Positions 1 through 64,000 of a stretch of DNA of 64,000 nt are shown piece after piece. Location: positions 186,001 through 250,000 of the forward strand of contig NZ_FNJO01000004.1 in the NCBI RefSeq assembly GCF_900104095.1, given 5' to 3'. The stretch's first letter is position 1. Each line of letters starts with the position of its first letter. The notes under the pieces were generated by a model. It did not search any database, was not told where the DNA came from, and saw nothing but the letters and a program-made list of their open reading frames with translations. The stretch comes from Ralstonia sp. 25mfcol4.1 (lineage in GTDB: Bacteria > Pseudomonadota > Gammaproteobacteria > Burkholderiales > Burkholderiaceae). Position numbers and translations under genes: made by a program.

Positions 1-425
1 AGCGCGCCATAGACCACGCCGAACGTGGTGCCGGACTGCGCGATGCCGATGCAGATGCCCCCCGCCAGCACGAAAGCCATCGACGACGGCGCCAGCGCCA
101 TGCCCCACAGTCCGGCCGCATACAGCACCAGCCCGGCCAGCATCACCTTCCACGACCCGAAGCGGTCGGCCAACATGCCGGTCAGCGGCTGGGCGATGCC
201 CCAGACCAGGTTCTGCACGGCCATCGCAAAGCCGAATGTCTCGCGGGTCCAGCCCCGTTCGGCGATCACCGGCAGCAGGAACAGGCCCTGCACGTGGCGC
301 ACGCCCAGTGCCAGGCCCATCACGAGCCCGGCCGCCAGCAGCAGAAAGACGGTGCCGCGCCACCAGGGCGGCGTCCCGTGCGATTGCAATGCGCGCACAT
401 CATGCGAAGGCTGGTGAAGCGACAT
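1..425 (-). CDS. MFS transporter, N-terminal part (cut by window edge)
   Basis: Reading from an ATG at 425 toward the left edge gives about 141 residues without a stop. They hold four hydrophobic segments and the MFS loop 2-3 signature GMLADRFGSWKV, so this is the N-terminal third of a 12-helix major facilitator permease of the inner membrane. The phrase LGVRHVQGLFLLPV resembles monocarboxylate/oxalate-type (OFA-like) permeases. It diverges from the LysR gene at 589, which may control it. The substrate cannot be told from this fragment. Confidence 0.85.
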   Translation of the reverse strand, partial: MSLHQPSHDVRALQSHGTPPWWRGTVFLLLAAGLVMGLALGVRHVQGLFLLPVIAERGWTRETFGFAMAVQNLVWGIAQPLTGMLADRFGSWKVMLAGLVLYAAGLWGMALAPSSMAFVLAGGICIGIAQSGTTFGVVYGA

Positions 426-588
426 GGCGGGCTCCCGTGACGGCGGTTCGGATCGGCTTCATTTCAAGCGATTCCGGGCGCCGCTTCAACCGAGATTTCA
501 GGCGTTCTGCCATTCCGGCGGCGCATGGCAGCGGATCGGGATTCCGTGCTGTAATGGGGCTCGCCAGCGCCCCCCGTGAGACTTTGCC

Positions 589-1530
589 ATGTCCGTCCCG
601 CTCGTCCGCCTGTTTCCGCTCGATCTGCTCAAGGGCTTCGTGGCCGTGGGCCGGCGCATGAGCATCACCCAGGCCGCCGACGACCTGTGCCTGACCCAGT
701 CGGCCGTCAGCCGCCAGATCCGCGCGCTGGAAGACCAGCTCCAGGTACGCCTGTTCGTACGCCAGCATCGCGGCGTGGCGTTCACGCCCGAAGGCGAACG
801 CCTGTTCCGCAGCGCCGACGGCGCGGTGCAGCAGTTGCAGGACGTGGCCGCGGAACTGCGCAAGCGCGATGGGCGCCAGCCCGTCACGGTCACGGCCAGC
901 ATCGGCATGGCCGGCCTGTGGCTGCTGCCACGGCTGGGCAGCCTGCAGCGGCGGTATCCGAATCTCGACGTGCGGCTGTCCGCCAGCAACCAGATCAGCG
1001 ATCTGCGCGCCGATGGCATCGACCTGGCCATCCGCTATTGCCCCGCATCGGCCGCGCCGCCCCACGCCATCCGGCTGTTCGAAGAAACCATCGCGCCCGT
1101 GGCCAATCCGTCGCTCGGCGCCACGCGCGTGACCTCGGCCGAAGCCCTGGCGGCGCTGCCATTGCTCGAATTCGACGATCCGCGGCCCTGGCTGCACTGG
1201 CGCAACTGGCTTGGCGCCCAAGGCTACCGGCAGGCCGCCCGGCGCGGCATCCTGCGCTTCAATCAATATGACCAGGTGATTCACGCGGCACTGGCCGGAC
1301 AAGGCGTGGCGCTCGGACGCCTGGAACTGATCCAGTCGCTGATCGAAGGCGGCCAGCTGAACGTGGTGACCACGGCCGGCGCGATCATGCCCAGCCCCAA
1401 CGCGTTCTGGCTGATCCATGCCACCGAGAATCCGCGCGACGATGTCCGCCACGTGGCCGACTGGATTGCCGAGGAAGCGGCGCGCGTCAGGCCGGGCGCA
1501 GCACCAGATGCTGGCTCGCGGCCGGCGTGA
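589..1530 (+). CDS. LysR-family transcriptional regulator (GcvA-like)
   Basis: This 313-residue protein has the LysR plan. An N-terminal winged helix (residues 8-67) contains ITQAADDLCLTQSAVSRQ, the GcvA-type helix-turn-helix, and a periplasmic-binding-like effector domain spans about residues 95-300. The length is normal for the family. It lies 163 bases from, and diverges from, the MFS permease at 1-425, the classic arrangement for a LysR protein controlling its neighbour. Its 3' end overlaps the convergent DUF2917 gene by 44 bases. The effector is unknown. Confidence 0.9.
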   Translation: MSVPLVRLFPLDLLKGFVAVGRRMSITQAADDLCLTQSAVSRQIRALEDQLQVRLFVRQHRGVAFTPEGERLFRSADGAVQQLQDVAAELRKRDGRQPVTVTASIGMAGLWLLPRLGSLQRRYPNLDVRLSASNQISDLRADGIDLAIRYCPASAAPPHAIRLFEETIAPVANPSLGATRVTSAEALAALPLLEFDDPRPWLHWRNWLGAQGYRQAARRGILRFNQYDQVIHAALAGQGVALGRLELIQSLIEGGQLNVVTTAGAIMPSPNAFWLIHATENPRDDVRHVADWIAEEAARVRPGAAPDAGSRPA

Positions 1531-1753
1531 TGTGGCATTGCACCGCGCCCAGCGCACGCAGCGCGCTCAGAAAGTAGACGCCGTCTTCCTCCACGCGGCA
1601 CCGCTGGCCGGCCGACAGCACGATATCCGCCGACGGCCGGGCGCGCCGGTGCTCGACGGTGATCCACAACTGGCCGGCGCGGCAAGTCACATGGGCGCCC
1701 GCGCGCAGTGGCACCGGCACACAGTCCGATTCGATCAGCAAATCCCAGGTCAT
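1487..1753 (-). CDS. DUF2917-type small protein
   Basis: This is an 88-residue soluble protein starting MTWDLLIESDCVPVPLR. The core (AGAHVTCRAGQLWITVE, then a GQRCRVEEDGVYFLSAL stretch) matches my recollection of DUF2917, a small beta-barrel, cupin-like domain of unknown role common in Burkholderiales. I chose the ATG at 1753 because everything upstream in this frame is low-quality, arginine-rich readthrough. It overlaps the 3' end of the LysR gene tail-to-tail. No function can be assigned. Confidence 0.7.
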   Translation of the reverse strand: MTWDLLIESDCVPVPLRAGAHVTCRAGQLWITVEHRRARPSADIVLSAGQRCRVEEDGVYFLSALRALGAVQCHITPAASQHLVLRPA

Positions 1754-1975
1754 GGCAGGCTCCGGTTCATGCCTGCCAGTGTGGCAAACGGGCGTTTTCC
1801 TGCCATGAGACATGGGCCTGCCAGCCATGAGAATCGCGTCCGCGCCGGGCCCGGGCCGGGTCGATACATCGCCGCTAACGAAACGCTTCACCGATCCGTT
1901 AACATGGGCGGCAGCGCGAAATCTGACCCGAACGGGTGGATGCCCGCGCGCCCCGCCCACATCGAGCCGCCCATC

Positions 1976-2371
1976 ATGGATCCCCTGTCGTTCGAATTCG
2001 TCACGGTCGAAGAAGCCAAGAAGGTACTGGACGGCGACCCGCCTGCCTCGGCGCACGTCGACTGGAGCGAACTGCGCCAGGCGCCGGACCCGATCAACCT
2101 GTCGCTGACGCCGGTGGCGCTCAGGTGGCTGGCCCAGTTGCCGCGCGAAGTCCGTCCGCTGGAGCTGTTCTACGCTTACCCGCGCATTGGCAACCAGCTG
2201 GCCGCGCTGGGCAATGCCGCCGCCGTGTCCGCCTTCCTCGCCGAACTGCTGATCGACAAGCGCGGCGACCGGCAAGGGTTTCCGGGCGGCATCGCGGGCG
2301 AACTGTCGCGCCTGCAGGCATACCTGCTGCAACTGCTGCAGCCGGACGGCGCCGGCACCGTCGCGCCCTAG
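1976..2371 (+). CDS. Conserved hypothetical protein
   Basis: A 131-residue acidic cytoplasmic protein beginning MDPLSFEFVTVEEAKKVLDG. It has no signal peptide or membrane segment, and I recognise no domain. The central part (PVALRWLAQLPREVRPLELFYAYPRIGNQLA) reads like a well-packed helical protein, and codon use matches the neighbours, so it is probably real. An in-frame ATG at 1940 would add 12 residues. It converges on the phospholipase D-like gene, whose stop lies 27 bases away. Confidence 0.7.
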   Translation: MDPLSFEFVTVEEAKKVLDGDPPASAHVDWSELRQAPDPINLSLTPVALRWLAQLPREVRPLELFYAYPRIGNQLAALGNAAAVSAFLAELLIDKRGDRQGFPGGIAGELSRLQAYLLQLLQPDGAGTVAP

Positions 2372-2398
2372 CCGGGCCAGACCCCCACGGCAGCTCGA

Positions 2399-4033
2399 CT
2401 AGAGTTGATCCTCCACGGGCAGCATCTGCAGGACGTCGATGCCCATGTGCTGCCACATGCTCATGTCCGGCTCGTGCTCGTGGGTGGTTTCCTTGCCGTT
2501 GTCGCGCGTGGTCCACGTCAGCGATTGCGCGCCGCTGTCGCTGGTTTTGAGCGCCACGCGGTAGGCGATATCGAGCAGCCGGCGGTCCATGTCTTCCACC
2601 AGCAGCCTGGCCAGCGCCGGACTGTCCAGCACCACGCCCATCTCGGTATTGAGCTTGATCGAACGGGGGTCCAGGTTCATCGACCCGATGAACAGCGTCT
2701 GGCGGTCCACCACATAGGCCTTGGCATGCAGGCTCGCGCGGCTCGACGCAAACATGCGTGACTTGCCCGCGCGGCTGCGTACCAGTTCGGCATTGGCGGT
2801 GGGTTTCAGCTCGTAGAGTTCCACGCCGGCCTCCAGCAGCCGCTTGCGCGTGGGCGCGTACCCGGCATGCACCGCCGCAACGTCGGTGGCGGCGAACGAA
2901 TTGGTCAGCACACGCACCTTGACCCCCCGTTTGACCATGGCGGCCAGCCAGGCCTCGCCCTCCTTGTTGGGCACGAAGTACGGTGAAACCAGCACCAGCT
3001 CGGTCCGGGCCTTTTCCATCATCGCGCGCAGTTGCGGAATGGCGTGCGTGGAGGGGTCGTCGGCGGATTCTTCGATCTTGTCGGCCTTGTCGGCAATCAC
3101 GCGCGCCGAGCCCATGTAGCCGGGCAGGCGGCCCGACTCGATGCCGCGCGCCAGGCCCGAATCCAGCAGTTCCTGCACGAACGGGCTGGCGCGGGCCATG
3201 TCGCCCTTGGCCTCGATCTGCTTGCGGAAGGCGCGCAGCTCGTCTGGTGCTTCCTTGCCTTCCGGGGTCAGCGTGGCCACGGGATAGGCGTTTTCGCTGT
3301 TCCAGTATTCGTCGAACACCTTGCTGGCGGCCGGCACCACGGGCCCGGCCACCATCACGTCGAGGTCGCTGAACGCCATGTCGGGCTTGGCCGAGAAGTA
3401 CGCGTCGCCGATATTGCGGCCGCCCATGATCGACACCAGGTTGTCCACCGTCATCTGCTTGTTGTGCATGCGGCGGTTCAGGCGGCCAAAGTCGAACAGC
3501 AGCTCCACCCACCGGGCGTTGCGGTTGGCAAACGGATTGAAGATGCGCACCTCGATGTTCGGATGCGAATCCACCGCCGCCCAGAGTTTGTCCTGCTTGC
3601 CGGTATGGATGTCGTCCAGCAGGATGCGCACGCGCACGCCGCGATCGGCGGCGTCGATCACCTCGCCCAGCAGCGCGCTGCCGGTGGTATCCACGTCGTA
3701 GATGTAGTACTGCAGGTCCAGCGTCTTCTGCGCGGCCCGCGCCAGTGCCATGCGCGCGGTCAGCGCATCGGGCCCCGCGCCCAGCGGATAGAAGATCGAC
3801 TGCCCGGGATTCTGCGCCAGCCGGGGCGCGAGCGTCCTGGCCAGCAGCGTCGTGCCGGTATCGGTCGCGGCGTAGCTCGGCGTCCGCCCGGCATTGGCGG
3901 GCAGGCTTGCACAGCCGCCCAACAGCGCCAGCCAGACCGAGATGGCGACCACCCACGCCAGCGACCGCACATGCCGCCATCCCGGCACGGGCGCCGGGGT
4001 GTGTCCATGCCATCGAATCAGGGCCTGCGCCAT
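2399..4033 (-). CDS. Phospholipase D-like lipoprotein (cardiolipin synthase-type)
   Basis: The 544-residue product carries an N-terminal membrane segment (24-40) ending in a lipobox, LLGGC, with the lipidated cysteine at residue 41. Two complete HKD motifs follow: H190-x-K192-x4-D197 and H436-x-K438-x4-D443. These are the two halves of a phospholipase D active site, so the enzyme should transfer or hydrolyse phosphatidyl groups. The family includes cardiolipin synthase C. Lipidation suggests it faces the periplasm. The ATG at 4033 was chosen over a longer reading because it directly precedes the signal sequence. Confidence 0.88.
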   Translation of the reverse strand: MAQALIRWHGHTPAPVPGWRHVRSLAWVVAISVWLALLGGCASLPANAGRTPSYAATDTGTTLLARTLAPRLAQNPGQSIFYPLGAGPDALTARMALARAAQKTLDLQYYIYDVDTTGSALLGEVIDAADRGVRVRILLDDIHTGKQDKLWAAVDSHPNIEVRIFNPFANRNARWVELLFDFGRLNRRMHNKQMTVDNLVSIMGGRNIGDAYFSAKPDMAFSDLDVMVAGPVVPAASKVFDEYWNSENAYPVATLTPEGKEAPDELRAFRKQIEAKGDMARASPFVQELLDSGLARGIESGRLPGYMGSARVIADKADKIEESADDPSTHAIPQLRAMMEKARTELVLVSPYFVPNKEGEAWLAAMVKRGVKVRVLTNSFAATDVAAVHAGYAPTRKRLLEAGVELYELKPTANAELVRSRAGKSRMFASSRASLHAKAYVVDRQTLFIGSMNLDPRSIKLNTEMGVVLDSPALARLLVEDMDRRLLDIAYRVALKTSDSGAQSLTWTTRDNGKETTHEHEPDMSMWQHMGIDVLQMLPVEDQL

Positions 4034-4106
4034 GGTCTTCTCCTCGACGGTCCTGCCGCTTGCGGCCTGCCGGATGCCAATGATCCGGCGGCCGCCCCGC
4101 CCCGCG

Positions 4107-4973
4107 CTACGGTTGCGCCGAAGGCGTATCCGGTGCGGACGCCGTCCCGGAATCCGCCGGCCGGCCCTGCGCCCGCTCGCGGTAATAGCCGCGCACGATC
4201 TGCTGCGCCACTGCCAGCCGTGCGCTGACCGGTACCGGAAAGCGCACCACGGCATCGAAGCGGGTCACGTCGAACGGTTCGAATATCACGCGCGGCTCGA
4301 ACTGCGACAGGTCCACGAAGCGCATGTCCCCGTAGCGCCGCAGCGTGCGGCCCGCTTCCTCCATGAAGCCTTCGCATGCGCGGCGCGCCACCTGCACCAG
4401 CAGCGTCTCCACTGCTTCGGGATCGTCGCCCACGGCCAGCGGAATCCGCACCATGTCCAGCGTATAGGCGCCGGCCTGCGAATGGTTGCGCACGGCCGTG
4501 GTCAGCAGCATGCTGTTCGGCACCTGCACCGTAAAGCCCGTGTACTGGCGCGCGGCAGCCACTTCCACCAGCGTGGTGGACATCACGTCCATGTCGATGA
4601 CTTCGCCGCCGAACGGGCCGATCTCCACCAGGTCGCCAAGCTGGAACGGGCGCGTGATCATGCGCATGAACGCGCCCAGGAAGCACATCACCAGTTCCTT
4701 GCCGACCAGCAGCAGCGCCGCCGCGAACGCCGCCAGCGAGATCGCCACGCTCTTCAGTTCGGACACCCAGATGCCCAGCAGCAGCAGGAACACCACCGCC
4801 GCCACCAGATTGCGCGACGCCACCGTCCAGGCACGATAGCTGCCCCGGTTGTCGGCCTGCAGCCGCGCCGAGAAGAAGCGGTTGATCAGCTTGACCACCA
4901 GCGTGCCGGCAAGGATCACCACCACGCTGGCGATGATGTTGACCAGGATGCTGTCGTTGGCGTTGAAGTGCAT
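4107..4973 (-). CDS. Mechanosensitive ion channel family protein (MscS type)
   Basis: A 288-residue inner-membrane protein starting MHFNANDSILVN. Three hydrophobic segments (about 8-30, 60-80 and 84-108) precede the MscS beta domain, which shows the family phrases RPFQLGDLVEIGPFGGEV and VPNSMLLTTAVRNHS. A soluble alpha/beta C-terminal domain follows, of normal length for MscS. Such channels open on membrane tension and release solutes after osmotic downshock. The pore helix is alanine/glycine rich, as expected. It follows the phospholipase D-like gene's strand but stands as a separate unit. Confidence 0.9.
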   Translation of the reverse strand: MHFNANDSILVNIIASVVVILAGTLVVKLINRFFSARLQADNRGSYRAWTVASRNLVAAVVFLLLLGIWVSELKSVAISLAAFAAALLLVGKELVMCFLGAFMRMITRPFQLGDLVEIGPFGGEVIDMDVMSTTLVEVAAARQYTGFTVQVPNSMLLTTAVRNHSQAGAYTLDMVRIPLAVGDDPEAVETLLVQVARRACEGFMEEAGRTLRRYGDMRFVDLSQFEPRVIFEPFDVTRFDAVVRFPVPVSARLAVAQQIVRGYYRERAQGRPADSGTASAPDTPSAQP

Positions 4974-5270
4974 GGGCGCTTTGTCTGTTGTTCTGCATCC
5001 CGACCTCCGCCGCCCGTAACACATTGTTGCAATCGGCGCCGCAGGGGAATGCCCACGGCGATTCTATCCACTTGGCAGTGTGGGGTGCTGGCTGTTTGTC
5101 CAAAAGTCGGATTCGTCCGGTTCCGCTGTCGGCGTTTCTCTTGCAATTGCTGCACCCGCACCTTGTTTGCGAAAGCAAAACCGAATCGAAAAGCCGGGGC
5201 AGAATCGGCCCGCCGCGCCGGGACAGCCCCGGCACGCGGCCCAGCCGACAGAACAAGATTTAGGAGAACG

Positions 5271-5648
5271 ATGACGATGTGGAAGACCAGCCGCCGCTGG
5301 CTGATGGCAAGCGCCGGGGCCGCCGTGCTGGTGCTGGCGTTGCCGTGCAGCGCAGCAAATGCGGCCATCAGGTCGATCACGATGTACGACGGCAAGTCGA
5401 AGCTGCTGGTGGACAACCCGATGCACCGCTACCTCGTCAACTCGCGCATGTTGCCGTCGCTGCGGCACGATGCCGATGGCGGTGTCACGCTGCATATCCA
5501 GCACGAGGCCCCGGCCGGCGACGCGCGCCAGAACTGGCTGCCGGCGCCCGACGGTCCGTTCTACGTGATCCTGCGCATGTACATGCCCAGGCCCGACGCG
5601 GCCAACGGCAGCTGGAAGCAGCCGCCGCTGGTCAAGCTCGCCCAGTAA
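5271..5648 (+). CDS. Stand-alone DUF1214 C-terminal domain, exported
   Basis: This 125-residue protein has a signal peptide (about 1-33, ending CSAANA) followed only by the last part of a DUF1214 fold: SITMYDG, NPMHRYLVNSR, a Gly-rich turn, IQHEAPAGD and the terminal WLPAPDGPFYVILRMYMP. In the usual DUF1254-DUF1214 proteins this block is the C-terminal quarter of a 400-500 residue chain. Here it has its own start and a GGAG-like ribosome site (AGGAG at 5262). It converges on the efflux channel gene, 13 bases away. Function is unknown. Confidence 0.75.
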   Translation: MTMWKTSRRWLMASAGAAVLVLALPCSAANAAIRSITMYDGKSKLLVDNPMHRYLVNSRMLPSLRHDADGGVTLHIQHEAPAGDARQNWLPAPDGPFYVILRMYMPRPDAANGSWKQPPLVKLAQ

Positions 5649-5661
5649 CGGGGATTTCCGG

Positions 5662-7200
5662 TCAGGAAGCGGGCGAGGCCGGCGTGGCCCGCGTGGCAGC
5701 TGGCGCGGATGCGGCGGCGCCACCTTCGGCGGCGGCCGCCGTCTGCCATCCCAGCCCCAGCGACTTCTGCAGCGACACGTAGTCCTTGAGCAGGTCCGCA
5801 TCGCCAGAAATGCGGTTCTGCTGCGCCACCACGCGTGTGCGTTCCACATCGAGCCATTCGAGCATGCTGGCCGTGCCGGCGCAGTAACGCTGCTGCTGCA
5901 GCGTCGACGCCCGTTCGGACGATGCCTCCACGCGGCGCAGTACCACCACGTGTTCGCGCTGGTGGCCGTAGCGCGACAGCGCCACATCGGCATCGCGCAG
6001 GGCCTTCAGCACCGTGCTGCGATAGTTGGCGTCGGCCTCGTCGCGGCCGCCCTCGGCGCTGTCCACCCCGGCGGCCACCCGGCCGAAATCGAGGATGTTC
6101 CATTGCAGGCGCGGCAGCGTCAGCCACGTGCCGTTGTCCTTGCGGGCCAGGTGGCCGGGGTCCATCGCGCTGAACCCGAGCGAGCCCAGCAGCGACAGCT
6201 TCGGGAACCAGTCGGCCTTGCGCACGCCGATCTGCGCCGTGCTCGACGCCAGCCGGCGTTCTGCCGCCCGGATATCGGGCCGGGCCTTCAGCAGCGCCGC
6301 CGGATCGCCCACCGCCACGGTCTCGGGCACGCTGGGCAGCGGCCGCGCCGCCGACAACTCGGCGTCGAGCGTCCCGGGGGCACGGCCGGTCAGCAGCGCC
6401 AGTTGGTCGAACTGTTCGGCGATGCTGGCCTGCACCGGCGACATCTGCGCCCGCGTGTTGTCGAGCTGTGTCAGCAGGCGCTCCACTTCGAGCTGCGACG
6501 CCACGCCGCGCGCACGCCGCTGCTGCGTCAGGTCCAGCATGTCGGCTTCCAGCTTCTCGGAATCCTGCAGGTGCGCCAGGCTGGCCTGCTGCTCGCGCAG
6601 CGTGATGTAGGCCTGCGCCACCTCGGCGGCCAGCTGCACATGGGCGTCCGCCAGTTGCGCCGATGCCGCATCGGCCTCGGCCGACGCCGCCTCGATCGAC
6701 CGGCGCGTGCCGCCGAACAAATCGATCTCCCAGCTGGCATCGAAGCTCGCGATGTACAGCGACAGCGGCCCGCGCCCGCCTCCCGACGATCCATTACCGG
6801 ACAGCGCGGACAGGTCCGGCGAGCGGGTGCGCAGCATCGCCGCATCGAATCCCACCTGTGGCAGCAGATTGGCCTTGTTGCTATCCAGCCCCGCCCGCGC
6901 CTGGCGCACGCGGGCACGCGCCACGTCGATATCGGGGCTGTCCTGGAGCGCGGTCTCGATCAGCATGTCGAGCTTGGCGTCGCCAAGTGCGTGCCACCAG
7001 TCGGCGGCACGCGGCGCAACGGGCTGGGCCTCCGCCGGCGCGTGCGGGAAGCGTCCCGCATCGATCGCGTTGCCGGCCACTTCCGGCGCGCTGCGGTAGT
7101 CGGGCCCCACCGTGCATCCGGCCACAAGCCATCCGGCAGCGAGCGAGGCGGCGGTAAGGGTCAGCAGGCGTGGCCGCCTGGCATGTGAAAAGACAGACAT
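5662..7200 (-). CDS. Efflux outer-membrane lipoprotein (NodT/OprM type)
   Basis: The 512-residue product has a lipoprotein signal (LVAGC) followed by TVGPDYRSAPE, the hallmark start of NodT-family outer-membrane factors. Two repeated coiled-coil and beta blocks follow, including ARARVRQARAGLDSNKANLLPQVG and its second copy KADWFPKLSLLGSLG. Trimers form a TolC-like channel-tunnel. It is the last gene of the EmrA-EmrB-channel operon, starting 3 bases after the emrB stop, so it should provide that pump's dedicated outer-membrane exit. Confidence 0.93.
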   Translation of the reverse strand: MSVFSHARRPRLLTLTAASLAAGWLVAGCTVGPDYRSAPEVAGNAIDAGRFPHAPAEAQPVAPRAADWWHALGDAKLDMLIETALQDSPDIDVARARVRQARAGLDSNKANLLPQVGFDAAMLRTRSPDLSALSGNGSSGGGRGPLSLYIASFDASWEIDLFGGTRRSIEAASAEADAASAQLADAHVQLAAEVAQAYITLREQQASLAHLQDSEKLEADMLDLTQQRRARGVASQLEVERLLTQLDNTRAQMSPVQASIAEQFDQLALLTGRAPGTLDAELSAARPLPSVPETVAVGDPAALLKARPDIRAAERRLASSTAQIGVRKADWFPKLSLLGSLGFSAMDPGHLARKDNGTWLTLPRLQWNILDFGRVAAGVDSAEGGRDEADANYRSTVLKALRDADVALSRYGHQREHVVVLRRVEASSERASTLQQQRYCAGTASMLEWLDVERTRVVAQQNRISGDADLLKDYVSLQKSLGLGWQTAAAAEGGAAASAPAATRATPASPAS

Positions 7201-7202
7201 GA

Positions 7203-8804
7203 TCAATGGCCGGAGGAAACAGGCGCGCCCGGACGGGGCGGCTTGAGCAGCAGGGCCAGCGGCACGCAGCACAGCAGTGCGATGCCGAGGGCAAAGAAGG
7301 TTTCGGAGAACGTCATCACCGCGGCCTGCCGCGCGATCTCGCCGCTGAGCTGGGCCACGGCCTGGAGTTGCGCATGGGCGAAGTCGCCGCCCTGGGCCAC
7401 GAACCCGGCGATGGTCGACGTCATATGATCCTGGCCGATGCTGCTGTTGGCCGTGACCGATTCGCGGATGACCGAGTCGTGATAGGCATTGCGGCGGTCG
7501 ATCAGCGTGCCAAGCAGCGCCAGTCCAATCGAGCCACCGAGGTTGCGCGCCATGTTGTAGAGCCCGGCGGCGTCTCCGGCCTCATGCGTGGCCACCGCCG
7601 CCATCGATGCCTGGTTCAGCGGCATCATCGCCAGGATCTGGCCAAAGCCGCGCAGGATCTGCGAAACGGTGAAGTCGTGGCCGACGCTGTCCACGGTCAG
7701 GCCGATATCGAGCATGCAGCTGGCAAAGAAGCACACCAGCCCGCTGATGACCAGCCAGCGACTGTCGAACTTGCCCAGGATGCGCGGCAGCACCGGCATC
7801 AGCAGGAATGCCGGCAGCCCCGACAGCAGCATGATGCCGCCAGCCTGCTCGGCGTTGTAGCCGGCAATCAGCGACAGGAACTGCGGCAGCAGGTACGACA
7901 CGCCATACAGGCCGGCGCCCACCGTGGTCACGATCAGGATCACGCTGGCGTAGCTCCTGTTCAGCAGCAGCCGCAGCCGCACGATGGGTTGCTTCGCCGT
8001 GAACTGGCTGACCAGCATCATCGTCAGCCCGATGGCCGACAGCATCGACAGGTAGACGATGAACTGCGACTCGAACCACTGCTCGCGCTGGCCCTCTTCC
8101 AGCACCACGGTCAGCGAACTGAGCCCGATGGTCAGGCCGACGATGCCAAGCCAGTCGGCCTTGAAGAACGCCTCCACGTCGGCGCGTTCGGCCTTCAGGC
8201 CGAAATACAGCAGCGGCACCAGCACGGCGGTGATCGGCACGTTCAGGAAGAAGCACCAGCGCCAGTTGATGTTCTCGGCCAGCCAGCCACCCACCACGGG
8301 GCCCAGCAACGGCCCCAGCAGCACGATCAGGCCGAACATCGACATGCCGATGGGCATCTGGTGGCGCGGCAGGCGGGTGCGCACGATGGTCTGCGCGGTC
8401 GGGATCATCGCGCCGCCGGCCAGGCCCTGCCCGATACGGCCGATGACCATCTGCGGCAGGCTGTGCGACATGCCGCACACCATCGAGAACGCCGTGAACA
8501 GCAAGGCGTTCCACATCAGGAAGCGGCGCAGGCCGAACACCCGCGTCAGCCAGGCCGTCAGCGGGATGATGACGATCTCGGCCATCAGGTAGCCGGTGGA
8601 CACCCACGTGCCCTCGGTGCCTGCCGCGCCGATCTGCCCCTGGATCTGCGGCAGTGCCGAGTTGGTGATCGAGATGTCCAGCGTGGCCAGCAGCGCGCCG
8701 AGCGAACCGGCGGCCACGGCGATCCAGTCCGCTGCCGTGGCGTTTGGCTGCTGCGCGGCCACGGGTGCCGGCGACGCCTGCCCTGGCGCCACGGCCTCAG
8801 CCAT
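7203..8804 (-). CDS. emrB: DHA2-family multidrug MFS transporter (EmrB type)
   Basis: A 533-residue inner-membrane protein with 14 predicted helices. It shows the DHA2 signatures LDISITNSALPQIQG in helix 1 and GRIGQGLAGGAMIPTAQ in helix 4, and matches EmrB in length. It would drive proton-coupled export of hydrophobic drugs through EmrA and the outer-membrane channel encoded on either side. The start overlaps emrA's end by 8 bases, which implies translational coupling. It is probably repressed by the divergent TetR protein. Confidence 0.94.
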   Translation of the reverse strand: MAEAVAPGQASPAPVAAQQPNATAADWIAVAAGSLGALLATLDISITNSALPQIQGQIGAAGTEGTWVSTGYLMAEIVIIPLTAWLTRVFGLRRFLMWNALLFTAFSMVCGMSHSLPQMVIGRIGQGLAGGAMIPTAQTIVRTRLPRHQMPIGMSMFGLIVLLGPLLGPVVGGWLAENINWRWCFFLNVPITAVLVPLLYFGLKAERADVEAFFKADWLGIVGLTIGLSSLTVVLEEGQREQWFESQFIVYLSMLSAIGLTMMLVSQFTAKQPIVRLRLLLNRSYASVILIVTTVGAGLYGVSYLLPQFLSLIAGYNAEQAGGIMLLSGLPAFLLMPVLPRILGKFDSRWLVISGLVCFFASCMLDIGLTVDSVGHDFTVSQILRGFGQILAMMPLNQASMAAVATHEAGDAAGLYNMARNLGGSIGLALLGTLIDRRNAYHDSVIRESVTANSSIGQDHMTSTIAGFVAQGGDFAHAQLQAVAQLSGEIARQAAVMTFSETFFALGIALLCCVPLALLLKPPRPGAPVSSGH

Positions 8805-9945
8805 GGCTGGCTCCGGCGGCAGGCGCCCGCACCTGCGCGGGATTCAGCTCGCGGGTATCGACATCGACCGTCACCGACAGACCCGGCACCAGCACCGGCC
8901 GCGCCGCGTTCGGCACGTCCACGTGAATGCGCACCGGCACGCGCTGGACGATCTTGGTGAAATTGCCGGTGGCGTTCTGTGCCGGCAGCAGCGCGAACTG
9001 CGAGCCCGTGCCCGGCGACAGGCTGTCGATCACCCCGTGCAGGGCCTCGCCGGACAACGCATCGACGTGCAGCGACACGGGCTGGCCCGCGCGCATGCGG
9101 CCGACCTGCGTTTCCTTGAAGTTGGCGGTCAGATAGAGGTCCTGTACCGGCACCACGGTCAGCAGCCGCGTGCCGGGCTGGGCGAACTGGCCCACGCGCA
9201 CGCCCTTGTCGGCCACGCGTCCGGCCGTGGTGGCGCGCACGATGGTGTCTTCCAGATCCAGTTTCGACTTGCGCGCGCTGGCCTCGGCCACTTCCAGCTG
9301 GGCGTGCGCCTGTTGCAGACGGGTCTGCAGCGTGACCGTCTGGCTCTGTTCCACCTTCAGCGCGGCCTCATTGGCGGCCAGCGTGGTCGATGCGCGCGTC
9401 TGCGCGTTGCGCAGTTCGGCGGTGCGCTCCTCGGTTTCAGCCCCGGTCCTGACCAGCGGCGCGTAGCGTTCGACTTGCGATGCCGCGTAGCGCGCGTTGG
9501 CGCGGGCGCCATCCACCTCGGCGGCAGCCTGTGCGATGCGGGCCTTCTGCTGCTGCAGGTCGGCATCGGCGCGCGCCACATCGGCCTGGCGCGACGCCAC
9601 GTTGGCCTGCGCTTCGTCGAACGCCGCCTGGTACTGGCGGTTGTCCAGCCGCACCAGTTCCTGCCCCGCCACCACCTGCTGGTTGTCGCGCACGTAGACT
9701 TCGGTCACGTAGCCGCCGACTTTGGGTGCGACGGTCACGCTGTCGGCCTGGATATAGGCGTCGTCGGTACTTTCAATGAAACGGCCATAGAGCCACCAGC
9801 GTACGCCGATGACCAGGGCGATCAGCACCAGCGCGGCGCCAATGCCGACCAGCACGGTGCGGCGACGGCTGGCGCGCGAGGATGGATTATGTTGCGATGC
9901 AACATCTGCCGGCATGGCCGGGGCGTTGGGTTGGGGGGCGGACAT
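8797..9945 (-). CDS. emrA: HlyD/EmrA-family membrane fusion protein
   Basis: The 382-residue adaptor has one N-terminal membrane anchor (about 30-52), then the EmrA phrase ESTDDAYIQADSVTVAPKVGG. A long helical hairpin (residues 90-200, rich in Ala, Gln and Glu) and a lipoyl-like and beta-barrel C-terminal half follow. Such adaptors link an inner-membrane MFS pump to an outer-membrane channel across the periplasm. It is the first gene of the three-gene pump operon and the one nearest the TetR operator. Length and order match the Gram-negative EmrAB systems. Confidence 0.93.
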   Translation of the reverse strand: MSAPQPNAPAMPADVASQHNPSSRASRRRTVLVGIGAALVLIALVIGVRWWLYGRFIESTDDAYIQADSVTVAPKVGGYVTEVYVRDNQQVVAGQELVRLDNRQYQAAFDEAQANVASRQADVARADADLQQQKARIAQAAAEVDGARANARYAASQVERYAPLVRTGAETEERTAELRNAQTRASTTLAANEAALKVEQSQTVTLQTRLQQAHAQLEVAEASARKSKLDLEDTIVRATTAGRVADKGVRVGQFAQPGTRLLTVVPVQDLYLTANFKETQVGRMRAGQPVSLHVDALSGEALHGVIDSLSPGTGSQFALLPAQNATGNFTKIVQRVPVRIHVDVPNAARPVLVPGLSVTVDVDTRELNPAQVRAPAAGASHG

Positions 9946-9985
9946 GAGGGGTATGGGGGCGGCGATAGTCGGGAATGCTGCGCAA

Positions 9986-10003
9986 TTATTCCACTCGGAA
10001 TAA
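9986..10003. promoter_or_regulatory. Candidate TetR operator in emrA/tetR divergent region
   Basis: A perfect 7-bp inverted repeat, TTATTCC-actc-GGAATAA, lies in the AT-rich 108-base gap between the divergent emrA and TetR starts. It is 41 bases from the emrA start and 50 from the tetR start, a typical place for a TetR dimer to block both promoters. A second weaker element (CTGA-N6-TCAG, 10013-10026) lies beside it. Binding by this regulator is inference. Confidence 0.6.
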
Positions 10004-10053
10004 ATCTGTCAACTGATATATTTCAGCCTGTTCACTCGGGGAGACATGTCGAC

Positions 10054-10770
10054 ATGGCGCGACACAGGCCAGCGGCCGAAGGCGGCTACCAGCGCGGGGA
10101 AGAAACCCGGGCTCGAATTATTGAGGCGGCGATGCGGCTGTTCGCCGCGCATGGCTTCGACGGCGCGTCCACGCGCGACATTGCGCGCGAGGCCAGCGTC
10201 AACGCCCCCGCCCTGCAGTACTACTTCGACAACAAGGAAGGCGTGTACCTGGCCTGCATCGACTATTTTGTCGAGCGCGCCTGGGCCATGTTGCAAGACG
10301 TGGTGGCAGCGGCCGAAGGCTTGCTGGCCCGCCCAGACGTGGCCGACACGGACCTGATCGACGCCTACCTGACGTTGCAGTCACGCTTTGCGAACTTCCT
10401 GTATGAATGCCCCGAGACCGATCACTGGCGCCAGTTCATGGCGCGTGAGCGCGCCGGGATGGGGCCGCCCACGGCCTTCGAACGGATCGACGCCGGTATC
10501 AACCGTCGGCTTTTTTCGCTGACCTCCGCGCTGATCGGGCGGTTGACCGGCCAGCCGGCCACCGACGAGACCACGCGGATCCGCACCGTGGCCATCGATA
10601 GCCAGATCGCCGCGTTCAAGGTCATGCGGCGTCACGTACTGCGGGCCCTGGAGTGGGACCGCTTTGGCGAATCCGAGACCCGCCGTGTGCACGATGTGCT
10701 GCAGGAACACACGCGCATCCTGCTCCTGGCGCTGGTCGCCCTGCGGGACCAGCCCTCGCCGAAAAAATAG
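10054..10770 (+). CDS. TetR/AcrR-family regulator with CerR-like C-terminal domain
   Basis: A 238-residue protein. The TetR DNA-binding domain covers residues 15-65 and includes the recognition-helix phrase TRDIAREASVNAPALQYYFDNKEG. The rest is an all-helical ligand domain resembling the CerR/DUF1956 group, with ECPETDHWRQFMARE as in YbiH/CecR. It diverges from the emrAB-channel operon, so the obvious role is ligand-released repression of that pump and of itself. The ATG at 10054 is the first in-frame start; a GGGGAG stretch lies 11 bases upstream. Confidence 0.88.
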   Translation: MARHRPAAEGGYQRGEETRARIIEAAMRLFAAHGFDGASTRDIAREASVNAPALQYYFDNKEGVYLACIDYFVERAWAMLQDVVAAAEGLLARPDVADTDLIDAYLTLQSRFANFLYECPETDHWRQFMARERAGMGPPTAFERIDAGINRRLFSLTSALIGRLTGQPATDETTRIRTVAIDSQIAAFKVMRRHVLRALEWDRFGESETRRVHDVLQEHTRILLLALVALRDQPSPKK

Positions 10771-10922
10771 AGCAAATACTCTAATCATCGAGAGAAGACC
10801 GATAGGAATCGATATTTTCTCTTGAAATTCAGAGGCTTATGCCGCCACCTCCGGGCTCCCGTCACGGCGCGGAGATCCATATTTAAGGCTTCTACGATTG
10901 TGCTTTGCAAAAACCCCTTGCT

Positions 10923-10945
10923 TATCTATCTAGTAGTAGATAATA
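10923..10945. promoter_or_regulatory. Palindromic site, copy 1 (upstream of DGAR protein)
   Basis: Perfect arms TTATCTA and TAGATAA flank TCTAGTAG. Aligned with the element at 11054-11076, 16 of 23 positions are identical, including the right-hand block AGTAGATA. Duplicated palindromes upstream of a single gene suggest a dimeric regulator binding twice; no regulator is identified. Confidence 0.5.
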
Positions 10946-11053
10946 TTCAAGCCATGGACGACGCCAAGCAGCAAGAAGCAACCAGCAAGGCACCTTCCAA
11001 GCAACACCAGGCAGTAAATCAGTTCCGGAGACGGTTCTTTTTTTAGCAGCGCA

Positions 11054-11076
11054 CATCTACCTACCAGTAGATAGCA
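11054..11076. promoter_or_regulatory. Palindromic site, copy 2 (upstream of DGAR protein)
   Basis: Arms ATCTAC and GTAGAT flank CTACCA. It repeats the core of the site at 10923-10945 exactly 131 bases downstream and ends 86 bases before the start codon of the DGAR-repeat protein. Its role as an operator is inference. Confidence 0.5.
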
Positions 11077-11162
11077 AAAGAAGACACCGCCGACGTCGCC
11101 ATAGTTATCCGGCCAGCGCGAACCCAACGTGATCGCCCGGCCACCCAGCAAGGAGAGCCACC

Positions 11163-11582
11163 ATGAATGCCAAGACCATCGTTACCGCCGCCGCCCTCGC
11201 CGCCGCTTTCGTGACCGGTGCCGTGCAAGCCGCCCCCGCCGCGCAAAAGGCCGGCGAAGTCTACGGCTACACCTACCGCGTGCAGGATCAACGCAGCGCG
11301 TTCACCGACGGCGCCCGCCAGGGCAAGTTCGACCCGTTCACCGAAGGCGCACGCGTTGGCAAGGCTGACCCGTTCACCGACGGTGCCAGGGTTGGCAAGG
11401 CGGATCCGTACACCGACGGCGCACGCATCGTGGCAGGTCTGGACCGCGTTGGCGTGTCGGCCAGCCCGGCCCGCAAGGTCGACCCGTACTACGACGGCGC
11501 CCGCAGCGTGAACCAGCCGCGCAACCCGTTCTATGACGGCGCCCGCGCCCGCGACATCTACACCGACGGCGCCAACGCCTGA
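11163..11582 (+). CDS. Secreted DGAR-repeat protein
   Basis: A 139-residue protein with a clear signal peptide (1-23, ending AVQAA). The mature part is almost wholly built from seven copies of a [FY][TY][DE]GA[RN] motif, at residues 47, 59, 71, 83, 109, 123 and 133. The first four repeat every 12 residues, usually as KxDPFTDGARVG. There is no cysteine after the signal peptide and no known domain. A strong AGGAG ribosome site sits at 11151. I do not know its function. A second protein at 48419-48736 carries the same KFDP[FY]T-x-GA block. Confidence 0.85.
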   Translation: MNAKTIVTAAALAAAFVTGAVQAAPAAQKAGEVYGYTYRVQDQRSAFTDGARQGKFDPFTEGARVGKADPFTDGARVGKADPYTDGARIVAGLDRVGVSASPARKVDPYYDGARSVNQPRNPFYDGARARDIYTDGANA

Positions 11583-11615
11583 TCCCCGCCCGATGCAGGC
11601 GGTCCACCAGTTGTA

Positions 11616-11639
11616 GCCGGAGCCCGGATAGGCTCCGGC
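11616..11639 (+). terminator. Hairpin after the DGAR-repeat gene
   Basis: A perfect 9-bp stem, GCCGGAGCC with GGCTCCGGC, closes a 6-base loop 34 bases after the stop codon. No U-tract follows, so it may be a Rho-assisted terminator or an mRNA-protecting stem. Confidence 0.55.
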
Positions 11640-11660
11640 ACTCTCTCCACGGAGCCCATC

Positions 11661-11756
11661 ATGTCTTTCCGCAACAGCGCCCTGATCCTTGGCGGATGGC
11701 TGGCACTGAGTGCCGCCAGCGGTGCCGCGGCGGCACTCGTCGCCTCGGCCCTCTGA
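11661..11756 (+). CDS. 31-residue membrane mini-protein
   Basis: A short frame with ATG at 11661 and TGA at 11754-11756 encodes MSFRNSALILGGWLALSAA followed by a Gly/Ala/Val-rich tail. The whole peptide is one hydrophobic segment with a single N-terminal arginine. An ACGGAG ribosome-site-like stretch lies 6-11 bases upstream. It sits just after the DGAR gene hairpin and 17 bases before the convergent kinase stop. It could be a small membrane protein; the evidence is only the hydrophobic pattern and the ribosome site. Confidence 0.45.
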   Translation: MSFRNSALILGGWLALSAASGAAAALVASAL

Positions 11757-11772
11757 GCCACCCAAGGTAGTG

Positions 11773-14700
11773 TTACCCGCCCTCCGGGCGGGCCTGCAGC
11801 ACGTTGATGAAATCGGTCAACGCATAAGGCTTGCGCAGCATGACCGCGTTCGGCAACGCGTCACGCTGCGCGGGCGTCAGCACCACTTCGTAGCCGCTCA
11901 CGAAGATCACACGCAGCGCCGGCCGCAGCCGGCAGGCGTCGATCGCCAGATCCACGCCCGACACGCCGCCCAGCCCCACATCCGTCAGCAGGATATCGAT
12001 ACCCTCGCCGCCCAGCGCGGCCATGGCCTCGACGTCGTTGCGCGCCTCGATCACGTCGAAGCCCAGCGTGCGCATCAGTTCGGCCGTACTGGCCCGCAGC
12101 AGATCGTCATCCTCGACGAAGACCACGCGCTGGTGACGCGGCATGTCGATGGCCATGCCGTCCGCGACAGCCGCCGCCAGCGTCGGCGCGCCATCCACCA
12201 GCGCTGCCGCCGCCGCGTCGACAGGCTCCAGCTTCGCGCCGCCGCTGACCAGCATCTGGCGCACCTTGCGCGCCAACGCCTCGTGCGTGTACGGCTTGCT
12301 CAGCAGTTCGATGCCGGCGTCGAGCCGCCCGGTATGCACGATGGCATTGTCCGTATAGCCGGAGGTGAACAGGACCGCGATGCCCGGCAGCCGCTCGCGC
12401 ACCTTGCGCGCCATCTCCGTGCTGCGCAGCGGCCCCGGCATGACGACGTCGCTGAACAGCAGGTCGATCGGGACGCCGCTTTCGACGATGGCCAGCGCGC
12501 TCACCGCGTCGCGCGCCTTCAGCACGCGATAGCCGAGCCCTGACAGCATCTCGACCACCGTAACCCTGACATCCTCGTCGTCTTCCACCACCAGCACGGT
12601 TTCGGTGCCTCCGCCCGCCGGCCCGGTGTCGATCTGGACTTCCAGGTCTTCCGGCTCGTCGGCACGCGGCAGATAGAGCCGTACCGTGGTGCCCACGCCC
12701 ACCTCGCTGTAGATCTTCACGTGGCCGCCCGACTGCCGCACGAAGCCGTACACCATGCTCAGGCCCAGGCCCGTGCCCTGGCCTTCAGGCTTGGTCGTGA
12801 AGAACGGTTCGAACACCTGCTCCTGGATCTCGGGCGGCATCCCCGCGCCGGTATCGGTCACGGCCAGCATCACGTACTGGCCCGGCGCCACGTCGGCATT
12901 GCGGCGCGCATAGTTGTCGTCGATCGATGCATTGCCGGCTTCCACCGTCAGGCAGCCGTGGCCGTTCATGGCGTCGCGCGCATTGATCGCCAGGTTCAGC
13001 AGCGCGTTTTCCACCTGGAACGGATCGATCAGCGTATTCCACAAACCCGCCGCGATCACCGTTTCGATCTCGACGCCATCGCCCAGCGCCCGCCGCAGCA
13101 TGTCGTCCAGCCCGCGCACGAAGCGGCCCAGGTTGACCACCTTCGGTGCCAGCGGCTGGCGGCGGCCGAAGGCCAGCAGTTGCGACGCCAGCTTGGCGCC
13201 GCGCGCCACGCCGGCCAGCGCATTGCGCACGCGCGTCTCCGAGCGATCATCGCCCGCCACGTCGCGCGACAGCAGGTGCAGGTTGCCGCCAATCACCTGC
13301 AGCAGGTTGTTGAAGTCGTGGGCCACGCCGCCGGTCAGCTTGCCGATGGCCTCCATCTTCTGCGCCATGCGCAGCGCCTCGTCGGCATGCCGCAGCGCCT
13401 GCGCCGCCGCCTTGTCGCCGGTCACGTCGCGGCCCACCCCGTGGATGCGCCCATTCGCGGGATCGATCGCGAGCGTCCACGCCATCCAGCACTCGGCACC
13501 ATCGGCCCCGAGCATGCGGCATTCGTAGCGCACCGGCACGCCTTCGCGCTGCAGGGCGAGCATCTGTTCGGTCACCGGCACCAGGTCTTCGGGATGCACC
13601 AGCACCATGCACGAGCGGCCGATCACCACGCTCGCCGCATGGCCGAGCACCCGCTCCCATGACGGGCTGACGCGCTCCAGCATGCCATCGGCGCCAATCA
13701 CCATCAGCAGGTCTTCGCTCAGTTCCCAGAGCCGATCCCGGTCGGCCACGGTCTCGGCCACGCGCCGTTCGAGCGACTCGTTCATGTCCTGCAATTCGCG
13801 CTGGGCCTGACGGCGCAGTTGCGACAACCGCAGGTTGCTGGCCACGCGCGCCAGCAGTTCGCGGGCGTTGAACGGCTTGATCAGGTAGTCGTCCGCGCCC
13901 GATGCCAGGCCGCTGACACGCGCCTCCTCGCCCGCGCGGGCCGACAGCAGCAGTACCGGCGTCTGCCGCAGCACGGCGTCGTCGCGTACGCCGCGCAACA
14001 GGCCGAAACCATCGAGCCGGGGCATCATCACGTCGGAGACGATCAGGTCCGGCGCGATGCGCCGCGCCATTTCCAGCGCCTCCTGCCCGTCCGCCGCCAC
14101 ATGCACCTGATGACCCGCCGACTGCAGGATGCGGTGCATGTAGTTGCGCAGGTCGGCGTTGTCGTCGGCCACCAGCAGCCGGCCACGCACGTCGGCGGCC
14201 TGCGCGCCCGTCCCGGCAATCTCGTCGATGACCTGCGGCGCCGGCACGTCGTCGGCCCCCGGCACCCAGCGTCTGGCGGCATCCGCGTAGGCCAGCGCCC
14301 GCGCGCTGGTGGACGCCGGGGTTGCTGCCGGTTCGGCCAGGGTGGCCTCGCGCGGCAGCGTCACGCGAAAGCGCGATCCCTCGCCGGGTGTGCTCTGCAC
14401 GTCGATCCGGGCCCCATGCAGGCGCACCAGTTCCTGGACCATGGCCAGGCCGATGCCGCTGCCTTCGATCGACCGCCCGACCGCGTCCGCCACCCGGTGA
14501 AACCGTTCGAACAGGTGCGGCAGCTCTTCCGCGGCGATGCCGATGCCCGTATCGCTCACGCTCAGCGCCACCTCTCCGCTATCGAGCCCCTCAAGCTTTA
14601 CCGAGATGACGCCCGTGTAGGTGTACTTGAACGCGTTCGACAGCAGGTTGAGCACCACCGATTCCCACATCTCGCGATCCACCGCCACGGCCGCCGGCAG

Positions 14701-16089
14701 CGGCGGGCAATCGACCTCCAGCCGCATGCCCGCAGATTCCACCGCCGACCGGAACAGCGACGCCAGGTCGGCCGTGAAGGCGGCCAGGTCGGTCGGCTGC
14801 GGATACATCTGCACGCGCCCGGCCTCGATGCGCGAGAAATCCAGCAGCGCGTTGACCAGCTTCAGCAGCCGCTGGCCATTGCGATGGGCGACCTCGGCCA
14901 GCGCGCGATCGCCCTCGGCCACGTCGCCGCGATGGAGCATTTCTTCCAGCGGCCCCAGCATCAGCGTCAGCGGCGTGCGGAACTCGTGGCTGATATTGGA
15001 GAAGAACGTGGTCTTGGCGCGGTCGATCTCGGCCAGCGCTTCTGCGCGTTGCCGTTCTTCCTCATAGGCATTCGCATAGCTGATGGCCTGCCCGATCTGC
15101 CCCACCACCAGGTCCAGGAACGCCCGATAGCGGTCGCCGAACAGGCGGCACGGGTTGAGCCCGACCACCAGCACGCCGCTGGGCGCACTCTCGCCCGATA
15201 GCTGCACCGGCAGCACCGTGGCCGAACGCAGCGCCATCTGCCATGCGCCGCCGGGCAGCGGCATGGCAAAGCGGCTGCCAAGGTCGTCCACGTACACCGG
15301 CGCGCCGGCACGCATCGCTTCGCCGGCCGGCCAGGGCGCCAGGGCATCGTCGGCATCCAGGGTCTGCGGCGCGGCCGGATGGTCGCCGGCGATGCCGGCG
15401 CTGCCCGTGAGCGCCAGCGTTTCGGCACCGCGCCCGCCGATGTAGAGCAGCGCGAACGGGAGGTCCCACGGGTTCACCTGCAGCGCGCTCACAGCCAGGC
15501 GGCTTGCGTCGATGCCGCTGCGCGCGTTGGTCGCGGACGCCGCCAGCTCGCGCAACAGGTTCAATTGCCGCTCGGCCACCACGCGCTCGGTATCGTCGCT
15601 GTTGGCGCAGATGATGCCGCCCGTGCCGCCATGGTCGTCGGGCACCGGGCTGTACGAGAACGTGTAGTACGTTTCCTCGGGATACCCGTTGCGCTCCATG
15701 ATCAGCAGCTTCTGCTCGACGAAGGTGCCCTCCGTGCCCGCCATGGCCGTGGCCAGCAGCGGGCCAATCTCCGGCCAGATCTCATGCCAGACCTCGGCGG
15801 TCGGCCGGCCCAGCGCCGCCGGGTGCTTGCCGCCGATGATGGCCTTGTACGGGTCGTTGTAGAAGAAGAGAAGATCCGCGCCCCAGCCAATCCAGATCGG
15901 CTGGCGCGACGTCAGCATGATGCGGATGGCGGTCTTCAGGCTCTGGGGCCATTGCGCGGGCGGCCCCAGCGGCGTGGTGTTCCAGTCGAACTGGCGGATC
16001 AGCGCCGCCATCTCGCCGGCACCGGCCAGGAATCCAGGCCCCCCTCCATCGAAACTTGTCGACGGCACGCTGCCGTCCGCATTGTTCAT
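11773..16089 (-). CDS. Giant hybrid sensor kinase with two kinase cores and three receivers
   Basis: A 1438-residue soluble protein. In order: PAS-like sensor (about 25-165), GAF (175-340), HisKA with phospho-accepting H368 (SHEFRTPL), HATPase (470-580; DTGIGI, GSGIGL), receiver with D686 (SDVMMP), PAS (790-895), second HisKA with H924 (AHDFNNLL), second HATPase (1025-1145; DTGAGM, GTGLGL), then receivers with D1214 (SDVVMP) and D1370 (TDVGLG). There is no transmembrane segment, Hpt or output domain, so phosphoryl groups must go to partners elsewhere. An in-frame ATG at 16134 would add 15 Gly-rich residues; a run of nine C (16097-16105) lies between the two starts. Confidence 0.92.
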
Positions 16090-16264
16090 TCCAGTTCCCC
16101 CCCCCGTTCCCACCGGTCCGTGCCCGCCAGCCACACCGTTCTGCGCCGGCGCATTTAGCAGCCGGCAATCCCGCCTTGTATCCGTTCGTCTGCGCCCCGC
16201 ATCGCCGCCGATACATTTACACGGGGCGAGCCGCCGTATAGTCTGGCCTTTCCCTCAGCGCGCC

Positions 16265-16735
16265 ATGTCTGCCATGGATGACACGCCACTCCAGTTCCTG
16301 ATTGCCATCGCGCTCACCGGCGCCCTGACCGTGCTGAGCGTGGGTATTCACTACGAGGCGCTGCGGCTGATCTCGGAATTCCATCCGAAACGGCTCAGCG
16401 GCAAGCTCAACATCGGCGCGGTGATCGTCCTGATCATCATGACCCATTGCATCGAAGCCATGGTGTTCAGCGCCGGCTACTGGCTCGGCACCGACGTGCT
16501 GAACATCGGCAAGTTGACCGGCATGCGCGAACATGGTGCCATCGCCTATATCTATTTCTCGCTGGAAACGTTCACCACACAGAGCATTGGCGATATCTTC
16601 CCGATTGGGCCCCTGCGGCTGCTGGCTTCGGTGCAGCCGCTGGTGGGCCTGATCCTGATCGGATGGTCAACGTCGTTCACGTTTCTGATCATGCGGCGGG
16701 ACTGGCGCGGCGACGAGCTGGATGTCAACGACTAG
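16265..16735 (+). CDS. Small ion-channel-like membrane protein with non-canonical filter
   Basis: A 156-residue protein with hydrophobic segments at about 8-30, 49-73 and 117-143. A re-entrant loop (92-113) before the last one resembles the pore of two-helix potassium channels. The place of the usual TVGYGD filter is taken by T105-Q-S-I-G-D110, followed by IFPIGPLR, where channels have IxPxxxxxR. The overall layout fits the Ion_trans_2 family, but the missing GYG makes potassium selectivity doubtful. It diverges from the giant hybrid kinase by 175 bases. Confidence 0.7.
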   Translation: MSAMDDTPLQFLIAIALTGALTVLSVGIHYEALRLISEFHPKRLSGKLNIGAVIVLIIMTHCIEAMVFSAGYWLGTDVLNIGKLTGMREHGAIAYIYFSLETFTTQSIGDIFPIGPLRLLASVQPLVGLILIGWSTSFTFLIMRRDWRGDELDVND

Positions 16736-16937
16736 GCGCGCGCATGCCCCTGCTGCATGGTAGGCACCATCGGCTGACGCCGAAATCGGCGTTCTTCCTA
16801 CACGGTTGTGAGATTGCGGGAAGTTACCGGCGGCAGCCTCTGGTGAAAAGATAAGTAGCCGTCATCCAGACGGCCCGTTGTCCCGTTAGATGTCGATTCC
16901 GCCCCGGCCCGGGGTAACAAGAAGACCGGAGAATCAA

Positions 16938-17858
16938 GTGTCGACCATCCAGGATAGCCAGCCGTCGTGGCGCATCCCGTTCCCCCAAATGCCGTCCATG
17001 GCTACCCGCGCGCCCCTGCGCCGCTGGCTGGCGCTGGCGCTGCTGACCGGGCTGGCCCTGCTTTGCATGCCCCGCGCCCACGCCCAGACCCCGGCGCCGC
17101 TGGCCGAATGGCAGTATTCCGTCGGGGTTCCGCTGGAAAAGCTGTTCGAGGGCGAGCCCGAGAAATGGGAAGTGCGCGTCGGCGCCGCCGCCAGCATCCG
17201 GCCGTATTACGAGGGCACCACCAACTACTTCGTGCTGGCGGGCCCGGTCATCGACATCCGCTACCGCGACCAGGCCTTCCTGTCCACCGGCGAGGGGCTG
17301 GGCTGGAACATCATCCACACCAACAACCTGCGCGCCGGCATCGCCCTGACCTACGATTTTGGACGCCGCGAGAAGCACGACCACGACCATCTGGGCGGTC
17401 TGGGCAATATCGGCATGGCGGCGGAGACGAAGCTGTTTGCCGAATACGTGGTGTCGAAGGAATTCCCGCTGGTGATCCGCGCCAACGTGCGGCGCCAGTT
17501 CGGCGGCGCCAACGGCGTGATCGGTGACATCGGCGCCTACATGCCGCTGCCGGGCAGCAACGAGAACTTCTTCTGGTTCGCGGGCCCGACCATGACCTTT
17601 GCCGATTCGGCCTACATGAGCCGCTGGTACGGCGTCACGGCCGAGCAGTCGGCGCGATCGGGCCTGCCGCAGCACCGCGCCGGCGCGGGCATCAAGTCCT
17701 ACGGCGGCGGCATCTCGGCCATGTGGTTCTTCAGCAAGCACTGGTTCACCACGGCCGACGTGGGCGTGTCCGCGCTGGTGGGCGATGCCCGCAACAGCCC
17801 GGTGACGTCGCGCTCCACCAGCTGGACTGGCGATATTTCGATCAATTACCAGTTCTGA
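16938..17858 (+). CDS. MipA/OmpV-family outer membrane protein
   Basis: A 306-residue precursor. The mature part is beta-rich and ends ...DISINYQF with the terminal phenylalanine typical of outer-membrane barrels. Phrases such as RVGAAASIRPYYEGTTNYFVLAGPVIDIRYRDQ match MipA/OmpV, MltA-interacting proteins or porin-like barrels. I chose the GTG at 16938 because GGAG lies 7-10 bases upstream; this leaves an unusually long n-region before the signal peptide (MATRAPLRRWLALALL, ending AHAQ). An ATG at 16998 gives a standard signal peptide but has no ribosome site. Confidence 0.85.
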   Translation: MSTIQDSQPSWRIPFPQMPSMATRAPLRRWLALALLTGLALLCMPRAHAQTPAPLAEWQYSVGVPLEKLFEGEPEKWEVRVGAAASIRPYYEGTTNYFVLAGPVIDIRYRDQAFLSTGEGLGWNIIHTNNLRAGIALTYDFGRREKHDHDHLGGLGNIGMAAETKLFAEYVVSKEFPLVIRANVRRQFGGANGVIGDIGAYMPLPGSNENFFWFAGPTMTFADSAYMSRWYGVTAEQSARSGLPQHRAGAGIKSYGGGISAMWFFSKHWFTTADVGVSALVGDARNSPVTSRSTSWTGDISINYQF

Positions 17859-17876
17859 CCCCGCCGGCCGTGGCCG

Positions 17877-18542
17877 TCAGGCTTTCGGCCGGCTCAGGTA
17901 TTCGTCTACCACCTGCCGCAGCCCCGGCAGCTTGCCGGTGAAGAAATGGCCTGCCCCCGGCAGTACCACCACCGGCAATTCCTGCGGCCGCGCCCAGTTG
18001 AAGATATTGGCCAGCGGCACGCGCTCGTCGCGCTCGCCGTGCACGACCAATGCCAGGGCCGCCACCGCGGGCGTGTCATACGACAGCGTTTCGGAAAGCG
18101 CGCCCGCCGGCATGCCGGTCAGGATCAGGTGGGCAACCGGCTCGCCATCCGCCGCCAGCCGGGCGGCGGCGCGGGCCTGGATGAAGCCGCCGAACGAGAA
18201 ACCGGCCAGCGCGAGCGGCAGGTCCGGGTGTTCGCCCCGCAACTGGCGGATCACGGCCAGCACATCGTCGGTTTCGCCATTGCCATCGTCGTACTGGCCC
18301 TCGCTTTGCCCCACCCCACGGTAGTTCGGCCGCAGCGTCAGGAAGCCGTGCGCCTGCAGCACGCGGGCCAGCAGCTGCGGAATCTTGTGCTCGGCGGTCC
18401 CGCCCTGGCTGGGGTGCGGATGGGCAACCACGGCAATGCCCTTGGGCGCGGCGTCCGGGGCATCGACCAGGACTTCAAGTTGTCCGGCGGGGCCGGCGAT
18501 GAACTGGCGGGATGAGGCGGCGGTCGTGAATGACGAAGACAT
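17877..18542 (-). CDS. Alpha/beta hydrolase
   Basis: A 221-residue cytoplasmic hydrolase of the dienelactone/KANL2-like type. The oxyanion region VVAHPHPSQGGT comes first, then the nucleophile elbow G-F-S-F-G-G. The acid lies in HGERDERVP and the catalytic histidine in GAGHFFTG near the C-terminus. Proteins with the HPHPxxGG opening are widespread and mostly uncharacterised. The ATG at 18542 gives a normal N-terminus; one at 18575 would add 11 residues. It follows the small protein at 18681-18995 on the same strand but is separated by a hairpin. Confidence 0.85.
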   Translation of the reverse strand: MSSSFTTAASSRQFIAGPAGQLEVLVDAPDAAPKGIAVVAHPHPSQGGTAEHKIPQLLARVLQAHGFLTLRPNYRGVGQSEGQYDDGNGETDDVLAVIRQLRGEHPDLPLALAGFSFGGFIQARAAARLAADGEPVAHLILTGMPAGALSETLSYDTPAVAALALVVHGERDERVPLANIFNWARPQELPVVVLPGAGHFFTGKLPGLRQVVDEYLSRPKA

Positions 18543-18572
18543 GAAAAACGGTGAAAGGCTGGAAGGGGGCAT

Positions 18573-18597
18573 GCCCGCGATGCAAGCGGGCGCTTTT
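18573..18597. terminator. GC hairpin with T-run on plus strand
   Basis: A 6-bp stem, GCCCGC/GCGGGC, with a 7-base loop is followed on the plus strand by GCTTTT. No plus-strand gene ends nearby, so if active it may separate the two minus-strand genes at 17877 and 18681 or stop antisense transcription. Confidence 0.35.
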
Positions 18598-18680
18598 GCA
18601 TGCGCAGCATACCCGCGGCCAGACCTGGCCGGCAACGTCCGGAGCCGGTGGCCCGCAGGGGCCCGCCCCCCAAGCGATCA

Positions 18681-18995
18681 TCAATGCGGATGGTCCGCCC
18701 GGATGACCGCCGCGATTTCCTGGCGCCGCACGCTGACCACGTCGTCCAGTTCCAGCCCCTCGGCCACCACCAGCATTTCGGCGCCGCGATTGATGGCATA
18801 GATCACGCCGTACCAGAGGTCGGGCCCCGCCACGGCGTTCAGGCGGACGTTGAACTCGGTTTCCAGGTCCTGGCTAAAGACGGTCACCAGATCGCCGACC
18901 TCGGGCATGGCGGCCTCCTCCGCCAGCGGATATTCCCGGGCCGCCACGGTCAGTGGCGTCTGCGCAATGCCGCGCGCAAACCTCGCTTGCATCAT
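18681..18995 (-). CDS. Small conserved hypothetical protein
   Basis: A 104-residue soluble protein beginning MMQARFARG. Its C-terminal two thirds (EVGDLVTVFSQDLETEF, LWYGVIYAINRG, LELDDVVSVRRQEI) are a regular alternation of strands and short helices. I know of no domain for it. An AGGAGA ribosome site directly precedes the double ATG at 18995/18992, and the second ATG has the better spacing. Nothing in the neighbourhood suggests a role. Confidence 0.65.
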   Translation of the reverse strand: MMQARFARGIAQTPLTVAAREYPLAEEAAMPEVGDLVTVFSQDLETEFNVRLNAVAGPDLWYGVIYAINRGAEMLVVAEGLELDDVVSVRRQEIAAVIRADHPH

Positions 18996-19362
18996 TGTCT
19001 CCTGCACGTTGTTTTCCCTGTAAGGATATAAGCGCGGTCCGAAAAGGCACGGTAAACCTGTCACAAACCGGCAAATAAGATACTTATTCAGCACTTACAA
19101 GCGCGTGCGGCCACACCGTCACGCTGCAATGCAACAGCAATCCGCGCACGCCGGAATCTCCACGCGAGCGCCCCGCCGCCCCGCCGCCCAGCCGCCCAGC
19201 CGCCCAGCCGCCCAGCCGCCCAGCCGCCCAGCCGCCCAGCCGCCCAGCAGGATTCTGCGATCACCGCCGTCATCGCAGCGCTTGCCTAGCGCACAACCCC
19301 GCGCAAGTACCCCCCTTCCCGGTTCAGGCGGCGTAACGTGGCTCTGGCAGAATGCACGGGCA
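18996..19362. other. Divergent intergenic region with tandem repeat
   Basis: This 367-base gap separates the minus-strand small protein from the GGDEF gene. The first 90 bases are AT-richer (TAAGATACTTATTC near 19076) and probably hold the promoter of the small protein. A proline/alanine-coding tandem repeat occupies 19185-19248 (annotated separately). The rest shows nothing I can identify. The GGDEF open frame extends through it to 19105, but with no credible start. Confidence 0.55.
19185..19248. repeat. Perfect 8-bp tandem repeat, 8 copies
   Basis: The unit CGCCCAGC is repeated eight times without a mismatch (64 bases), preceded by degenerate CCGCC steps. The 8-bp period is not a multiple of three, so unit changes would shift any frame read through it. 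It lies 115 bases upstream of the chosen GGDEF start. Perfect short tandem arrays commonly vary in copy number between strains. Confidence 0.95.
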
Positions 19363-20535
19363 ATGACCCAACGCTATTCGCCAATGTTCCTGTCCGGCCA
19401 GGTCTACAGCGCACCGCGCTGGGGATTCACGCGCTGGCTGGCAGAGCCAGGCCGGGACGTGCCAGCCGAAATCCGCGAGGCGCTGGTCGGCAGCCTGTTC
19501 GGCACGCTGTCGATCTTCTTTGGCGGCATCCTCAACACGCTGATGGTGGCCACGGTCATCACGCTCCATCTGCGCCGCCCCGAATTTCTGGTCTGGCTCG
19601 GGCTTGAAATCGCCATCTGCCTGTCGCGCGTGATCGTGCTGTTCCAGGCGCGCCGCGCCTCGCGCGCAGGGCGCCCCACCCCTACCGACTGGCACATGTG
19701 CCTGACGCTGGCCTGGGCCGCCAGCGTCGGCCTGGGCGCGTACCTGAGCGTGGTCAGCGGGGACTGGCTCAGCGCGGCCATGGCATGCCTGTCGGCGGCG
19801 GCCATGTGTGGCGGTATCTGCTTCCGCAACTACGGCGCGCCGCGCATGACCGCCCTGATGATCTTGCTGAGCCTGGGCCCGATCTGCGCCGGCGCGCTGG
19901 TGGCCCATGAACCGTTGTTCCTGCTGACCCTGCTGCAACTGCCGGTCTACGTCATCAGCATGACCAGCGCGTCGTTTCGCATGAATGCGATGGTGGTGGC
20001 CACCATGCGGTCCGAGCGCGAAAACGCTCACCGGGCTCGCCACGATTCCCTCACCGGGCTACTGAACCGGTCGAGCCTGCTTGCCGAAATCCGCGAGGCC
20101 AGCGTGCATCGGATGGCCGCGGGCCGCTACCTGACGCTGCTCTATATGGATCTGGACGGCTTCAAGCCGGTCAATGACTCGTTCGGCCACGGCAGCGGCG
20201 ACGAATTGCTGGTCCGTGTGGGCGAGCGGCTGCGCGGCGCGGTGCCGGGCCGGGGCCAGGTCTACCGCATTGGCGGGGACGAATTCGTCATCATGCTACG
20301 CAATGAAAGCACGCAGAGCGTGCAGGCGCTGGCGCAGGACCTGCTGCGCGAAGTGAGCGCGCCCTATCAGCTTTCGACCGGCCACCAGGCCCGGCTCGGA
20401 GTCAGCATCGGCATTGCCCACGTTCGCCCCGAGGGCCTGACCGCCGACGACATCCTGCACCTGGCCGACCGCGCGCTGTACCGGGCCAAGGCCCAGGGCA
20501 AGGGTCAGTTCCAGTTCGCCACGTCCGACGACTGA
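19363..20535 (+). CDS. Membrane-anchored diguanylate cyclase (GGDEF)
   Basis: A 390-residue protein. About five or six hydrophobic segments (residues 40-205) form a membrane sensor, and a GGDEF domain occupies about 220-388 with the intact catalytic phrase RIGGDEFVIML and the metal/substrate phrase LYMDLDGFKPVNDSFGH. It should make cyclic di-GMP from two GTP. The product-inhibition I-site (RxxD five residues before GGDEF) is absent: the positions read PGRG. I placed the start at ATG 19363; upstream codons are repeat-derived Pro/Ala. Confidence 0.88.
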   Translation: MTQRYSPMFLSGQVYSAPRWGFTRWLAEPGRDVPAEIREALVGSLFGTLSIFFGGILNTLMVATVITLHLRRPEFLVWLGLEIAICLSRVIVLFQARRASRAGRPTPTDWHMCLTLAWAASVGLGAYLSVVSGDWLSAAMACLSAAAMCGGICFRNYGAPRMTALMILLSLGPICAGALVAHEPLFLLTLLQLPVYVISMTSASFRMNAMVVATMRSERENAHRARHDSLTGLLNRSSLLAEIREASVHRMAAGRYLTLLYMDLDGFKPVNDSFGHGSGDELLVRVGERLRGAVPGRGQVYRIGGDEFVIMLRNESTQSVQALAQDLLREVSAPYQLSTGHQARLGVSIGIAHVRPEGLTADDILHLADRALYRAKAQGKGQFQFATSDD

Positions 20536-20678
20536 AGGCCATCGTCCTCGCGGCCGCTGCGCCCGGGCCCTCGGCGCGACACGCGGGACGACAGCCGGTA
20601 CTGGCAAGCGAACAGCGCGATCAGCGCCACCAGGGCGATCACTGCGATCCCGATCCGAAACGCCATCCACATCGTCAT
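20505..20678 (-). CDS. 57-residue single-span membrane protein
   Basis: The frame runs from ATG at 20678 to TGA at 20505-20507. A hydrophobic helix (MAFRIGIAVIALVALIALF, residues 5-23) is followed by an Arg/Ser-rich then acidic tail ending DVANWN. An AGGAG ribosome site lies 7 bases before the ATG, which supports translation. Its 3' end overlaps the end of the GGDEF gene by 31 bases in convergent orientation. Type III (N-out or N-in) topology cannot be decided. Function is unknown. Confidence 0.6.
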   Translation of the reverse strand: MTMWMAFRIGIAVIALVALIALFACQYRLSSRVSRRGPGRSGREDDGLQSSDVANWN

Positions 20679-21015
20679 GGCAGGCTCCTGTTTGTCTGGT
20701 CATGTCTCCAGCCTAAGGATTTCGCCATCTGGTTACTGAAAAGATCCGACTCGGCAATATCAAATTCGTGTCAAAAGGGTGAGCCGCCCATGAACACAAG
20801 CATGCCGTCCATAGCAAAACTCTTAATTCAGTAACCCAAAAGTCTGATGGCCTATCGCAGTCATTGATCAATACGATATGACTTGTCGCAATCCATCTGC
20901 GATAGTTAAATCGACTTTCGCCGGTGCATCGCGCCACCGGCGGCAGCCTGCTAGTCAGACCCACAAACGTCCAGGCCAGGCCCACGAGGCCCGGCCGTCT
21001 GCATCAAGGAATCCC
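20679..21015. other. Promoter region of the catalase gene (337 bases)
   Basis: This AT-rich gap before katA holds a 9-bp inverted repeat with a 36-base spacer, CTATCGCAG (20852-20860) and CTGCGATAG (20897-20905). A perfect palindrome, ATTGATCAAT (20863-20872), lies between the arms. The arrangement suggests a regulator-bound site for peroxide-responsive control. A full OxyR consensus is not obvious. I see no small gene here. Confidence 0.55.
20852..20905. promoter_or_regulatory. Spaced 9-bp inverted repeat upstream of katA
   Basis: Arms CTATCGCAG and CTGCGATAG are perfect complements, with centres 45 bases apart, and end 110 bases before the katA start. The internal palindrome ATTGATCAAT adds a second candidate dimer site. 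The identity of the regulator is unknown. Confidence 0.5.
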
Positions 21016-22461
21016 ATGAAAAAGCTCACGACCGCTTTCGGCGCGCCCGTCGTCGACAACAACAATATCCAGACGGCTGGTCCGCGCGGCCCTGCCCTGC
21101 TCCAGGATGTCTGGTTCCTGGAAAAGCTTGCCCACTTCGATCGCGAAGTCATTCCCGAGCGCCGCATGCACGCCAAAGGCTCAGGCGCCTATGGCACGTT
21201 CACCGTCACGCACGACATCACCAAATACACGCGCGCCAACCTGTTCTCGGAGATCGGCAAGAAGACCGAACTGTTCATGCGTTTCTCGTCGGTGGCCGGC
21301 GAGCGCGGCGCGGCCGATGCCGAACGCGACATTCGCGGCTTCGCCATCAAGTTCTATACCGAGGAAGGCAACTGGGACCTGGTGGGCAACAACACGCCGG
21401 TCTTCTTCCTGCGCGATCCGCTCAAGTTCCCCGACCTGAACCACGCCGTGAAGCGCGATCCGCGCACGGGCATGCGTAGCGCCGAAAACAACTGGGATTT
21501 CTGGACCAGCCTGCCGGAGTCGTTCCACCAGGTCACCATCACCATGAGCGATCGGGGTATCCCGCGTAGCTGGCGCCATATGCACGGCTTCGGCAGCCAT
21601 ACGTACAGCTTCATCAGCAAGGACATGCAGCGCCACTGGGTGAAGTTCCACTTCGTGACCCAGCAGGGCATCCAGAACCTGACCGACGCCGAGGCGGCGG
21701 AAGTCACCGGCCGTGACCGCGAATACCATCAGCGCGACCTGTACGAAGCCATCGAGCGCGGCGAATTCCCGCGCTGGAAGCTGTTCGTGCAGATCATGCC
21801 CGAGGCCGACGCCGGCAAGTATCGCCACAACCCGTTCGACCTGACCAAGATCTGGTCGAAGAAGGACTATCCGCTGATCGAAGTGGGCGTGCTGGAGCTG
21901 AACCGCAACCCGGAGAACCATTTCGCCGAGGTCGAACAGGCCGCGTTCGCGCCGTCGACGATCGTTCCGGGCATCGGCTTCTCGCCGGACAAGATGCTGC
22001 ATGGCCGACTGTTCTCGTACGGCGATGCCGAGCGTTACCGCCTGGGCGTGAACCACCACCTGATTCCGGTGAACTCGCCGAAGGCCGCCCGGTACGTCAA
22101 CAGCTATCACCGCGACGGCCGTGGCCGCACCGACGGCAACGCGGGCGGCACCATTGCCTACGAGCCGAACACCCGCGGCGAGTGGACCGAGCAGCCCGAT
22201 TTCCGTGAGCCGCCGCTGTCGGTCGAAGGCGCCGCCGACCACTGGAACCACCGCGTGGACGACGACTACTTCTCGCAGGCGGGCGACCTGTTCCGCCTGA
22301 TGTCGCCGGCGCAGCAGCAGACCCTGTTCGACAATACCGCCCGCGCGATCAAGGGCGTGTCGAAGGCCGTGCAGCAGCGCCATATCCTGCACTGCACGCA
22401 GGCCGATCCGGCCTACGGGGCCGGTGTCGCGGCGGCGATCGAGAAGATCGAAGCGAAGTAA
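21016..22461 (+). CDS. katA: Monofunctional heme catalase (small-subunit, clade 3)
   Basis: A 481-residue catalase disproportionating hydrogen peroxide to water and oxygen. The distal histidine is H52 in [13 protein letters not shown]. The distal asparagine lies in the block ending GNNTPVFF, and the proximal heme tyrosine in [14 protein letters not shown]. Length and the missing C-terminal flavodoxin-like domain place it with small-subunit KatA/KatB enzymes. A ribosome site, AAGGA, lies 5 bases upstream. The ankyrin-repeat gene follows 110 bases later, as in the Pseudomonas katB-ankB pair. Confidence 0.96.
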
Positions 22462-22571
22462 TTGACGTGAGCCAAGGCCCCCGGTCTTTGCCGCTCCCAC
22501 CAGCGGGGGCGGCCTGGGGGCAGAGGGCGGGCACGTCCCGCCCTCTTGACGAAAGCAAGACGAGGCATCAG

Positions 22572-23087
22572 ATGGATCAAACCCAAGCCCCCACCATGAC
22601 CGCCGATGAAGAAGCGCGCATGATCGCCGCGCTGGGCCAGGTGTTCGACCTGGCGCGCAATGGCGACGCGGCCGCACTGGCGGCGCTGATCGAACGCGGT
22701 ATGCCGCCGAACCTGCGCAACGAGAAGGGCGACAGCCTGGTGATGCTGGCCGCCTACCACGGCCATGTCGATGCGCTGCGCACGCTGCTTGCCGCCGGCG
22801 CATCACCCGATACGCGCAACGCGATGGGGCAGACGCCGATTGCCGGCGCCGCGTACAAGGGCTACCGGGAGATCATCGACGTTCTGCTGGAACACGGCGC
22901 GGACGTCGAAGGCGCTTCGCCCGACGGCCGCACGGCGCTGATGGTTGCGGCGATGTTCCAGCGTACGGAAATCGTCGAACTGCTCAAGCAACACGGCGCA
23001 GACCCTGAAGCCCGCGACGAGCGCGGCATGACGGCGGCCGACGCCGCCGCGTTCATGGCCGGCCGCACAGGTCGGCCGGCACACTGA
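22572..23087 (+). CDS. Ankyrin-repeat protein (AnkB-like)
   Basis: A 171-residue protein with four ankyrin repeats at about 42-150, each with the ...GxTxLxxAAxxGxxEIVxxLLxxGAD... pattern (for example GDSLVMLAAYHGHVDALRTLL). There is no signal peptide, so this copy should stay in the cytoplasm or inner face, unlike Pseudomonas AnkB, which is membrane-anchored. It sits directly behind katA on the same strand; in Pseudomonas the equivalent protein is needed for full catalase activity. A similar helper role is inference from position. Confidence 0.88.
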   Translation: MDQTQAPTMTADEEARMIAALGQVFDLARNGDAAALAALIERGMPPNLRNEKGDSLVMLAAYHGHVDALRTLLAAGASPDTRNAMGQTPIAGAAYKGYREIIDVLLEHGADVEGASPDGRTALMVAAMFQRTEIVELLKQHGADPEARDERGMTAADAAAFMAGRTGRPAH

Positions 23088-23102
23088 TCGATCGGACTCC
23101 GG

Positions 23103-23861
23103 TCAGCCGCGCCCGACAAACGGCATCTTCGTCGCCATCACGGTCATGAACTGGACGTTGGCGTCGAGCGGCAGGTTGGCCATGTGCAGTACCGAACTGG
23201 CGATATGGGCCACATCCATCAGCGGTTCCGGTCGAATCTCGCCATTGGCCTGCGGCACGCCGCGCGCCATGCGGTTGGCCATGTCGGTGCCCGCGTTGCC
23301 AATGTCGATCTGGCCGCAGGCAATGTCATAGGCACGGCCATCGAGCGACAGGCTTTTGGTCAGGCCCGTGATGGCGTGCTTGGTCGCGGTATAGGGCACC
23401 GTGTTCGGACGCGGGGCATGGGCCGAGATCGACCCGTTGTTGATGATCCGGCCGCCGCGCGGATCCTGCGCCTTCATCAGCGCGAACGCGCCGCGCGCGC
23501 ACAGGAAGGCGCCGGTCAGGTTGGTATCCAGCACCGCCTTCCACTGTTCGAACGTCAGCTCGTCGATGCTGATCGCCGGCGCATTGACGCCCGCGTTGTT
23601 GAACAGCACGTCCAGACGACCGAAGCGCTCGCTCACTTTCGCGTACAAGGCATCGACCGAAGCCGGGTTGCTGACATCGCACTGCACGGCCAGCGCCGTC
23701 TGTCCGGCCGCCGCGGCCTGTTCGGCCAGGGCTTCCAGCGTTTCGGCGGTGCGTCCCGCCAGCACTACCTGATAGCCGTCGGCCAGCATGGCCTGCGCCA
23801 CCGCCTTGCCGATGCCGCGTGCGGCGCCCGTGACCAGTGCGACCTTTGCCTGCGTTGTCAT
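23103..23861 (-). CDS. Short-chain dehydrogenase/reductase (SDR)
   Basis: The 252-residue protein has the classical SDR features: nucleotide motif TGAARGIG at residues 11-18, NNAG near 90, catalytic serine in NNGSISA, and the YTATK active-site tetrad with Tyr and Lys. Basic residues after the glycine motif (AGRT) suggest NADP(H) preference. It converges on the ankyrin gene, with 15 bases between stops. The substrate is not predictable from sequence alone. Confidence 0.9.
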
Positions 23862-24108
23862 GCCCGGAGTCTCCGTTTTCTGAGTGTGAAGGGATTAAGC
23901 AAGTGCTGACGTGGCGGTCATCGTACAACACACGGCGATGTACCGGGGCGTTCCGCCGAGGATTATCAACAGCACAGGCAAGTGAAGTTCTAAAGATATA
24001 ACAACAATGCATTTGGGCCGGCCGGGCGGTTGTCGTACGATTCGCGCTGACTGGGCGAGTGCTGGGAGGCGCTCGCCTTCCTTTTCCAGCGCCCTCGTAC
24101 AACTACAA

Positions 24109-25578
24109 ATGTCAGTCGATCTCGCCCTGTCGCCCGCCGGCGCCCAGGCTTCCGCCCAGACGGCCGCGCCGTCCAGGGCCGTTATCCGTTCCGCCGCCGA
24201 TGTGGCACGGCTCGTCAACGATGGCGGCGCCGCCGTCAGCAACGCCCGCATCGTGGTAGCCATCGCGCTGGGCGGCATCTTCCTGGACGCCTATGACCTG
24301 GGCGCCCTGGCCTTCGGCCTGAAGGACGTCACCAAGGAATTCGGGCTGACGCCGGCCGGCACCGGCATGGTGGCGTCCGCCATCACGTTTGGTGCGATTG
24401 TCGGCGCGTTCCTGGGCGGCTATCTCACGGACCGTATCGGCCGCTACCGTGTATTCATGGCCGACATGCTCTGCTTCGTGATCGCCGCCATCGCCTGCGC
24501 GCTGGCACCGAACGAATATGTGCTGGCCGGTGCCCGCTTCGTGATGGGCCTTGGCGTCGGTATCGACCTGCCCGTGGCCATGGCCTTCCTGGCCGAATTC
24601 TCCAAGCTCAAGGGCCACGGCAACAAGGCCGCGCGGGTGGCGATGTGGTGCCCCACCTGGTATGCGGCGATCTGCGTTTCGTACCTGCTGGTGCTGGGCT
24701 GCTATGCGATCCTGCCGGCATCGCACAGCGGCCTGCTGTGGCGCATCATCCTCGGCTTCGGCGCCGTGCCGGCGCTGATCATCATCGCCGTGCGCAGCCG
24801 CTACATGAGCGAATCGCCGGTGTGGGCCGCCAACCAGGGCGACCTGGAAGGCGCCGCACGGATCCTGCGGAAATCGTACGGCATTGATGCCGAGGTGGCG
24901 CCCGATGCCGTGGTGGAGCCGCCCAAGCGCCCGGCGTCGTGGCGCAACTACGGCCTGTTGCTCAAGGGCGTCTATGCACGCCGCACCGTGCTGGCCACGG
25001 TCATGTCGATTGCATCGTCGTTTGCCTATAACGCGGTGGCCTTCGGCCTGCCGGTGATCATCGCCAGCTTCCTGGCGCAGACCATGCTGACCACCATCCT
25101 GGTGTCGCTGGCGCTGAACCTGCTGTTTGCCTTCGTCGGCGGCCTGATCGGTGTGCATCTGGTGCCCAAGACTGGCGCCTGGAAGCTGACCATCACCGGC
25201 TACGCGTTCCAGCTGGCCGCACTGGTGGGCCTGGCCCTGGTGGGCAAGCCCGCCGGGGGCGTGGAAGTGGTGATCGCCATTTCGTTCCTGGCGCTGTTCC
25301 TGCTGGGCCAGGGCTTTGGCCCGGGCGCGCACACCATGACCTATGCGTCGCTGAGCTACCCGACGTCGCTGCGCGGCGTAGGCGTTGGCTTCAACCAGAC
25401 GCTGATGCGCGCCAGCTCCACCGCGTCGCTGTTCCTGTTCCCGGTGCTGGCCGCAGCCTTGTCCACCAAGGTGTTTTGGGTCATCGCCCTGGCCCCGCTG
25501 GCCGGCCTGCTGGCGCTGCTGGCGATCCGTTGGGAGCCGGCCAACTACGACGTGGACGCCGAGGACTTCCAGTCCTGA
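24109..25578 (+). CDS. MFS transporter, metabolite:H+ symporter type
   Basis: A 489-residue, 12-helix permease. Helix 1 carries GGIFLDAYDLGALAFGL (the D-x-x-D charged pair of the MHS/AAHS groups), and loop 2-3 carries GGYLTDRIGRYRVF. The family imports organic acids, often aromatic or dicarboxylic, with protons. The start is ATG 24109 (MSVDLALSPAG); an upstream ATG at 24007 would add 34 poor-quality residues, and neither has a clear ribosome site. It converges on the threonine ammonia-lyase. The substrate is unknown. Confidence 0.88.
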   Translation: MSVDLALSPAGAQASAQTAAPSRAVIRSAADVARLVNDGGAAVSNARIVVAIALGGIFLDAYDLGALAFGLKDVTKEFGLTPAGTGMVASAITFGAIVGAFLGGYLTDRIGRYRVFMADMLCFVIAAIACALAPNEYVLAGARFVMGLGVGIDLPVAMAFLAEFSKLKGHGNKAARVAMWCPTWYAAICVSYLLVLGCYAILPASHSGLLWRIILGFGAVPALIIIAVRSRYMSESPVWAANQGDLEGAARILRKSYGIDAEVAPDAVVEPPKRPASWRNYGLLLKGVYARRTVLATVMSIASSFAYNAVAFGLPVIIASFLAQTMLTTILVSLALNLLFAFVGGLIGVHLVPKTGAWKLTITGYAFQLAALVGLALVGKPAGGVEVVIAISFLALFLLGQGFGPGAHTMTYASLSYPTSLRGVGVGFNQTLMRASSTASLFLFPVLAAALSTKVFWVIALAPLAGLLALLAIRWEPANYDVDAEDFQS

Positions 25579-25628
25579 TCTGGCCGCCAGCCGGCCCCGG
25601 CGCAACCCGGACCGGCTGGCGTGTACCG

Positions 25629-26726
25629 TTAGCGGGCAGCGGCCTCCACGGCCTCGGCCCGCTCCGCCACGATGCGCAGGCGGTCGAAATTCATGTTCGC
25701 CCCGGACGTGATGGCCACCAGCGCCCGCCGTCCCCCTTCCGGCAGACGATCCGCATACTGCTTCAGCCCCGCCAGTGCCAGCGCACCGGCCGGTTCCACC
25801 AGGCTCCGGGTGTCCTGGAAGATATCCTTGATGGCCGCGCACAGCGCGTCCGTATCCACCGTGAGCACGCCGTCGAGCAGATGCCGGCATAGCCGGAAGG
25901 TCTCCTCGCCCACGCGCTTGACCGCCGTACCATCGGAAAACAGCCCCACCGAATCCAGCGTCACGCGCTCGCCGGCCGCCAGCGAACGGGCCATCGCGCA
26001 CGAATCCTCGGTCTGCACGCCGATGACCTGAACCTCCGGGCGCACCGCCTTGACATAGGCCGCCACGCCAGCCGCCAGGCTGCCGCCCCCGATCGGCACG
26101 AACACGGCATCGAGCGCACCGCGATGCTGGCGCAGGATCTCCATGCCCACCGTGCCCTGCCCGGCGATCACGTCGGGATCGTCAAAGGCCGGGATGAAAG
26201 TCAGCGCCTGCTCACGCTGCAGGGCCATCGCATGGTCATAGGCATCGGAATATGACTCGCCGGCCTGTACCACCTCCACCATCTCGCCGCCATGGGCGCG
26301 TACGGCATCCACCTTGACCTGGGGCGCGGTCTGCGGCACCACGATGACCGCCCGCACGCCGAGCCGCGCCGCCGACAGCGCCACCCCCTGGGCATGGTTG
26401 CCGGCCGACGCCGTGATTACGCCGCGCGCCAGCGCCTCGGCCGGCAGGTTGGCCATCTTGTTGTAGGCGCCACGCACCTTGAACGAGAACACGGGCTGAT
26501 GGTCCTCGCGCTTGAGCCAGACCTGGTGGCCCAGGCGCGCCGACAATGTCGGCGCCAGGTCGAGCGGCGTTTCGCGCGCCACGTCGTAGACGCGGGCGGT
26601 CAGGATCCGTCTCAGGTAGTCATCTGCATCGATCGCATCGGCATCTGCCCGCAGGAGCCCGGAAGCTGCGCCGGCGGCGGCATGCCGGGGGGTGGCGGGG
26701 ACGGCGGAAACCGGGGATTGCGGCAT
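25629..26726 (-). CDS. ilvA: Threonine ammonia-lyase, catalytic domain only
   Basis: A 365-residue PLP enzyme deaminating L-threonine to 2-oxobutyrate, the entry step of isoleucine synthesis. The PLP lysine is K83 in SFKVRGAYN; the phosphate-binding loop is IGGGSLAAG and the serine-type loop ASAGNHAQGVA. The protein ends right after the catalytic fold: the two C-terminal ACT-like domains that bind isoleucine in the roughly 510-residue IlvA are missing. An AGGAG ribosome site lies 6 bases before the ATG. Upstream is a complete attenuator with an Ile-coding leader peptide, which argues for a biosynthetic rather than purely catabolic (TdcB-like) role. Confidence 0.93.
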   Translation of the reverse strand: MPQSPVSAVPATPRHAAAGAASGLLRADADAIDADDYLRRILTARVYDVARETPLDLAPTLSARLGHQVWLKREDHQPVFSFKVRGAYNKMANLPAEALARGVITASAGNHAQGVALSAARLGVRAVIVVPQTAPQVKVDAVRAHGGEMVEVVQAGESYSDAYDHAMALQREQALTFIPAFDDPDVIAGQGTVGMEILRQHRGALDAVFVPIGGGSLAAGVAAYVKAVRPEVQVIGVQTEDSCAMARSLAAGERVTLDSVGLFSDGTAVKRVGEETFRLCRHLLDGVLTVDTDALCAAIKDIFQDTRSLVEPAGALALAGLKQYADRLPEGGRRALVAITSGANMNFDRLRIVAERAEAVEAAAR

Positions 26727-26771
26727 GGAACGCTCCTGTCTGAATGTGGGGGTTCCCCAGGAGGCGGCCAC

Positions 26772-26797
26772 AAAAAACCCGCCTCGTTGGGCGGGTT
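26772..26797 (-). terminator. Attenuator terminator of the threonine ammonia-lyase leader
   Basis: On the minus strand AACCCGCC pairs with GGCGGGTT around a 6-base loop (stem 26790-26797 with 26776-26783) and is followed by four more T. This is a textbook intrinsic terminator placed 45 bases before the ilvA start codon rather than after a gene, which is why I read it as an attenuator. Confidence 0.9.
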
Positions 26798-26846
26798 GTT
26801 GTTGTCTGTTCCGGACGCGCGCTAACCCACCATTCGAGGAATGGTG
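26776..26846 (-). promoter_or_regulatory. Isoleucine attenuator: pause, antiterminator and terminator segments
   Basis: Four RNA segments are visible on the minus strand. 1:2 is a pause hairpin, CACCATT with AATGGTG (26828-26846), lying over the last leader codons. 2:3 is an alternative pairing in which GGTGGGTT (26824-26831) can pair with the terminator's left arm AACCCGCC (26790-26797) over 8 bp with one G-U. 3:4 is the terminator. A ribosome stalled on the Ile codons would free segment 2 to form 2:3 and allow transcription into ilvA. Confidence 0.82.
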
Positions 26847-26884
26847 CGAATAATCGCGATGTTGTGCAGGCCGAAACAGGTCAT
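26822..26884 (-). CDS. ilvL: Isoleucine/threonine-rich leader peptide of ilvA
   Basis: The 20-codon frame (ATG at 26882-26884, TAG at 26822-26824) encodes a peptide whose middle reads NIAIIRTIPR. Four of 20 codons are isoleucine, with two threonine, one leucine and one valine. It lies 95 bases before ilvA, overlaps the pause hairpin and precedes an intrinsic terminator, the architecture of known amino-acid operon leaders. There is no Shine-Dalgarno sequence. A TTGACA box at 26916-26921 and a weak -10 would place the transcript start at or next to the ATG, so the leader may be translated from a leaderless message. Confidence 0.8.
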   Translation of the reverse strand: MTCFGLHNIAIIRTIPRMVG

Positions 26885-27196
26885 GGCGTCGAGTGTCACG
26901 GATTTATGCACATTGTGTCAATCCCGGCGATGTTCGGCCGCACGGCGTCCCCGGCCGCCTGTTGCGGCCGCGCCGATTCCCGCAATCCGTTTCCCCATGC
27001 GGTGTTCAGGCGGACGCAAGCTCGTATTAGAATCGCCGTTGTCGTCACGTCCGGCCCCGTTGAAGCCAGAGGTCATGTTCCGGGTTGGATATCCGCCCCG
27101 GACTGGTTTTGTCCCACGGGCAGCCGGCGCTTCAGTTCCATAAGAATCCATCCGATATCTGTCCTGCGTCCACGGGACTTCGGGCATAACAGATAC
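26885..27196. promoter_or_regulatory. Divergent promoter region, ilvA leader / GGDEF-EAL gene
   Basis: This 312-base gap must hold the promoters of the ilvA leader (minus) and the cyclic-di-GMP gene (plus). For the minus direction a perfect TTGACA lies at 26916-26921. I found no convincing -10 for the plus direction, although AT-rich steps occur near 27025-27030. Apart from these I see nothing. Confidence 0.5.
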
Positions 27197-28966
27197 ATGA
27201 CCGCGCTTGCATACGATGTCGCCCTGGCACCCGAGCCTGCCGATCGCCGGCTGGCCGGTGCCACCCCTGCCGGGGACGAGGCCTGGGCGTTGCTGGAAGC
27301 TTCCGGCGCGCTGGCCATGCGGGTCGACATCCAGGGCCGCATCCTCGAAGCCACCGAAACCACGGCCGACCTGCTGGTCTATCCGCTGGATTACCTGCTG
27401 CATACCTCCGTACTGGACCTGATCGCGCTGGAATCGCGCGAGCGCCTGGCGCGCCTGCTGCAGGGCTGCGCGCAGGATCACGCCGCCCGGCGCGAGCGCG
27501 TGCGCGTGGTGGGCGGCGGCGGCCCTGGCTGGATCGACCTGCGCGTGAGCCATCACCGTGCCGCCGACGGCGCGGCCAGCCTGCTGCTGTTTGGCCACGA
27601 CATCACGGACTGGGTGGAATCCGAGCGCCAGCTGACCGAGCGTGCCTTCCTCGATCCGTTGACGGGCGTCGGCAACCGCGCCTTCATTCGCAAGCGGATC
27701 GAGGAATACACGTCCGGCCGGACGGCGGGCCAGTCGTTCGCGCTGGCGCTGATGGACCTGGACGGCTTCAAGAACATCAACGATTCGCTGGGGCACGAGT
27801 TCGGCGATGCGCTGCTCAAGGAAGTGGGCGCGCGGCTGCAGGACACCGTGCGCTCACACCACAGCGTGGCCCGCCTGGGCGGCGACGAATTCGTGCTGAT
27901 GATGGACGGCCTGGAGTCCGAGGCCGAGGCCGTGCGCATCCTGGAGCGCGTGATCCACGTGTGCCGCCAGCCGTTCCTGCTGGGTGGCTGCCATGTGCGC
28001 ATCACCACCAGCATCGGCCTGGCCTTTTCGACCGAAGCCCCGCAGAGCGAATCGCAATGGCTGCGCCGCGCCGACCTGGCCATGTACGAGGCCAAGGCGC
28101 TGGGCAAGAACCGCTACTGCGTCTATTCGCCGGAACTCGACCGCCGGCTCGATGAGCAGTTCCGGATCGAGCAGAGCATGTTCGAAGCGGTGCAAAGCGG
28201 TGAATTCCTGCTGCACTACCAGCCGATCGTATGGCCCGGCTCGGGCGAAATCTGCGCCGTGGAGGCGCTGATGCGCTGGGAGCATGCCGGCGAGTACATC
28301 CGGCCCGACGTGTTCATCCCCGTGGCCGAGAAGAACGGCCTGATCAAGCATCTGGGCGCCTGGGCGCTGCGCTGCGCCTGCGCGCAGCTGGCCGCCTGGG
28401 ATGCACAGGGCATCCGCGTGGGCCATATGTCGGTCAACGTGTCGGCCGTGCAGTTCCTGCATCCGAACTTCTACGACAGCGTGCGCGGCGCCATCCAGGA
28501 CGCCGGCATCGGCGCCGACCGCCTGGTGCTGGAAATTACCGAAAGCGCGCTGATGACCGACCCGCAGGCCGCCGAGCGCCTGCTGCTGTCGCTGCGCGCG
28601 CTGGGCATCCGCTTTGCCGTGGACGACTTTGGCACCGGCTATTCGAGCCTGTCGTACCTGCGGCGCTTCCCGCTGTCCGCGCTGAAGGTGGACCGCAGCT
28701 TCGTGGCCGACATGATCGATTCCCCGCACGCGCGCACCATCGTGTCCGCCGTGCTGTCGCTGGCGCGCGAACTGGGCCTGGTGGCCATCGCCGAGGGCGT
28801 CGAGACCGACGCACAGGGCGCGCTGCTGGCCGCGCAGGGCTGCGACCTGGTGCAGGGCTGGCGCTACGCGCGCGCCCTGAGCCCATCCGACTTCGAAAAC
28901 GCCGTGCTGGACGGCCAGCTCATCATGGGCTGCGACGAAGTGTTCACGCAGCGGGTGGCGTCCTGA
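27197..28966 (+). CDS. PAS-GGDEF-EAL cyclic-di-GMP protein
   Basis: A 589-residue soluble protein. PAS-like domain (30-135), GGDEF domain (148-310, catalytic phrase ARLGGDEFVLMM) and EAL domain (325-575). The EAL domain keeps the residues needed for phosphodiesterase action: AVEALMRWEH, EITESAL, DDFGTGYSSLSYL, K in ALKVDRSFV and AEGVET. The GGDEF I-site is degenerate (RSHH instead of RxxD). It may both make and break cyclic di-GMP, with the PAS domain setting the balance. Its stop overlaps the next start (TGATG), so it is translationally coupled to the HDOD protein. Confidence 0.93.
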   Translation: MTALAYDVALAPEPADRRLAGATPAGDEAWALLEASGALAMRVDIQGRILEATETTADLLVYPLDYLLHTSVLDLIALESRERLARLLQGCAQDHAARRERVRVVGGGGPGWIDLRVSHHRAADGAASLLLFGHDITDWVESERQLTERAFLDPLTGVGNRAFIRKRIEEYTSGRTAGQSFALALMDLDGFKNINDSLGHEFGDALLKEVGARLQDTVRSHHSVARLGGDEFVLMMDGLESEAEAVRILERVIHVCRQPFLLGGCHVRITTSIGLAFSTEAPQSESQWLRRADLAMYEAKALGKNRYCVYSPELDRRLDEQFRIEQSMFEAVQSGEFLLHYQPIVWPGSGEICAVEALMRWEHAGEYIRPDVFIPVAEKNGLIKHLGAWALRCACAQLAAWDAQGIRVGHMSVNVSAVQFLHPNFYDSVRGAIQDAGIGADRLVLEITESALMTDPQAAERLLLSLRALGIRFAVDDFGTGYSSLSYLRRFPLSALKVDRSFVADMIDSPHARTIVSAVLSLARELGLVAIAEGVETDAQGALLAAQGCDLVQGWRYARALSPSDFENAVLDGQLIMGCDEVFTQRVAS

Positions 28967-30414
28967 TGTCCAAGACGGAGTTCTTCGAGACCCTGTGGGC
29001 ACGGATGGCGCAGCAGGGTGACTTCCCGACGCTGCAGTACTGTGTCGACAACATCTTCAAGACGCTCAACGCCGACCTGACCGTGGGCGAGATGGCCACG
29101 AGCGTGCTGTCGGACTTCAGTTTGTCGCAGAAGGTGATCCGGCTGGCCAACTCGGCGATGTACCGGTCCTTCGGCGGCGAGGTCACCACGGTGTCGCGCG
29201 CCATCCTGGTACTGGGCGTGGAGGCCATCAGCCACCTGACGCTCGGCATCCAGCTGCTCGACTACTTCCACGGCGTGGCTCCCAAGCGCCCGCAGGCGCT
29301 GAAGGCGCTGCAACGTGCGCTGGTGGCCGGCGAGATCACGCGGGCGCTGACCCAGGCGCGCGGCATCAACGAGGGCGAGGAAGCGGTGGTCTGCACGCTG
29401 ATGCACCAGATGAGCCGCCTGCTGCTGGTCTTCTACTACCCGGACGAATGGGAACGCGTGGAGGCCATGTGCGCCGCGCATCCGATGACAGAGAACGAGG
29501 CCGCGCTGGAAGTCCTGGGAGTGTCGCTGGAAGACATCGCCGAGGCGGCCGCGCGCAAATGGCGGCTGCCGGGCCTGATCGCCCATGCGATGAAGCCGCG
29601 CACGCTGTCCGCCGACGCGGTGCTCGAAACCCATTCGGACTGGCTGTCGGCTATCGCCCACGTGTCTACCGAAGCTGCCGTCACGATGGTGCGCGAGGGC
29701 GACGAGGCATCCGTGGAGACCCTGCTCAACTCGCATGCCAAGATGCTGGGCCTCAATCCCGGCGACGTCAGCGTGGCCGTGCGCCAGGCCGAGGCACTCA
29801 GCACGTCGATCACCGAATCGGAAGCCGCCGCGCCGGCGGACGGCGGCGCCCCCCACGGCCCGCAGCCGGTGAACGTGCTGGAGCGCCTGCAGGCAGGCCT
29901 GGCCGAAGTGCAACGCGAAGGCGCCGGCCTGACCGTTTCGCAACTGGCGCCGATGGTGCTGGAAACCAGCATGCGGGCGCTCGATTTATCGCGCTGCTTC
30001 CTGATGATGCTGAACCCGACCACGCGCCGCTTCCATGCGCGCCTGGGCTTTGGCGACGGCATGCGCGAGGCGCTGCCCGCGCTGTCGTTCGAGGAAGGTT
30101 TCGTGCCCGACGTGTTCCACTTTGCCGGGCTGTCGGCCAGGCCGCTGCTGATCGAGGACACGTTCGATGCGGAGATGGCGCATCGCATGCCGCGCTGGTA
30201 TCGCGATGCCCTGCCCGACGCCCGCACGGTGCTGCTGGCGCCGGTGAAGATCCGCAACCGCTGCATCGCCATGATCTATGGCGACTGGGGCAGCGTCCGC
30301 ATGCCCGTCGCCATCGGCGAGGCCGAACTCGAAGCCATCGACGCGCTGACCAGCGAGATCGCCGCCGGCGTCATGCGCGCCGCGCCCGACCGCACGCCGC
30401 CGCGCCCGCGCTGA
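28966..30414 (+). CDS. HDOD-domain protein with C-terminal GAF-like domain
   Basis: The 482-residue protein begins with an HDOD domain (about 15-215; LTVGEMATSVLSDFSLSQKVIRLANSAMYR is the family opening). HDOD domains look like HD phosphodiesterases without the catalytic HD pair and often act in signalling. A GAF-like domain follows at about 315-470 (LSRCFLMMLNPTTRRFHARLG, LLAPVKIRNRCIAMIYGD). It is coupled by TGATG overlap to the GGDEF-EAL gene, so the two probably work in one pathway. The ligand is unknown. Confidence 0.88.
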   Translation: MSKTEFFETLWARMAQQGDFPTLQYCVDNIFKTLNADLTVGEMATSVLSDFSLSQKVIRLANSAMYRSFGGEVTTVSRAILVLGVEAISHLTLGIQLLDYFHGVAPKRPQALKALQRALVAGEITRALTQARGINEGEEAVVCTLMHQMSRLLLVFYYPDEWERVEAMCAAHPMTENEAALEVLGVSLEDIAEAAARKWRLPGLIAHAMKPRTLSADAVLETHSDWLSAIAHVSTEAAVTMVREGDEASVETLLNSHAKMLGLNPGDVSVAVRQAEALSTSITESEAAAPADGGAPHGPQPVNVLERLQAGLAEVQREGAGLTVSQLAPMVLETSMRALDLSRCFLMMLNPTTRRFHARLGFGDGMREALPALSFEEGFVPDVFHFAGLSARPLLIEDTFDAEMAHRMPRWYRDALPDARTVLLAPVKIRNRCIAMIYGDWGSVRMPVAIGEAELEAIDALTSEIAAGVMRAAPDRTPPRPR

Positions 30415-30441
30415 TCCTTCAGTTGCCGACGCAGCGCCGCT

Positions 30442-31452
30442 TCAGTGGCGCCGTGCCTTGCGGGCGGCCTTGTTGGCGTACATCGCCGCATCCGCTTCGG
30501 CCAGCAGGTCGTGGACGTTGCCATGGCGCAGAGGGTCGAAGGCGATGGCCCCCGCGCTGAACTGCAGCGCGTACCCCAGCGGGTTGCGCGCATTCCAGGC
30601 ATCGACCTGAAGCTGCAGCCGCGCCAGGGCGTCATGGCAGCCTGCGGCATCGGTATTGGTCAACAGCACGGCGAACTCGTCGCCGCCGATTCGCCCCACC
30701 ACATCCGATTCACGAAACGCGGCCCGCAGCGCAGCGCCAAACGCGGTCAGCGCGCGGTCGCCCTCGGCGTGGCCAAAGCGGTCGTTGATCGGCTTGAAGC
30801 CGTCCATGTCGAAGAACACCAGCGTGGCTGGCCGGTCCAGCCGCCGGCACAACTCGATCGCGTGCTGGCCCAGCGCACTGAAACCGCGCCGGTTCGACAG
30901 CAGCGTCAGTTCGTCCATGGTGGCCAAGTGCACGGCCGCCAGCTCCTGCTCGGCCATCTGCGCCAGATCGTGCAGCAAGGCGCGGTCTTCGGCGTCAAAG
31001 CCGCGCGGCTTGCGATCGATCAGGCAAAGCGTGCCGATCTTGGCGCCGTTGGGCGCGGACAGCGGCCGGCCGGCATAGAAGCGGATATGAGGCGCGCCTG
31101 TGACCAGCGGGTTGTCGTGGAAGCGCAGGTCCTGCGTGGCATCGGGAATCAGCAGGATGTCGTCGCCACAGATGGCGTGGCCGCAGAACGACGTGTCGCG
31201 CGACGCCTCGGAATCATCGAGCCCCTCGCAGGCCTTGAACCACTGGCGATTGGCATCGACCAGGCTGACCACGGCGATGGGCACGCCAAACAGGCGTTTG
31301 GCCAGCCGCGTCAGGCGGTCGAAGCGTTCCTCCGGCGGCGTGTCGAGAACGTTGAGCGACCGCAGCGTGGCCAGGCGGACGGCTTCATTGGCGGGAATCG
31401 GGGGCAACTGCATAGGCTTGTCGGCCGTTTCTGTCGTCGTTGATGACAACAT
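30442..31452 (-). CDS. GAF-GGDEF diguanylate cyclase
   Basis: A 336-residue cytoplasmic protein. N-terminal GAF domain (residues 15-170; LDTPPEERFDRLTRLA, VSLVDANRQWFKA, and SFCGHAI, typical of this GAF subgroup) followed by a GGDEF domain (175-335). The active site GRIGGDEFAVLL is intact and, unlike the other two cyclases in this window, the inhibitory RxxD motif is present (RESD). It should therefore make cyclic di-GMP with product feedback. It converges on the HDOD gene. The start is uncertain: ATG at 31452, 31479 and 31413 are possible and none has a clear ribosome site. Confidence 0.9.
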   Translation of the reverse strand: MLSSTTTETADKPMQLPPIPANEAVRLATLRSLNVLDTPPEERFDRLTRLAKRLFGVPIAVVSLVDANRQWFKACEGLDDSEASRDTSFCGHAICGDDILLIPDATQDLRFHDNPLVTGAPHIRFYAGRPLSAPNGAKIGTLCLIDRKPRGFDAEDRALLHDLAQMAEQELAAVHLATMDELTLLSNRRGFSALGQHAIELCRRLDRPATLVFFDMDGFKPINDRFGHAEGDRALTAFGAALRAAFRESDVVGRIGGDEFAVLLTNTDAAGCHDALARLQLQVDAWNARNPLGYALQFSAGAIAFDPLRHGNVHDLLAEADAAMYANKAARKARRH

Positions 31453-31522
31453 TAACGGCAAATCTTCGCATTGGTGCACCGTGTACGGTTTGTTTCATCT
31501 TTCCAAGGCGCCGCCGTGTGCG

Positions 31523-31873
31523 TCAGGCATGGACCAGCACGTTGACCAGCCTGCCGAACGGATCGCGCACGAAGAAGCGCCGCACGCCCCAGGGTTCGTC
31601 GGCCGGGCCGTAGGCAATCGGCAGACCGGCCGCCTGCACGCGGGCCAGCGCGGCGTCGAGGTCATCCACTTCGATCGACAGGTCCGGCACCGGCGTACCG
31701 GAGCCGCCTTCGGACAGAAAGCTGACCTGCACGGTCTGCGTGGCATCGGACCCGTAGGTGGCGATCCAGCCATGGTCCATCAGCAGGTCCAGCCCGAAGA
31801 TGTCGTGGTAGAAGCGGCGCGCGGTGGCCGGGTCGGCGGCCTCGACATTGGCGACGATGCGCTTCACCTTCAC
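31523..31873 (-). CDS. VOC-family (glyoxalase-like) protein
   Basis: A 116-residue protein of the vicinal oxygen chelate fold: paired beta-alpha-beta-beta-beta modules with [24 protein letters not shown] at the start and [16 protein letters not shown] at the end. The family includes glyoxalases, dioxygenases and antibiotic-binding proteins; the substrate here is unknown. It starts at a GTG (31871-31873) whose last bases form the stop of the carbonic anhydrase gene (GTGA overlap), so it is translationally coupled to it. Confidence 0.88.
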
Positions 31874-32517
31874 GCTGCGATCTCCGTCGCGTTGACGTCC
31901 GGATGCTCGGCCAGCGGCACGAAACGGCCAGACTTGCCGTCCAGCGCATCGATTGCGCCGGTGCCAATGTCGTAGTACCAGCCGTGCAGCGCGATGCGCC
32001 CTTCGGCCATCGCCTGGGCCACGCATGGGTGGGTGCGCAGGTGGGCCAGTTGCTCGATCACGTTCTGGCGCACCATATCGGCCACACGCTCCTGATCCGA
32101 CGCATGCGGCCGTGCCAGGCTGATCTTGCGGGCGCCACTGGCATGTTCGAGCCATTCGGCCACGGACGGCATATGGTCCAGGCACTGGCACATGGCCACC
32201 GCCGTCATCGCGCCGCAGTTCGAATGGCCGCAGATCACGATATCGCGCACCTTGAGGCCCGCCACCGCGTATTCCACGCTGGCCGATACGCCGCCGGGCT
32301 GCACCGCGTAGGCCGGCACGATGTTGCCGGCGTTGCGGATCACGAACAGCTTGCCGGGCTCGCTCTGGGTCAGCAGCGCCGGCTCCACGCGGCTGTCGGA
32401 GCAGGCAATGAACAGCGTACTGGGACTCTGTTGCGTGGCCAGTTCCTGGAACAGCGCGGAGAGCTTCGGAAACTCTTCGCGCTGGAATTTGAGAATGCCT
32501 TGAATCAGGTCTTTCAC
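31870..32517 (-). CDS. cynT: Beta-class carbonic anhydrase (CynT/Can type)
   Basis: The 215-residue enzyme interconverts carbon dioxide and bicarbonate. Zinc ligands C39 (in IACSDSR with the D41-R43 pair), H98 and C101 (CGHSNCGAM) are all present. A 105-base intergenic region separates it from the divergent CynR-like LysR gene, the same arrangement as the E. coli cyn locus. The cyanase gene itself is not in this window. The CynT assignment rests on the CynR neighbour. Confidence 0.93.
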
Positions 32518-32593
32518 GATAATCCCCCCATTTCAACCCGCTAGCATGTCGAATGTCGTGCCATTGGTCAAAGACGGGATTATTATGCCTACC

Positions 32594-32608
32594 ATTGGAA
32601 ACACCAAT
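32594..32608. promoter_or_regulatory. Candidate LysR-type box, cynT/cynR divergent region
   Basis: A perfect inverted repeat, ATTGG-aaaca-CCAAT, lies 15 bases before the LysR start and 77 bases from the carbonic anhydrase start. A further CATTGG half-site occurs at 32562-32567. This fits the T-N11-A symmetry expected for a LysR binding site; binding is inferred. Confidence 0.5.
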
Positions 32609-32622
32609 AGTTAAACTTCCCC

Positions 32623-33528
32623 ATGCTGCTGCGCCACGTTCGCTACTTCCTGGCCGTTGCCGACGCCGGCAACTTCACGCGCGCCGCCGAGACGCTGCAT
32701 GTCTCGCAGCCCACGCTCTCGCAACAGATCCGCCAGCTCGAAGACACGCTGGGCGCGCCGCTGTTCGACCGCAGCGGCCGCGCCGTACGGCTGACCGACG
32801 CGGGGCATGCCTACTACGTGCACGCACGGCGTGCGCTGCAGGATCTGGAAGCCGGGCAGCGCGCCATCCACGACGTGGGCGAGCTCACGCGCGGCAACCT
32901 GCGCCTGGCCATGACGCCGACGTTCACGCCCTACCTGGTGGTGCCGCTGATCGTGGCGTTCAATGGAAAGTATCCAAACATCACGCTCAGCCTGCGTGAA
33001 ATGCCGCAGGAACGCGTGGAGCCGCTGCTGGCCGATGACGACATCGACATCGGCATCGCCTTCGACGACATCCACCTGCCGGATCTGGAAGCCACGCCGC
33101 TGATCGAGGAGCCACTCGCCTACATGGTGGGCGCGTCGCATCCGCTGGCGCGGCGCCGTACCGCCCTGGACGCGGAGGCGCTGGCGGGCGAATCAATGGC
33201 CATGCTGACGCGGGAATTTGCCACGCGCGGCTATATCGCGCGCTACTTTGGCGGCCTGGGTATCGAGCCGCGCATCACGTTCGAAGCCAACTCGGTGAGC
33301 GCCGTGCTGGATGCGGTACGCAGCGGCCGCCACGCCACGGTGCTGCCGGCCGCCATTGCCGCAGGCCAGGCGGACCTGCGCATCCTGAAGCTGGAACGTC
33401 CGCTGCCGCCACGACACGCGGCGCTGCTGCAAAGAAAAGGCGCGTACCGCACAGCCGCGGCACGCGCCTTCGTCGATTTTGCGTTAAGCGAATTCAAGCG
33501 TCGTCGGGCGTCCCCAGCGCGCGATTGA
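32623..33528 (+). CDS. cynR: LysR-family regulator (CynR-like)
   Basis: A 301-residue LysR protein. Helix-turn-helix residues 15-50 (GNFTRAAETLHVSQPTLSQQIRQLE) and effector domain about 90-295 with the CynR-type start GNLRLAMTPTFTPYLVVPL. It diverges from the cynT-like carbonic anhydrase and overlaps, tail to tail by 35 bases, the MFS gene at 33494. By analogy with E. coli it may respond to cyanate or a related anion, but no cyanase is present here, so the effector is open. Confidence 0.85.
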   Translation: MLLRHVRYFLAVADAGNFTRAAETLHVSQPTLSQQIRQLEDTLGAPLFDRSGRAVRLTDAGHAYYVHARRALQDLEAGQRAIHDVGELTRGNLRLAMTPTFTPYLVVPLIVAFNGKYPNITLSLREMPQERVEPLLADDDIDIGIAFDDIHLPDLEATPLIEEPLAYMVGASHPLARRRTALDAEALAGESMAMLTREFATRGYIARYFGGLGIEPRITFEANSVSAVLDAVRSGRHATVLPAAIAAGQADLRILKLERPLPPRHAALLQRKGAYRTAAARAFVDFALSEFKRRRASPARD

Positions 33529-34816
33529 TGCGCAGCGCGATCAGCGTAGCCACCACCCCTGACAGCAGGTACAGCGTCACGGCCACCAGGCCAAACAGCG
33601 ACGACAGCCCCAGCGCCACCAATGGTGCAAAGGCGGCGCCGAACAGCCAGCCGAAGTCTGTGGTCAGCGCAGCCCCGGTATAGCGGAACTTGGTGTCGAA
33701 GTTCGACGTGACCACACCGGCTGCCTGCCCATACGACAGGCCGAGCAGGCCGAATCCGACCAGAATGAAGGTGTCCTGGCCCGATGCGCCGCCATCCAGC
33801 AGCCATGGCGCCGCCAGACTGAAAATGCCGATCAGCACCGCCATCGTCGCCAGCGTGGTGCGCCGGCCGATGCGGTCGGCCAGCCAGCCCGAGATCAGCG
33901 TGCCGATGAAGGCAATGCCGGCGCCAACGATCTGGATCGCCAGCACGTCGCTGATCGCCTGCGTCTTGTGCAGGCTGACCCAGGACAGCGGAAACACCGT
34001 GACCAGGTGGAACAGTGCATAGCTGGCCAGCGACGCAAACGCGCCGAGGAAGATGTTGAAGCCCTGCGCGTTCACCATCTGCAGCGTGCTGATGGGCTCC
34101 AGTTCGTCTTCCTCCAGCAGCCGCGTGTACTCGTGCGTGACCACCAGCCGCAGCCGCGCGAACAGCGCCACCACGTTGATGGCGAAGGCCACGTAGAACG
34201 GATAGCGCCAGCCCCAGTCGATGAACTCCGGCGGGGTCAGGCTGACGTACAGGAACAGGAACAGCGCGCCCGCCACCAGGAACCCGGTCGGCGCGCCGAG
34301 TTGGCCCACCATCGCATACCAGCCCCGCTTGTTCTCGGGGGCGTTGAGCGCCAGCAGCGAGGGCAGCCCGTCCCACGAACCGCCGAACGCAATGCCCTGC
34401 AGGAAGCGGAACAGCGCCAGCAGATAAATGGCCGTACTGCCAATCGATGCGTACGCAGGCAGGAAGGCGATGCCCACCGTGGCGGTGCCCAGCAGGAACA
34501 GCGACGCCGTCAGCTTGACGCCACGCCCCCAGCGCCGCTGCACGCGCATGAACAGCGCCGTTCCAAACGGGCGTCCGATAAACGCGAACGAGAAAATGGC
34601 GAAGCTGTAGAGCAGCCCGGCCAGTTCGCTGGCGAACGGAAAGTAGACCGTGGGAAAAACCAGGACCGACGCGATGCCGTAGGTGAAGAAGTCGAAGTAC
34701 TCGGAAGCCCGGCCAATCACCACGCCTGTGGCGATTTCGGCAGGTGCCACGTCATGGTGGCCGGGCGCCGGAGGTGCAGTCGGCGACGCGCGGTGCTGGT
34801 GGGACAGACTGGCCAT
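33494..34816 (-). CDS. MFS transporter, MHS (metabolite:H+ symporter) family
   Basis: A 440-residue permease with about 12 helices and the MHS signatures ASEYFDFFTYGIASVLVFP and IGRPFGTALF in helices 1-2 and LFRFLQGIAFGGSWDG in helix 4. A GGAG ribosome site lies 8 bases before the ATG at 34816. Family members import organic acids, osmolytes or shikimate-like compounds. It is adjacent to cynR but convergent with it, so regulation by that protein is uncertain. Confidence 0.87.
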   Translation of the reverse strand: MASLSHQHRASPTAPPAPGHHDVAPAEIATGVVIGRASEYFDFFTYGIASVLVFPTVYFPFASELAGLLYSFAIFSFAFIGRPFGTALFMRVQRRWGRGVKLTASLFLLGTATVGIAFLPAYASIGSTAIYLLALFRFLQGIAFGGSWDGLPSLLALNAPENKRGWYAMVGQLGAPTGFLVAGALFLFLYVSLTPPEFIDWGWRYPFYVAFAINVVALFARLRLVVTHEYTRLLEEDELEPISTLQMVNAQGFNIFLGAFASLASYALFHLVTVFPLSWVSLHKTQAISDVLAIQIVGAGIAFIGTLISGWLADRIGRRTTLATMAVLIGIFSLAAPWLLDGGASGQDTFILVGFGLLGLSYGQAAGVVTSNFDTKFRYTGAALTTDFGWLFGAAFAPLVALGLSSLFGLVAVTLYLLSGVVATLIALRINRALGTPDDA

Positions 34817-34963
34817 CGTGGAGTCTCCATCGAGTGCGGAAGGAATGTCGTACTGCACTTAAAGTCCCGCAGTAACAAGAATAGCGCCTAAACTGCCATT
34901 GGAAATCGAAAGATTACGGCGTCTGTCAGCCGTCGACGTTAATCAAACGCCACTTCCAACACC

Positions 34964-36022
34964 ATGCCACGCTTCGAAGCTGCAGTGCCGACGTTTCGTG
35001 TGACGGGAAAGATGCTTTTGCGAAGTGCCGCAATCGCCATGCTGCTGGGCCTTGCGGGATGTAGCAACGCCGTGCTGTTGTCGCCTTCCGGCGACATGGC
35101 GGTGCGGCAGCGCGACCTGATCATCATCGCCACCTGCCTGATGCTGTTGATCATCGTGCCGGTGATATGCCTGACATTGCTGTTCGCGTGGCGCTATCGC
35201 GAAAGCGCCAAGGACGCGCCCTACAATCCCGAGTGGGACCATTCCACCGTGCTGGAACTGGCCATCTGGGCCGCGCCGCTGCTGATCATCATCGCGCTGG
35301 GCGCAGTCACCTGGGTCAGCACCCACCAGCTCGATCCCTACCGCCCCCTGACCCGCATCGACGAACACCGCCCGGTGGCGGCCGACGTGAAGCCGCTCAC
35401 CGTGGAAGTGGTGGCGATGGACTGGAAATGGCTGTTCCTGTATCCCGAGCAAGGCATTGCCACGGTCAACGAACTGGCCGCGCCGGTTGACCGGCCCATT
35501 GCGTTCCGGATTACCGCCACGTCGGTCATGAACACGTTCTTCGTGCCATCGCTGGCCGGCATGGTCTACGCGATGCCGGGCATGCAGACCCAGCTGCATG
35601 CCGTGATCAACAAGCCCGGCGTCTACGAAGGCATGTCGGCCAACTACAGCGGCGCGGGCTTCTCGCACATGCGTTTCAAGTTCCACGGCGTGTCAAACGA
35701 GGATTTCGACCGCTGGGTGCAGCAGGCGAAATCGTCGGGCACACCGCTGTCGAAGGATACCTACCTGAAGCTGGCCAAGCCCAGCGAGAGCGACCCGGTG
35801 CAACGCTATGCCAGCGTCGAGCCCAACCTCTACAAGCTGATCCTGAACCGCTGCGTGGAGGGTGGGACATGCATGGCGGACACCATGGCACAGAACCAGA
35901 ACCGCACCCGTGCCAGGTTCGATCCGACCGCGGAAATCTGCACCGCGAGCAACACACCGGACGTGGCGCCGGTGTTCGCGCCAGATGCCGCGCTCAATGA
36001 CGGCAGGCAGGTGTTGCGCTGA
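34964..36022 (+). CDS. cyoA: Cytochrome bo3 ubiquinol oxidase subunit II
   Basis: A 352-residue lipoprotein (lipobox LGLAGC, lipidated cysteine 33). Two membrane helices (about 50-72 and 94-114) are followed by a cupredoxin domain. The CuA-binding cysteines and histidines of cytochrome c oxidase are absent, as expected for a quinol oxidase; the region reads GFSHMRFKFHGVS. It opens the cyoABCD operon. An ATG at 35012 would give a shorter signal sequence. The enzyme couples quinol oxidation to proton pumping. Confidence 0.95.
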   Translation: MPRFEAAVPTFRVTGKMLLRSAAIAMLLGLAGCSNAVLLSPSGDMAVRQRDLIIIATCLMLLIIVPVICLTLLFAWRYRESAKDAPYNPEWDHSTVLELAIWAAPLLIIIALGAVTWVSTHQLDPYRPLTRIDEHRPVAADVKPLTVEVVAMDWKWLFLYPEQGIATVNELAAPVDRPIAFRITATSVMNTFFVPSLAGMVYAMPGMQTQLHAVINKPGVYEGMSANYSGAGFSHMRFKFHGVSNEDFDRWVQQAKSSGTPLSKDTYLKLAKPSESDPVQRYASVEPNLYKLILNRCVEGGTCMADTMAQNQNRTRARFDPTAEICTASNTPDVAPVFAPDAALNDGRQVLR

Positions 36023-36109
36023 GGCGCAACCCGGTTCCACCCCTTCACGAATCAGATTTCGCCAATCATCATTGGCCAGCATTGGTCAATACAGGCCCAG
36101 GTGACAACC

Positions 36110-38113
36110 ATGCCCGAGCGTTCAGAACTCGCCAACATGATCTTTGGCCGCCTGTCGTGGGAATCCATCCCGCTGCACGAGCCCATCCTCATCGGCACCT
36201 TTGCCGTCGTCGTCCTGGGCGGCATCGCCCTGATGGCACTGCTGACCTACTACCGCGTGTGGGGCTACCTCTGGCACGAATGGTTCACCAGCATCGACCA
36301 CAAGAAAATCGGCATCATGTACATCGTGCTGGGCATCGTGATGCTGCTGCGCGGCTTTGCCGATGCGGTGATGATGCGATTGCAGCAGGCCGTGGCGTTC
36401 GGCGACAACCTCGGCTACCTGCCACCGCACCACTATGACCAGATCTTCACGGCACACGGCGTGATCATGATCTTCTTCGTGGCCATGCCGCTGGTCACGG
36501 GGCTGATGAACTTCGTGGTGCCGCTGCAGATCGGCGCGCGCGACGTGGCCTTTCCGTTCCTGAACAACTTCAGCTTCTGGATGACCACCGGCGGCGCCAT
36601 CCTCGTGATGATGTCGCTGTTCGTCGGCGAGTTCGCGCGCACGGGCTGGCTCGCATATCCGCCGCTGTCCGGCATCCTGCACAGTCCGGACGTGGGCGTC
36701 GACTACTACATATGGGCGTTGCAGGTGGCGGGGGTCGGGACATTGTTATCGGGGATCAACCTGCTCGTCACCATCGTCAAGATGCGCGCGCCGGGCATGA
36801 CGCTGATGCGCATGCCGATCTTCACCTGGACGTCGCTGTGCACCAACGTGCTGATCATCGCCGCGTTCCCGGTGCTGACCGCCGCCCTGGCGCTGCTGTC
36901 GATGGACCGCTACGTCGGCACCAACTTCTTCACCGCGGACCAGGGCGGCAGCGCCATGCTGTACGTGAACCTGATCTGGATCTGGGGCCACCCCGAGGTC
37001 TACATCCTGGTGCTGCCGGTGTTCGGCATCTATTCGGAGGTCACAGCCACGTTCGCCCGCAAGCGCCTGTTCGGCTACGCGTCGATGGTGTACGCCACCG
37101 TGGTGATTACCGTGCTGTCGTACCTGGTGTGGCTGCACCACTTCTTCACGATGGGCTCGGGCGCCAGCGTGAACTCGTTCTTCGGGATCACGACGATGAT
37201 CATCTCGATCCCGACCGGGGCGAAGATCTTCAACTGGCTGTTCACGATGTACCACGGCAAGATCAAGTTCGAGGCGCCGATGCTTTGGACGGTGGGCTTC
37301 ATGGTGACATTCGTGATCGGCGGCATGACGGGCGTGCTGCTGGCGGTGCCGCCGGCCGACTTCGTGCTGCACAACAGCCTGTTCCTGATCGCCCACTTCC
37401 ACAACGTGATCATCGGCGGCGTGCTGTTCGGGCTGATGGCCGGCATCTACTACTGGTTCCCGAAGGCGTTCGGCTACCGGCTGGTGGCGTCGTGGGGCAA
37501 GGCATCGTTCTGGTTCTGGCTCACCGGCTTCTACTTCGCGTTCATGCCGCTGTACTGGCTGGGCCTGCTCGGCGTGACGCGCCGGGTGAACCATTTCGAG
37601 GATCCGTCGCTGCAGATCTGGTTCCTGATTGCCGCGTTCGGCGCGTTCCTGATCGCCTGCGGCATTGCCTGCTTCATCATTCAGCTGGTGGTCAGCTTCA
37701 TGCGCCGCGAGGAACTGCGCGACACCACCGGCGACCCCTGGGACGGCCGCACGCTGGAATGGTCCACATCGTCGCCGCCGCCGCAGTACAACTTCGCGTT
37801 CACGCCGGTGGTGCATGACACCGACGCCTGGTGGCAGATGAAGCAGTACGGCTACAAGCGGCCGATGGAGGGCTTCATCCCGATCCACATGCCGAAGAAC
37901 ACCGCGGCCGGCATCGTGCTGGCGGGCCTGTGCACGCTGATGGGCTTTGCGCTGATCTGGCACATCTGGTGGCTGGCGGCCGTGTCGTTCGCGGCCACGA
38001 TCATCGCGGCAATCATCCATACCTTCAACTACAAGCGCGACTACTACATCCCGACCGAGGACGTGGTCCGGACCGAAGCGGCGCGCACCCAACTGATGGC
38101 TGGCCATGGCTGA
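36110..38113 (+). CDS. cyoB: Cytochrome bo3 ubiquinol oxidase subunit I
   Basis: The 667-residue catalytic subunit with about 15 membrane helices. Copper-B ligands H294 ([12 protein letters not shown], with the cross-linked Y298), H343 and H344 ([10 protein letters not shown]) are present, as are heme ligands H116 (FTAHGVIM), H429 and H431 ([11 protein letters not shown]). Each is shifted by +10 relative to E. coli CyoB. It overlaps cyoC by 8 bases. An AGGTGA ribosome site supports ATG 36110 over the GTG at 36101. Confidence 0.97.
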
Positions 38114-38762
38114 TACGACCCTTCCCCTCCACGCGCACAGCACCTCGGCGGCGGACGACGTACCGCCGGGCGGCTACCAGTTCTATCTGACCGAGGAACA
38201 CCACCCGCAAAACGGCACGCTGCTGGGGTTCTGGCTCTATCTGATGAGCGACTGCCTGATCTTCGCCTGCCTGTTCGCCGCCTACGGCGTGCTGGGCCGC
38301 GAGTACGCGGGCGGGCCCACCGGCGCCGAGCTGTTCGAGCTGCCGCTGGTGGCGCTGAACACGTCGTTCCTGCTGCTGTCGTCGATCACGTACGGTTTTG
38401 CGATGCTGCAGATGCAGCAGAACCGGGTGGCCGGCACGCAGATCTGGCTGGCGATCACCGGCGTTTTCGGCGCGGCGTTCCTGTTCGTCGAACTGTACGA
38501 GTTCGCGCACCTGATCCACGAGGGCGCCGGCCCCACGCGCAGCGCGTTCCTGACGTCGTTCTTCTCGCTGGTCGGCACGCACGGGCTGCACGTGACGTTC
38601 GGCATGGTGTGGCTGATCGTGCTGATGCTGCAGGTGGGCCGCCATGGCCTGATCACGGCCAACAAGCGGCGCCTGATGTGCTTGTCGATGTTCTGGCACT
38701 TTCTGGACGTCGTCTGGATCGGCGTCTTTACCTTTGTCTACCTGATGGGAACGCTGCCATGA
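38106..38762 (+). CDS. cyoC: Cytochrome bo3 ubiquinol oxidase subunit III
   Basis: A 218-residue, five-helix inner-membrane protein with the subunit III phrases [31 protein letters not shown] and [14 protein letters not shown]. It overlaps cyoB by 8 bases and its TGA overlaps the cyoD start as ATGA, so the operon is tightly coupled. In the oxidase this subunit stabilises the core and does not carry cofactors. Length is normal (E. coli 204). Confidence 0.96.
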
Positions 38763-39196
38763 GCGCGCAAGACCACGCGATGAACGGCCATGGCCATGGC
38801 CACGACCACGGCCATCACGAAGAAGACATCGGGCCTCACGCCACGCTGGGCGGCTACCTGACGGGGTTCGTGCTGTCGGTGTTCCTGACGGCGGTGCCAT
38901 TCTGGCTGGTGATGGGCAAGGTGTTCGACAAGTCGTCGACCACGGCCGTCGTGATCCTGCTGATCGGCGCGGTGCAGATCGTCGTCCACATGATCTACTT
39001 CCTGCACATGAACGCGAAGTCGGAGGGCGGCTGGAACATGCTGTCGCTGATGTTCACGCTGACGCTGGTGGTGATCACGCTGTCAGGCTCGCTGTGGGTC
39101 ATGTTCCACCTGAACAGCAACATGATGCCCCAGATGGAGCACGCCCGCGAGGCGGCGCAGTCGGGCGGCACGATCGTGCCGCCCAGGACGAAGTAA
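38759..39196 (+). CDS. cyoD: Cytochrome bo3 oxidase subunit IV, His-rich N-terminus
   Basis: A 145-residue, three-helix protein matching CyoD (GGYLTGFVLSVFLTAVPFWLVM, VHMIYFLHMNAKSEGGWNM). Compared with the 109-residue E. coli protein it carries a longer, histidine-rich N-terminal tail (NGHGHGHDHGHH) and an extended C-terminus. The tail could bind metal but may simply be a drifted linker. It ends the cyo operon; no cyoE (heme O synthase) follows in this window. Confidence 0.94.
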   Translation: MSAQDHAMNGHGHGHDHGHHEEDIGPHATLGGYLTGFVLSVFLTAVPFWLVMGKVFDKSSTTAVVILLIGAVQIVVHMIYFLHMNAKSEGGWNMLSLMFTLTLVVITLSGSLWVMFHLNSNMMPQMEHAREAAQSGGTIVPPRTK

Positions 39197-39205
39197 CGGC
39201 TGGCA

Positions 39206-39239
39206 GGCCTGAAGCGGGCGTCAGGCCACGCTTCGGGCC
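39206..39239. terminator. Hairpin between cyoD and the chemoreceptor gene
   Basis: GGCCTGAAGC pairs with GCTTCGGGCC (one G-U) around a 14-base loop in the short gap between two convergent genes. There is no long T-run on either side. It probably ends the cyo transcript and possibly its opposite neighbour. Confidence 0.5.
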
Positions 39240-39246
39240 TTCAGCT

Positions 39247-40788
39247 TCAGGCAGCCAGGCGGAAGGTCGCCACGGCTTCCTTGAGCCGCTGGGCCTGCTC
39301 TTCGAGCGAGCCGGCGGCTGCCGCAGCCTGTTCCACCAGCGCGGCGTTCTGCTGGGTCACGGTGTCCATCTGCGTGACGGCCTGGTTCACCTGCTCGATG
39401 CCCGCGCTCTGCTCGGCCGACGCCGCGCTGATTTCGCCCATGATGTCGGTCACGCGCTTCACGGCGCTGACGATCTCTTCCATGGTCTGACCAGCCTGCG
39501 CAACCAGCTGCGATCCGCGCTCGACGCGGTCTGCCGAATCGCCAATCAGCGACTTGATTTCCTTGGCGGCCGTGGCGCTGCGCTGCGCCAGGCTGCGCAC
39601 CTCGCCGGCCACTACGGCAAAGCCGCGGCCCTGCTCGCCGGCACGGGCGGCTTCCACCGCAGCGTTCAGCGCCAGGATGTTGGTCTGGAACGCAATGCCT
39701 TCGATCACCGAAATGATGTCCACGACCTTGCGCGACGACGAATTGATCTCGTCCATCGTGTGCACGACCTGGCCCACCACATCGCCACCCTGCGTGGCCA
39801 CCTCGGACGCATTCACCGCCAGCGCGCTGGCCTGCTTGGCGCTGTCGGCGTTCTGACGGACGATGCTGGTCAGCTCTTCCATGCTCGACGCCGTTTCCTG
39901 CAGCGACGAAGCCTGTTCCTCGGTACGCTGGGACAGATCGGTGTTGCCCGCGGCAATCTGGCTGGTGCCCGTGGCGATGGCATCGGTGCCGACGCGCACT
40001 TCCTTGACGATGCCAAGGATGTTGTCGTTCATCTCGCGCAGCGCGTCCAGCAACTGGCCGGTCTCGTCGGTGCTGTCCACCTCGATGCGGCTGGTCAGGT
40101 CGCCCGACGCCACGGTGCGGGCGAAGCCCACGGCGCGATGCAGCGGACGCGTAATGCCGATGGTCAGCCACCAGGCAAAGGCCACGCCGATGGCCAGCGC
40201 GATCACACCCAGCGTGATCAGGCCATTGCGGGCGCTTTCGTAAATGCCGTTGATCTGCTCCGCCGTGGCATCGATCGACGCACGCTGGATATCGAGCAGC
40301 TTCTGGATCTCGGCCAGATAAGCATCGCCGGCCGGCACGAATTCCGACTCCAGCACCTTGTTGGCGTCATCGGTCAGGCCTTCGGCCTTGAGCTTGGTGA
40401 TCTTGTCGCGCGAATCGTTGTACGGGTTGCGCACCACCTGGATCTTCTTGAACGATGCCTTTTCCTCGTCCGTGGACAGGCGCGGCTCGATCTTGTCGCG
40501 CAGCTCGGCAATCGCCTTGACCGAATAGGCGGTCTCGGCCGCGAAGAACGCACCCAGCGACGGATCGCTACTGCGTGCCACGGCCGTGGTACGGCGCACG
40601 CTCGCATACATCAGTCGATACCAATCGCTGACCAGACGCTCCTTGGCCAACGGCTCCTGCATCATCGCGTGCGTACGGCCCGCCACCTCCTGCAGGCGCA
40701 CGACGCCGAGCACGGTCATGAGCGTAGACAACACCAACACCACGCCAAAGCCGATGCCTAGGCGTACACCAATACCAAGATTTTTCAT
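39247..40788 (-). CDS. Methyl-accepting chemotaxis protein
   Basis: A 513-residue receptor. First membrane helix (5-28), four-helix-bundle periplasmic sensor (30-185, no recognised ligand pocket), second helix (186-207), HAMP, then the cytoplasmic hairpin. Its tip carries [20 protein letters not shown], which contacts CheA and CheW. No NWETF-type pentapeptide for CheR docking is present at the C-terminus (ends ATFRLAA). The ATG at 40788 follows an AGGT-like site; an ATG at 40806 is an alternative. Confidence 0.93.
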
Positions 40789-40997
40789 TGCTTGTACCTG
40801 ATCCATTGGTTAGTGGCAGGCCGAGTCGCGTGTTGCCCCCCGGCCGCTCCTCCTGCGTCAGCCGTACACCTGAATGTACGCACGGACAGACATTGGAAGA
40901 CCTAACGGTCTGGCGAAGGCAAACTTGAGTGAAAAATCAGGGAAAACGCGAATTGCGGACGCAAATTCGCGTTGAAAGCCAACTGTAATGTTGGCGC

Positions 40998-42269
40998 CTA
41001 TTTCTGGTGCGGAACGGGCGACGTCGGGCTGAACCAGTACGGCACCAGCGACAGCGCCACGACGGCCACGGCCGAAAAGAAAATCGCCGAGTACGTGCTG
41101 GCCACAGGCCAGTCGCGCAGATGGCCTACATTGGCGATCAACCCAAAACCCCACGATGTCAGCGCCGAACCCAGGAACACGAACGTGTTGAGCAGGCCCA
41201 GCCCACGACCGCGCTTGGCCGGCGGAATCAGCGCGCGGCCCTGCGCCATCACCAGCGGATGCAGCATGCCAATGGTTGAGAGCAGCGCCATCAGTCCTAC
41301 GCCAGACGCCACGCCGGTATCGGGCCAGATCGTCAGCACGATGCCACCCACCATCGACAGGCAGGCCCAGCCGCCGATGGTCCGCTTGAGCGTGCTACGC
41401 CGCACCAGCACCGGCAGCAGGAACGCCGTGGCAAAACCCGCCAGACTCAACAGCGTCAGCGCCACGCCGCGCGTGCCAGCCTGCAGGCCAAATACATCGG
41501 CCAGGTACGGCCCGCTCCAGGCGTTGCGGAAACCCGTGCCGGCCGCCATGGCCACGCACACCGGAATCAGCGTCCATAGCGGCCACATGCCGAGAAGCTT
41601 CACGCTTTCGGCCAGCATCGCACCCATCGGTGCCTGGCGCGCCTGCGCATGGCCGCTGTCACGCACGTAGCGCCATACGCCATAGCAGGCGCCCACCATG
41701 CCCAGCGCCGAAATCGCCAGCGCGGGGCGCCAGCCGAAATGCTGCGAGAACCAGCCCAGCGGGGCCGTGGCGCACAGCGCGCCGATCATGCCCATGGCGT
41801 TCGAGCGACTGACCACACGCATGTATTCCCGTTCGGAAAGCTGCTCCGACGCATAGTGCAGCAGCCCCATGAACACCGGCGCACAGGCCAGCCCCAGGCC
41901 CGCCTGCGCCAGCATGGCCAGCGTTCCGCTGGGCGCCAGCACGAAACCCACGGCGGATGCCGCGCCAACGCCAAGCAGCCACGCGGTGGGACGCCCGACG
42001 CCATAGCGGTCGAAGGCAATGCCAACCGGAATCTGCGCCACCGCAAACGACAGGAAGAAGCACGACGACAGTGCACCGAAGCCCGCCGGCGACAGGCCGA
42101 AATCATGCTGCAGCTCCGGCGCGATGACCGCCAGGCAACTGCGATAGAACTGGCTCAGGATGAACGCGAAGGTGAGCAACGCAATGCCGCGTGCGGCGGT
42201 GCTGTTGTCAATATCGGAGGAAGTCTGGGGACGCCGGTCTGCTGCCGGTTCTGTTGCCGGGGTATTCAT
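40998..42269 (-). CDS. MFS transporter
   Basis: A 423-residue permease with about 12 helices: RGIALLTFAFILSQFYRSCLAVIAPELQ in helix 1 and GIAFDRYGVGRPTAWLLG as loop 2-3 motif A. It resembles NNP/ACS-like anion:cation symporters and efflux proteins of the 'CynX/NarK' branch of MFS. There is no signal of its substrate. It lies upstream of, and on the same strand as, the chemoreceptor gene, but a 191-base gap separates the two. No ribosome site is visible at the chosen ATG. Confidence 0.85.
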   Translation of the reverse strand: MNTPATEPAADRRPQTSSDIDNSTAARGIALLTFAFILSQFYRSCLAVIAPELQHDFGLSPAGFGALSSCFFLSFAVAQIPVGIAFDRYGVGRPTAWLLGVGAASAVGFVLAPSGTLAMLAQAGLGLACAPVFMGLLHYASEQLSEREYMRVVSRSNAMGMIGALCATAPLGWFSQHFGWRPALAISALGMVGACYGVWRYVRDSGHAQARQAPMGAMLAESVKLLGMWPLWTLIPVCVAMAAGTGFRNAWSGPYLADVFGLQAGTRGVALTLLSLAGFATAFLLPVLVRRSTLKRTIGGWACLSMVGGIVLTIWPDTGVASGVGLMALLSTIGMLHPLVMAQGRALIPPAKRGRGLGLLNTFVFLGSALTSWGFGLIANVGHLRDWPVASTYSAIFFSAVAVVALSLVPYWFSPTSPVPHQK

Positions 42270-42489
42270 TGATGCGCGTCGTGGATGTGGCTCGCGGCCT
42301 GTTTTTCGCGACCATTCTACGCGGCCGGAACCGCCCCACCCGCGCGCCGGCACGGAAAACGCATAAAAGCGGTCGATCACCGCGCAGCCGCACGGCAAGG
42401 TTCCGCCTGGTGAAATCCTCGGAGTAATTGCCCGGCTGCCGGATCGATCACGACAGCCCCCGCAGCAACTGCGGCGCGCCTCACGCGGG

Positions 42490-42624
42490 TCACGAAGATG
42501 CCGCGTTCTTCCGGAGCGGCTCGTGCGAGAAACCGCCGACGATGCGTTCCAGCAGACCGTCGTCGGCACACGGGGGCCCCGCCACAACCAGTGCCGCACC
42601 ACACAGCAGCCAATGTTTCAAGGC
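42490..42624 (-). CDS. Possible 44-residue exported peptide
   Basis: A frame starting at TTG 42622-42624 encodes LKHWLLCGAALVVAGPPC followed by ADDGLLERIVGG and a short tail. The first 18 residues look like a signal peptide with a lipobox-like VAGPPC. There is no ATG, and the ribosome site is unclear. The same frame continues upstream to an ATG at 42765 through Arg-rich, unlikely sequence. Treat as a guess. Confidence 0.25.
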   Translation of the reverse strand, partial: ALKHWLLCGAALVVAGPPCADDGLLERIVGGFSHEPLRKNAASS

Positions 42625-42643
42625 GGTGCGCCGACGCTGGACT

Positions 42644-42877
42644 TCAGCGCGCGGTGCGACCGCCGTAGTACGTGCCGTTGCGGGGATTCGAAACCATGTA
42701 GTGATGATTGCGCGCCCAGCGTTGAGCGGCAAGAAAAGCATCGGGTTCACGCTGACTCCATGCACTGACCATCAGCGGCGAAGCATCTTCCTCGGTATTG
42801 AGGTAGACCGCCGCCCGATGCAGTGGGCCCTGGCTGTGGGATCCAGGAATCGTCGTGGTTCGAATCGTCACGCGCAT
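42644..42877 (-). CDS. Possible small hypothetical protein (77 residues)
   Basis: ATG at 42877, stop at 42644. The C-terminal half (SAWSQREPDAFLAAQRWARNHHYMVSN) reads like a real helical protein with an acidic-to-basic balance, unlike the noise frames around it. I know of no family. It ends 20 bases upstream of the possible exported peptide on the same strand. No strong ribosome site is visible, hence the low score. Confidence 0.35.
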   Translation of the reverse strand: MRVTIRTTTIPGSHSQGPLHRAAVYLNTEEDASPLMVSAWSQREPDAFLAAQRWARNHHYMVSNPRNGTYYGGRTAR

Positions 42878-43084
42878 CAGATCAAATCTTGAAGCCCAGA
42901 TGCTACAGATTATGCATAACCCGCCATGACATGGGAATGACCGCGTATGGGGCGGGGTGCGTATGTGGACATTTCTTTTCCTATGCTGGTCGAATGGCCG
43001 CGCCAGTCGGGGCTTTCCGGGCAGGCGCGGGTCTTCCCCAACGTGGCGCGCACGCCACGGATTCGAACTTCAGGAGGCAAGACG

Positions 43085-43786
43085 ATGACGCAATCGTCCA
43101 CATTGACACCGGCCAGGGCACTGGCCGAACGCAATCGCGCGCATTTCCCCAACGAAGACGCCGCGTACCGCCAGGCCCGCAATGCGCTGCTGGCCGAGGA
43201 AATAGAGCTGCGTCGGCACATCGAACGCGTGGCGGAAATGCGGCGCCAACTGCCCCCGGGCGGCGAAGTGAAGCAAACCTATCAATTTATGGGCGAAAAC
43301 GGCCCGGTCACGCTGGCCGACTTATTCGGCGACAAGGACACGCTGGTGGTCTACAGCTACATGTTCGGCCCGCAGCGGGAAAAGCCCTGCCCGATGTGCA
43401 CGTCGCTGATGGCATCGTGGGAAGGCAAGGTGCCTGACATTGAACAACGCGTGGCGCTGGCCATGGTGGCGCGCTCGCCGATCGAGCGGCTCAAGGCAGC
43501 CAAGGCCGCGCGCGGCTGGACGCAGCTCAAGGTCTACGCCGACACCGATGGCGCCTTCACGCGCGACTACGTGAGCGCGGACGACGCCGACATGCCCGCC
43601 TATACGGTCTTCACGAAACGCGACGGCAAGATCCGCCATTTCTATAGCGTCGAAATGAGCGGCGAGATGGCCGACCCCGGCCAGGACCCGCGCGGCGCGC
43701 CCGACCCCGATCCGCTCTGGACGCTGCTGGACACCACGCCTGAAGGGCGCGGCGGCAACTGGTATCCGAAGCTTCAGTACGACTGA
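43085..43786 (+). CDS. DUF899-family thioredoxin-fold protein
   Basis: A 233-residue cytoplasmic protein of the DUF899 family: the opening ALAERNRAHFPNEDAAYRQARNALLAEEIELRR, then ADLFGDKDTLVVYSYMFGPQREKPCPMCTSL with a C-P-M-C pair where thioredoxins carry their active site. Such proteins are predicted thiol-redox or dithiol-disulfide isomerase-like, and their true activity is not known. AGGAGG lies 7 bases before the ATG. It stands alone, upstream of the squalene-synthase-like gene. Confidence 0.88.
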   Translation: MTQSSTLTPARALAERNRAHFPNEDAAYRQARNALLAEEIELRRHIERVAEMRRQLPPGGEVKQTYQFMGENGPVTLADLFGDKDTLVVYSYMFGPQREKPCPMCTSLMASWEGKVPDIEQRVALAMVARSPIERLKAAKAARGWTQLKVYADTDGAFTRDYVSADDADMPAYTVFTKRDGKIRHFYSVEMSGEMADPGQDPRGAPDPDPLWTLLDTTPEGRGGNWYPKLQYD

Positions 43787-43870
43787 CCGGCAGGCGCGTC
43801 GCAGGAGCCTGGCGGAGGCAACGGCAGGCGCAATGGGTACAATGCGCCGTCCCATCGTCTGCCAACCGCC

Positions 43871-44920
43871 ATGCCAAACCCCAACCGGGCCTTTCTGCTC
43901 GGCCCGTTGCTGAAAGGTGTTTCCCGTTCTTTCTACCTGACGCTGCGCGTGCTGCCCGCGGGCATGCGCGACCCCGTCGGGCTGGCCTATCTGCTGGCGC
44001 GCGCCGCAGACACCATCGCCGATACCTCGCTGATCCCCCCCGCGCAGCGGCTCGACCTGCTGCTGGCGCTGCGACAGCGTATCCACGGCGCCGACGATGG
44101 CGGCGCGCTGGCGCGGCGGCTGGCCGTGGAAGTGGCCGGGCAGCAGACGGTATCCGACGAGAAGGTGCTGCTGGAATCGATTGCCCCCGCGCTGGCCGTG
44201 CTGGCGCAGCTTTCACCGCCGGACCGCGCCGCCGTGCAGGGCATCGTCACCACGCTGACCGAAGGCATGGAGTTCGATCTGCAGACCTTCCCCGACGAAC
44301 GCTCTGGCAAGGTCGCGGCCCTGCCGGCGCTGGCCGACCTGGATCGCTATACATACCTGGTAGCCGGCTGCGTTGGCGAGTTCTGGACCACCATGACCGA
44401 AGCGCATCTGCCCGGCACCATGAAGGATCCGTTCGACACGATGCTGACTCGCGGAGTGCGCTTCGGCAAGGCACTGCAGATGGTGAACGTGCTGCGCGAC
44501 GTCGGCAAGGACCTGCGCATCGGCCGCTGCTACCTGCCCGCCGAAGTGCTCGACCGCCATGGCCTGACCGTGCCGATGCTGCTCGATCCGACGAATTCGC
44601 GGCGCGCCCGGCCCATGCTGCACGAACTGGTGCGCATTGCGCTCGACCACTTCCGCGAGGCGATGGCCTATACCTTCGCCCTGCCGCGCACGGCCATCCG
44701 GCTGCGGCTGGCCTGCCTGTGGCCAATCCTGATCGGCCTGGAAACGCTGGTGCTGCTAGTGGAAAACGATGCGTGGCTCGATCCGGCCCACGTGAGCAAG
44801 GTCAATCGCAACAATGTGTATCGCGTGCTGTGGCGCAGTACGGCGCTGGTCATGTCCGACGCGGCGTTGCGCAACTGGATGAATGGCCTCGTCGCCCGCA
44901 TCGACCAAAGCTTGCGCTGA
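43871..44920 (+). CDS. Squalene/phytoene synthase family protein
   Basis: The 349-residue protein has the trans-isoprenyl diphosphate synthase head-to-head fold. Both Asp-rich motifs are present: DTIAD (in LARAADTIAD, about 46-50) and a second in MVNVLRDVGKD. It condenses two farnesyl or geranylgeranyl diphosphates to squalene or phytoene. The sequence looks closer to squalene synthase than to CrtB. A hydrophobic stretch near 275-300 may tether it to the membrane. No hopanoid or carotenoid gene is adjacent, so the product is uncertain. Confidence 0.87.
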   Translation: MPNPNRAFLLGPLLKGVSRSFYLTLRVLPAGMRDPVGLAYLLARAADTIADTSLIPPAQRLDLLLALRQRIHGADDGGALARRLAVEVAGQQTVSDEKVLLESIAPALAVLAQLSPPDRAAVQGIVTTLTEGMEFDLQTFPDERSGKVAALPALADLDRYTYLVAGCVGEFWTTMTEAHLPGTMKDPFDTMLTRGVRFGKALQMVNVLRDVGKDLRIGRCYLPAEVLDRHGLTVPMLLDPTNSRRARPMLHELVRIALDHFREAMAYTFALPRTAIRLRLACLWPILIGLETLVLLVENDAWLDPAHVSKVNRNNVYRVLWRSTALVMSDAALRNWMNGLVARIDQSLR

Positions 44921-45052
44921 AGCCCTGGTCCGGCATTTCCCGCCTTTTCCCGGCCCCTGTTTTCTCTTATGATGCCGCCCACCATGCCGGCCCGTGGCGA
45001 GGAGACTGCTGGCCGGCGAACTCCGCCCGCGGCCTCACAAGGGCCCGGACGC

Positions 45053-46591
45053 ATGTCTTATATGTCCATTCAATCCAATACAAAAGAAGGCGCGCACGCG
45101 CCCGGGCTGCGCCGCACCCTGCGCGCACGCCATCTCACCATGATCGCCATCGGCGGGTCGATCGGCACCGGCCTGTTCGTGGCATCGGGCGCCACGATCG
45201 CGCAGGCAGGCCCCGGCGGGGCGCTGGCGGCCTATATCCTGATCGGCGCGATGGTCTACTTCCTGATGACCAGCCTGGGCGAGCTTGCCGCCTACATGCC
45301 GGTGTCGGGGTCGTTCGCCACCTACGGCGCGAGGTACGTGGACGAAGGCTTCGGCTTCGCGCTGGGCTGGAACTACTGGTACAACTGGGCCGTGACCATT
45401 GCCGTGGAACTGGCTGCCGCGCAGCTCGTCATGCAGTACTGGTTCCCCGACACGCCGGGCGTGCTGTGGAGCGCGCTGTTCCTGGGCCTGATGTTCGCGC
45501 TCAACGCAATCTCGGTGCGCGGCTTCGGCGAGGCCGAATACTGGTGCGCGCTGATCAAGGTGGTGACCGTGATCGCCTTCATCGTGATCGGCACGCTGAT
45601 GATCTTCGGCATCATGCGCGGCGATTTCGCGCATGTGAACGGCTTTGCCAACCTGACCGCCGGCGACGCCCCGTTCGTGGGCGGGCTGCCCGCGCTGATC
45701 GGCGTGGCGATGATTGCCGGCTTCTCGTTCCAGGGCACCGAGCTGATCGGCGTGGCCGCGGGCGAATCGGCTGATCCCGCCAGGAACATCCCGCGCGCCG
45801 TGCGGCAGGTGTTCTGGCGCATCCTGCTGTTCTACGTGCTGGCCATCTTCATCATCGGCGTGCTGATTCCGTACACCGACCCAAGCCTGCTCAAGACCGA
45901 CGTGGAGACCGTGGGCGTCAGCCCGTTCACGCTGGTGTTCCGCCATGCCGGGCTGGCCTTCGCAGCCGGCGTGATGAACGCGGTGATCCTGACGGCCGTG
46001 CTGTCGGCCGGCAACTCGGGCATGTATGCGTCCACCCGGATGCTCTACAACCTGGCCACCGAAGGCCGCGCGCCGCGCGTGTTCGCTCGCCTGACGCGTA
46101 ACGGGGTGCCGCTGATGGCGCTGCTGGCTACCACGGCTGTCGGTGCGCTGTGCTTTCTGACGTCGATGTTCGAGAGCAAGTCGGTCTACCTGTGGCTGCT
46201 GAACCTGTCGGGCATGACCGGCTTCATCGCCTGGCTGGGCATCGCCGTCAGCCACTACCGCTTCCGCAGGGGTTTCGTCGCCAAGGGGCTGGACCTGAAC
46301 CGACTGCCCTACCGCTCGCCGTTTTTCCCGTACGGCCCGATCTTCGCGTTCGCGCTGTGCATGATCGTGACGCTGGGCCAGAACTACCAGGCCTTCACCG
46401 ACGGCAAGATCGACTGGGTGGCCGTGACCGCCACCTACGTCGGCATTCCGATCTTCCTGCTGATCTGGCTTGGCTATCGCATCGCGCGCAAGTCGCGCTT
46501 CGTGCGCTATGCCGACATGGAATTCCCGCCGCTGCCCGAGCCCGGCACTGACGCCTCCGCGCGCGGCCTGGCCCCGGCATCCGGTGAATAA
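45053..46591 (+). CDS. Amino acid permease (LysP-like, APC superfamily)
   Basis: A 512-residue, 12-helix inner-membrane transporter. The APC signature MIAIGGSIGTGLFVASG (helix 1) and the helix 3 ELAAYMPVSGSFATYGARY match lysine/basic or aromatic amino acid:proton symporters of the AAT family. The closest feel is LysP. It lies between the squalene synthase gene and an exported amidohydrolase, which suggests possible import of the amidohydrolase product. The substrate is inference. Confidence 0.88.
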   Translation: MSYMSIQSNTKEGAHAPGLRRTLRARHLTMIAIGGSIGTGLFVASGATIAQAGPGGALAAYILIGAMVYFLMTSLGELAAYMPVSGSFATYGARYVDEGFGFALGWNYWYNWAVTIAVELAAAQLVMQYWFPDTPGVLWSALFLGLMFALNAISVRGFGEAEYWCALIKVVTVIAFIVIGTLMIFGIMRGDFAHVNGFANLTAGDAPFVGGLPALIGVAMIAGFSFQGTELIGVAAGESADPARNIPRAVRQVFWRILLFYVLAIFIIGVLIPYTDPSLLKTDVETVGVSPFTLVFRHAGLAFAAGVMNAVILTAVLSAGNSGMYASTRMLYNLATEGRAPRVFARLTRNGVPLMALLATTAVGALCFLTSMFESKSVYLWLLNLSGMTGFIAWLGIAVSHYRFRRGFVAKGLDLNRLPYRSPFFPYGPIFAFALCMIVTLGQNYQAFTDGKIDWVAVTATYVGIPIFLLIWLGYRIARKSRFVRYADMEFPPLPEPGTDASARGLAPASGE

Positions 46592-46667
46592 GGGCAACAC
46601 CTGAGGCGCCACCCGGGCGTCATTGACACCACCATAAGAAAACCCGGCACAACAACCAGGAGTCATC

Positions 46668-48347
46668 TTGAAAAAGTCCATTCGCACGAGCCTGCTGGCA
46701 CTGGCCGCCATGGCGGCCCTGCACGCACACGCCGCACCCACGCTGGTCGAATCCGTCCAGGGCTACACGCTGCAGAACGACAAGGTCACGCAGTTCAGCG
46801 GTCTGGTGTTCGACCAGGGCAAGGTGCTGGCCACCGGCGACGCCGCCGCGCTGCGCGCAAAGTATCCCGATGCAAAGCGTATCGACGGCCAGGGCAAGAC
46901 GCTGCTGCCGGGCCTGATCGACGCCCACGGCCACGTGTTCCGCCTGGGCTTCAAGACCACCGAGATCTCGCTGTCGGGCACGAAGGACCTGAATGAGGCG
47001 CAAGGCATCATCCGTGCCTACGGCCAGAAGGACCCGCAGCGCAAGTGGCTGCTTGGCTATGGCTGGAACCAGGTGAACTGGAAGCTGGGCCGCTTCCCCA
47101 CCGCCGCCGAACTCGACGCCGCCGTTTCCGACCGCCCGGCGCGCCTGGTGCGCGTGGACGGCCATGCCGCCTGGCTGAACACCAAGGCGCTGCAGGCAGC
47201 CGGCATCACGCGCGACACCAAGGATCCGGCCGGCGGCCGCATCGAGCGCGATGCCAACGGCAACCCGACCGGCGTGCTGGTCGACAAGGCCATGGCGCTG
47301 GTCAACGACATCATCCCGCCGTACACCGACGACGACCGCCGCGCCGCGCTGGCCGCCGCCATCGCCCACATGAACGCGCTGGGCCTGACCGCCGTCGGCG
47401 ACGCGGGCGTGACCGTGACCGACGACCGCATCTATCGCGAGTTCGCCGACCAGGGCAAGCTGACCACGCGCATCTACGCGATGATTCGCGACACGGGCGA
47501 CGACTTCAAGGCGCTGTCCGCGAAGGGCCCCGTGATCGGCTACGGCAACGACCGCTACTACCTGCGCGCCGTCAAGCTTTACGGCGACGGCGCCCTGGGC
47601 AGCCGCGGCGCCGCGCTGATGGAGCCGTACACCGATGACCACGCGCACAGCGGCCTGCTGTTCATGAGCGACGCCGCAATGCAGGCCGCCGTGAAAACCG
47701 CCATCAAGGCCGGCTACCAGGTCAACGTGCACGCCATCGGCGACAAGACCAATCGCCAGGTATTGGATGCCATGGAAGTGGCCTACAAGGAAGTGGGCGG
47801 CCGGGAACTGCGCAACCGCATCGAGCACGCGCAGGTGGTGTCGATGCCGGACATCCCGCGCTTCAAGAAGCTGGACCTGATCGCGTCGATGCAGCCCACG
47901 CACGCCACCAGCGACATGAACATGGCCGAAGACCGCATCGGCCACGACCGCATCAAGGGTGCCTATGCCTGGCAGACCTTCCTGAAGCAGGGCACGGTCA
48001 TCGCTGGCGGCTCCGACTTCCCGGTGGAATCGGCCAACCCGTTCTACGGCCTGCACGCCGCCGTGACGCGTACCGACCACGAAGGCCGCCCGATCAAGGG
48101 CTGGCATCCGGAGGAAGCGATGACGCTGCCGCAGGCATTCCGCGCCTTCACGCTGGACGCCGCCTACGCCGAGCACCAGGAAAAGACGCTCGGCTCGCTC
48201 GAAGCCGGCAAGTGGGCCGACTTCATCGTGGTGGACCGCGACCTGTTCAAGGTGCCAGCCGGCGACATCTGGAAGATCCAGGTGCTGGAAACCTGGGTGG
48301 CCGGCGAACGGGTGTATGCCAGGGGAGAGCAGTCGGCGCAGCGTTGA
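46668..48347 (+). CDS. Exported amidohydrolase (YtcJ-like)
   Basis: The 559-residue protein has a signal peptide (1-22, ALHAHA), so it acts in the periplasm. It follows the YtcJ subgroup of the amidohydrolase superfamily: the metal-binding D-A-H-G-H at the first strand, HAIGDKTNRQVLDAME, RIEHAQ, and GGSDFPVESANPF near the end. Metal-dependent hydrolysis of an amide or imide bond is expected; the natural substrate of YtcJ-type proteins is mostly unknown. AGGAG lies before the ATG. It is followed by a strong bidirectional terminator. Confidence 0.9.
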   Translation: MKKSIRTSLLALAAMAALHAHAAPTLVESVQGYTLQNDKVTQFSGLVFDQGKVLATGDAAALRAKYPDAKRIDGQGKTLLPGLIDAHGHVFRLGFKTTEISLSGTKDLNEAQGIIRAYGQKDPQRKWLLGYGWNQVNWKLGRFPTAAELDAAVSDRPARLVRVDGHAAWLNTKALQAAGITRDTKDPAGGRIERDANGNPTGVLVDKAMALVNDIIPPYTDDDRRAALAAAIAHMNALGLTAVGDAGVTVTDDRIYREFADQGKLTTRIYAMIRDTGDDFKALSAKGPVIGYGNDRYYLRAVKLYGDGALGSRGAALMEPYTDDHAHSGLLFMSDAAMQAAVKTAIKAGYQVNVHAIGDKTNRQVLDAMEVAYKEVGGRELRNRIEHAQVVSMPDIPRFKKLDLIASMQPTHATSDMNMAEDRIGHDRIKGAYAWQTFLKQGTVIAGGSDFPVESANPFYGLHAAVTRTDHEGRPIKGWHPEEAMTLPQAFRAFTLDAAYAEHQEKTLGSLEAGKWADFIVVDRDLFKVPAGDIWKIQVLETWVAGERVYARGEQSAQR

Positions 48348-48368
48348 GCCGCACCGCGCACCCCAGAC

Positions 48369-48393
48369 AAAGGCCCCGCGATGCGGGGCCTTT
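48369..48393. terminator. Bidirectional intrinsic terminator
   Basis: A perfect 11-bp stem, AAAGGCCCCGC with GCGGGGCCTTT, and 3-base loop, flanked by A and T on both sides, lies between the convergent amidohydrolase and small secreted protein genes. It should stop both transcripts. Confidence 0.9.
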
Positions 48394-48418
48394 GTCCTTG
48401 CTGCCGTGGGCAACCATG

Positions 48419-48736
48419 TCACTGCTGCGCCGTCGGCGACTTCTTGTGCGACGTCGATTTGCCCGACGACTTCTTGGTGGTCTTGCTGTCGGTCAGGGCC
48501 GACGCCGTGTTCTGGTTCGCGCCCTGCGTGTATGGGTCGAACTTGTCGCCCGAACGGGCCGTGTCCGGCACGTAGCCTTCCTTGTTGGTGACGCGCGCCG
48601 GATCGGGCACGTAGCCGTCCTTGTTGGTGGTGCGCATGTTGTAGTCGTAGCGATCGGCGGGGTTGGCCGGGCCCGCCGCCATTGCCATACCGGGAATGCA
48701 AATTGCCACCGCCAATGCCATCGTGAACGCCTTCAT
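48419..48736 (-). CDS. Small secreted repeat protein sharing the KFDP[FY]T-x-GA motif
   Basis: A 105-residue precursor with a signal peptide (1-20, ending AMAMA). It contains two repeats of TNK[DE]GYVPD[PT]AR (residues 37-48 and 50-61), then KFDPYTQGAN (65-74), and a Lys/Ser/Thr-rich tail. The last block is nearly identical to KFDPFTEGAR in the DGAR-repeat protein at 11163-11582. A GGGAGA ribosome site lies 5 bases before the ATG. No domain is known to me. It is likely periplasmic or secreted; the function is unknown. Confidence 0.82.
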   Translation of the reverse strand: MKAFTMALAVAICIPGMAMAAGPANPADRYDYNMRTTNKDGYVPDPARVTNKEGYVPDTARSGDKFDPYTQGANQNTASALTDSKTTKKSSGKSTSHKKSPTAQQ

Positions 48737-48917
48737 CGGGATCTCCCTGCGCAAGACTGTTGAGAAAGAAATATCGTGCGGCAGATTCCGCACGGACCAT
48801 AGTCAAGCGTAGACGTCAGCCAACGAAAACGCCATCACCGGCGGGGTATGGCGCGCACGTCACCGTGCGAATCGGCAAAGGGCGGCCGTTCTGCACCAAA
48901 GGTGGGGCCGGACGGGG

Positions 48918-49055
48918 TCAGGGACGCAACAGGTCGAAGCCGGCAAGCGCCACCACGCCGCTCAGGACGTCGGTCGACATGGCGCCGTCACCGATGATCA
49001 GGATGGCGGCGGCAGCCCACGTGGCGGCGCAGAAAAGGTAGAAACGCTTGTTCAT
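48918..49055 (-). CDS. 45-residue membrane protein
   Basis: ATG at 49055, stop at 48918. The peptide MNKRFYLFCAATWAAAAILI is one hydrophobic helix with a positive N-terminus. A second, milder hydrophobic stretch (VLSGVVALAGFDLLRP) follows. A CATTCCCCG stretch upstream gives no clear ribosome site. The same frame extends upstream to 49160 without merit. It may be a small inner-membrane protein. Confidence 0.45.
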   Translation of the reverse strand: MNKRFYLFCAATWAAAAILIIGDGAMSTDVLSGVVALAGFDLLRP

Positions 49056-49188
49056 GATGCGGGGAATGCTGGAATGACCGGCTATGGTCGACGGGGTGGA
49101 CGTCAGTATAAACCCTGATAACGACCATGGCGGCCCGCCCTGTCGCCACGCCCGCGCCACGACGACAACGCATCACACCGTGAAGTGC

Positions 49189-49935
49189 TCAGCCAAGCAC
49201 CTTGGGCACGGACGCCACGAGCATCGCCACGCCCGAGCAGGTCAGCAGGGTCAGGACGATGCGCCGGAAGGCGAGGTCGCTGATGCCAATGTAGACGCGC
49301 GTGCCGATCAGCGTCGGAATCAGCATGGCCGGCGCCACGATGGCGAACATCGGCAACATGTCGCGCGTGATGATTCCCGTGCCCACGTAGATCGACATCG
49401 TCACGATCAGCGCGCCGAGGTTGAAGTTCTGGATCACCACGCGCTGCCTGTCCTTGTCGAAACCGCGCAGGGTGCACCATAGCGTGGGCGCGATGCCCGT
49501 GAATCCGCCGATGCCGCCCATGATGCCGCCAATGACCCCGACAAGGCCGTCGGCCACGCGGCCGCCATGGCGGATCGGCGGAATGCGGGCCGAGAACAGC
49601 ATGATCGGGCACCAGATCACCAGGATCATGCCAAGGCACAGCTTGAACAGGTTGACGTCGAGTCGCGGCAGCAGGCTCACGCCGATGGGAATGCCGACGA
49701 TGCCGCCCAGCAGGAACGGCAGCACCGTGGAAAGATGAAACTTGCGCCGCACCGTGAACGCCGCCAGCAACTGGCCGGTCAGTGCGCCAAATACGGACAT
49801 CGCCGCGGCCATGCGCGGTTCCACGCCCCAGGCCCAGAACGACATCGCCACCATGCCGAAGGCAAATCCGGAAAGCCCCTGGACAAACCCGGCGACGACG
49901 GCGCCAAGCGCGACAACGATAAACACGGAATCCAT
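49189..49935 (-). CDS. TauE/SafE-family sulfite/organosulfonate exporter
   Basis: A 248-residue protein with about eight membrane helices. It has the TauE/SafE internal repeat signatures GFVQGLSGFAFGMVAMSFW and GGIMGGIGGFTGIAPTLW, with paired Gly-rich turns at residues 14-34 and 130-150. The family exports sulfite, sulfoacetate or other small anions, though import is not excluded. It follows the periplasmic FKBP gene on the same strand but is separated by a strong hairpin, so coexpression may be only partial. Confidence 0.88.
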   Translation of the reverse strand: MDSVFIVVALGAVVAGFVQGLSGFAFGMVAMSFWAWGVEPRMAAAMSVFGALTGQLLAAFTVRRKFHLSTVLPFLLGGIVGIPIGVSLLPRLDVNLFKLCLGMILVIWCPIMLFSARIPPIRHGGRVADGLVGVIGGIMGGIGGFTGIAPTLWCTLRGFDKDRQRVVIQNFNLGALIVTMSIYVGTGIITRDMLPMFAIVAPAMLIPTLIGTRVYIGISDLAFRRIVLTLLTCSGVAMLVASVPKVLG

Positions 49936-49968
49936 GCGGATCCTCTTCTAGTTATGGAGGGTAAGACT

Positions 49969-49995
49969 CCCTTCTCCCGCCAGTCGGGAGAAGGG
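49969..49995. terminator. 11-bp hairpin between FKBP and TauE genes
   Basis: CCCTTCTCCCG pairs perfectly with CGGGAGAAGGG around a 5-base loop. It lies just after the FKBP stop and 34 bases before the TauE start. With no T-run it is more like a mobile palindromic repeat than a classical terminator; a related palindrome occurs at 58985-59017. Confidence 0.6.
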
Positions 49996-50004
49996 CGAAA
50001 CCAA

Positions 50005-50403
50005 TCAGCCGCCGATGCCCAGCAGCTCCACTTCAAAGTTCAGCGTGGCGTTGGGCGGGATCGTGCCCGGCACGCCGCGTGCGCCGTAGGCCGTCGAGGC
50101 CGGGCAGGTCAGCTTGACCTTGCCGCCCACCTGCATCTTCTGCACGCCTTCGGTCCAGCACGGGATCACGCGGTTCAGCGGGAACGAGATCGGCTGGCCG
50201 CGCTTGTACGAGCTGTCGAATTCCGTGCCGTCGGTCAGCGTGCCGCGATAGTGCACCTTGACGGTGTCCGACGCCTTGGGCGACGGGCCCGTGCCCTTGG
50301 TCACGGTATCGACGACCACGCCCGAAGGCAGCGTTTCGGCAGCGGCGGCCAGACCCGAAGCGGTCAGCGCAACGGCTGCGAGGAGCAGGGAGATTTTCTT
50401 CAT
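50005..50403 (-). CDS. Periplasmic FKBP-type peptidyl-prolyl isomerase
   Basis: A 132-residue protein with a signal peptide (1-22). The remaining 110 residues form one FKBP domain with YRGTLTDGTEFDSSYKRGQPISFPLN, the lid phrase VIPCWTEGVQKM and IPPNATLNFEVELLGI. It should speed proline cis-trans isomerisation in folding periplasmic proteins. It stands alone before the TauE gene. A conserved cysteine (IPCW) in the usual VIPGW position is a small oddity, known in several beta-proteobacterial FKBPs. Confidence 0.93.
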   Translation of the reverse strand: MKKISLLLAAVALTASGLAAAAETLPSGVVVDTVTKGTGPSPKASDTVKVHYRGTLTDGTEFDSSYKRGQPISFPLNRVIPCWTEGVQKMQVGGKVKLTCPASTAYGARGVPGTIPPNATLNFEVELLGIGG

Positions 50404-50548
50404 GAGATTCTGTGTCGTGTGACGTGTGTCGTGGGTCCGGTTTTCAGGAGCGGCACCGGCCCGGCACGTGGGGCCCGGTGCCAGCCGGCAAGTGTACACG
50501 CCATGCCGGCCGGCACCTGCATCACCCGCGATGCATCGGGACGCCTGC

Positions 50549-52744
50549 TTACGACACCTGGCCCATCGCCGGATCGCTGACCGAGTCCTTGCCGGTCTCG
50601 ATGCGGCCCGCGATACGGCGGCGCAGCGACGGCGCCCGATCGCAGCTGATCTCGAAGTCGTACCAGTTGCCGCTATCGCCAAGCGTCCAGCTCAGTTCGC
50701 CCACCTGCCCCGGCGCCACGGTCTGCCTCCACGGACCGTCGGTGCGATATGCCCGGGCCGTTGCCGCGAATGTGCACGCCTTGTCGCCACGGTTGTGCAG
50801 CTTGACCTGCAGCGTTGCCGGATCGCACAGTTCGTAGCAGACCTGGATTTCCACACCGCCGGCCGCCGCCTGCTCGGACACATCGCCAATGAATTCACGG
50901 TGATAGCCGTTCGGGCCCAGCACCCAGAGGTCGTACTTGCCGTTGTCGGCCGCCACGCTCCACACGCCGTCCAGGCTCTTGCCAGCCTCCACCACGTAGC
51001 GGCGCGGAATGGCATCGAGGTGCAGCTTGTCGTAGACGTGGAAGACCGCGCCCGCCGTGCCGCCATTGACGAAGCTCAGCGTCACCGTCCGGGCTCCCGC
51101 GTCGATGTGCGACGTGGTGTGCAGTTCGTAGGGCAGCGCACGCGATGGCCGCGTGCCGGTGGCCTGCGGCGGCAGCACGGCGGTGGTGGGCACCGGAATG
51201 GCGGCCGATGCCTTCTGCGTCAGGGCCAGGTTGTCGACCGTCACCTTGGTGCTGCGACCGGCCAGCGTCGGCAGCGGATCGGTGTTCGGGTTGACGAAGT
51301 TGAAGGCCGACGTCAGGTCGCCACACACCGCACGGCGGTAGGCGCCGACCTGTGGTTCCTTCACGCCAAAGCGCTTTTCCAGGAAGAGCAGCGTCGATGT
51401 GTGATCGAATACCTGCGAGTTGACCCAGCCGCCACGGCTCCACGGCGACACGATCCACATCGGCACGCGCGGGCCCGGGCCGTAGGGCTTGCCGTCGATG
51501 GCCGACTGGTTGGCCGTGGCCGGCGTGTAGTTGTGATACTCGAAGGCCATGTCGGCCGCGCTGAGCGTGCTGCCGCCGGCCAGCGACGCATCGGCGTTGC
51601 GCGACGGGGCCGACGGCGGCGGCAGGTGGTCGAAAAAGCCGTCGTTCTCGTCGTAGTTGATCAGCAGCACGGTCTTGCTGAAGACCTCGGGATTGGCCGT
51701 CAGTGCGTCCAGCACCTGCTGCACATACCAGCCGCCCTGCGCCGGGCTCGACGGCCCCGGGTGCTCGCTGTACAGCGACGGCGGGATGATCCAGGAAACT
51801 TCCGGCAGCGTGCCGTTCTGGACGTCATCACGGAACGACTGCAGCAGCCCGTCGGGCATGGTATTGCCGAAGCCTTTGGCCAGCGGACTCAGCGCATCGT
51901 CGATGGCCGGATCGTAGGCCGGCGAGACCCCTGGCAGCGCTACCGGACGGCGTGCCGCCGGCATCGATTCCATGGCCGCGCGCCAATGCTGGAAGCTCAT
52001 CATCTCGTTGCAGCCGTAGTTGTCGGCCAGGCTCTGATAGACCTTCCAGCTCACGCCGGCATCCACCAGGCGGTCGGCATAGGTCTTCCACGTCCAGCCC
52101 TGCGTCGACGGCCCGACGTCGTTGCCGCCGTTGAACTCGTTGACCATGGCCGCCACGTTCGCGCCGCTCGGACCGTTCGTGCCGGTCCAGTAGAACAGGC
52201 GGTTCGGGATCGTGCCCGTGTGCATCGAGCAGTGATACGCGTCGCACAGCGTGAAGGCATCGGCCAGCGCGCGCTGGAACGGCACCTCGGGGGTGTCGAA
52301 ATACGACATCGACAGCCGGTTCTTGGCCACGGGCCAACGGTTCATGCGGCCGTGGTCCCAGGCATTCTGCGCGTCGGGCCAGGTATGCGGCGTGCTGCCC
52401 GCGCGTTGCGCGTTGCCCAGCGAGCCATCCAGCCGGTACGGCGTGATCGTGGCATTGGTGGCATCGGTCTGGAAGAACGCGTTCTGGCCGTTCGCCAGCG
52501 GAATCGCAAAGCGGTCGCCGTAGCCGCGCACGCCCTTGAAGGTGCCGAAGTAGCTGTCGAACGAGCGGTTTTCGAGCATCAGCAGCACGACGTGCTTCAC
52601 GTCCTGGATCGTGCCGGTGACGTTGTTCGCCTCGATGGCCAGCGCGCGGCGGATGCTGGGCGGGAACGATGCCAGCGTGGCGGCGGCGGCAGCGGTGCCG
52701 AGCGTGTTGCGCAGGAATTTGCGCTTGGAAGGGTTGAATGTCAT
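50549..52744 (-). CDS. plcN: Phosphocholine-specific phospholipase C (PlcN/PlcH type)
   Basis: A 731-residue secreted enzyme hydrolysing phosphatidylcholine to diacylglycerol and phosphocholine. The catalytic domain (about 45-500) holds VVLLMLENRSFDSYFGTFKG and the TGTNGPSGAN region, and two C-terminal DUF756-type repeats span roughly 510-720. The N-terminus is Tat-like (SKRKFLRNTLG followed by an Ala-rich helix), but the twin arginine is replaced by Lys-Arg. A small lipoprotein gene lies immediately upstream. No Pho box could be confirmed. Confidence 0.93.
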   Translation of the reverse strand: MTFNPSKRKFLRNTLGTAAAAATLASFPPSIRRALAIEANNVTGTIQDVKHVVLLMLENRSFDSYFGTFKGVRGYGDRFAIPLANGQNAFFQTDATNATITPYRLDGSLGNAQRAGSTPHTWPDAQNAWDHGRMNRWPVAKNRLSMSYFDTPEVPFQRALADAFTLCDAYHCSMHTGTIPNRLFYWTGTNGPSGANVAAMVNEFNGGNDVGPSTQGWTWKTYADRLVDAGVSWKVYQSLADNYGCNEMMSFQHWRAAMESMPAARRPVALPGVSPAYDPAIDDALSPLAKGFGNTMPDGLLQSFRDDVQNGTLPEVSWIIPPSLYSEHPGPSSPAQGGWYVQQVLDALTANPEVFSKTVLLINYDENDGFFDHLPPPSAPSRNADASLAGGSTLSAADMAFEYHNYTPATANQSAIDGKPYGPGPRVPMWIVSPWSRGGWVNSQVFDHTSTLLFLEKRFGVKEPQVGAYRRAVCGDLTSAFNFVNPNTDPLPTLAGRSTKVTVDNLALTQKASAAIPVPTTAVLPPQATGTRPSRALPYELHTTSHIDAGARTVTLSFVNGGTAGAVFHVYDKLHLDAIPRRYVVEAGKSLDGVWSVAADNGKYDLWVLGPNGYHREFIGDVSEQAAAGGVEIQVCYELCDPATLQVKLHNRGDKACTFAATARAYRTDGPWRQTVAPGQVGELSWTLGDSGNWYDFEISCDRAPSLRRRIAGRIETGKDSVSDPAMGQVS

Positions 52745-52796
52745 GCCGGGTCGGTGTCTGTGGTGTGGGTAGGCGCGGGATTCTGCTCAGGGCGGA

Positions 52797-53000
52797 TCAG
52801 GGGGCCGGCGCGCAGTGCGCCGTGGTGCAGGCTGTCGGCGTGGTACCGCCATTGCCGCCGTTGCCGCCACCCGTGGCAGGGGGCGTCGAATTGTTGTTGT
52901 CGTCGCCGCCGCAGGCGCCGAGCATCAGCGCCAGGCACAGGACACCGGCTCCGAGCATCGGCCTGCGCATGCGCAAATGAACAGTTTTCGTGGTTGTCAT
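52797..53000 (-). CDS. Small lipoprotein upstream of phospholipase C
   Basis: A 67-residue precursor with a lipoprotein signal peptide (lipobox LMLGAC, cysteine about 30). The rest is a low-complexity Gly/Asn/Thr linker (GGDDNNNSTPPATGGGNGG) and a short tail ending CTTAHCAPAP. Only about 37 residues remain after processing, so it may be a truncated or very small lipoprotein. It lies 52 bases before the plcN start on the same strand and could be co-transcribed. Function is unknown. Confidence 0.55.
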   Translation of the reverse strand: MTTTKTVHLRMRRPMLGAGVLCLALMLGACGGDDNNNSTPPATGGGNGGNGGTTPTACTTAHCAPAP

Positions 53001-53341
53001 GGTTCGAGGTCAGAGAATTTCAGGTGACGGTTCGGGCGTCAAATATCCGGATGCCCGCGCACGATCCCGGCCGCCCTTGTCTCTCAATGTCTTGATGTAC
53101 AAGGCCTACCCCTCCAAAGGAGGGTGTCTGCGGGCGAGAATTGAAGTCTGGACGCTTGTTATGTCAACGATGTGACCGAAGCGATACCAGTCGCGCGTTT
53201 GAGCGAAGACACATTGCGAATGAACATGGGCGCCGCCGCGTCGGCAGGGTTCAGCGGTTGCGGCCATGCTGTGACGTGTGTCGCCTAAGCTTGTTGAGTT
53301 GGCCCCTTCAACCCTCTTTCCCACATGCCAGGAGCGCCCCC
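53001..53341. other. Intergenic region between lipoprotein and dienelactone hydrolase genes
   Basis: 341 bases separate the divergent genes. A small hairpin (CCCTCC-aaa-GGAGGG, 53110-53124) and mildly AT-rich steps near 53155-53180 are the only structures seen. No small gene was found. Promoters for both sides must be here, but no consensus pair stands out. Confidence 0.5.
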
Positions 53342-54043
53342 ATGGCCCAGTCGCAGCGAATCACCATCACCGTGCCGGACGGCAGTTTTGCCGCCTACCT
53401 CGCCACCCCCGATGCCGGCAACGCGAATGGCGCGGCCATCGTCGTGCTTCAGGAAATCTTCGGAATCAATGCCGACCTGCGCGAAACCTGCGACAACTTC
53501 GCGCGCGACGGCTTCGTGGCGATCTGCCCGGACCTGTTCTGGCGGCAGGAGCCCAACGTGGAACTGACCGACAAGACCGAGGCGGAATGGAAAAAGGCGT
53601 TTGCGCTCTACAACGGCTTCGATGTCGACAAGGGCATGGCCGACGTGGGCGCCACCATCCAGGCGGCGCGCCAGCAGCCGGGCGTCAACGCCGTGGGCAC
53701 CGTGGGCTATTGCCTGGGCGGACTGCTGGCCTTCCTGAGCGCCACCCGCACCGATACCGACGCCAGCGTGTCGTACTACGGCGTCGGCATGGACAAGTAC
53801 CTGGGCGAGGCGTCGAAAATCGCAAAACCGCTGCTGATGCATATTGCCGAGGCGGACGAATTCGTTCCGCCCGAATCGCGCGCGAAGATCGTAGAAACCT
53901 TAAAAGACAACCGCCACGTCGAGATTCACACCTATCCGGGCTGCCAGCACGCGTTTGCGCGCAACCAGGGCGTGCATTACGTGGATGCCGCCGCCAAGGC
54001 CGCCAATGCCCGCACGCTGAAGCATTTCCTGTCGATGAAATAA
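53342..54043 (+). CDS. Dienelactone hydrolase family protein
   Basis: A 233-residue cytoplasmic alpha/beta hydrolase. The Cys-Asp-His triad is visible: nucleophile Cys in GYCLGG (about residue 124), Asp in EADEFVPP, and His in GCQHAFA. It also has the opening VVLQEIFGINADLRE with the dienelactone-hydrolase glutamate. It hydrolyses lactone or ester bonds and belongs to the ClcD/DLH branch. AGGAG lies 7 bases before the ATG at 53342. It precedes the TrhA-like gene on the same strand. Confidence 0.92.
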   Translation: MAQSQRITITVPDGSFAAYLATPDAGNANGAAIVVLQEIFGINADLRETCDNFARDGFVAICPDLFWRQEPNVELTDKTEAEWKKAFALYNGFDVDKGMADVGATIQAARQQPGVNAVGTVGYCLGGLLAFLSATRTDTDASVSYYGVGMDKYLGEASKIAKPLLMHIAEADEFVPPESRAKIVETLKDNRHVEIHTYPGCQHAFARNQGVHYVDAAAKAANARTLKHFLSMK

Positions 54044-54129
54044 CCCTGCTTCTGCAGGCATTGACCCGTGTTCCGCCGCGATCCATGCCACAATGCCCGC
54101 TGGCCAACTACGCAGACGGAGCTTTCGGG

Positions 54130-54747
54130 ATGTATCGCGGGGAACGGTTCAACGGCTACAGTCACCTCGCTGGCGCGGTGCTTTCCGCCGCCGGCATGGC
54201 GGTGCTGGTCACCTCGTCGGCGCTCTATCACGACGCCTGGAAGGTGGTCAGCTCCGTGGTCTACGGCACCACGCTGGTGCTGCTCTACACGATTTCCACC
54301 GTCTATCACAGCGTGCGCGGGCCGGCCAAGGACATCTTCCGCCGGCTCGACTATTGCGCGATCTACCTGCTGATCGCCGGCAGCTATACGCCGTTTGCGC
54401 TGGTCACCTTGCGCGGGCCCTGGGGTTGGACGCTGTTCGGCATCAACTGGGGCCTGGCCGCCATTGGCATCATCCAGGAACTGTGGATCGGCCATCGCAC
54501 CCGCGTGATATCGCTGTCGATCTACGTCATCATGGGCTGGCTGGTGCTGATCGCCTTCCAGCCGCTTGCAGCCGCATTGCCGACGGCAGGCCTGTACTGG
54601 CTGGTGGCCGGCGGGGCGATCTACACCGCCGGTATCGGGTTCTTCCTGTTCGACGAGCGTGTGCGCCACTTCCACGGCATCTGGCACCTGTTCGTACTGG
54701 GCGGCAGCATCTGCCAGTTCATCAGCATCCTGCTCTACGTCGACTGA
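54130..54747 (+). CDS. PAQR/TrhA-family membrane protein (hemolysin III type)
   Basis: A 205-residue protein with seven membrane helices. It carries the TrhA signature: NGYSHLAGA at the first helix, STVYHSVRG, and the closing HFHGIWHLFVLGGSICQF. The three histidines likely bind zinc, as in the ceramidase-like PAQR fold. The old label 'hemolysin III' is misleading; in E. coli TrhA affects membrane energetics. The start ATG 54130 follows a GGAG; an ATG at 54085 would add 15 residues. Confidence 0.9.
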   Translation: MYRGERFNGYSHLAGAVLSAAGMAVLVTSSALYHDAWKVVSSVVYGTTLVLLYTISTVYHSVRGPAKDIFRRLDYCAIYLLIAGSYTPFALVTLRGPWGWTLFGINWGLAAIGIIQELWIGHRTRVISLSIYVIMGWLVLIAFQPLAAALPTAGLYWLVAGGAIYTAGIGFFLFDERVRHFHGIWHLFVLGGSICQFISILLYVD

Positions 54748-54769
54748 CGCGCTGACGCTCGACCCTTCG

Positions 54770-56017
54770 CTACACTTCGGACACGGCCGCCACCGGCGCG
54801 GCCGCTTCCGACACCACCCCCGCCTGCAGCAGCGCGGCAATTTCCGCCTCGCCATAGCCAAATTCCGCCAGCAGCGCACGGGTATGCTCGCCCAGCCTGG
54901 GCGATGGCCGGTGATACTGCGCGGGCGTTTCCGATAGCTGGATCGGCAGCCCCAGCGTACGGATCGGTCCCGCCTCGGCATGCTGCTGCCGCACCACCAT
55001 GCCGCGCGCCAGCGTCTGGGGATGGTTCAGCGCCTCGCCGATCGAATGCACGGGACCGGCCGGCACGCCGGCTGCATCGAAGGCATCGAGCCAGTGGGCC
55101 GACGGTTGCGTCATCAGGATGTCGGCCATCTCCGGCAGCAGCGCCTCACGATGCCGCATACGGTCCGCGTTGAGCCGGAAGCGCGGATCGTCGATCCACT
55201 CGGGATGCCCCAGCACCTGCGCAATGCGCGCCCAGTTCTTCTCGTTGGCACCGCCGACGATGATGTGGCCGTCCTGCGTCGGAAACGCCTGGTACGGCGT
55301 GGCCAGCACGTGTGCCGATCCGCTCGGCCCCGGCGACTCGCCGGTGGCGAAATGGATGGCCGCATGCCAGTAGAGCTGCTGCAGCCCGGCCTCGATCAGC
55401 GAGGTCTCCACCACCTGTCCCCGCCCGGTCTTCTGGCGGTGCTGCCAGGCGGCCAGGATGCCGAACGCGGCCAGCAGCCCGGCGTTGATATCGGCGATGG
55501 AATTGCCCGTGCGCAGCGGCGGACCGCCCTCTTCGCCCGTGATGCTCATCAGCCCGGTAAAACCCTGGGCGATCAGGTCGAAGCCCCCCTTGTCGGCATA
55601 GGGGCCGCTGCGCCCGTAGCCCGAAATCGCGCAATAGATCAGGCCGGGGTTCTCCTTGGACAGCGTGTCGTAGCCCAGGCCCAGCTTTTCGAGCGTGCCC
55701 TTGCGGAAGTTCTCGATCACTACGTCGGCGTTGCGCACCATGCGCAGGAACACCTCGCGGCCCTCGGGCTTCTTGAGGTCCAGCGCAATGCCGCGCTTGT
55801 TGCGGTTCAGCATCAGGAACGGCGCCGACACGCCATTGATGGCCGGCTCCTTGTAACCCCGCGCGTCGTCGCCGCCGTCGATCTTCTCGATCTTGATCAC
55901 GTCGGCGCCCAGGTCGGCCAGCATCATGCCGCAGGTGGGGCCGGCCATGATCTGGGCGAGTTCCAGCACACGCAGGCCGGCCAGCGCGCCGGGCTGCATG
56001 GAAGTGAAATCGGACAT
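54770..56017 (-). CDS. Family III CoA transferase (CaiB/BaiF type)
   Basis: The 415-residue enzyme moves CoA between carboxylic acids. Its opening, LAGLRVLELAQIMAGPTCGMMLADLGADVIKIE, is the family signature, and the catalytic aspartate should be the D of SIADINAGLLA, as in formyl-CoA transferase (by family alignment). It is the last gene of the six-gene operon with an enoyl-CoA hydratase and the TctCBA transporter. It may activate the imported acid. The acceptor and donor acids are unknown. Confidence 0.93.
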   Translation of the reverse strand: MSDFTSMQPGALAGLRVLELAQIMAGPTCGMMLADLGADVIKIEKIDGGDDARGYKEPAINGVSAPFLMLNRNKRGIALDLKKPEGREVFLRMVRNADVVIENFRKGTLEKLGLGYDTLSKENPGLIYCAISGYGRSGPYADKGGFDLIAQGFTGLMSITGEEGGPPLRTGNSIADINAGLLAAFGILAAWQHRQKTGRGQVVETSLIEAGLQQLYWHAAIHFATGESPGPSGSAHVLATPYQAFPTQDGHIIVGGANEKNWARIAQVLGHPEWIDDPRFRLNADRMRHREALLPEMADILMTQPSAHWLDAFDAAGVPAGPVHSIGEALNHPQTLARGMVVRQQHAEAGPIRTLGLPIQLSETPAQYHRPSPRLGEHTRALLAEFGYGEAEIAALLQAGVVSEAAAPVAAVSEV

Positions 56018-56032
56018 CGGTCTCCTCCGAAA

Positions 56033-56830
56033 CTAGCGGCCGGCGAACTTCGGCGCCTGCTTGGCCAGGAACGCGCGATAGCCGGTGCGGAAATCCTCGG
56101 TATCGAAACAGTCGAACGCGGCGTCCAGATCGGCCGCCGACAACGGCTTGCCCTCCGCCAGCTGCCGCGCGAATCGCTTGTGCCAGCGGGCCACCAGCGG
56201 CGCGCCCGAAGCGATGCGCCCGGCCGTGGCCTGCGCTTCGCCGGCCACCTGATCATCGGGCACCACGCGCGACACCAGCCCCATTGCGTGCGCCTCGTCG
56301 GCGCCCACGATGCGGCCCTCGAACAGCAGCTCCAGCGTGCGCGAGGTGCCGATCAGCCGGATCAGCGGCGCCATCTCGGCGTGCGCCATGACCAGGCCCA
56401 GGTTCTTGATCGGCGCGCCAAAGCGGCTGCTCGCCCCGCAGATGCGGATGTCAGCCATCGCCGCCACCTCCAGCCCGCCGCCCACGCAGATGCCGTGGAT
56501 CTGCGCCACCACCGGATGCGGGCAGTCCTGCATGGCCTGCGCCGTGGCGTGCATCACCGCGCCATAGGCCACGGCCTGCTGCTTGTTGGATCGCGTGGTC
56601 TCGAACTCGCCGATGTCGTTGCCGGGCGAGAACGCCTTTTCGCCGGCGCCGCGCACGATCACGCAGCGTACCGAATCGTCGGCCGACAGCGCACGGAACG
56701 CTTCGCCAAGCTGGCGCCACATGTCCAGCGTGAAGGCATTCAGCCTGGCCGGCCGGTTCAGCACGATGGTGGCCACCGCGGCGTCGCGCGTGACCAGCAG
56801 CGTGCCCTGTTCGATCAGTCCTTCGCTCAT
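56033..56830 (-). CDS. Enoyl-CoA hydratase/isomerase family protein
   Basis: A 265-residue crotonase-fold enzyme. The oxyanion-hole phrases are visible: GAGEKAFSPGNDIGEF for the first strand and GICVGGGLEVAAMADIRI for the second, with the Glu in the latter position. It may hydrate or isomerise an enoyl-CoA made after CoA transfer. Its start overlaps the tctA stop as ATGA. It lies 15 bases before the CoA transferase, so the two are coexpressed and presumably act in sequence. Confidence 0.93.
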   Translation of the reverse strand: MSEGLIEQGTLLVTRDAAVATIVLNRPARLNAFTLDMWRQLGEAFRALSADDSVRCVIVRGAGEKAFSPGNDIGEFETTRSNKQQAVAYGAVMHATAQAMQDCPHPVVAQIHGICVGGGLEVAAMADIRICGASSRFGAPIKNLGLVMAHAEMAPLIRLIGTSRTLELLFEGRIVGADEAHAMGLVSRVVPDDQVAGEAQATAGRIASGAPLVARWHKRFARQLAEGKPLSAADLDAAFDCFDTEDFRTGYRAFLAKQAPKFAGR

Positions 56831-58353
56831 TCCGCTGCTCCTTCATGCGCCGACATCATCTTGCGGCGCTTCGTCTTTTCCAGCAGGCCCCCAAGCACCG
56901 GCCAGACCAGGATCACAACAGCCAGCGCCATGATCGTGCCCACCAGGCCGTTGGACCAGAACACGTTCATCTCGCCCTGCGACATCAGCATGGTCTGCCG
57001 GAACGCGTCCTCGGCGCGGTCACCCAGCACCAGCGCCAGCACCAGCGGCGCCAGCGGGTAGTCGAGCTTCTTCAGCACGTAGCCGATCACGCCGAAGATC
57101 AGCATCAGCCAGACATCGAACATGGCGTTGTGCACCGTGAACGCGCCGATCGCACAGACCACCAGGATCAGCGGTGCAATGATCGCGAACGGGATACGCA
57201 GGATGGCGGCGAACAGCGGCACCGTCGACAGCACCACGATCAGCCCGGCCAGGTTGCCCAGGTACATGCTCGCGATCAGGCCCCAGACAAAGGTCTTCTG
57301 CTCGGTGAACAGCAGCGGCCCAGGTTGCAGCCCCCAGATCATCAGCCCGCCCAGCAGCACCGCGGCCGTGGCCGAACCCGGAATGCCCAGTGCCAGCATC
57401 GGCAGCAGCGCGCTGGTGCCGGCCGCGTGGGCGGCGCACTCCGGCGCGATCACGCCTTCGACATTGCCTTTGCCGAACGTCTCGCGCTTGCGCGAAAACC
57501 GCTTGGCTACGCCGTACCCCATGAACGACGCCGCCGTCGCGCCGCCCGGCGTCACGCCGAGCCAGCAGCCGATGATGGACGAGCGGATCAGCGTCATCCA
57601 GTAGCGCGGCAGTTCCGCCCAGGTCTTCAGCACTACCTTGAGGTCGATATTGGCGCGCTTGCCGCGGAACGCGACGCCCTCTTCCATCGTCATCAGGATT
57701 TCGCTGATGCCGAACAGGCCGATCACCACCACCAGGAAGTCGAAGCCGCGCAGCAGTTCGGTGGAGCCGAAGGTCATGCGCAGCGTGCCCGACACCGTGT
57801 CCATGCCCACCGCGGCCAGCGCAAAGCCGATACACATCGCGATCACGATCTTGGCCTTGGCTTCCTTGCCCATGCCGATGAAGCTGCAGAACGTCAGGAA
57901 GTACACCGCGAAGAATTCCGGCGGCCCGAAGCGCAGCGCGAACTTGGCCACCATCGGCGCCAGGAACGTAATCAGCAGCACGCCAGCCAGTGCACCCAGG
58001 AACGACCCCGTGAATGCCGATGTCAGCGCGCGCCCCGCCTCGCCCTGCTGCGCCAGCGGGTAGCCGTCGAACGTGGTGGCCACCGACCAGGCTTCGCCCG
58101 GTATGTTGAACAGGATCGACGTGATGGCCCCGCCAAACAGCGCGCCCCAGTAGATGCACGACAGCATGATGATGGCCGACGTGGGTTCCATCGAGAACGT
58201 CAGCGGCAGCAGGATAGCCACGCCGTTGGGGCCGCCCAGGCCCGGCAGCACACCCACCACGATGCCGAGCAGGATGCCAACCAGCATCAGCCCGACGTTG
58301 TGCCACGACATCGCCACGGCAAAGCCGCCCATCAGTGCATTGAGTTCTTCCAT
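56827..58353 (-). CDS. tctA: Tripartite tricarboxylate transporter, large membrane subunit TctA
   Basis: A 508-residue inner-membrane protein with about 12 helices. TctA signatures: GVVVGVLPGLGGPNGVAIL-like text near the N-terminus, then IYWGALFGGAITSILFNIPGE, and the mid-protein GAGTSALLPML-like motif in AHAAGTSALLPMLALGIPGSA. It forms the channel with TctB. Its end overlaps the hydratase start by 4 bases, and its ATG lies 10 bases after tctB. An uptake role for a carboxylate is expected. Confidence 0.95.
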   Translation of the reverse strand: MEELNALMGGFAVAMSWHNVGLMLVGILLGIVVGVLPGLGGPNGVAILLPLTFSMEPTSAIIMLSCIYWGALFGGAITSILFNIPGEAWSVATTFDGYPLAQQGEAGRALTSAFTGSFLGALAGVLLITFLAPMVAKFALRFGPPEFFAVYFLTFCSFIGMGKEAKAKIVIAMCIGFALAAVGMDTVSGTLRMTFGSTELLRGFDFLVVVIGLFGISEILMTMEEGVAFRGKRANIDLKVVLKTWAELPRYWMTLIRSSIIGCWLGVTPGGATAASFMGYGVAKRFSRKRETFGKGNVEGVIAPECAAHAAGTSALLPMLALGIPGSATAAVLLGGLMIWGLQPGPLLFTEQKTFVWGLIASMYLGNLAGLIVVLSTVPLFAAILRIPFAIIAPLILVVCAIGAFTVHNAMFDVWLMLIFGVIGYVLKKLDYPLAPLVLALVLGDRAEDAFRQTMLMSQGEMNVFWSNGLVGTIMALAVVILVWPVLGGLLEKTKRRKMMSAHEGAAE

Positions 58354-58363
58354 GCCCGTCCCC

Positions 58364-58870
58364 TCAGAATCCAAAGGCCGCTTCGAGCGGCCCCTTGGGG
58401 AGCGGCACGCGGAACTGCATTTCAAAGATCCAGAACAGCACCGCGTTGATGACCACGCCGGTCAGCACCGCGCGCCACCACGCAAACTTGCCGATCACCA
58501 GCATGAAGCCGGCAATGAAGATGGCCGATGCCACGTAGATGCCCAGGAAGGCGATCAGCGCCACGTACACCGTCAGCGGCACCAGGATCACCGCCACCTG
58601 CCTCAACTGGGGCCAGGTCACGAACACCGCGTCGTTGGGCGTGCGCAGCGCCTGCCACAGCACCACCAGGCAGGCCAGGAAGATCAACGCCCCGATGCGC
58701 AACGGAAAATAGCCGGCCTCCGGGCCGTCGGGCGCCCAGCCGGCACCGATCTGGTAGTTGCTGACCATCACCACCACCGCGCCTGCGGCGATCAGGATGG
58801 CCACGCCGATTTCGGCGGCGCGCACCGTGATCGCCACCGGCGCGGCGGCGTCATGTGTTTGTTCACTCAT
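58364..58870 (-). CDS. tctB: Tripartite tricarboxylate transporter, small membrane subunit TctB
   Basis: The 168-residue protein has four membrane helices (around 20-38, 55-75, 90-115 and 120-150). The opening GVAILIAAGAVVVMVSNYQIGAGW with the PEAGYFPLRIGAL loop is typical of TctB. It partners TctA in the membrane. The start follows a GGGGAC site. It is separated from the upstream tctC by 167 bases that contain two palindromic repeats, so expression of the binding protein and membrane parts may differ. Confidence 0.92.
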   Translation of the reverse strand: MSEQTHDAAAPVAITVRAAEIGVAILIAAGAVVVMVSNYQIGAGWAPDGPEAGYFPLRIGALIFLACLVVLWQALRTPNDAVFVTWPQLRQVAVILVPLTVYVALIAFLGIYVASAIFIAGFMLVIGKFAWWRAVLTGVVINAVLFWIFEMQFRVPLPKGPLEAAFGF

Positions 58871-58894
58871 GGATGTCCCCTAGGTATTCTGCGC

Positions 58895-59020
58895 CGCTCC
58901 CCCCCCCGCGTGGGAGAGGGTTGAAGGAGAGGGCATGACCGCTCGCACTGCGGCATGTCGCGATTCGGAGCCCCTGGCCCTCCCGCCCTTCTCCTCTCCC
59001 GCCGGGCGGGAAAGGGCAGC
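58895..59020. repeat. Palindromic repeat block between tctC and tctB
   Basis: The block contains CTCCC-(C-rich)-GGGAG near 58897-58916, including nine consecutive C (58899-58907), a GGAGAGGGC stretch, and a second palindrome, GCCCTT...AAGGGC with CCCG/CGGG core (58985-59017). Similar CCCTTCTCCCG-type text stands at 49969-49995. I think this is a dispersed intergenic palindrome. Being inside an operon, it could stabilise the tctC mRNA end. Confidence 0.65.
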
Positions 59021-59037
59021 TAACCGGCAGCCTCGAA

Positions 59038-60042
59038 TTACTTCGCCGCCACGAAACCCGCTTCCTTGATGATGTCCTTGTGGCGCGTTTCGTCGGCCGT
59101 CAGGAACTCCACCAGCTTGGGGCCGGCGATGAAGTCGTTCTTGAGCGCGTTCTTCTCCAGATATTCCTTCCACTCGGGCGTGGCCACCACCTTCTGCATC
59201 AGGTCCACGTAGTACTTCTGCTGGTCGGGCGTGACGCCGCCGGGCAGCATGAATACGCGCAGCATCTGGTATTGCACGTCCAGCCCCTGTTCCTTGCAGG
59301 TGGGGATGTCGTGCCAGCTCTGCGTGCCCGTGATCCGGGTGGTGTACTGCATGCGCTCGGGTGCGTAGACGCACAGCGCCCGGTGCTCGCCGGCACGCCA
59401 CTGGCCGATCGATTCGGACGGGTTGTTGACGTTGGAGTCGATATGCTTGCCCGACAACTGCGTGGCCGCCTCGCCGCCGCCCTTGTACGGGATGTAGATG
59501 AAGCGCACGCCGGCCTTGCGCTCGGTCTGCGCGGTGATGATCTGGTCTTCGCGCTTGGAGCTCGTGCCGCCCATCTTGAACTTGCCCGGCGTCTTCTTCA
59601 CTTCGGCCAGATAGTCGGATGGCGTCTTGTACGGCGCCTCGGCGTTGGTCCAGAGCACGAACTCGTCCATGGCGACCATGGCCACCGGCGTCAGGTCGCG
59701 CCAGTTGAACGGCAACTGGCTGATCATCGGCACGGTGTACAGCGCCGACGACGTGACCAGCAGCTTGTGCGCGTCACCCTTCGAGGCCTTGGTATCCATC
59801 AGGCCTTCCGCGCCACTGGCACCGGCCTTGTTCACGACGATCATCGGCTGGTTCATCAGCTTGTGCTTGGCGATGATGCCCTGGATCGACCGCGCCATCT
59901 GGTCCGACGCGCCGCCGGCGCTGAAGGGCACGACCACCTCCACCGGCTTGGTGGGTTCCCATGCAAAAGCCGGCGCGGCGGCCAGCGCGACACCAAACAG
60001 CGAGGCGCAGGCAAGCGCGCGCGCAGCATAACGAAACGTCAT
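59038..60042 (-). CDS. tctC: Periplasmic solute-binding protein TctC (Bug family)
   Basis: A 334-residue precursor: signal peptide (1-25, ending APAFA), then the Bug family opening WEPTKPVEVVVPFSAGGASDQMAR. The mature protein has the two-lobe fold of TctC, with IYIPYKGGGEAATQLSGKH as the central ligand-binding strand. An AAAGGAGA ribosome site lies before the ATG. It is transcribed before tctBA and presumably captures a carboxylic acid. Which acid is unknown; the usual Bug residues are present. Confidence 0.94.
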   Translation of the reverse strand: MTFRYAARALACASLFGVALAAAPAFAWEPTKPVEVVVPFSAGGASDQMARSIQGIIAKHKLMNQPMIVVNKAGASGAEGLMDTKASKGDAHKLLVTSSALYTVPMISQLPFNWRDLTPVAMVAMDEFVLWTNAEAPYKTPSDYLAEVKKTPGKFKMGGTSSKREDQIITAQTERKAGVRFIYIPYKGGGEAATQLSGKHIDSNVNNPSESIGQWRAGEHRALCVYAPERMQYTTRITGTQSWHDIPTCKEQGLDVQYQMLRVFMLPGGVTPDQQKYYVDLMQKVVATPEWKEYLEKNALKNDFIAGPKLVEFLTADETRHKDIIKEAGFVAAK

Positions 60043-60158
60043 GGTCTGTCTCCTTTGGGTGGCGGCCGTGCGCTCTGGCGGCGCATCGGCCTGTTGTCGT
60101 GGCGGCCTCTGAGGGGCCACCTCTTTCTGCTACATCGGTCGGGTTGGCCGGATCGGGA

Positions 60159-61367
60159 TCAGGCCGCGCGCAACGCAGGTTGCGACGCCGCGGCATTGCG
60201 CAGGCTTTCCATCGCGGCCAGTACGCCGCCGGTACGGTGCGGCACGCCCGCCAGCGCCAGTCCCATCTCCACGCCGGCCAGCGTGCCCATCAGCGTCAGG
60301 TCGTTGAAATCGCCCAGGTGGCCGATCCGGAAGACCTTGCCAGACAGCTTCGACAGGCCCTGCCCCAGCGACATGTTGAAGTTCTCCAGCACGGTCTTGC
60401 GGAACGCATCGGCGCTGTGGCCGTCGGGCATGACCACGGCGGTCAGCGCCGGGCTGTATTCGGCCGGGTTCTGGCACAGGATCTCCAGCCCCCAGGCCGT
60501 CACGCAGGCACGCGTGGCAGCCGCATGGCGCTGGTGGCGCGCGAACACGTTCGGCAGGCCTTCCTCCAGCAGCATGTCGCACGCTTCGGACAGCCCGTAG
60601 AGCAGGTTGGTGGCCGGGGTGTACGGCCAGAAACCGTTCTTGTTCGATTCGAGGATCTCTTCCCAGCCCCAGAACGCCTTTGGCAGCTTCGCCTTGGCCG
60701 ACGCGGCAATCGCCTTCTGGCTGACCGCATTGAACGAGATGCCCGGCGGCAGCATCAGGCCCTTTTGCGAGCCGGACACGGTGACGTCCACGCCCCACTC
60801 GTCGTGACGATAGTCGACCGAACCCAGCGACGAGATCGTATCCACCAGCAGCAGGGCCGGGTGATTGGCAGCATCGATGGCACGGCGCACCGCCGCCACG
60901 TCGGACGTGACGCCGGTCGAGGTTTCGTTGTGCACCACGCAGACCGCCTTGATCTCGTGGTTGCTGTCGGCGGCCAGGCGCGCGCCAACGGCTGCCGCAT
61001 CCACGCCGTGGCGCCAGTCGCCCACGATGAATTCCGGGTTCAGGCCCAGCTTGTCGGCCATCTTCTTCCACAGCGACGCGAAATGGCCGGTTTCGTACAT
61101 CAGCACCTTGTCGCCCGGCGACAGCGTGTTGACCAGCGCCGCTTCCCACGCGCCGGTGCCCGAGGCCGGATAGATCACCACGGGCTGCTCGGTCTGGAAG
61201 ACCTTGCGGATATCGGCCAGCACCTTCTTGCCGAGCTGCTGGAATTCGGGGCCACGGTGGTCGATGGTCGGGTAGTCCATCGCGCGCAGCACCCGGTCCG
61301 GCACGTTGGTGGGGCCCGGAATCTGCAGGAAGTGCCGGCCGCTCGGATGGGAATTCAGTCGGATCAT
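60159..61367 (-). CDS. Serine-glyoxylate / alanine-glyoxylate aminotransferase (class V)
   Basis: The 402-residue PLP enzyme starts RHFLQIPGPTNVPDRVLRAMDYPTIDHRGPEF, the opening typical of the SgaA/AGXT subgroup, and has the PLP lysine in SGSQKGLMLPPG with the NETSTG loop earlier. It would move an amino group between serine or alanine and glyoxylate. It is the first gene of the six-gene operon, next to the divergent GntR gene. In this context it may handle the 2-oxo product of the imported acid; the exact substrate is an inference. Confidence 0.9.
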   Translation of the reverse strand: MIRLNSHPSGRHFLQIPGPTNVPDRVLRAMDYPTIDHRGPEFQQLGKKVLADIRKVFQTEQPVVIYPASGTGAWEAALVNTLSPGDKVLMYETGHFASLWKKMADKLGLNPEFIVGDWRHGVDAAAVGARLAADSNHEIKAVCVVHNETSTGVTSDVAAVRRAIDAANHPALLLVDTISSLGSVDYRHDEWGVDVTVSGSQKGLMLPPGISFNAVSQKAIAASAKAKLPKAFWGWEEILESNKNGFWPYTPATNLLYGLSEACDMLLEEGLPNVFARHQRHAAATRACVTAWGLEILCQNPAEYSPALTAVVMPDGHSADAFRKTVLENFNMSLGQGLSKLSGKVFRIGHLGDFNDLTLMGTLAGVEMGLALAGVPHRTGGVLAAMESLRNAAASQPALRAA

Positions 61368-61394
61368 GTCGCCTCGTGTCCTTATGTTTGAATT

Positions 61395-61406
61395 TTGTAT
61401 TCAAAA
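61395..61406. promoter_or_regulatory. GntR operator candidate, proximal to the aminotransferase
   Basis: TTGTATTCAAAA lies 28 bases upstream of the aminotransferase start, embedded in a near-palindrome whose arms are TTTGAAT and ATTCAAA (61387-61405). The reverse complement, TTTTGAATACAA, is identical to the site at 61582-61593. Two identical sites in a divergent region strongly suggest one regulator, probably the GntR protein. Confidence 0.65.
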
Positions 61407-61581
61407 AACTGGGATGCACTGCGGCGCCGGCATGCGGGATAATGTTGGCAGGTATGCACGCCCGCCGTTTCGCCAAAAAGCCTTATAAATCAACAACTAT
61501 ATGACTTTTATGCCAGTCGCTGCATGGTTCCGGGCACCGGAAATCGCACCGGAACGTGATTCGTGCTTGCCCCAGAGTAGG

Positions 61582-61593
61582 TTTTGAATACAA
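61582..61593. promoter_or_regulatory. GntR operator candidate, proximal to gntR
   Basis: TTTTGAATACAA lies 25 bases before the GntR start codon and is identical (reverse strand) to the element at 61395-61406. Its position would let the regulator control its own promoter as well as the divergent operon. Confidence 0.65.
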
Positions 61594-61617
61594 TACTGTC
61601 AAGCCACACGATCCCTG

Positions 61618-62310
61618 ATGAGCACTTCTCCGACCCTTTCCTCGCAAGCCGTCGACCGCCAGATCCTGCATGTGGCGGTGGCCCAGCGCCTGCGCACGAT
61701 GATCATGGAGGGCGATCTCGCGCCAGGCACGCGGCTCAATGAACGCGTGCTGTGCGATCTGCTGCAGGTATCCCGCACGCCGTTGCGCGAAGCGTTCAAG
61801 GTGCTGGCCGCCGACGGGCTGGTGACGCTGCTGCCGAACCGGGGCGCCGAGGTGGTGGTGTTGTCGACCGAAACCGTCAATCACCTGTTCGAGATGATGG
61901 GCGCGCTCGAAGCCATGTCGGGCGAACTGGCCTGCCAGCGCATCACCGAGGCCGAGCTCAACGAGATCCGCGCGTTGCACTTCGAAATGCTGGCCTGCCA
62001 CGCCCGGCGCGACCTGCCCAATTACTACGCGCTGAACCGCCGCATCCACGACGCCATCAACGCGGCGGCGCGCAATCCGATTCTTGAGGAGACCTATCGA
62101 CGCATCAACCTGCGTATCCAGGCGCTGCGTTTCCGCTCGAACTTCGACCACGACAAATGGGACATGGCCGTGCGCGAGCACGGCGACATGCTCGATGCCC
62201 TGGCGAAGCGCGACGGTGCGGCCCTGCGTGACATCCTGCGCGCGCACTTGGAACACAAGCACGACGCGCTGATCGCCGAACTAGAACGCGCACAGAACGT
62301 CGCCGCCTGA
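61618..62310 (+). CDS. GntR-family regulator with FCD domain
   Basis: A 230-residue repressor-type protein. Its winged helix (about 20-85) has LAPGTRLNERVLCDLLQVSRTPLREAFKVL, the GntR/FadR recognition helix. An FCD all-helical ligand domain (95-225) follows, with histidine-rich helices (RIHDAIN, REHGDMLDAL, RAHLEHKHD) that usually bind a metal and a small acid. It diverges from the aminotransferase-TctCBA-hydratase-transferase operon and lies just before a FAD oxidase. Expected ligand: the acid imported by the operon. No ribosome site is seen at the ATG. Confidence 0.92.
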   Translation: MSTSPTLSSQAVDRQILHVAVAQRLRTMIMEGDLAPGTRLNERVLCDLLQVSRTPLREAFKVLAADGLVTLLPNRGAEVVVLSTETVNHLFEMMGALEAMSGELACQRITEAELNEIRALHFEMLACHARRDLPNYYALNRRIHDAINAAARNPILEETYRRINLRIQALRFRSNFDHDKWDMAVREHGDMLDALAKRDGAALRDILRAHLEHKHDALIAELERAQNVAA

Positions 62311-62315
62311 ACCGG

Positions 62316-62334
62316 AGCGCCCGCAGCGGGCGCT
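62316..62334. terminator. Short GC-rich hairpin after gntR
   Basis: AGCGCCCG pairs with CGGGCGCT around a 3-base loop between the gntR stop and the FAD oxidase start. No long T-run follows, so it may only reduce readthrough. Confidence 0.45.
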
Positions 62335-62385
62335 TCGGGCCATGGCGGCGTCTTCGAGTGTCCGCAACCGGAGACATCCCCGCTC

Positions 62386-64000
62386 ATGGCCTTGCCTGTC
62401 ACCCCCACGCCACCCGGCGTGCAACCGCTGCGCTTCATGCCCGGCGCGACCGCCGCGCCGGCCCTGCAATCGCCGCTGTACCGGCGCCTGGCCGCCGAAC
62501 TGCGCGGCGACGTGCTGTTCGATACCGCCAGCCGCGGCCGCTATGCCACCGACGCGTCGATCTACCAGATCATGCCGCTGGGCGTGGTGGTGCCGCGCGA
62601 TGAAGCCGACGCGCGGCTGGCCCTGGACATCGCCCGCGACCTGAAGGCGCCGCTGCTGCCGCGCGGCGGCGGCACCAGCCAGTGCGGCCAGACGGTAGGC
62701 GAGGCGCTGGTCATCGACAACAGCAAGTACCTGAACCAGGTGATCGACTTCGATCCACAGGCGCGCACGGTCACCGTGCAGCCCGGCATCGTGCTCGATC
62801 ACCTGAACGCGTGGCTCAAGCCCCATGGCCTGTGGTTCCCGGTGGATGTCTCCACCGCCGCGCAATGCACGATCGGCGGCATGACCGGCAACAACTCGTG
62901 CGGCTCGCGCTCGATCCAGTACGGCAACATGGTGCACAACGTGCTGGGCGTGCAGGCCATCCTGGCCAACGGCGACGACGTCCGCTTCGACGCCCGCTGG
63001 CCGGCCGAGGATGCGCCCCACCGCACCATTGCCGATGGCGTGCGCCGCATCGCCGAGCGCGAACGCGAGGCCATCGCGCAGATGTATCCGACGGTACTGC
63101 GCCGCGTGGGCGGCTACAACCTCGATATCTTCCAGCCCCGGAACGAGCGGCCCTACACCGCCGACGGCAGCGTCAATCTGGCCCATCTGCTGGTGGGATC
63201 GGAGGGCACGCTGGCCTACTTCCGCCAGATCACGCTGCAACTTGCGCCGCTGCCCACGCACAAGACGCTGGGCGTGGTCAATTTCCCGACGTTCTACCAG
63301 TCGATGGACCTGACGCGCCATATCGTGGCGCTCAAGCCGGCAGCCGTGGAGCTGGTGGACCGCACCATGATCGACCTGGCGCGCAGCAACCCCGCCTTCC
63401 GCCCCGTTATCGACAAGGCGCTGACCGGCGAGCCCGAGGCCATTCTGCTGGTGGAGTTTGCCGGCGAAGACCGCGACGCCACGCTGCGCGGCCTGCGCCA
63501 GCTGGTGGAATTGATGGCCGATCTGGGCCTGCCCGGCTCGGTCGTGGAGATGCCCGACGCCGGCCCGCAAAAGGCGCTCTGGGAAGTGCGCAAGGCCGGC
63601 CTGAACATCATGATGAGCATGAAGGGCGACGGCAAGCCGGTGTCGTTCATCGAGGACTGCGCGGTGCCGCTCGAACACCTGGCCGAATACACGTCGCGGC
63701 TGACCGAGGTCTTCCACAAGCACGGCACGCGCGGCACCTGGTACGCGCACGCCAGCGTGGGCACGCTGCATGTGCGGCCCATCCTGGACATGCGCCGCGA
63801 CGGCGCCGCCAAGATGCGCGCCATCGCCGAAGAAGCGGCGGCCATGGTGCGCGAGTACAAGGGCGCGTACTCGGGCGAGCATGGCGACGGCCTGTGCCGG
63901 GGCGAATGGGTGGCCTGGCAGTTCGGGCCGTCGCTGGCGAATGCGTTTGCCGAGATCAAGGCGCTGTTCGATCCCGACAACCGCTGCAACCCCGGCAAGA
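62386..64000 (+). CDS. FAD-linked oxidase (GlcD/D-2-hydroxyacid dehydrogenase type), N-terminal part
   Basis: The visible 538 residues run off the right edge. An FAD_binding_4 domain (about 40-275) includes APLLPRGGGTSQCGQTVG and IGGMTGNNSCGSRSIQYG. A FAD-oxidase C domain follows, with HASVGTLHVRPILDMR and YSGEHGDGLCRGEW. This pattern fits large YdiJ-like proteins that go on to Fe-S clusters, oxidising D-2-hydroxyacids such as D-lactate or D-2-hydroxyglutarate. It lies behind gntR and probably belongs to the same pathway as the divergent operon. Confidence 0.9.
   Translation, partial: MALPVTPTPPGVQPLRFMPGATAAPALQSPLYRRLAAELRGDVLFDTASRGRYATDASIYQIMPLGVVVPRDEADARLALDIARDLKAPLLPRGGGTSQCGQTVGEALVIDNSKYLNQVIDFDPQARTVTVQPGIVLDHLNAWLKPHGLWFPVDVSTAAQCTIGGMTGNNSCGSRSIQYGNMVHNVLGVQAILANGDDVRFDARWPAEDAPHRTIADGVRRIAEREREAIAQMYPTVLRRVGGYNLDIFQPRNERPYTADGSVNLAHLLVGSEGTLAYFRQITLQLAPLPTHKTLGVVNFPTFYQSMDLTRHIVALKPAAVELVDRTMIDLARSNPAFRPVIDKALTGEPEAILLVEFAGEDRDATLRGLRQLVELMADLGLPGSVVEMPDAGPQKALWEVRKAGLNIMMSMKGDGKPVSFIEDCAVPLEHLAEYTSRLTEVFHKHGTRGTWYAHASVGTLHVRPILDMRRDGAAKMRAIAEEAAAMVREYKGAYSGEHGDGLCRGEWVAWQFGPSLANAFAEIKALFDPDNRCNPGK

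Follow-up and report, generated by a model that had tools for sequence, protein, structure and literature searches.

Classical amino-acid leader attenuators, such as those of the E. coli ilvGMEDA, trp, his and thr operons, are built from a leader peptide with control codons, a pause hairpin, an antiterminator and a terminator. The same parts, with the antiterminator as a predicted pairing, are present on the minus strand of the window, the 64,000-nucleotide stretch of Ralstonia sp. 25mfcol4.1 DNA analysed here, where they separate a divergent GGDEF/EAL frame from a second copy of ilvA. The element is more compact than the classical examples, its predicted transcript leaving no space for a Shine-Dalgarno sequence, and differs from them also in that it and its relatives precede lone spare genes or short operons, drawn from three families that are unrelated to one another, rather than a pathway operon. 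In Sinorhizobium meliloti the trpL attenuator RNA (rnTrpL) is described as starting with the leader ATG itself (PMC7298713), as is predicted here from promoter spacing; rnTrpL has Trp codons and precedes trpE(G), whereas the element here has Ile codons and precedes ilvA, DUF4440 or kinase genes.

The same RNA is also present in Rfam, as the element is a gathering-score match to family RF00624, 'Pseudomonas sRNA P9' (P9 hereafter), the consensus of which includes AUU AUU ... GGCGGGUUAG ... AACCCGCC/GGCGGGUU. Compared from its name, type and description alone, the family is labelled an sRNA gene, with leader peptide, antiterminator and target gene unnamed, whereas here it looks like a cis-acting attenuator. 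By comparison of its members P9 is predicted to be first of all an isoleucine leader attenuator, and we think it very likely that the member in the window controls a spare threonine ammonia-lyase, presumably a feedback-deaf one, by ribosome-mediated attenuation in response to isoleucine. The mechanism class is known, and what appears to be new is a likely function for an Rfam family, a probable leaderless start, the three gene families behind the element and the repeated loss of a protein domain. In the literature covered (including PMC6321483, PMC3349714, PMC2965389, PMC5150637, PMC1262725, PMC7298713 and PMC3901761) neither P9 as an attenuator nor an ilvA attenuator in these groups was found; an earlier prediction, for example in a 2004 survey of proteobacterial attenuators (FEMS Microbiol Lett), is possible.

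The earlier note on this DNA described a complete isoleucine attenuator, and each of its parts is found (Table 1): a leader peptide with an Ile core, a pause hairpin over the last leader codons, an alternative pairing between the 3′ half of that hairpin and the left arm of the terminator, and a terminator with a U-tract before ilvA. The computed fold of the pause hairpin gains one pair beyond the 7 bp, and the first control codon starts 8 nt ahead of the pause arm. The P9 match spans the whole model (positions 1–74 of 74) and is the only RF00624 match in the source genome. Folding of the element gives z = −3.35, with 1 of 200 shuffles equally stable, and the isolated parts have energies of −8.7 (pause), −13.9 (terminator) and −12.3 kcal/mol (antiterminator duplex). 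A chance terminator was set aside in view of the Rfam match and the fold statistics, and a terminator serving a plus-strand gene was rejected as the divergent GGDEF/EAL gene, judged from its frame, starts beyond it.

Table 1. Features of the P9 element and the adjoining ilvA, in window positions.
Feature	Position	Strand	Basis and remarks
-35 box TTGACA	26916..26921	-	perfect in 50/59 upstream stretches scored, the window's included
-10-like GACACT	26892..26897	-	18 nt after -35 and 7 nt before leader ATG; weak, 3/6 to TATAAT
Leader peptide MTCFGLHNIAIIRTIPRMVG, 20 codons + stop TAG	26822..26884	-	ATG 26884-26882, TAG 26824-26822; compared with 45 distinct related leaders
Ile-Ile control codons ATT ATT	26849..26854	-	codon comparison, 45 distinct leaders
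Pause hairpin CACCATT (26846-26840) / AATGGTG (26834-26828), 7 bp	26828..26846	-	pairing and covariation
Antiterminator 5′ arm GGTGGGTT	26824..26831	-	pairs with 26797-26790, 8 bp, one G-U
Arm AACCCGCC, common to the antiterminator (as 3′ arm) and the terminator (as 5′ arm)	26790..26797	-	pairing
Intrinsic terminator AACCCGCC / GGCGGGTT (26783-26776) with U-tract 26777-26772	26772..26797	-	pairing
Rfam RF00624 P9 match	26774..26857	-	53.5 bits, gathering score 43, E 1.4e-8 for the window (cmscan)
Second ilvA copy with the catalytic domain alone, 365 aa if read from the inferred ATG	25629..26726	-	PALP only; TIGR01124

A covariance search over relatives, which the earlier note had proposed as a check, is positive, with leader, Ile codons, pause hairpin, antiterminator and terminator recurring together. 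Relatives that kept ilvA and had lost the codons and pairings would have spoken against the note, and in the window's genus 24/24 intact second copies of ilvA keep the element. In a set of 45 distinct leaders ending in Val-Gly, of which three precede kinase genes, ATT is used at the two control positions in 45/45 and 44/45 leaders, although it accounts for 15% of the Ile codons in 36 long ORFs of the window. Codon −13 is Ile in 34/45 of these leaders, as ATC in 17 and ATT in 17, so that at this position it is the amino acid, not the base, that is conserved. The Ile pair is, in these comparisons, conserved at the level of the bases. The distance from the Ile pair to the stop, anchored on the first match, is 33 nt in 59 of 69 rows, and five of the other ten have an extra Ile codon upstream. 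Certain kinase-type leaders have two Ile codons only, and five of 65 Pseudomonadaceae leaders (L261, L267, L269, L272 and L275) have Met-Ile-Met and no Ile pair. The last five read Met-Ile-Met-Thr-Ala-Ile and all precede a short IlvA; a shift or weakening of the control codons is possible.

Pairing was evaluated in 68 aligned elements, with loci L181–L185 and identical rows excluded. The pause hairpin is paired in 92.4% of cells, and there are 30 cells with changes on both sides versus 7.0 in shuffles (0/500 as high), mostly from kinase-type elements with G-C in place of A-U. Of the five measures used, the number of pairs changed on both sides (3) and that of further pair types (9) are not above shuffles. 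The antiterminator arm is paired with 26797–26790 in 96.1% of cells, compared with at most 65.3% when slid, and has no both-sided changes because both arms hardly vary. The terminator is paired in 99.6% of cells and has three cells with both-sided changes. A possible outer stem that would lengthen the pause hairpin is not claimed: 73.1% of its cells are paired and 14 are changed on both sides versus 5.2 in shuffles, but slid versions reach up to 23.

A transcript start downstream of 26797 would not fit the earlier note's reading, and there is a conserved promoter-like pair upstream of the leader from which an upstream start is predicted. In the 50 Burkholderiaceae stretches with TTGACA the best −10-like hexamer ends 6–8 nt before the leader ATG in all 50 and at 7 nt in 46. 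The nine Burkholderiaceae stretches without a perfect TTGACA are kinase-type and have weaker matches, five of them also at 7 nt; the best scores in this family have a mean of 8.7 of 12, versus 6.4 in shuffles. For 36/58 Pseudomonadaceae stretches the best-scoring pair has its end at −7, −8 or −9, with 2.7% of shuffles at −7; the count at −7 itself (23/58) is an undercount as the inner ATG was used at some loci (L258, L264 and similar), where the outer ATG follows a TAGATT box. Nine Pseudomonadaceae loci of the DUF4440-kinase type have no such promoter (best score 5–6 of 12). Many of the sequences scanned in the two families are close relatives. Because the −10-like box ends ~7 nt before the leader AUG, the leader RNA is probably leaderless, and transcription is predicted to begin at the leader ATG or 1 nt ahead of it.

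The genes behind P9 were compared using Rfam searches of 249 Burkholderiaceae genomes, 148 Pseudomonadaceae genomes, a class-wide sample of 369 genomes and 14 control genomes, the last of which have no RF00624 match. P9 matches are present in 65/249 Burkholderiaceae genomes at 70 places, 69 of which were analysed. All 56 over the cut-off have the Ile pair at the same position and precede either ilvA (47, with L100, which lies at a contig end, assigned from the N-terminus) or a kinase gene (9); seven of the 13 below the cut-off precede the kinase gene, one (L180) a GNAT gene, and five have no Ile pair. The kinase frame of one locus, L173, looks disrupted. In Pseudomonadaceae there are matches in 70/148 genomes at 74 places, 73 of which were analysed (one of 28.4 bits was left out), and the 66 over the cut-off precede ilvA (43), DUF4440 then ilvA (11) or DUF4440 then the kinase (12). 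Two of the seven below the cut-off precede DUF4440, and the other five (<30 bits) none of the three genes. Pooling both families, 122/122 places over the cut-off precede ilvA, DUF4440 and/or the AAA_33 kinase gene on the same strand, with ilvA, alone or after DUF4440, behind 101 of them (47 in Burkholderiaceae and 54 in Pseudomonadaceae). Beyond what the earlier note had described, the element not only has an Rfam entry with another meaning but also precedes genes without a known role in isoleucine synthesis.

In the class-wide sample 20 genomes match at 22 places, and the four reaching the cut-off are that in the window and three before DUF4440. Among the 18 below it, L206 is before an AAA_33 gene and L191 before another P-loop gene; none of the three partner genes was recognised at the remaining 16. 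Ten weak places (L181–L185 and L294–L298) were rejected as they have no Ile pair or no known partner gene. A pattern of the RNA chassis that contains no Ile codon (GGYGGGWTAGC, AACCCGCC and GGCGGGTT) is found at 11 places in 10 of 398 genomes of the phylum, compared with none in the 398 for a reversed control pattern. All 11 have an Ile-pair leader before ilvA, DUF4440 or the kinase; five are already in the Rfam searches (G000, G002, G020 twice, and G626) and six are new. Examples of the partner genes were named by Pfam and NCBIfam (AAA_33, DUF4440, SgcJ/EcaC family) and the other loci assigned by tblastn. In a sequence search of solved structures the DUF4440 protein matches YybH (2gxf), and no relative of the kinase was found.

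Several individual loci are informative. In a P. aeruginosa record P9 (89.8 bits, leader MTFATLLTRRSIITAIPAMAG), SgcJ/EcaC and ilvA are found in this order, and we take the two genes to be PA1325 and PA1326. A table in PMC5150637 includes PA1325 and PA1326 (ilvA2). Azotobacter chroococcum plasmid pAcX50f (L217) has a P9-like leader, MSALSFFIFIITTVRLMVG, before an SgcJ/EcaC gene and one for an ATP-binding protein, and the GNAT acetyltransferase gene at L180 is preceded by a P9-like element of 32.3 bits with the leader MQRAPTTTLLIIRAHLPTGG (read by eye). In several draft genomes of groups g20 and g11 (L096, L099, L100, L106, L107, L109–L111 and L117) the contig breaks off inside ilvA, ~180–500 bp past P9, a sign that the same genomes probably have further copies of this stretch. 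A possible variant with a different amino acid is seen in four plasmid records from Rhizobium, Sinorhizobium and Agrobacterium (L210, L329, L330 and L331), all four with leuS behind a short leader with a run of Leu codons (LLLLALV, ILLLG, LLLS). The chassis in all four is nearly that of P9 (GGTGGGTTAGCG or GGTGGGTTAACG ... CCCGCC ... GGCGGGTT), and at three of them the leader ends before GGTGGG. L210 scores below the RF00624 cut-off. The leuS leaders may represent the same RNA frame with swapped control codons, or convergence.

The open frame of the ilvA gene behind the element extends for 380 aa from a GTG at 26771 that adjoins the U-tract; the ATG at 26726, which lies behind AGGAG, is the likelier start. 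The product was described in the earlier note as an ACT-less threonine ammonia-lyase, and it does have the PALP domain alone; the regulatory domain Thr_dehydrat_C (PF00585) is absent by Pfam, and is present in the canonical IlvA of the same genome, the gene for which has no P9. The protein resembles the biosynthetic IlvA with two C-terminal ACT-like subdomains (TIGR01124) in that its catalytic domain scores above the family cut-off (515.2 bits vs 411.3, covering model positions 1–322 of 499), and differs from it in the missing PF00585; the TdcB model gives 260 bits, under its cut-off of 453. In 11 comparisons, pN is 0.026–0.118 versus a pS of 0.117–0.531, which points to purifying selection. 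Judged from its domains, the short IlvA is presumably feedback-deaf, that is, a threonine ammonia-lyase without feedback by isoleucine. Cupriavidus metallidurans CH34 (NC_007974.2) has the same pair of RNA-level control and domain-less IlvA.

Second copies of ilvA go together with P9 in the sets compared. In 60 genomes of the window's genus there are 24 intact second copies and one that is broken (L142), and all 25 have P9; twelve of the intact copies are short and twelve full length, all 12 short ones keeping P9. The broken copy is in two pieces with an internal stop, and its P9 still scores 55.6 bits. A short copy is also present in another Burkholderiaceae genus (L168). Two IlvA matches are found in 50 of 148 Pseudomonadaceae genomes, each of which also belongs to the 54 in which P9 precedes ilvA; the remaining four of the 54 are truncated by contig ends or contain masked letters. 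The 54 P9-controlled copies include 20 that are complete and short (336–385 aa), 10 complete and full length, 15 that exceed 484 aa before the locus ends, and nine cut or masked too early. Without P9 there are 81 complete copies, none of them short (counted from the start of the match, all have 498 aa or more), with domain presence judged by length and Pfam run on five proteins only; 78 count as distinct, since L051 and L144 have too little upstream sequence for P9 to be judged and L065 and L143 are the same contig. Absence of P9 was judged by pattern, with 20 named loci and L003 also checked with Rfam; the regular expression missed L116 and L139, in both of which Rfam finds P9.

In a tree of 123 catalytic domains the short copies occur only among P9 copies, with three changes needed, and the short IlvA of the window falls among two-ACT copies; 82 of the 124 input rows are P9 copies that we chose, and the association of P9 with domain loss is not a formal test. 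The free tree implies three ACT losses, which we did not adopt: a single clade for the Pseudomonadaceae copies is not rejected (p 0.52), and we therefore claim only that the regulatory domain was lost at least twice, in separate lineages, such losses being seen, within the sets analysed by sequence, only in P9-controlled copies. The P9 copies are also second copies, and may have lost the domain for that reason alone. On the tree those of Pseudomonadaceae are placed next to their own canonical copies and those of Burkholderiaceae inside their own family, with one Alcaligenaceae copy (L010) among the latter. The P9 label requires six changes on the tree (seven in a rebuilt tree), so that the attenuator is shared beyond a single gene lineage. 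Among the 80 best named protein relatives, P9 is found by pattern in four, all confirmed by Rfam; most of the other 76 are canonical copies, and in the 20 of these put to Rfam P9 was found in none. Four loci (L009, L011, L013 and L018) are among P9 copies in the tree and have no P9, which implies a gain or loss of the element in that part of the tree.

We propose that transcription begins at or next to the leader AUG, such that a ribosome would load on a nearly leaderless RNA. When Ile-tRNA is charged the ribosome would reach the stop codon and cover GGUGGGUU, and the terminator would form before ilvA. When it is uncharged the ribosome would stall on AUU AUU and mask the pause arm, and GGUGGGUU would be freed to pair with AACCCGCC, allowing the polymerase to read into ilvA. 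Given the usual footprint of a ribosome, one at the first control codon would cover the pause arm and one at the stop would cover GGUGGGUU, in keeping with classical attenuation. The attenuator interpretation of the earlier note is thus supported, with its parts recurring before ilvA and two other gene types; its second element, that ilvA expression responds to isoleucine shortage, is what we infer from the sequence. Several observations count against this reading: the same element precedes DUF4440 and kinase genes, which are not known to be linked to isoleucine; five leaders have Met-Ile-Met and certain kinase-type leaders just two Ile codons; the antiterminator has no compensatory change, and two pause measures are not above shuffles; the −10-like box is weak and the nine DUF4440-kinase loci have no such promoter; and four loci among P9 copies in the tree have no P9.

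Three other explanations deserve consideration. P9 could be a trans-acting sRNA as in Rfam, with the terminator ending an independent sRNA gene and the proximity of ilvA incidental. The Rfam type ('Gene') and name point this way, termination would leave a leader RNA of ~110 nt, and rnTrpL is an example of a terminated attenuator transcript that is active in trans (PMC7298713). However, the context is too constant for an sRNA acting purely in trans, which we set aside: at every one of the 122 places over the cut-off P9 is followed, in the same orientation, by members of the one set of three gene types, the leader ORF is conserved with its Ile codons, and so is the antiterminator pairing, which is relevant only to read-through. 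We consider this explanation highly improbable. The attenuator could instead sense general trouble in translation, such as that caused by ribosome-targeting antibiotics, which would account for the kinase and DUF4440 genes. Some resistance genes have attenuators that respond to ribosome stalling, and the element is common to genes of unknown role. But ilvA, alone or after DUF4440, lies behind 101 of the 122 places, and the Ile codons are the conserved coding feature, with synonymous change at one position, so that a general sensor seems improbable.

The remaining alternative concerns the enzyme rather than the RNA, and holds that the short IlvA is a catabolic, TdcB-type protein or a decaying copy, with the attenuator a relic. 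A catalytic domain alone is described as the layout of catabolic enzymes (PMC3901761), and one relative, L142, is broken. The window's protein nevertheless passes the TIGR01124 cut-off (515 bits over 411) and not that for TdcB (260 under 453), falls among two-ACT copies in the tree, and belongs to a genus in which 12/12 intact short copies keep P9. A decaying gene was set aside in view of the purifying selection (the pN and pS values of the 11 comparisons above), and we regard this alternative, too, as improbable. An isoleucine attenuator in front of a spare threonine ammonia-lyase is the reading we prefer.

More tentatively, and with rather less than even confidence, P9 could be a portable cassette of promoter and leaderless leader that reads the charging of Ile-tRNA and has been placed repeatedly before spare genes, such that allostery of the enzyme is replaced by control of the gene through Ile-tRNA, with the DUF4440 and AAA_33 proteins acting in the same emergency response. 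If so, the short enzyme would be at work while isoleucine or a look-alike inhibits the main IlvA although charged Ile-tRNA is missing, as for example in the presence of isoleucyl-tRNA synthetase inhibitors, and the DUF4440 protein and AAA_33 kinase would be unrecognised parts of that response. The comparison suggests a likely function for an Rfam family so far listed as a small RNA only, and would tie two uncharacterised protein families to isoleucine supply. It also amounts to a natural experiment, the enzyme having lost its feedback domain where RNA-level control is present, and makes directly testable the old question of whether attenuation can replace allostery.
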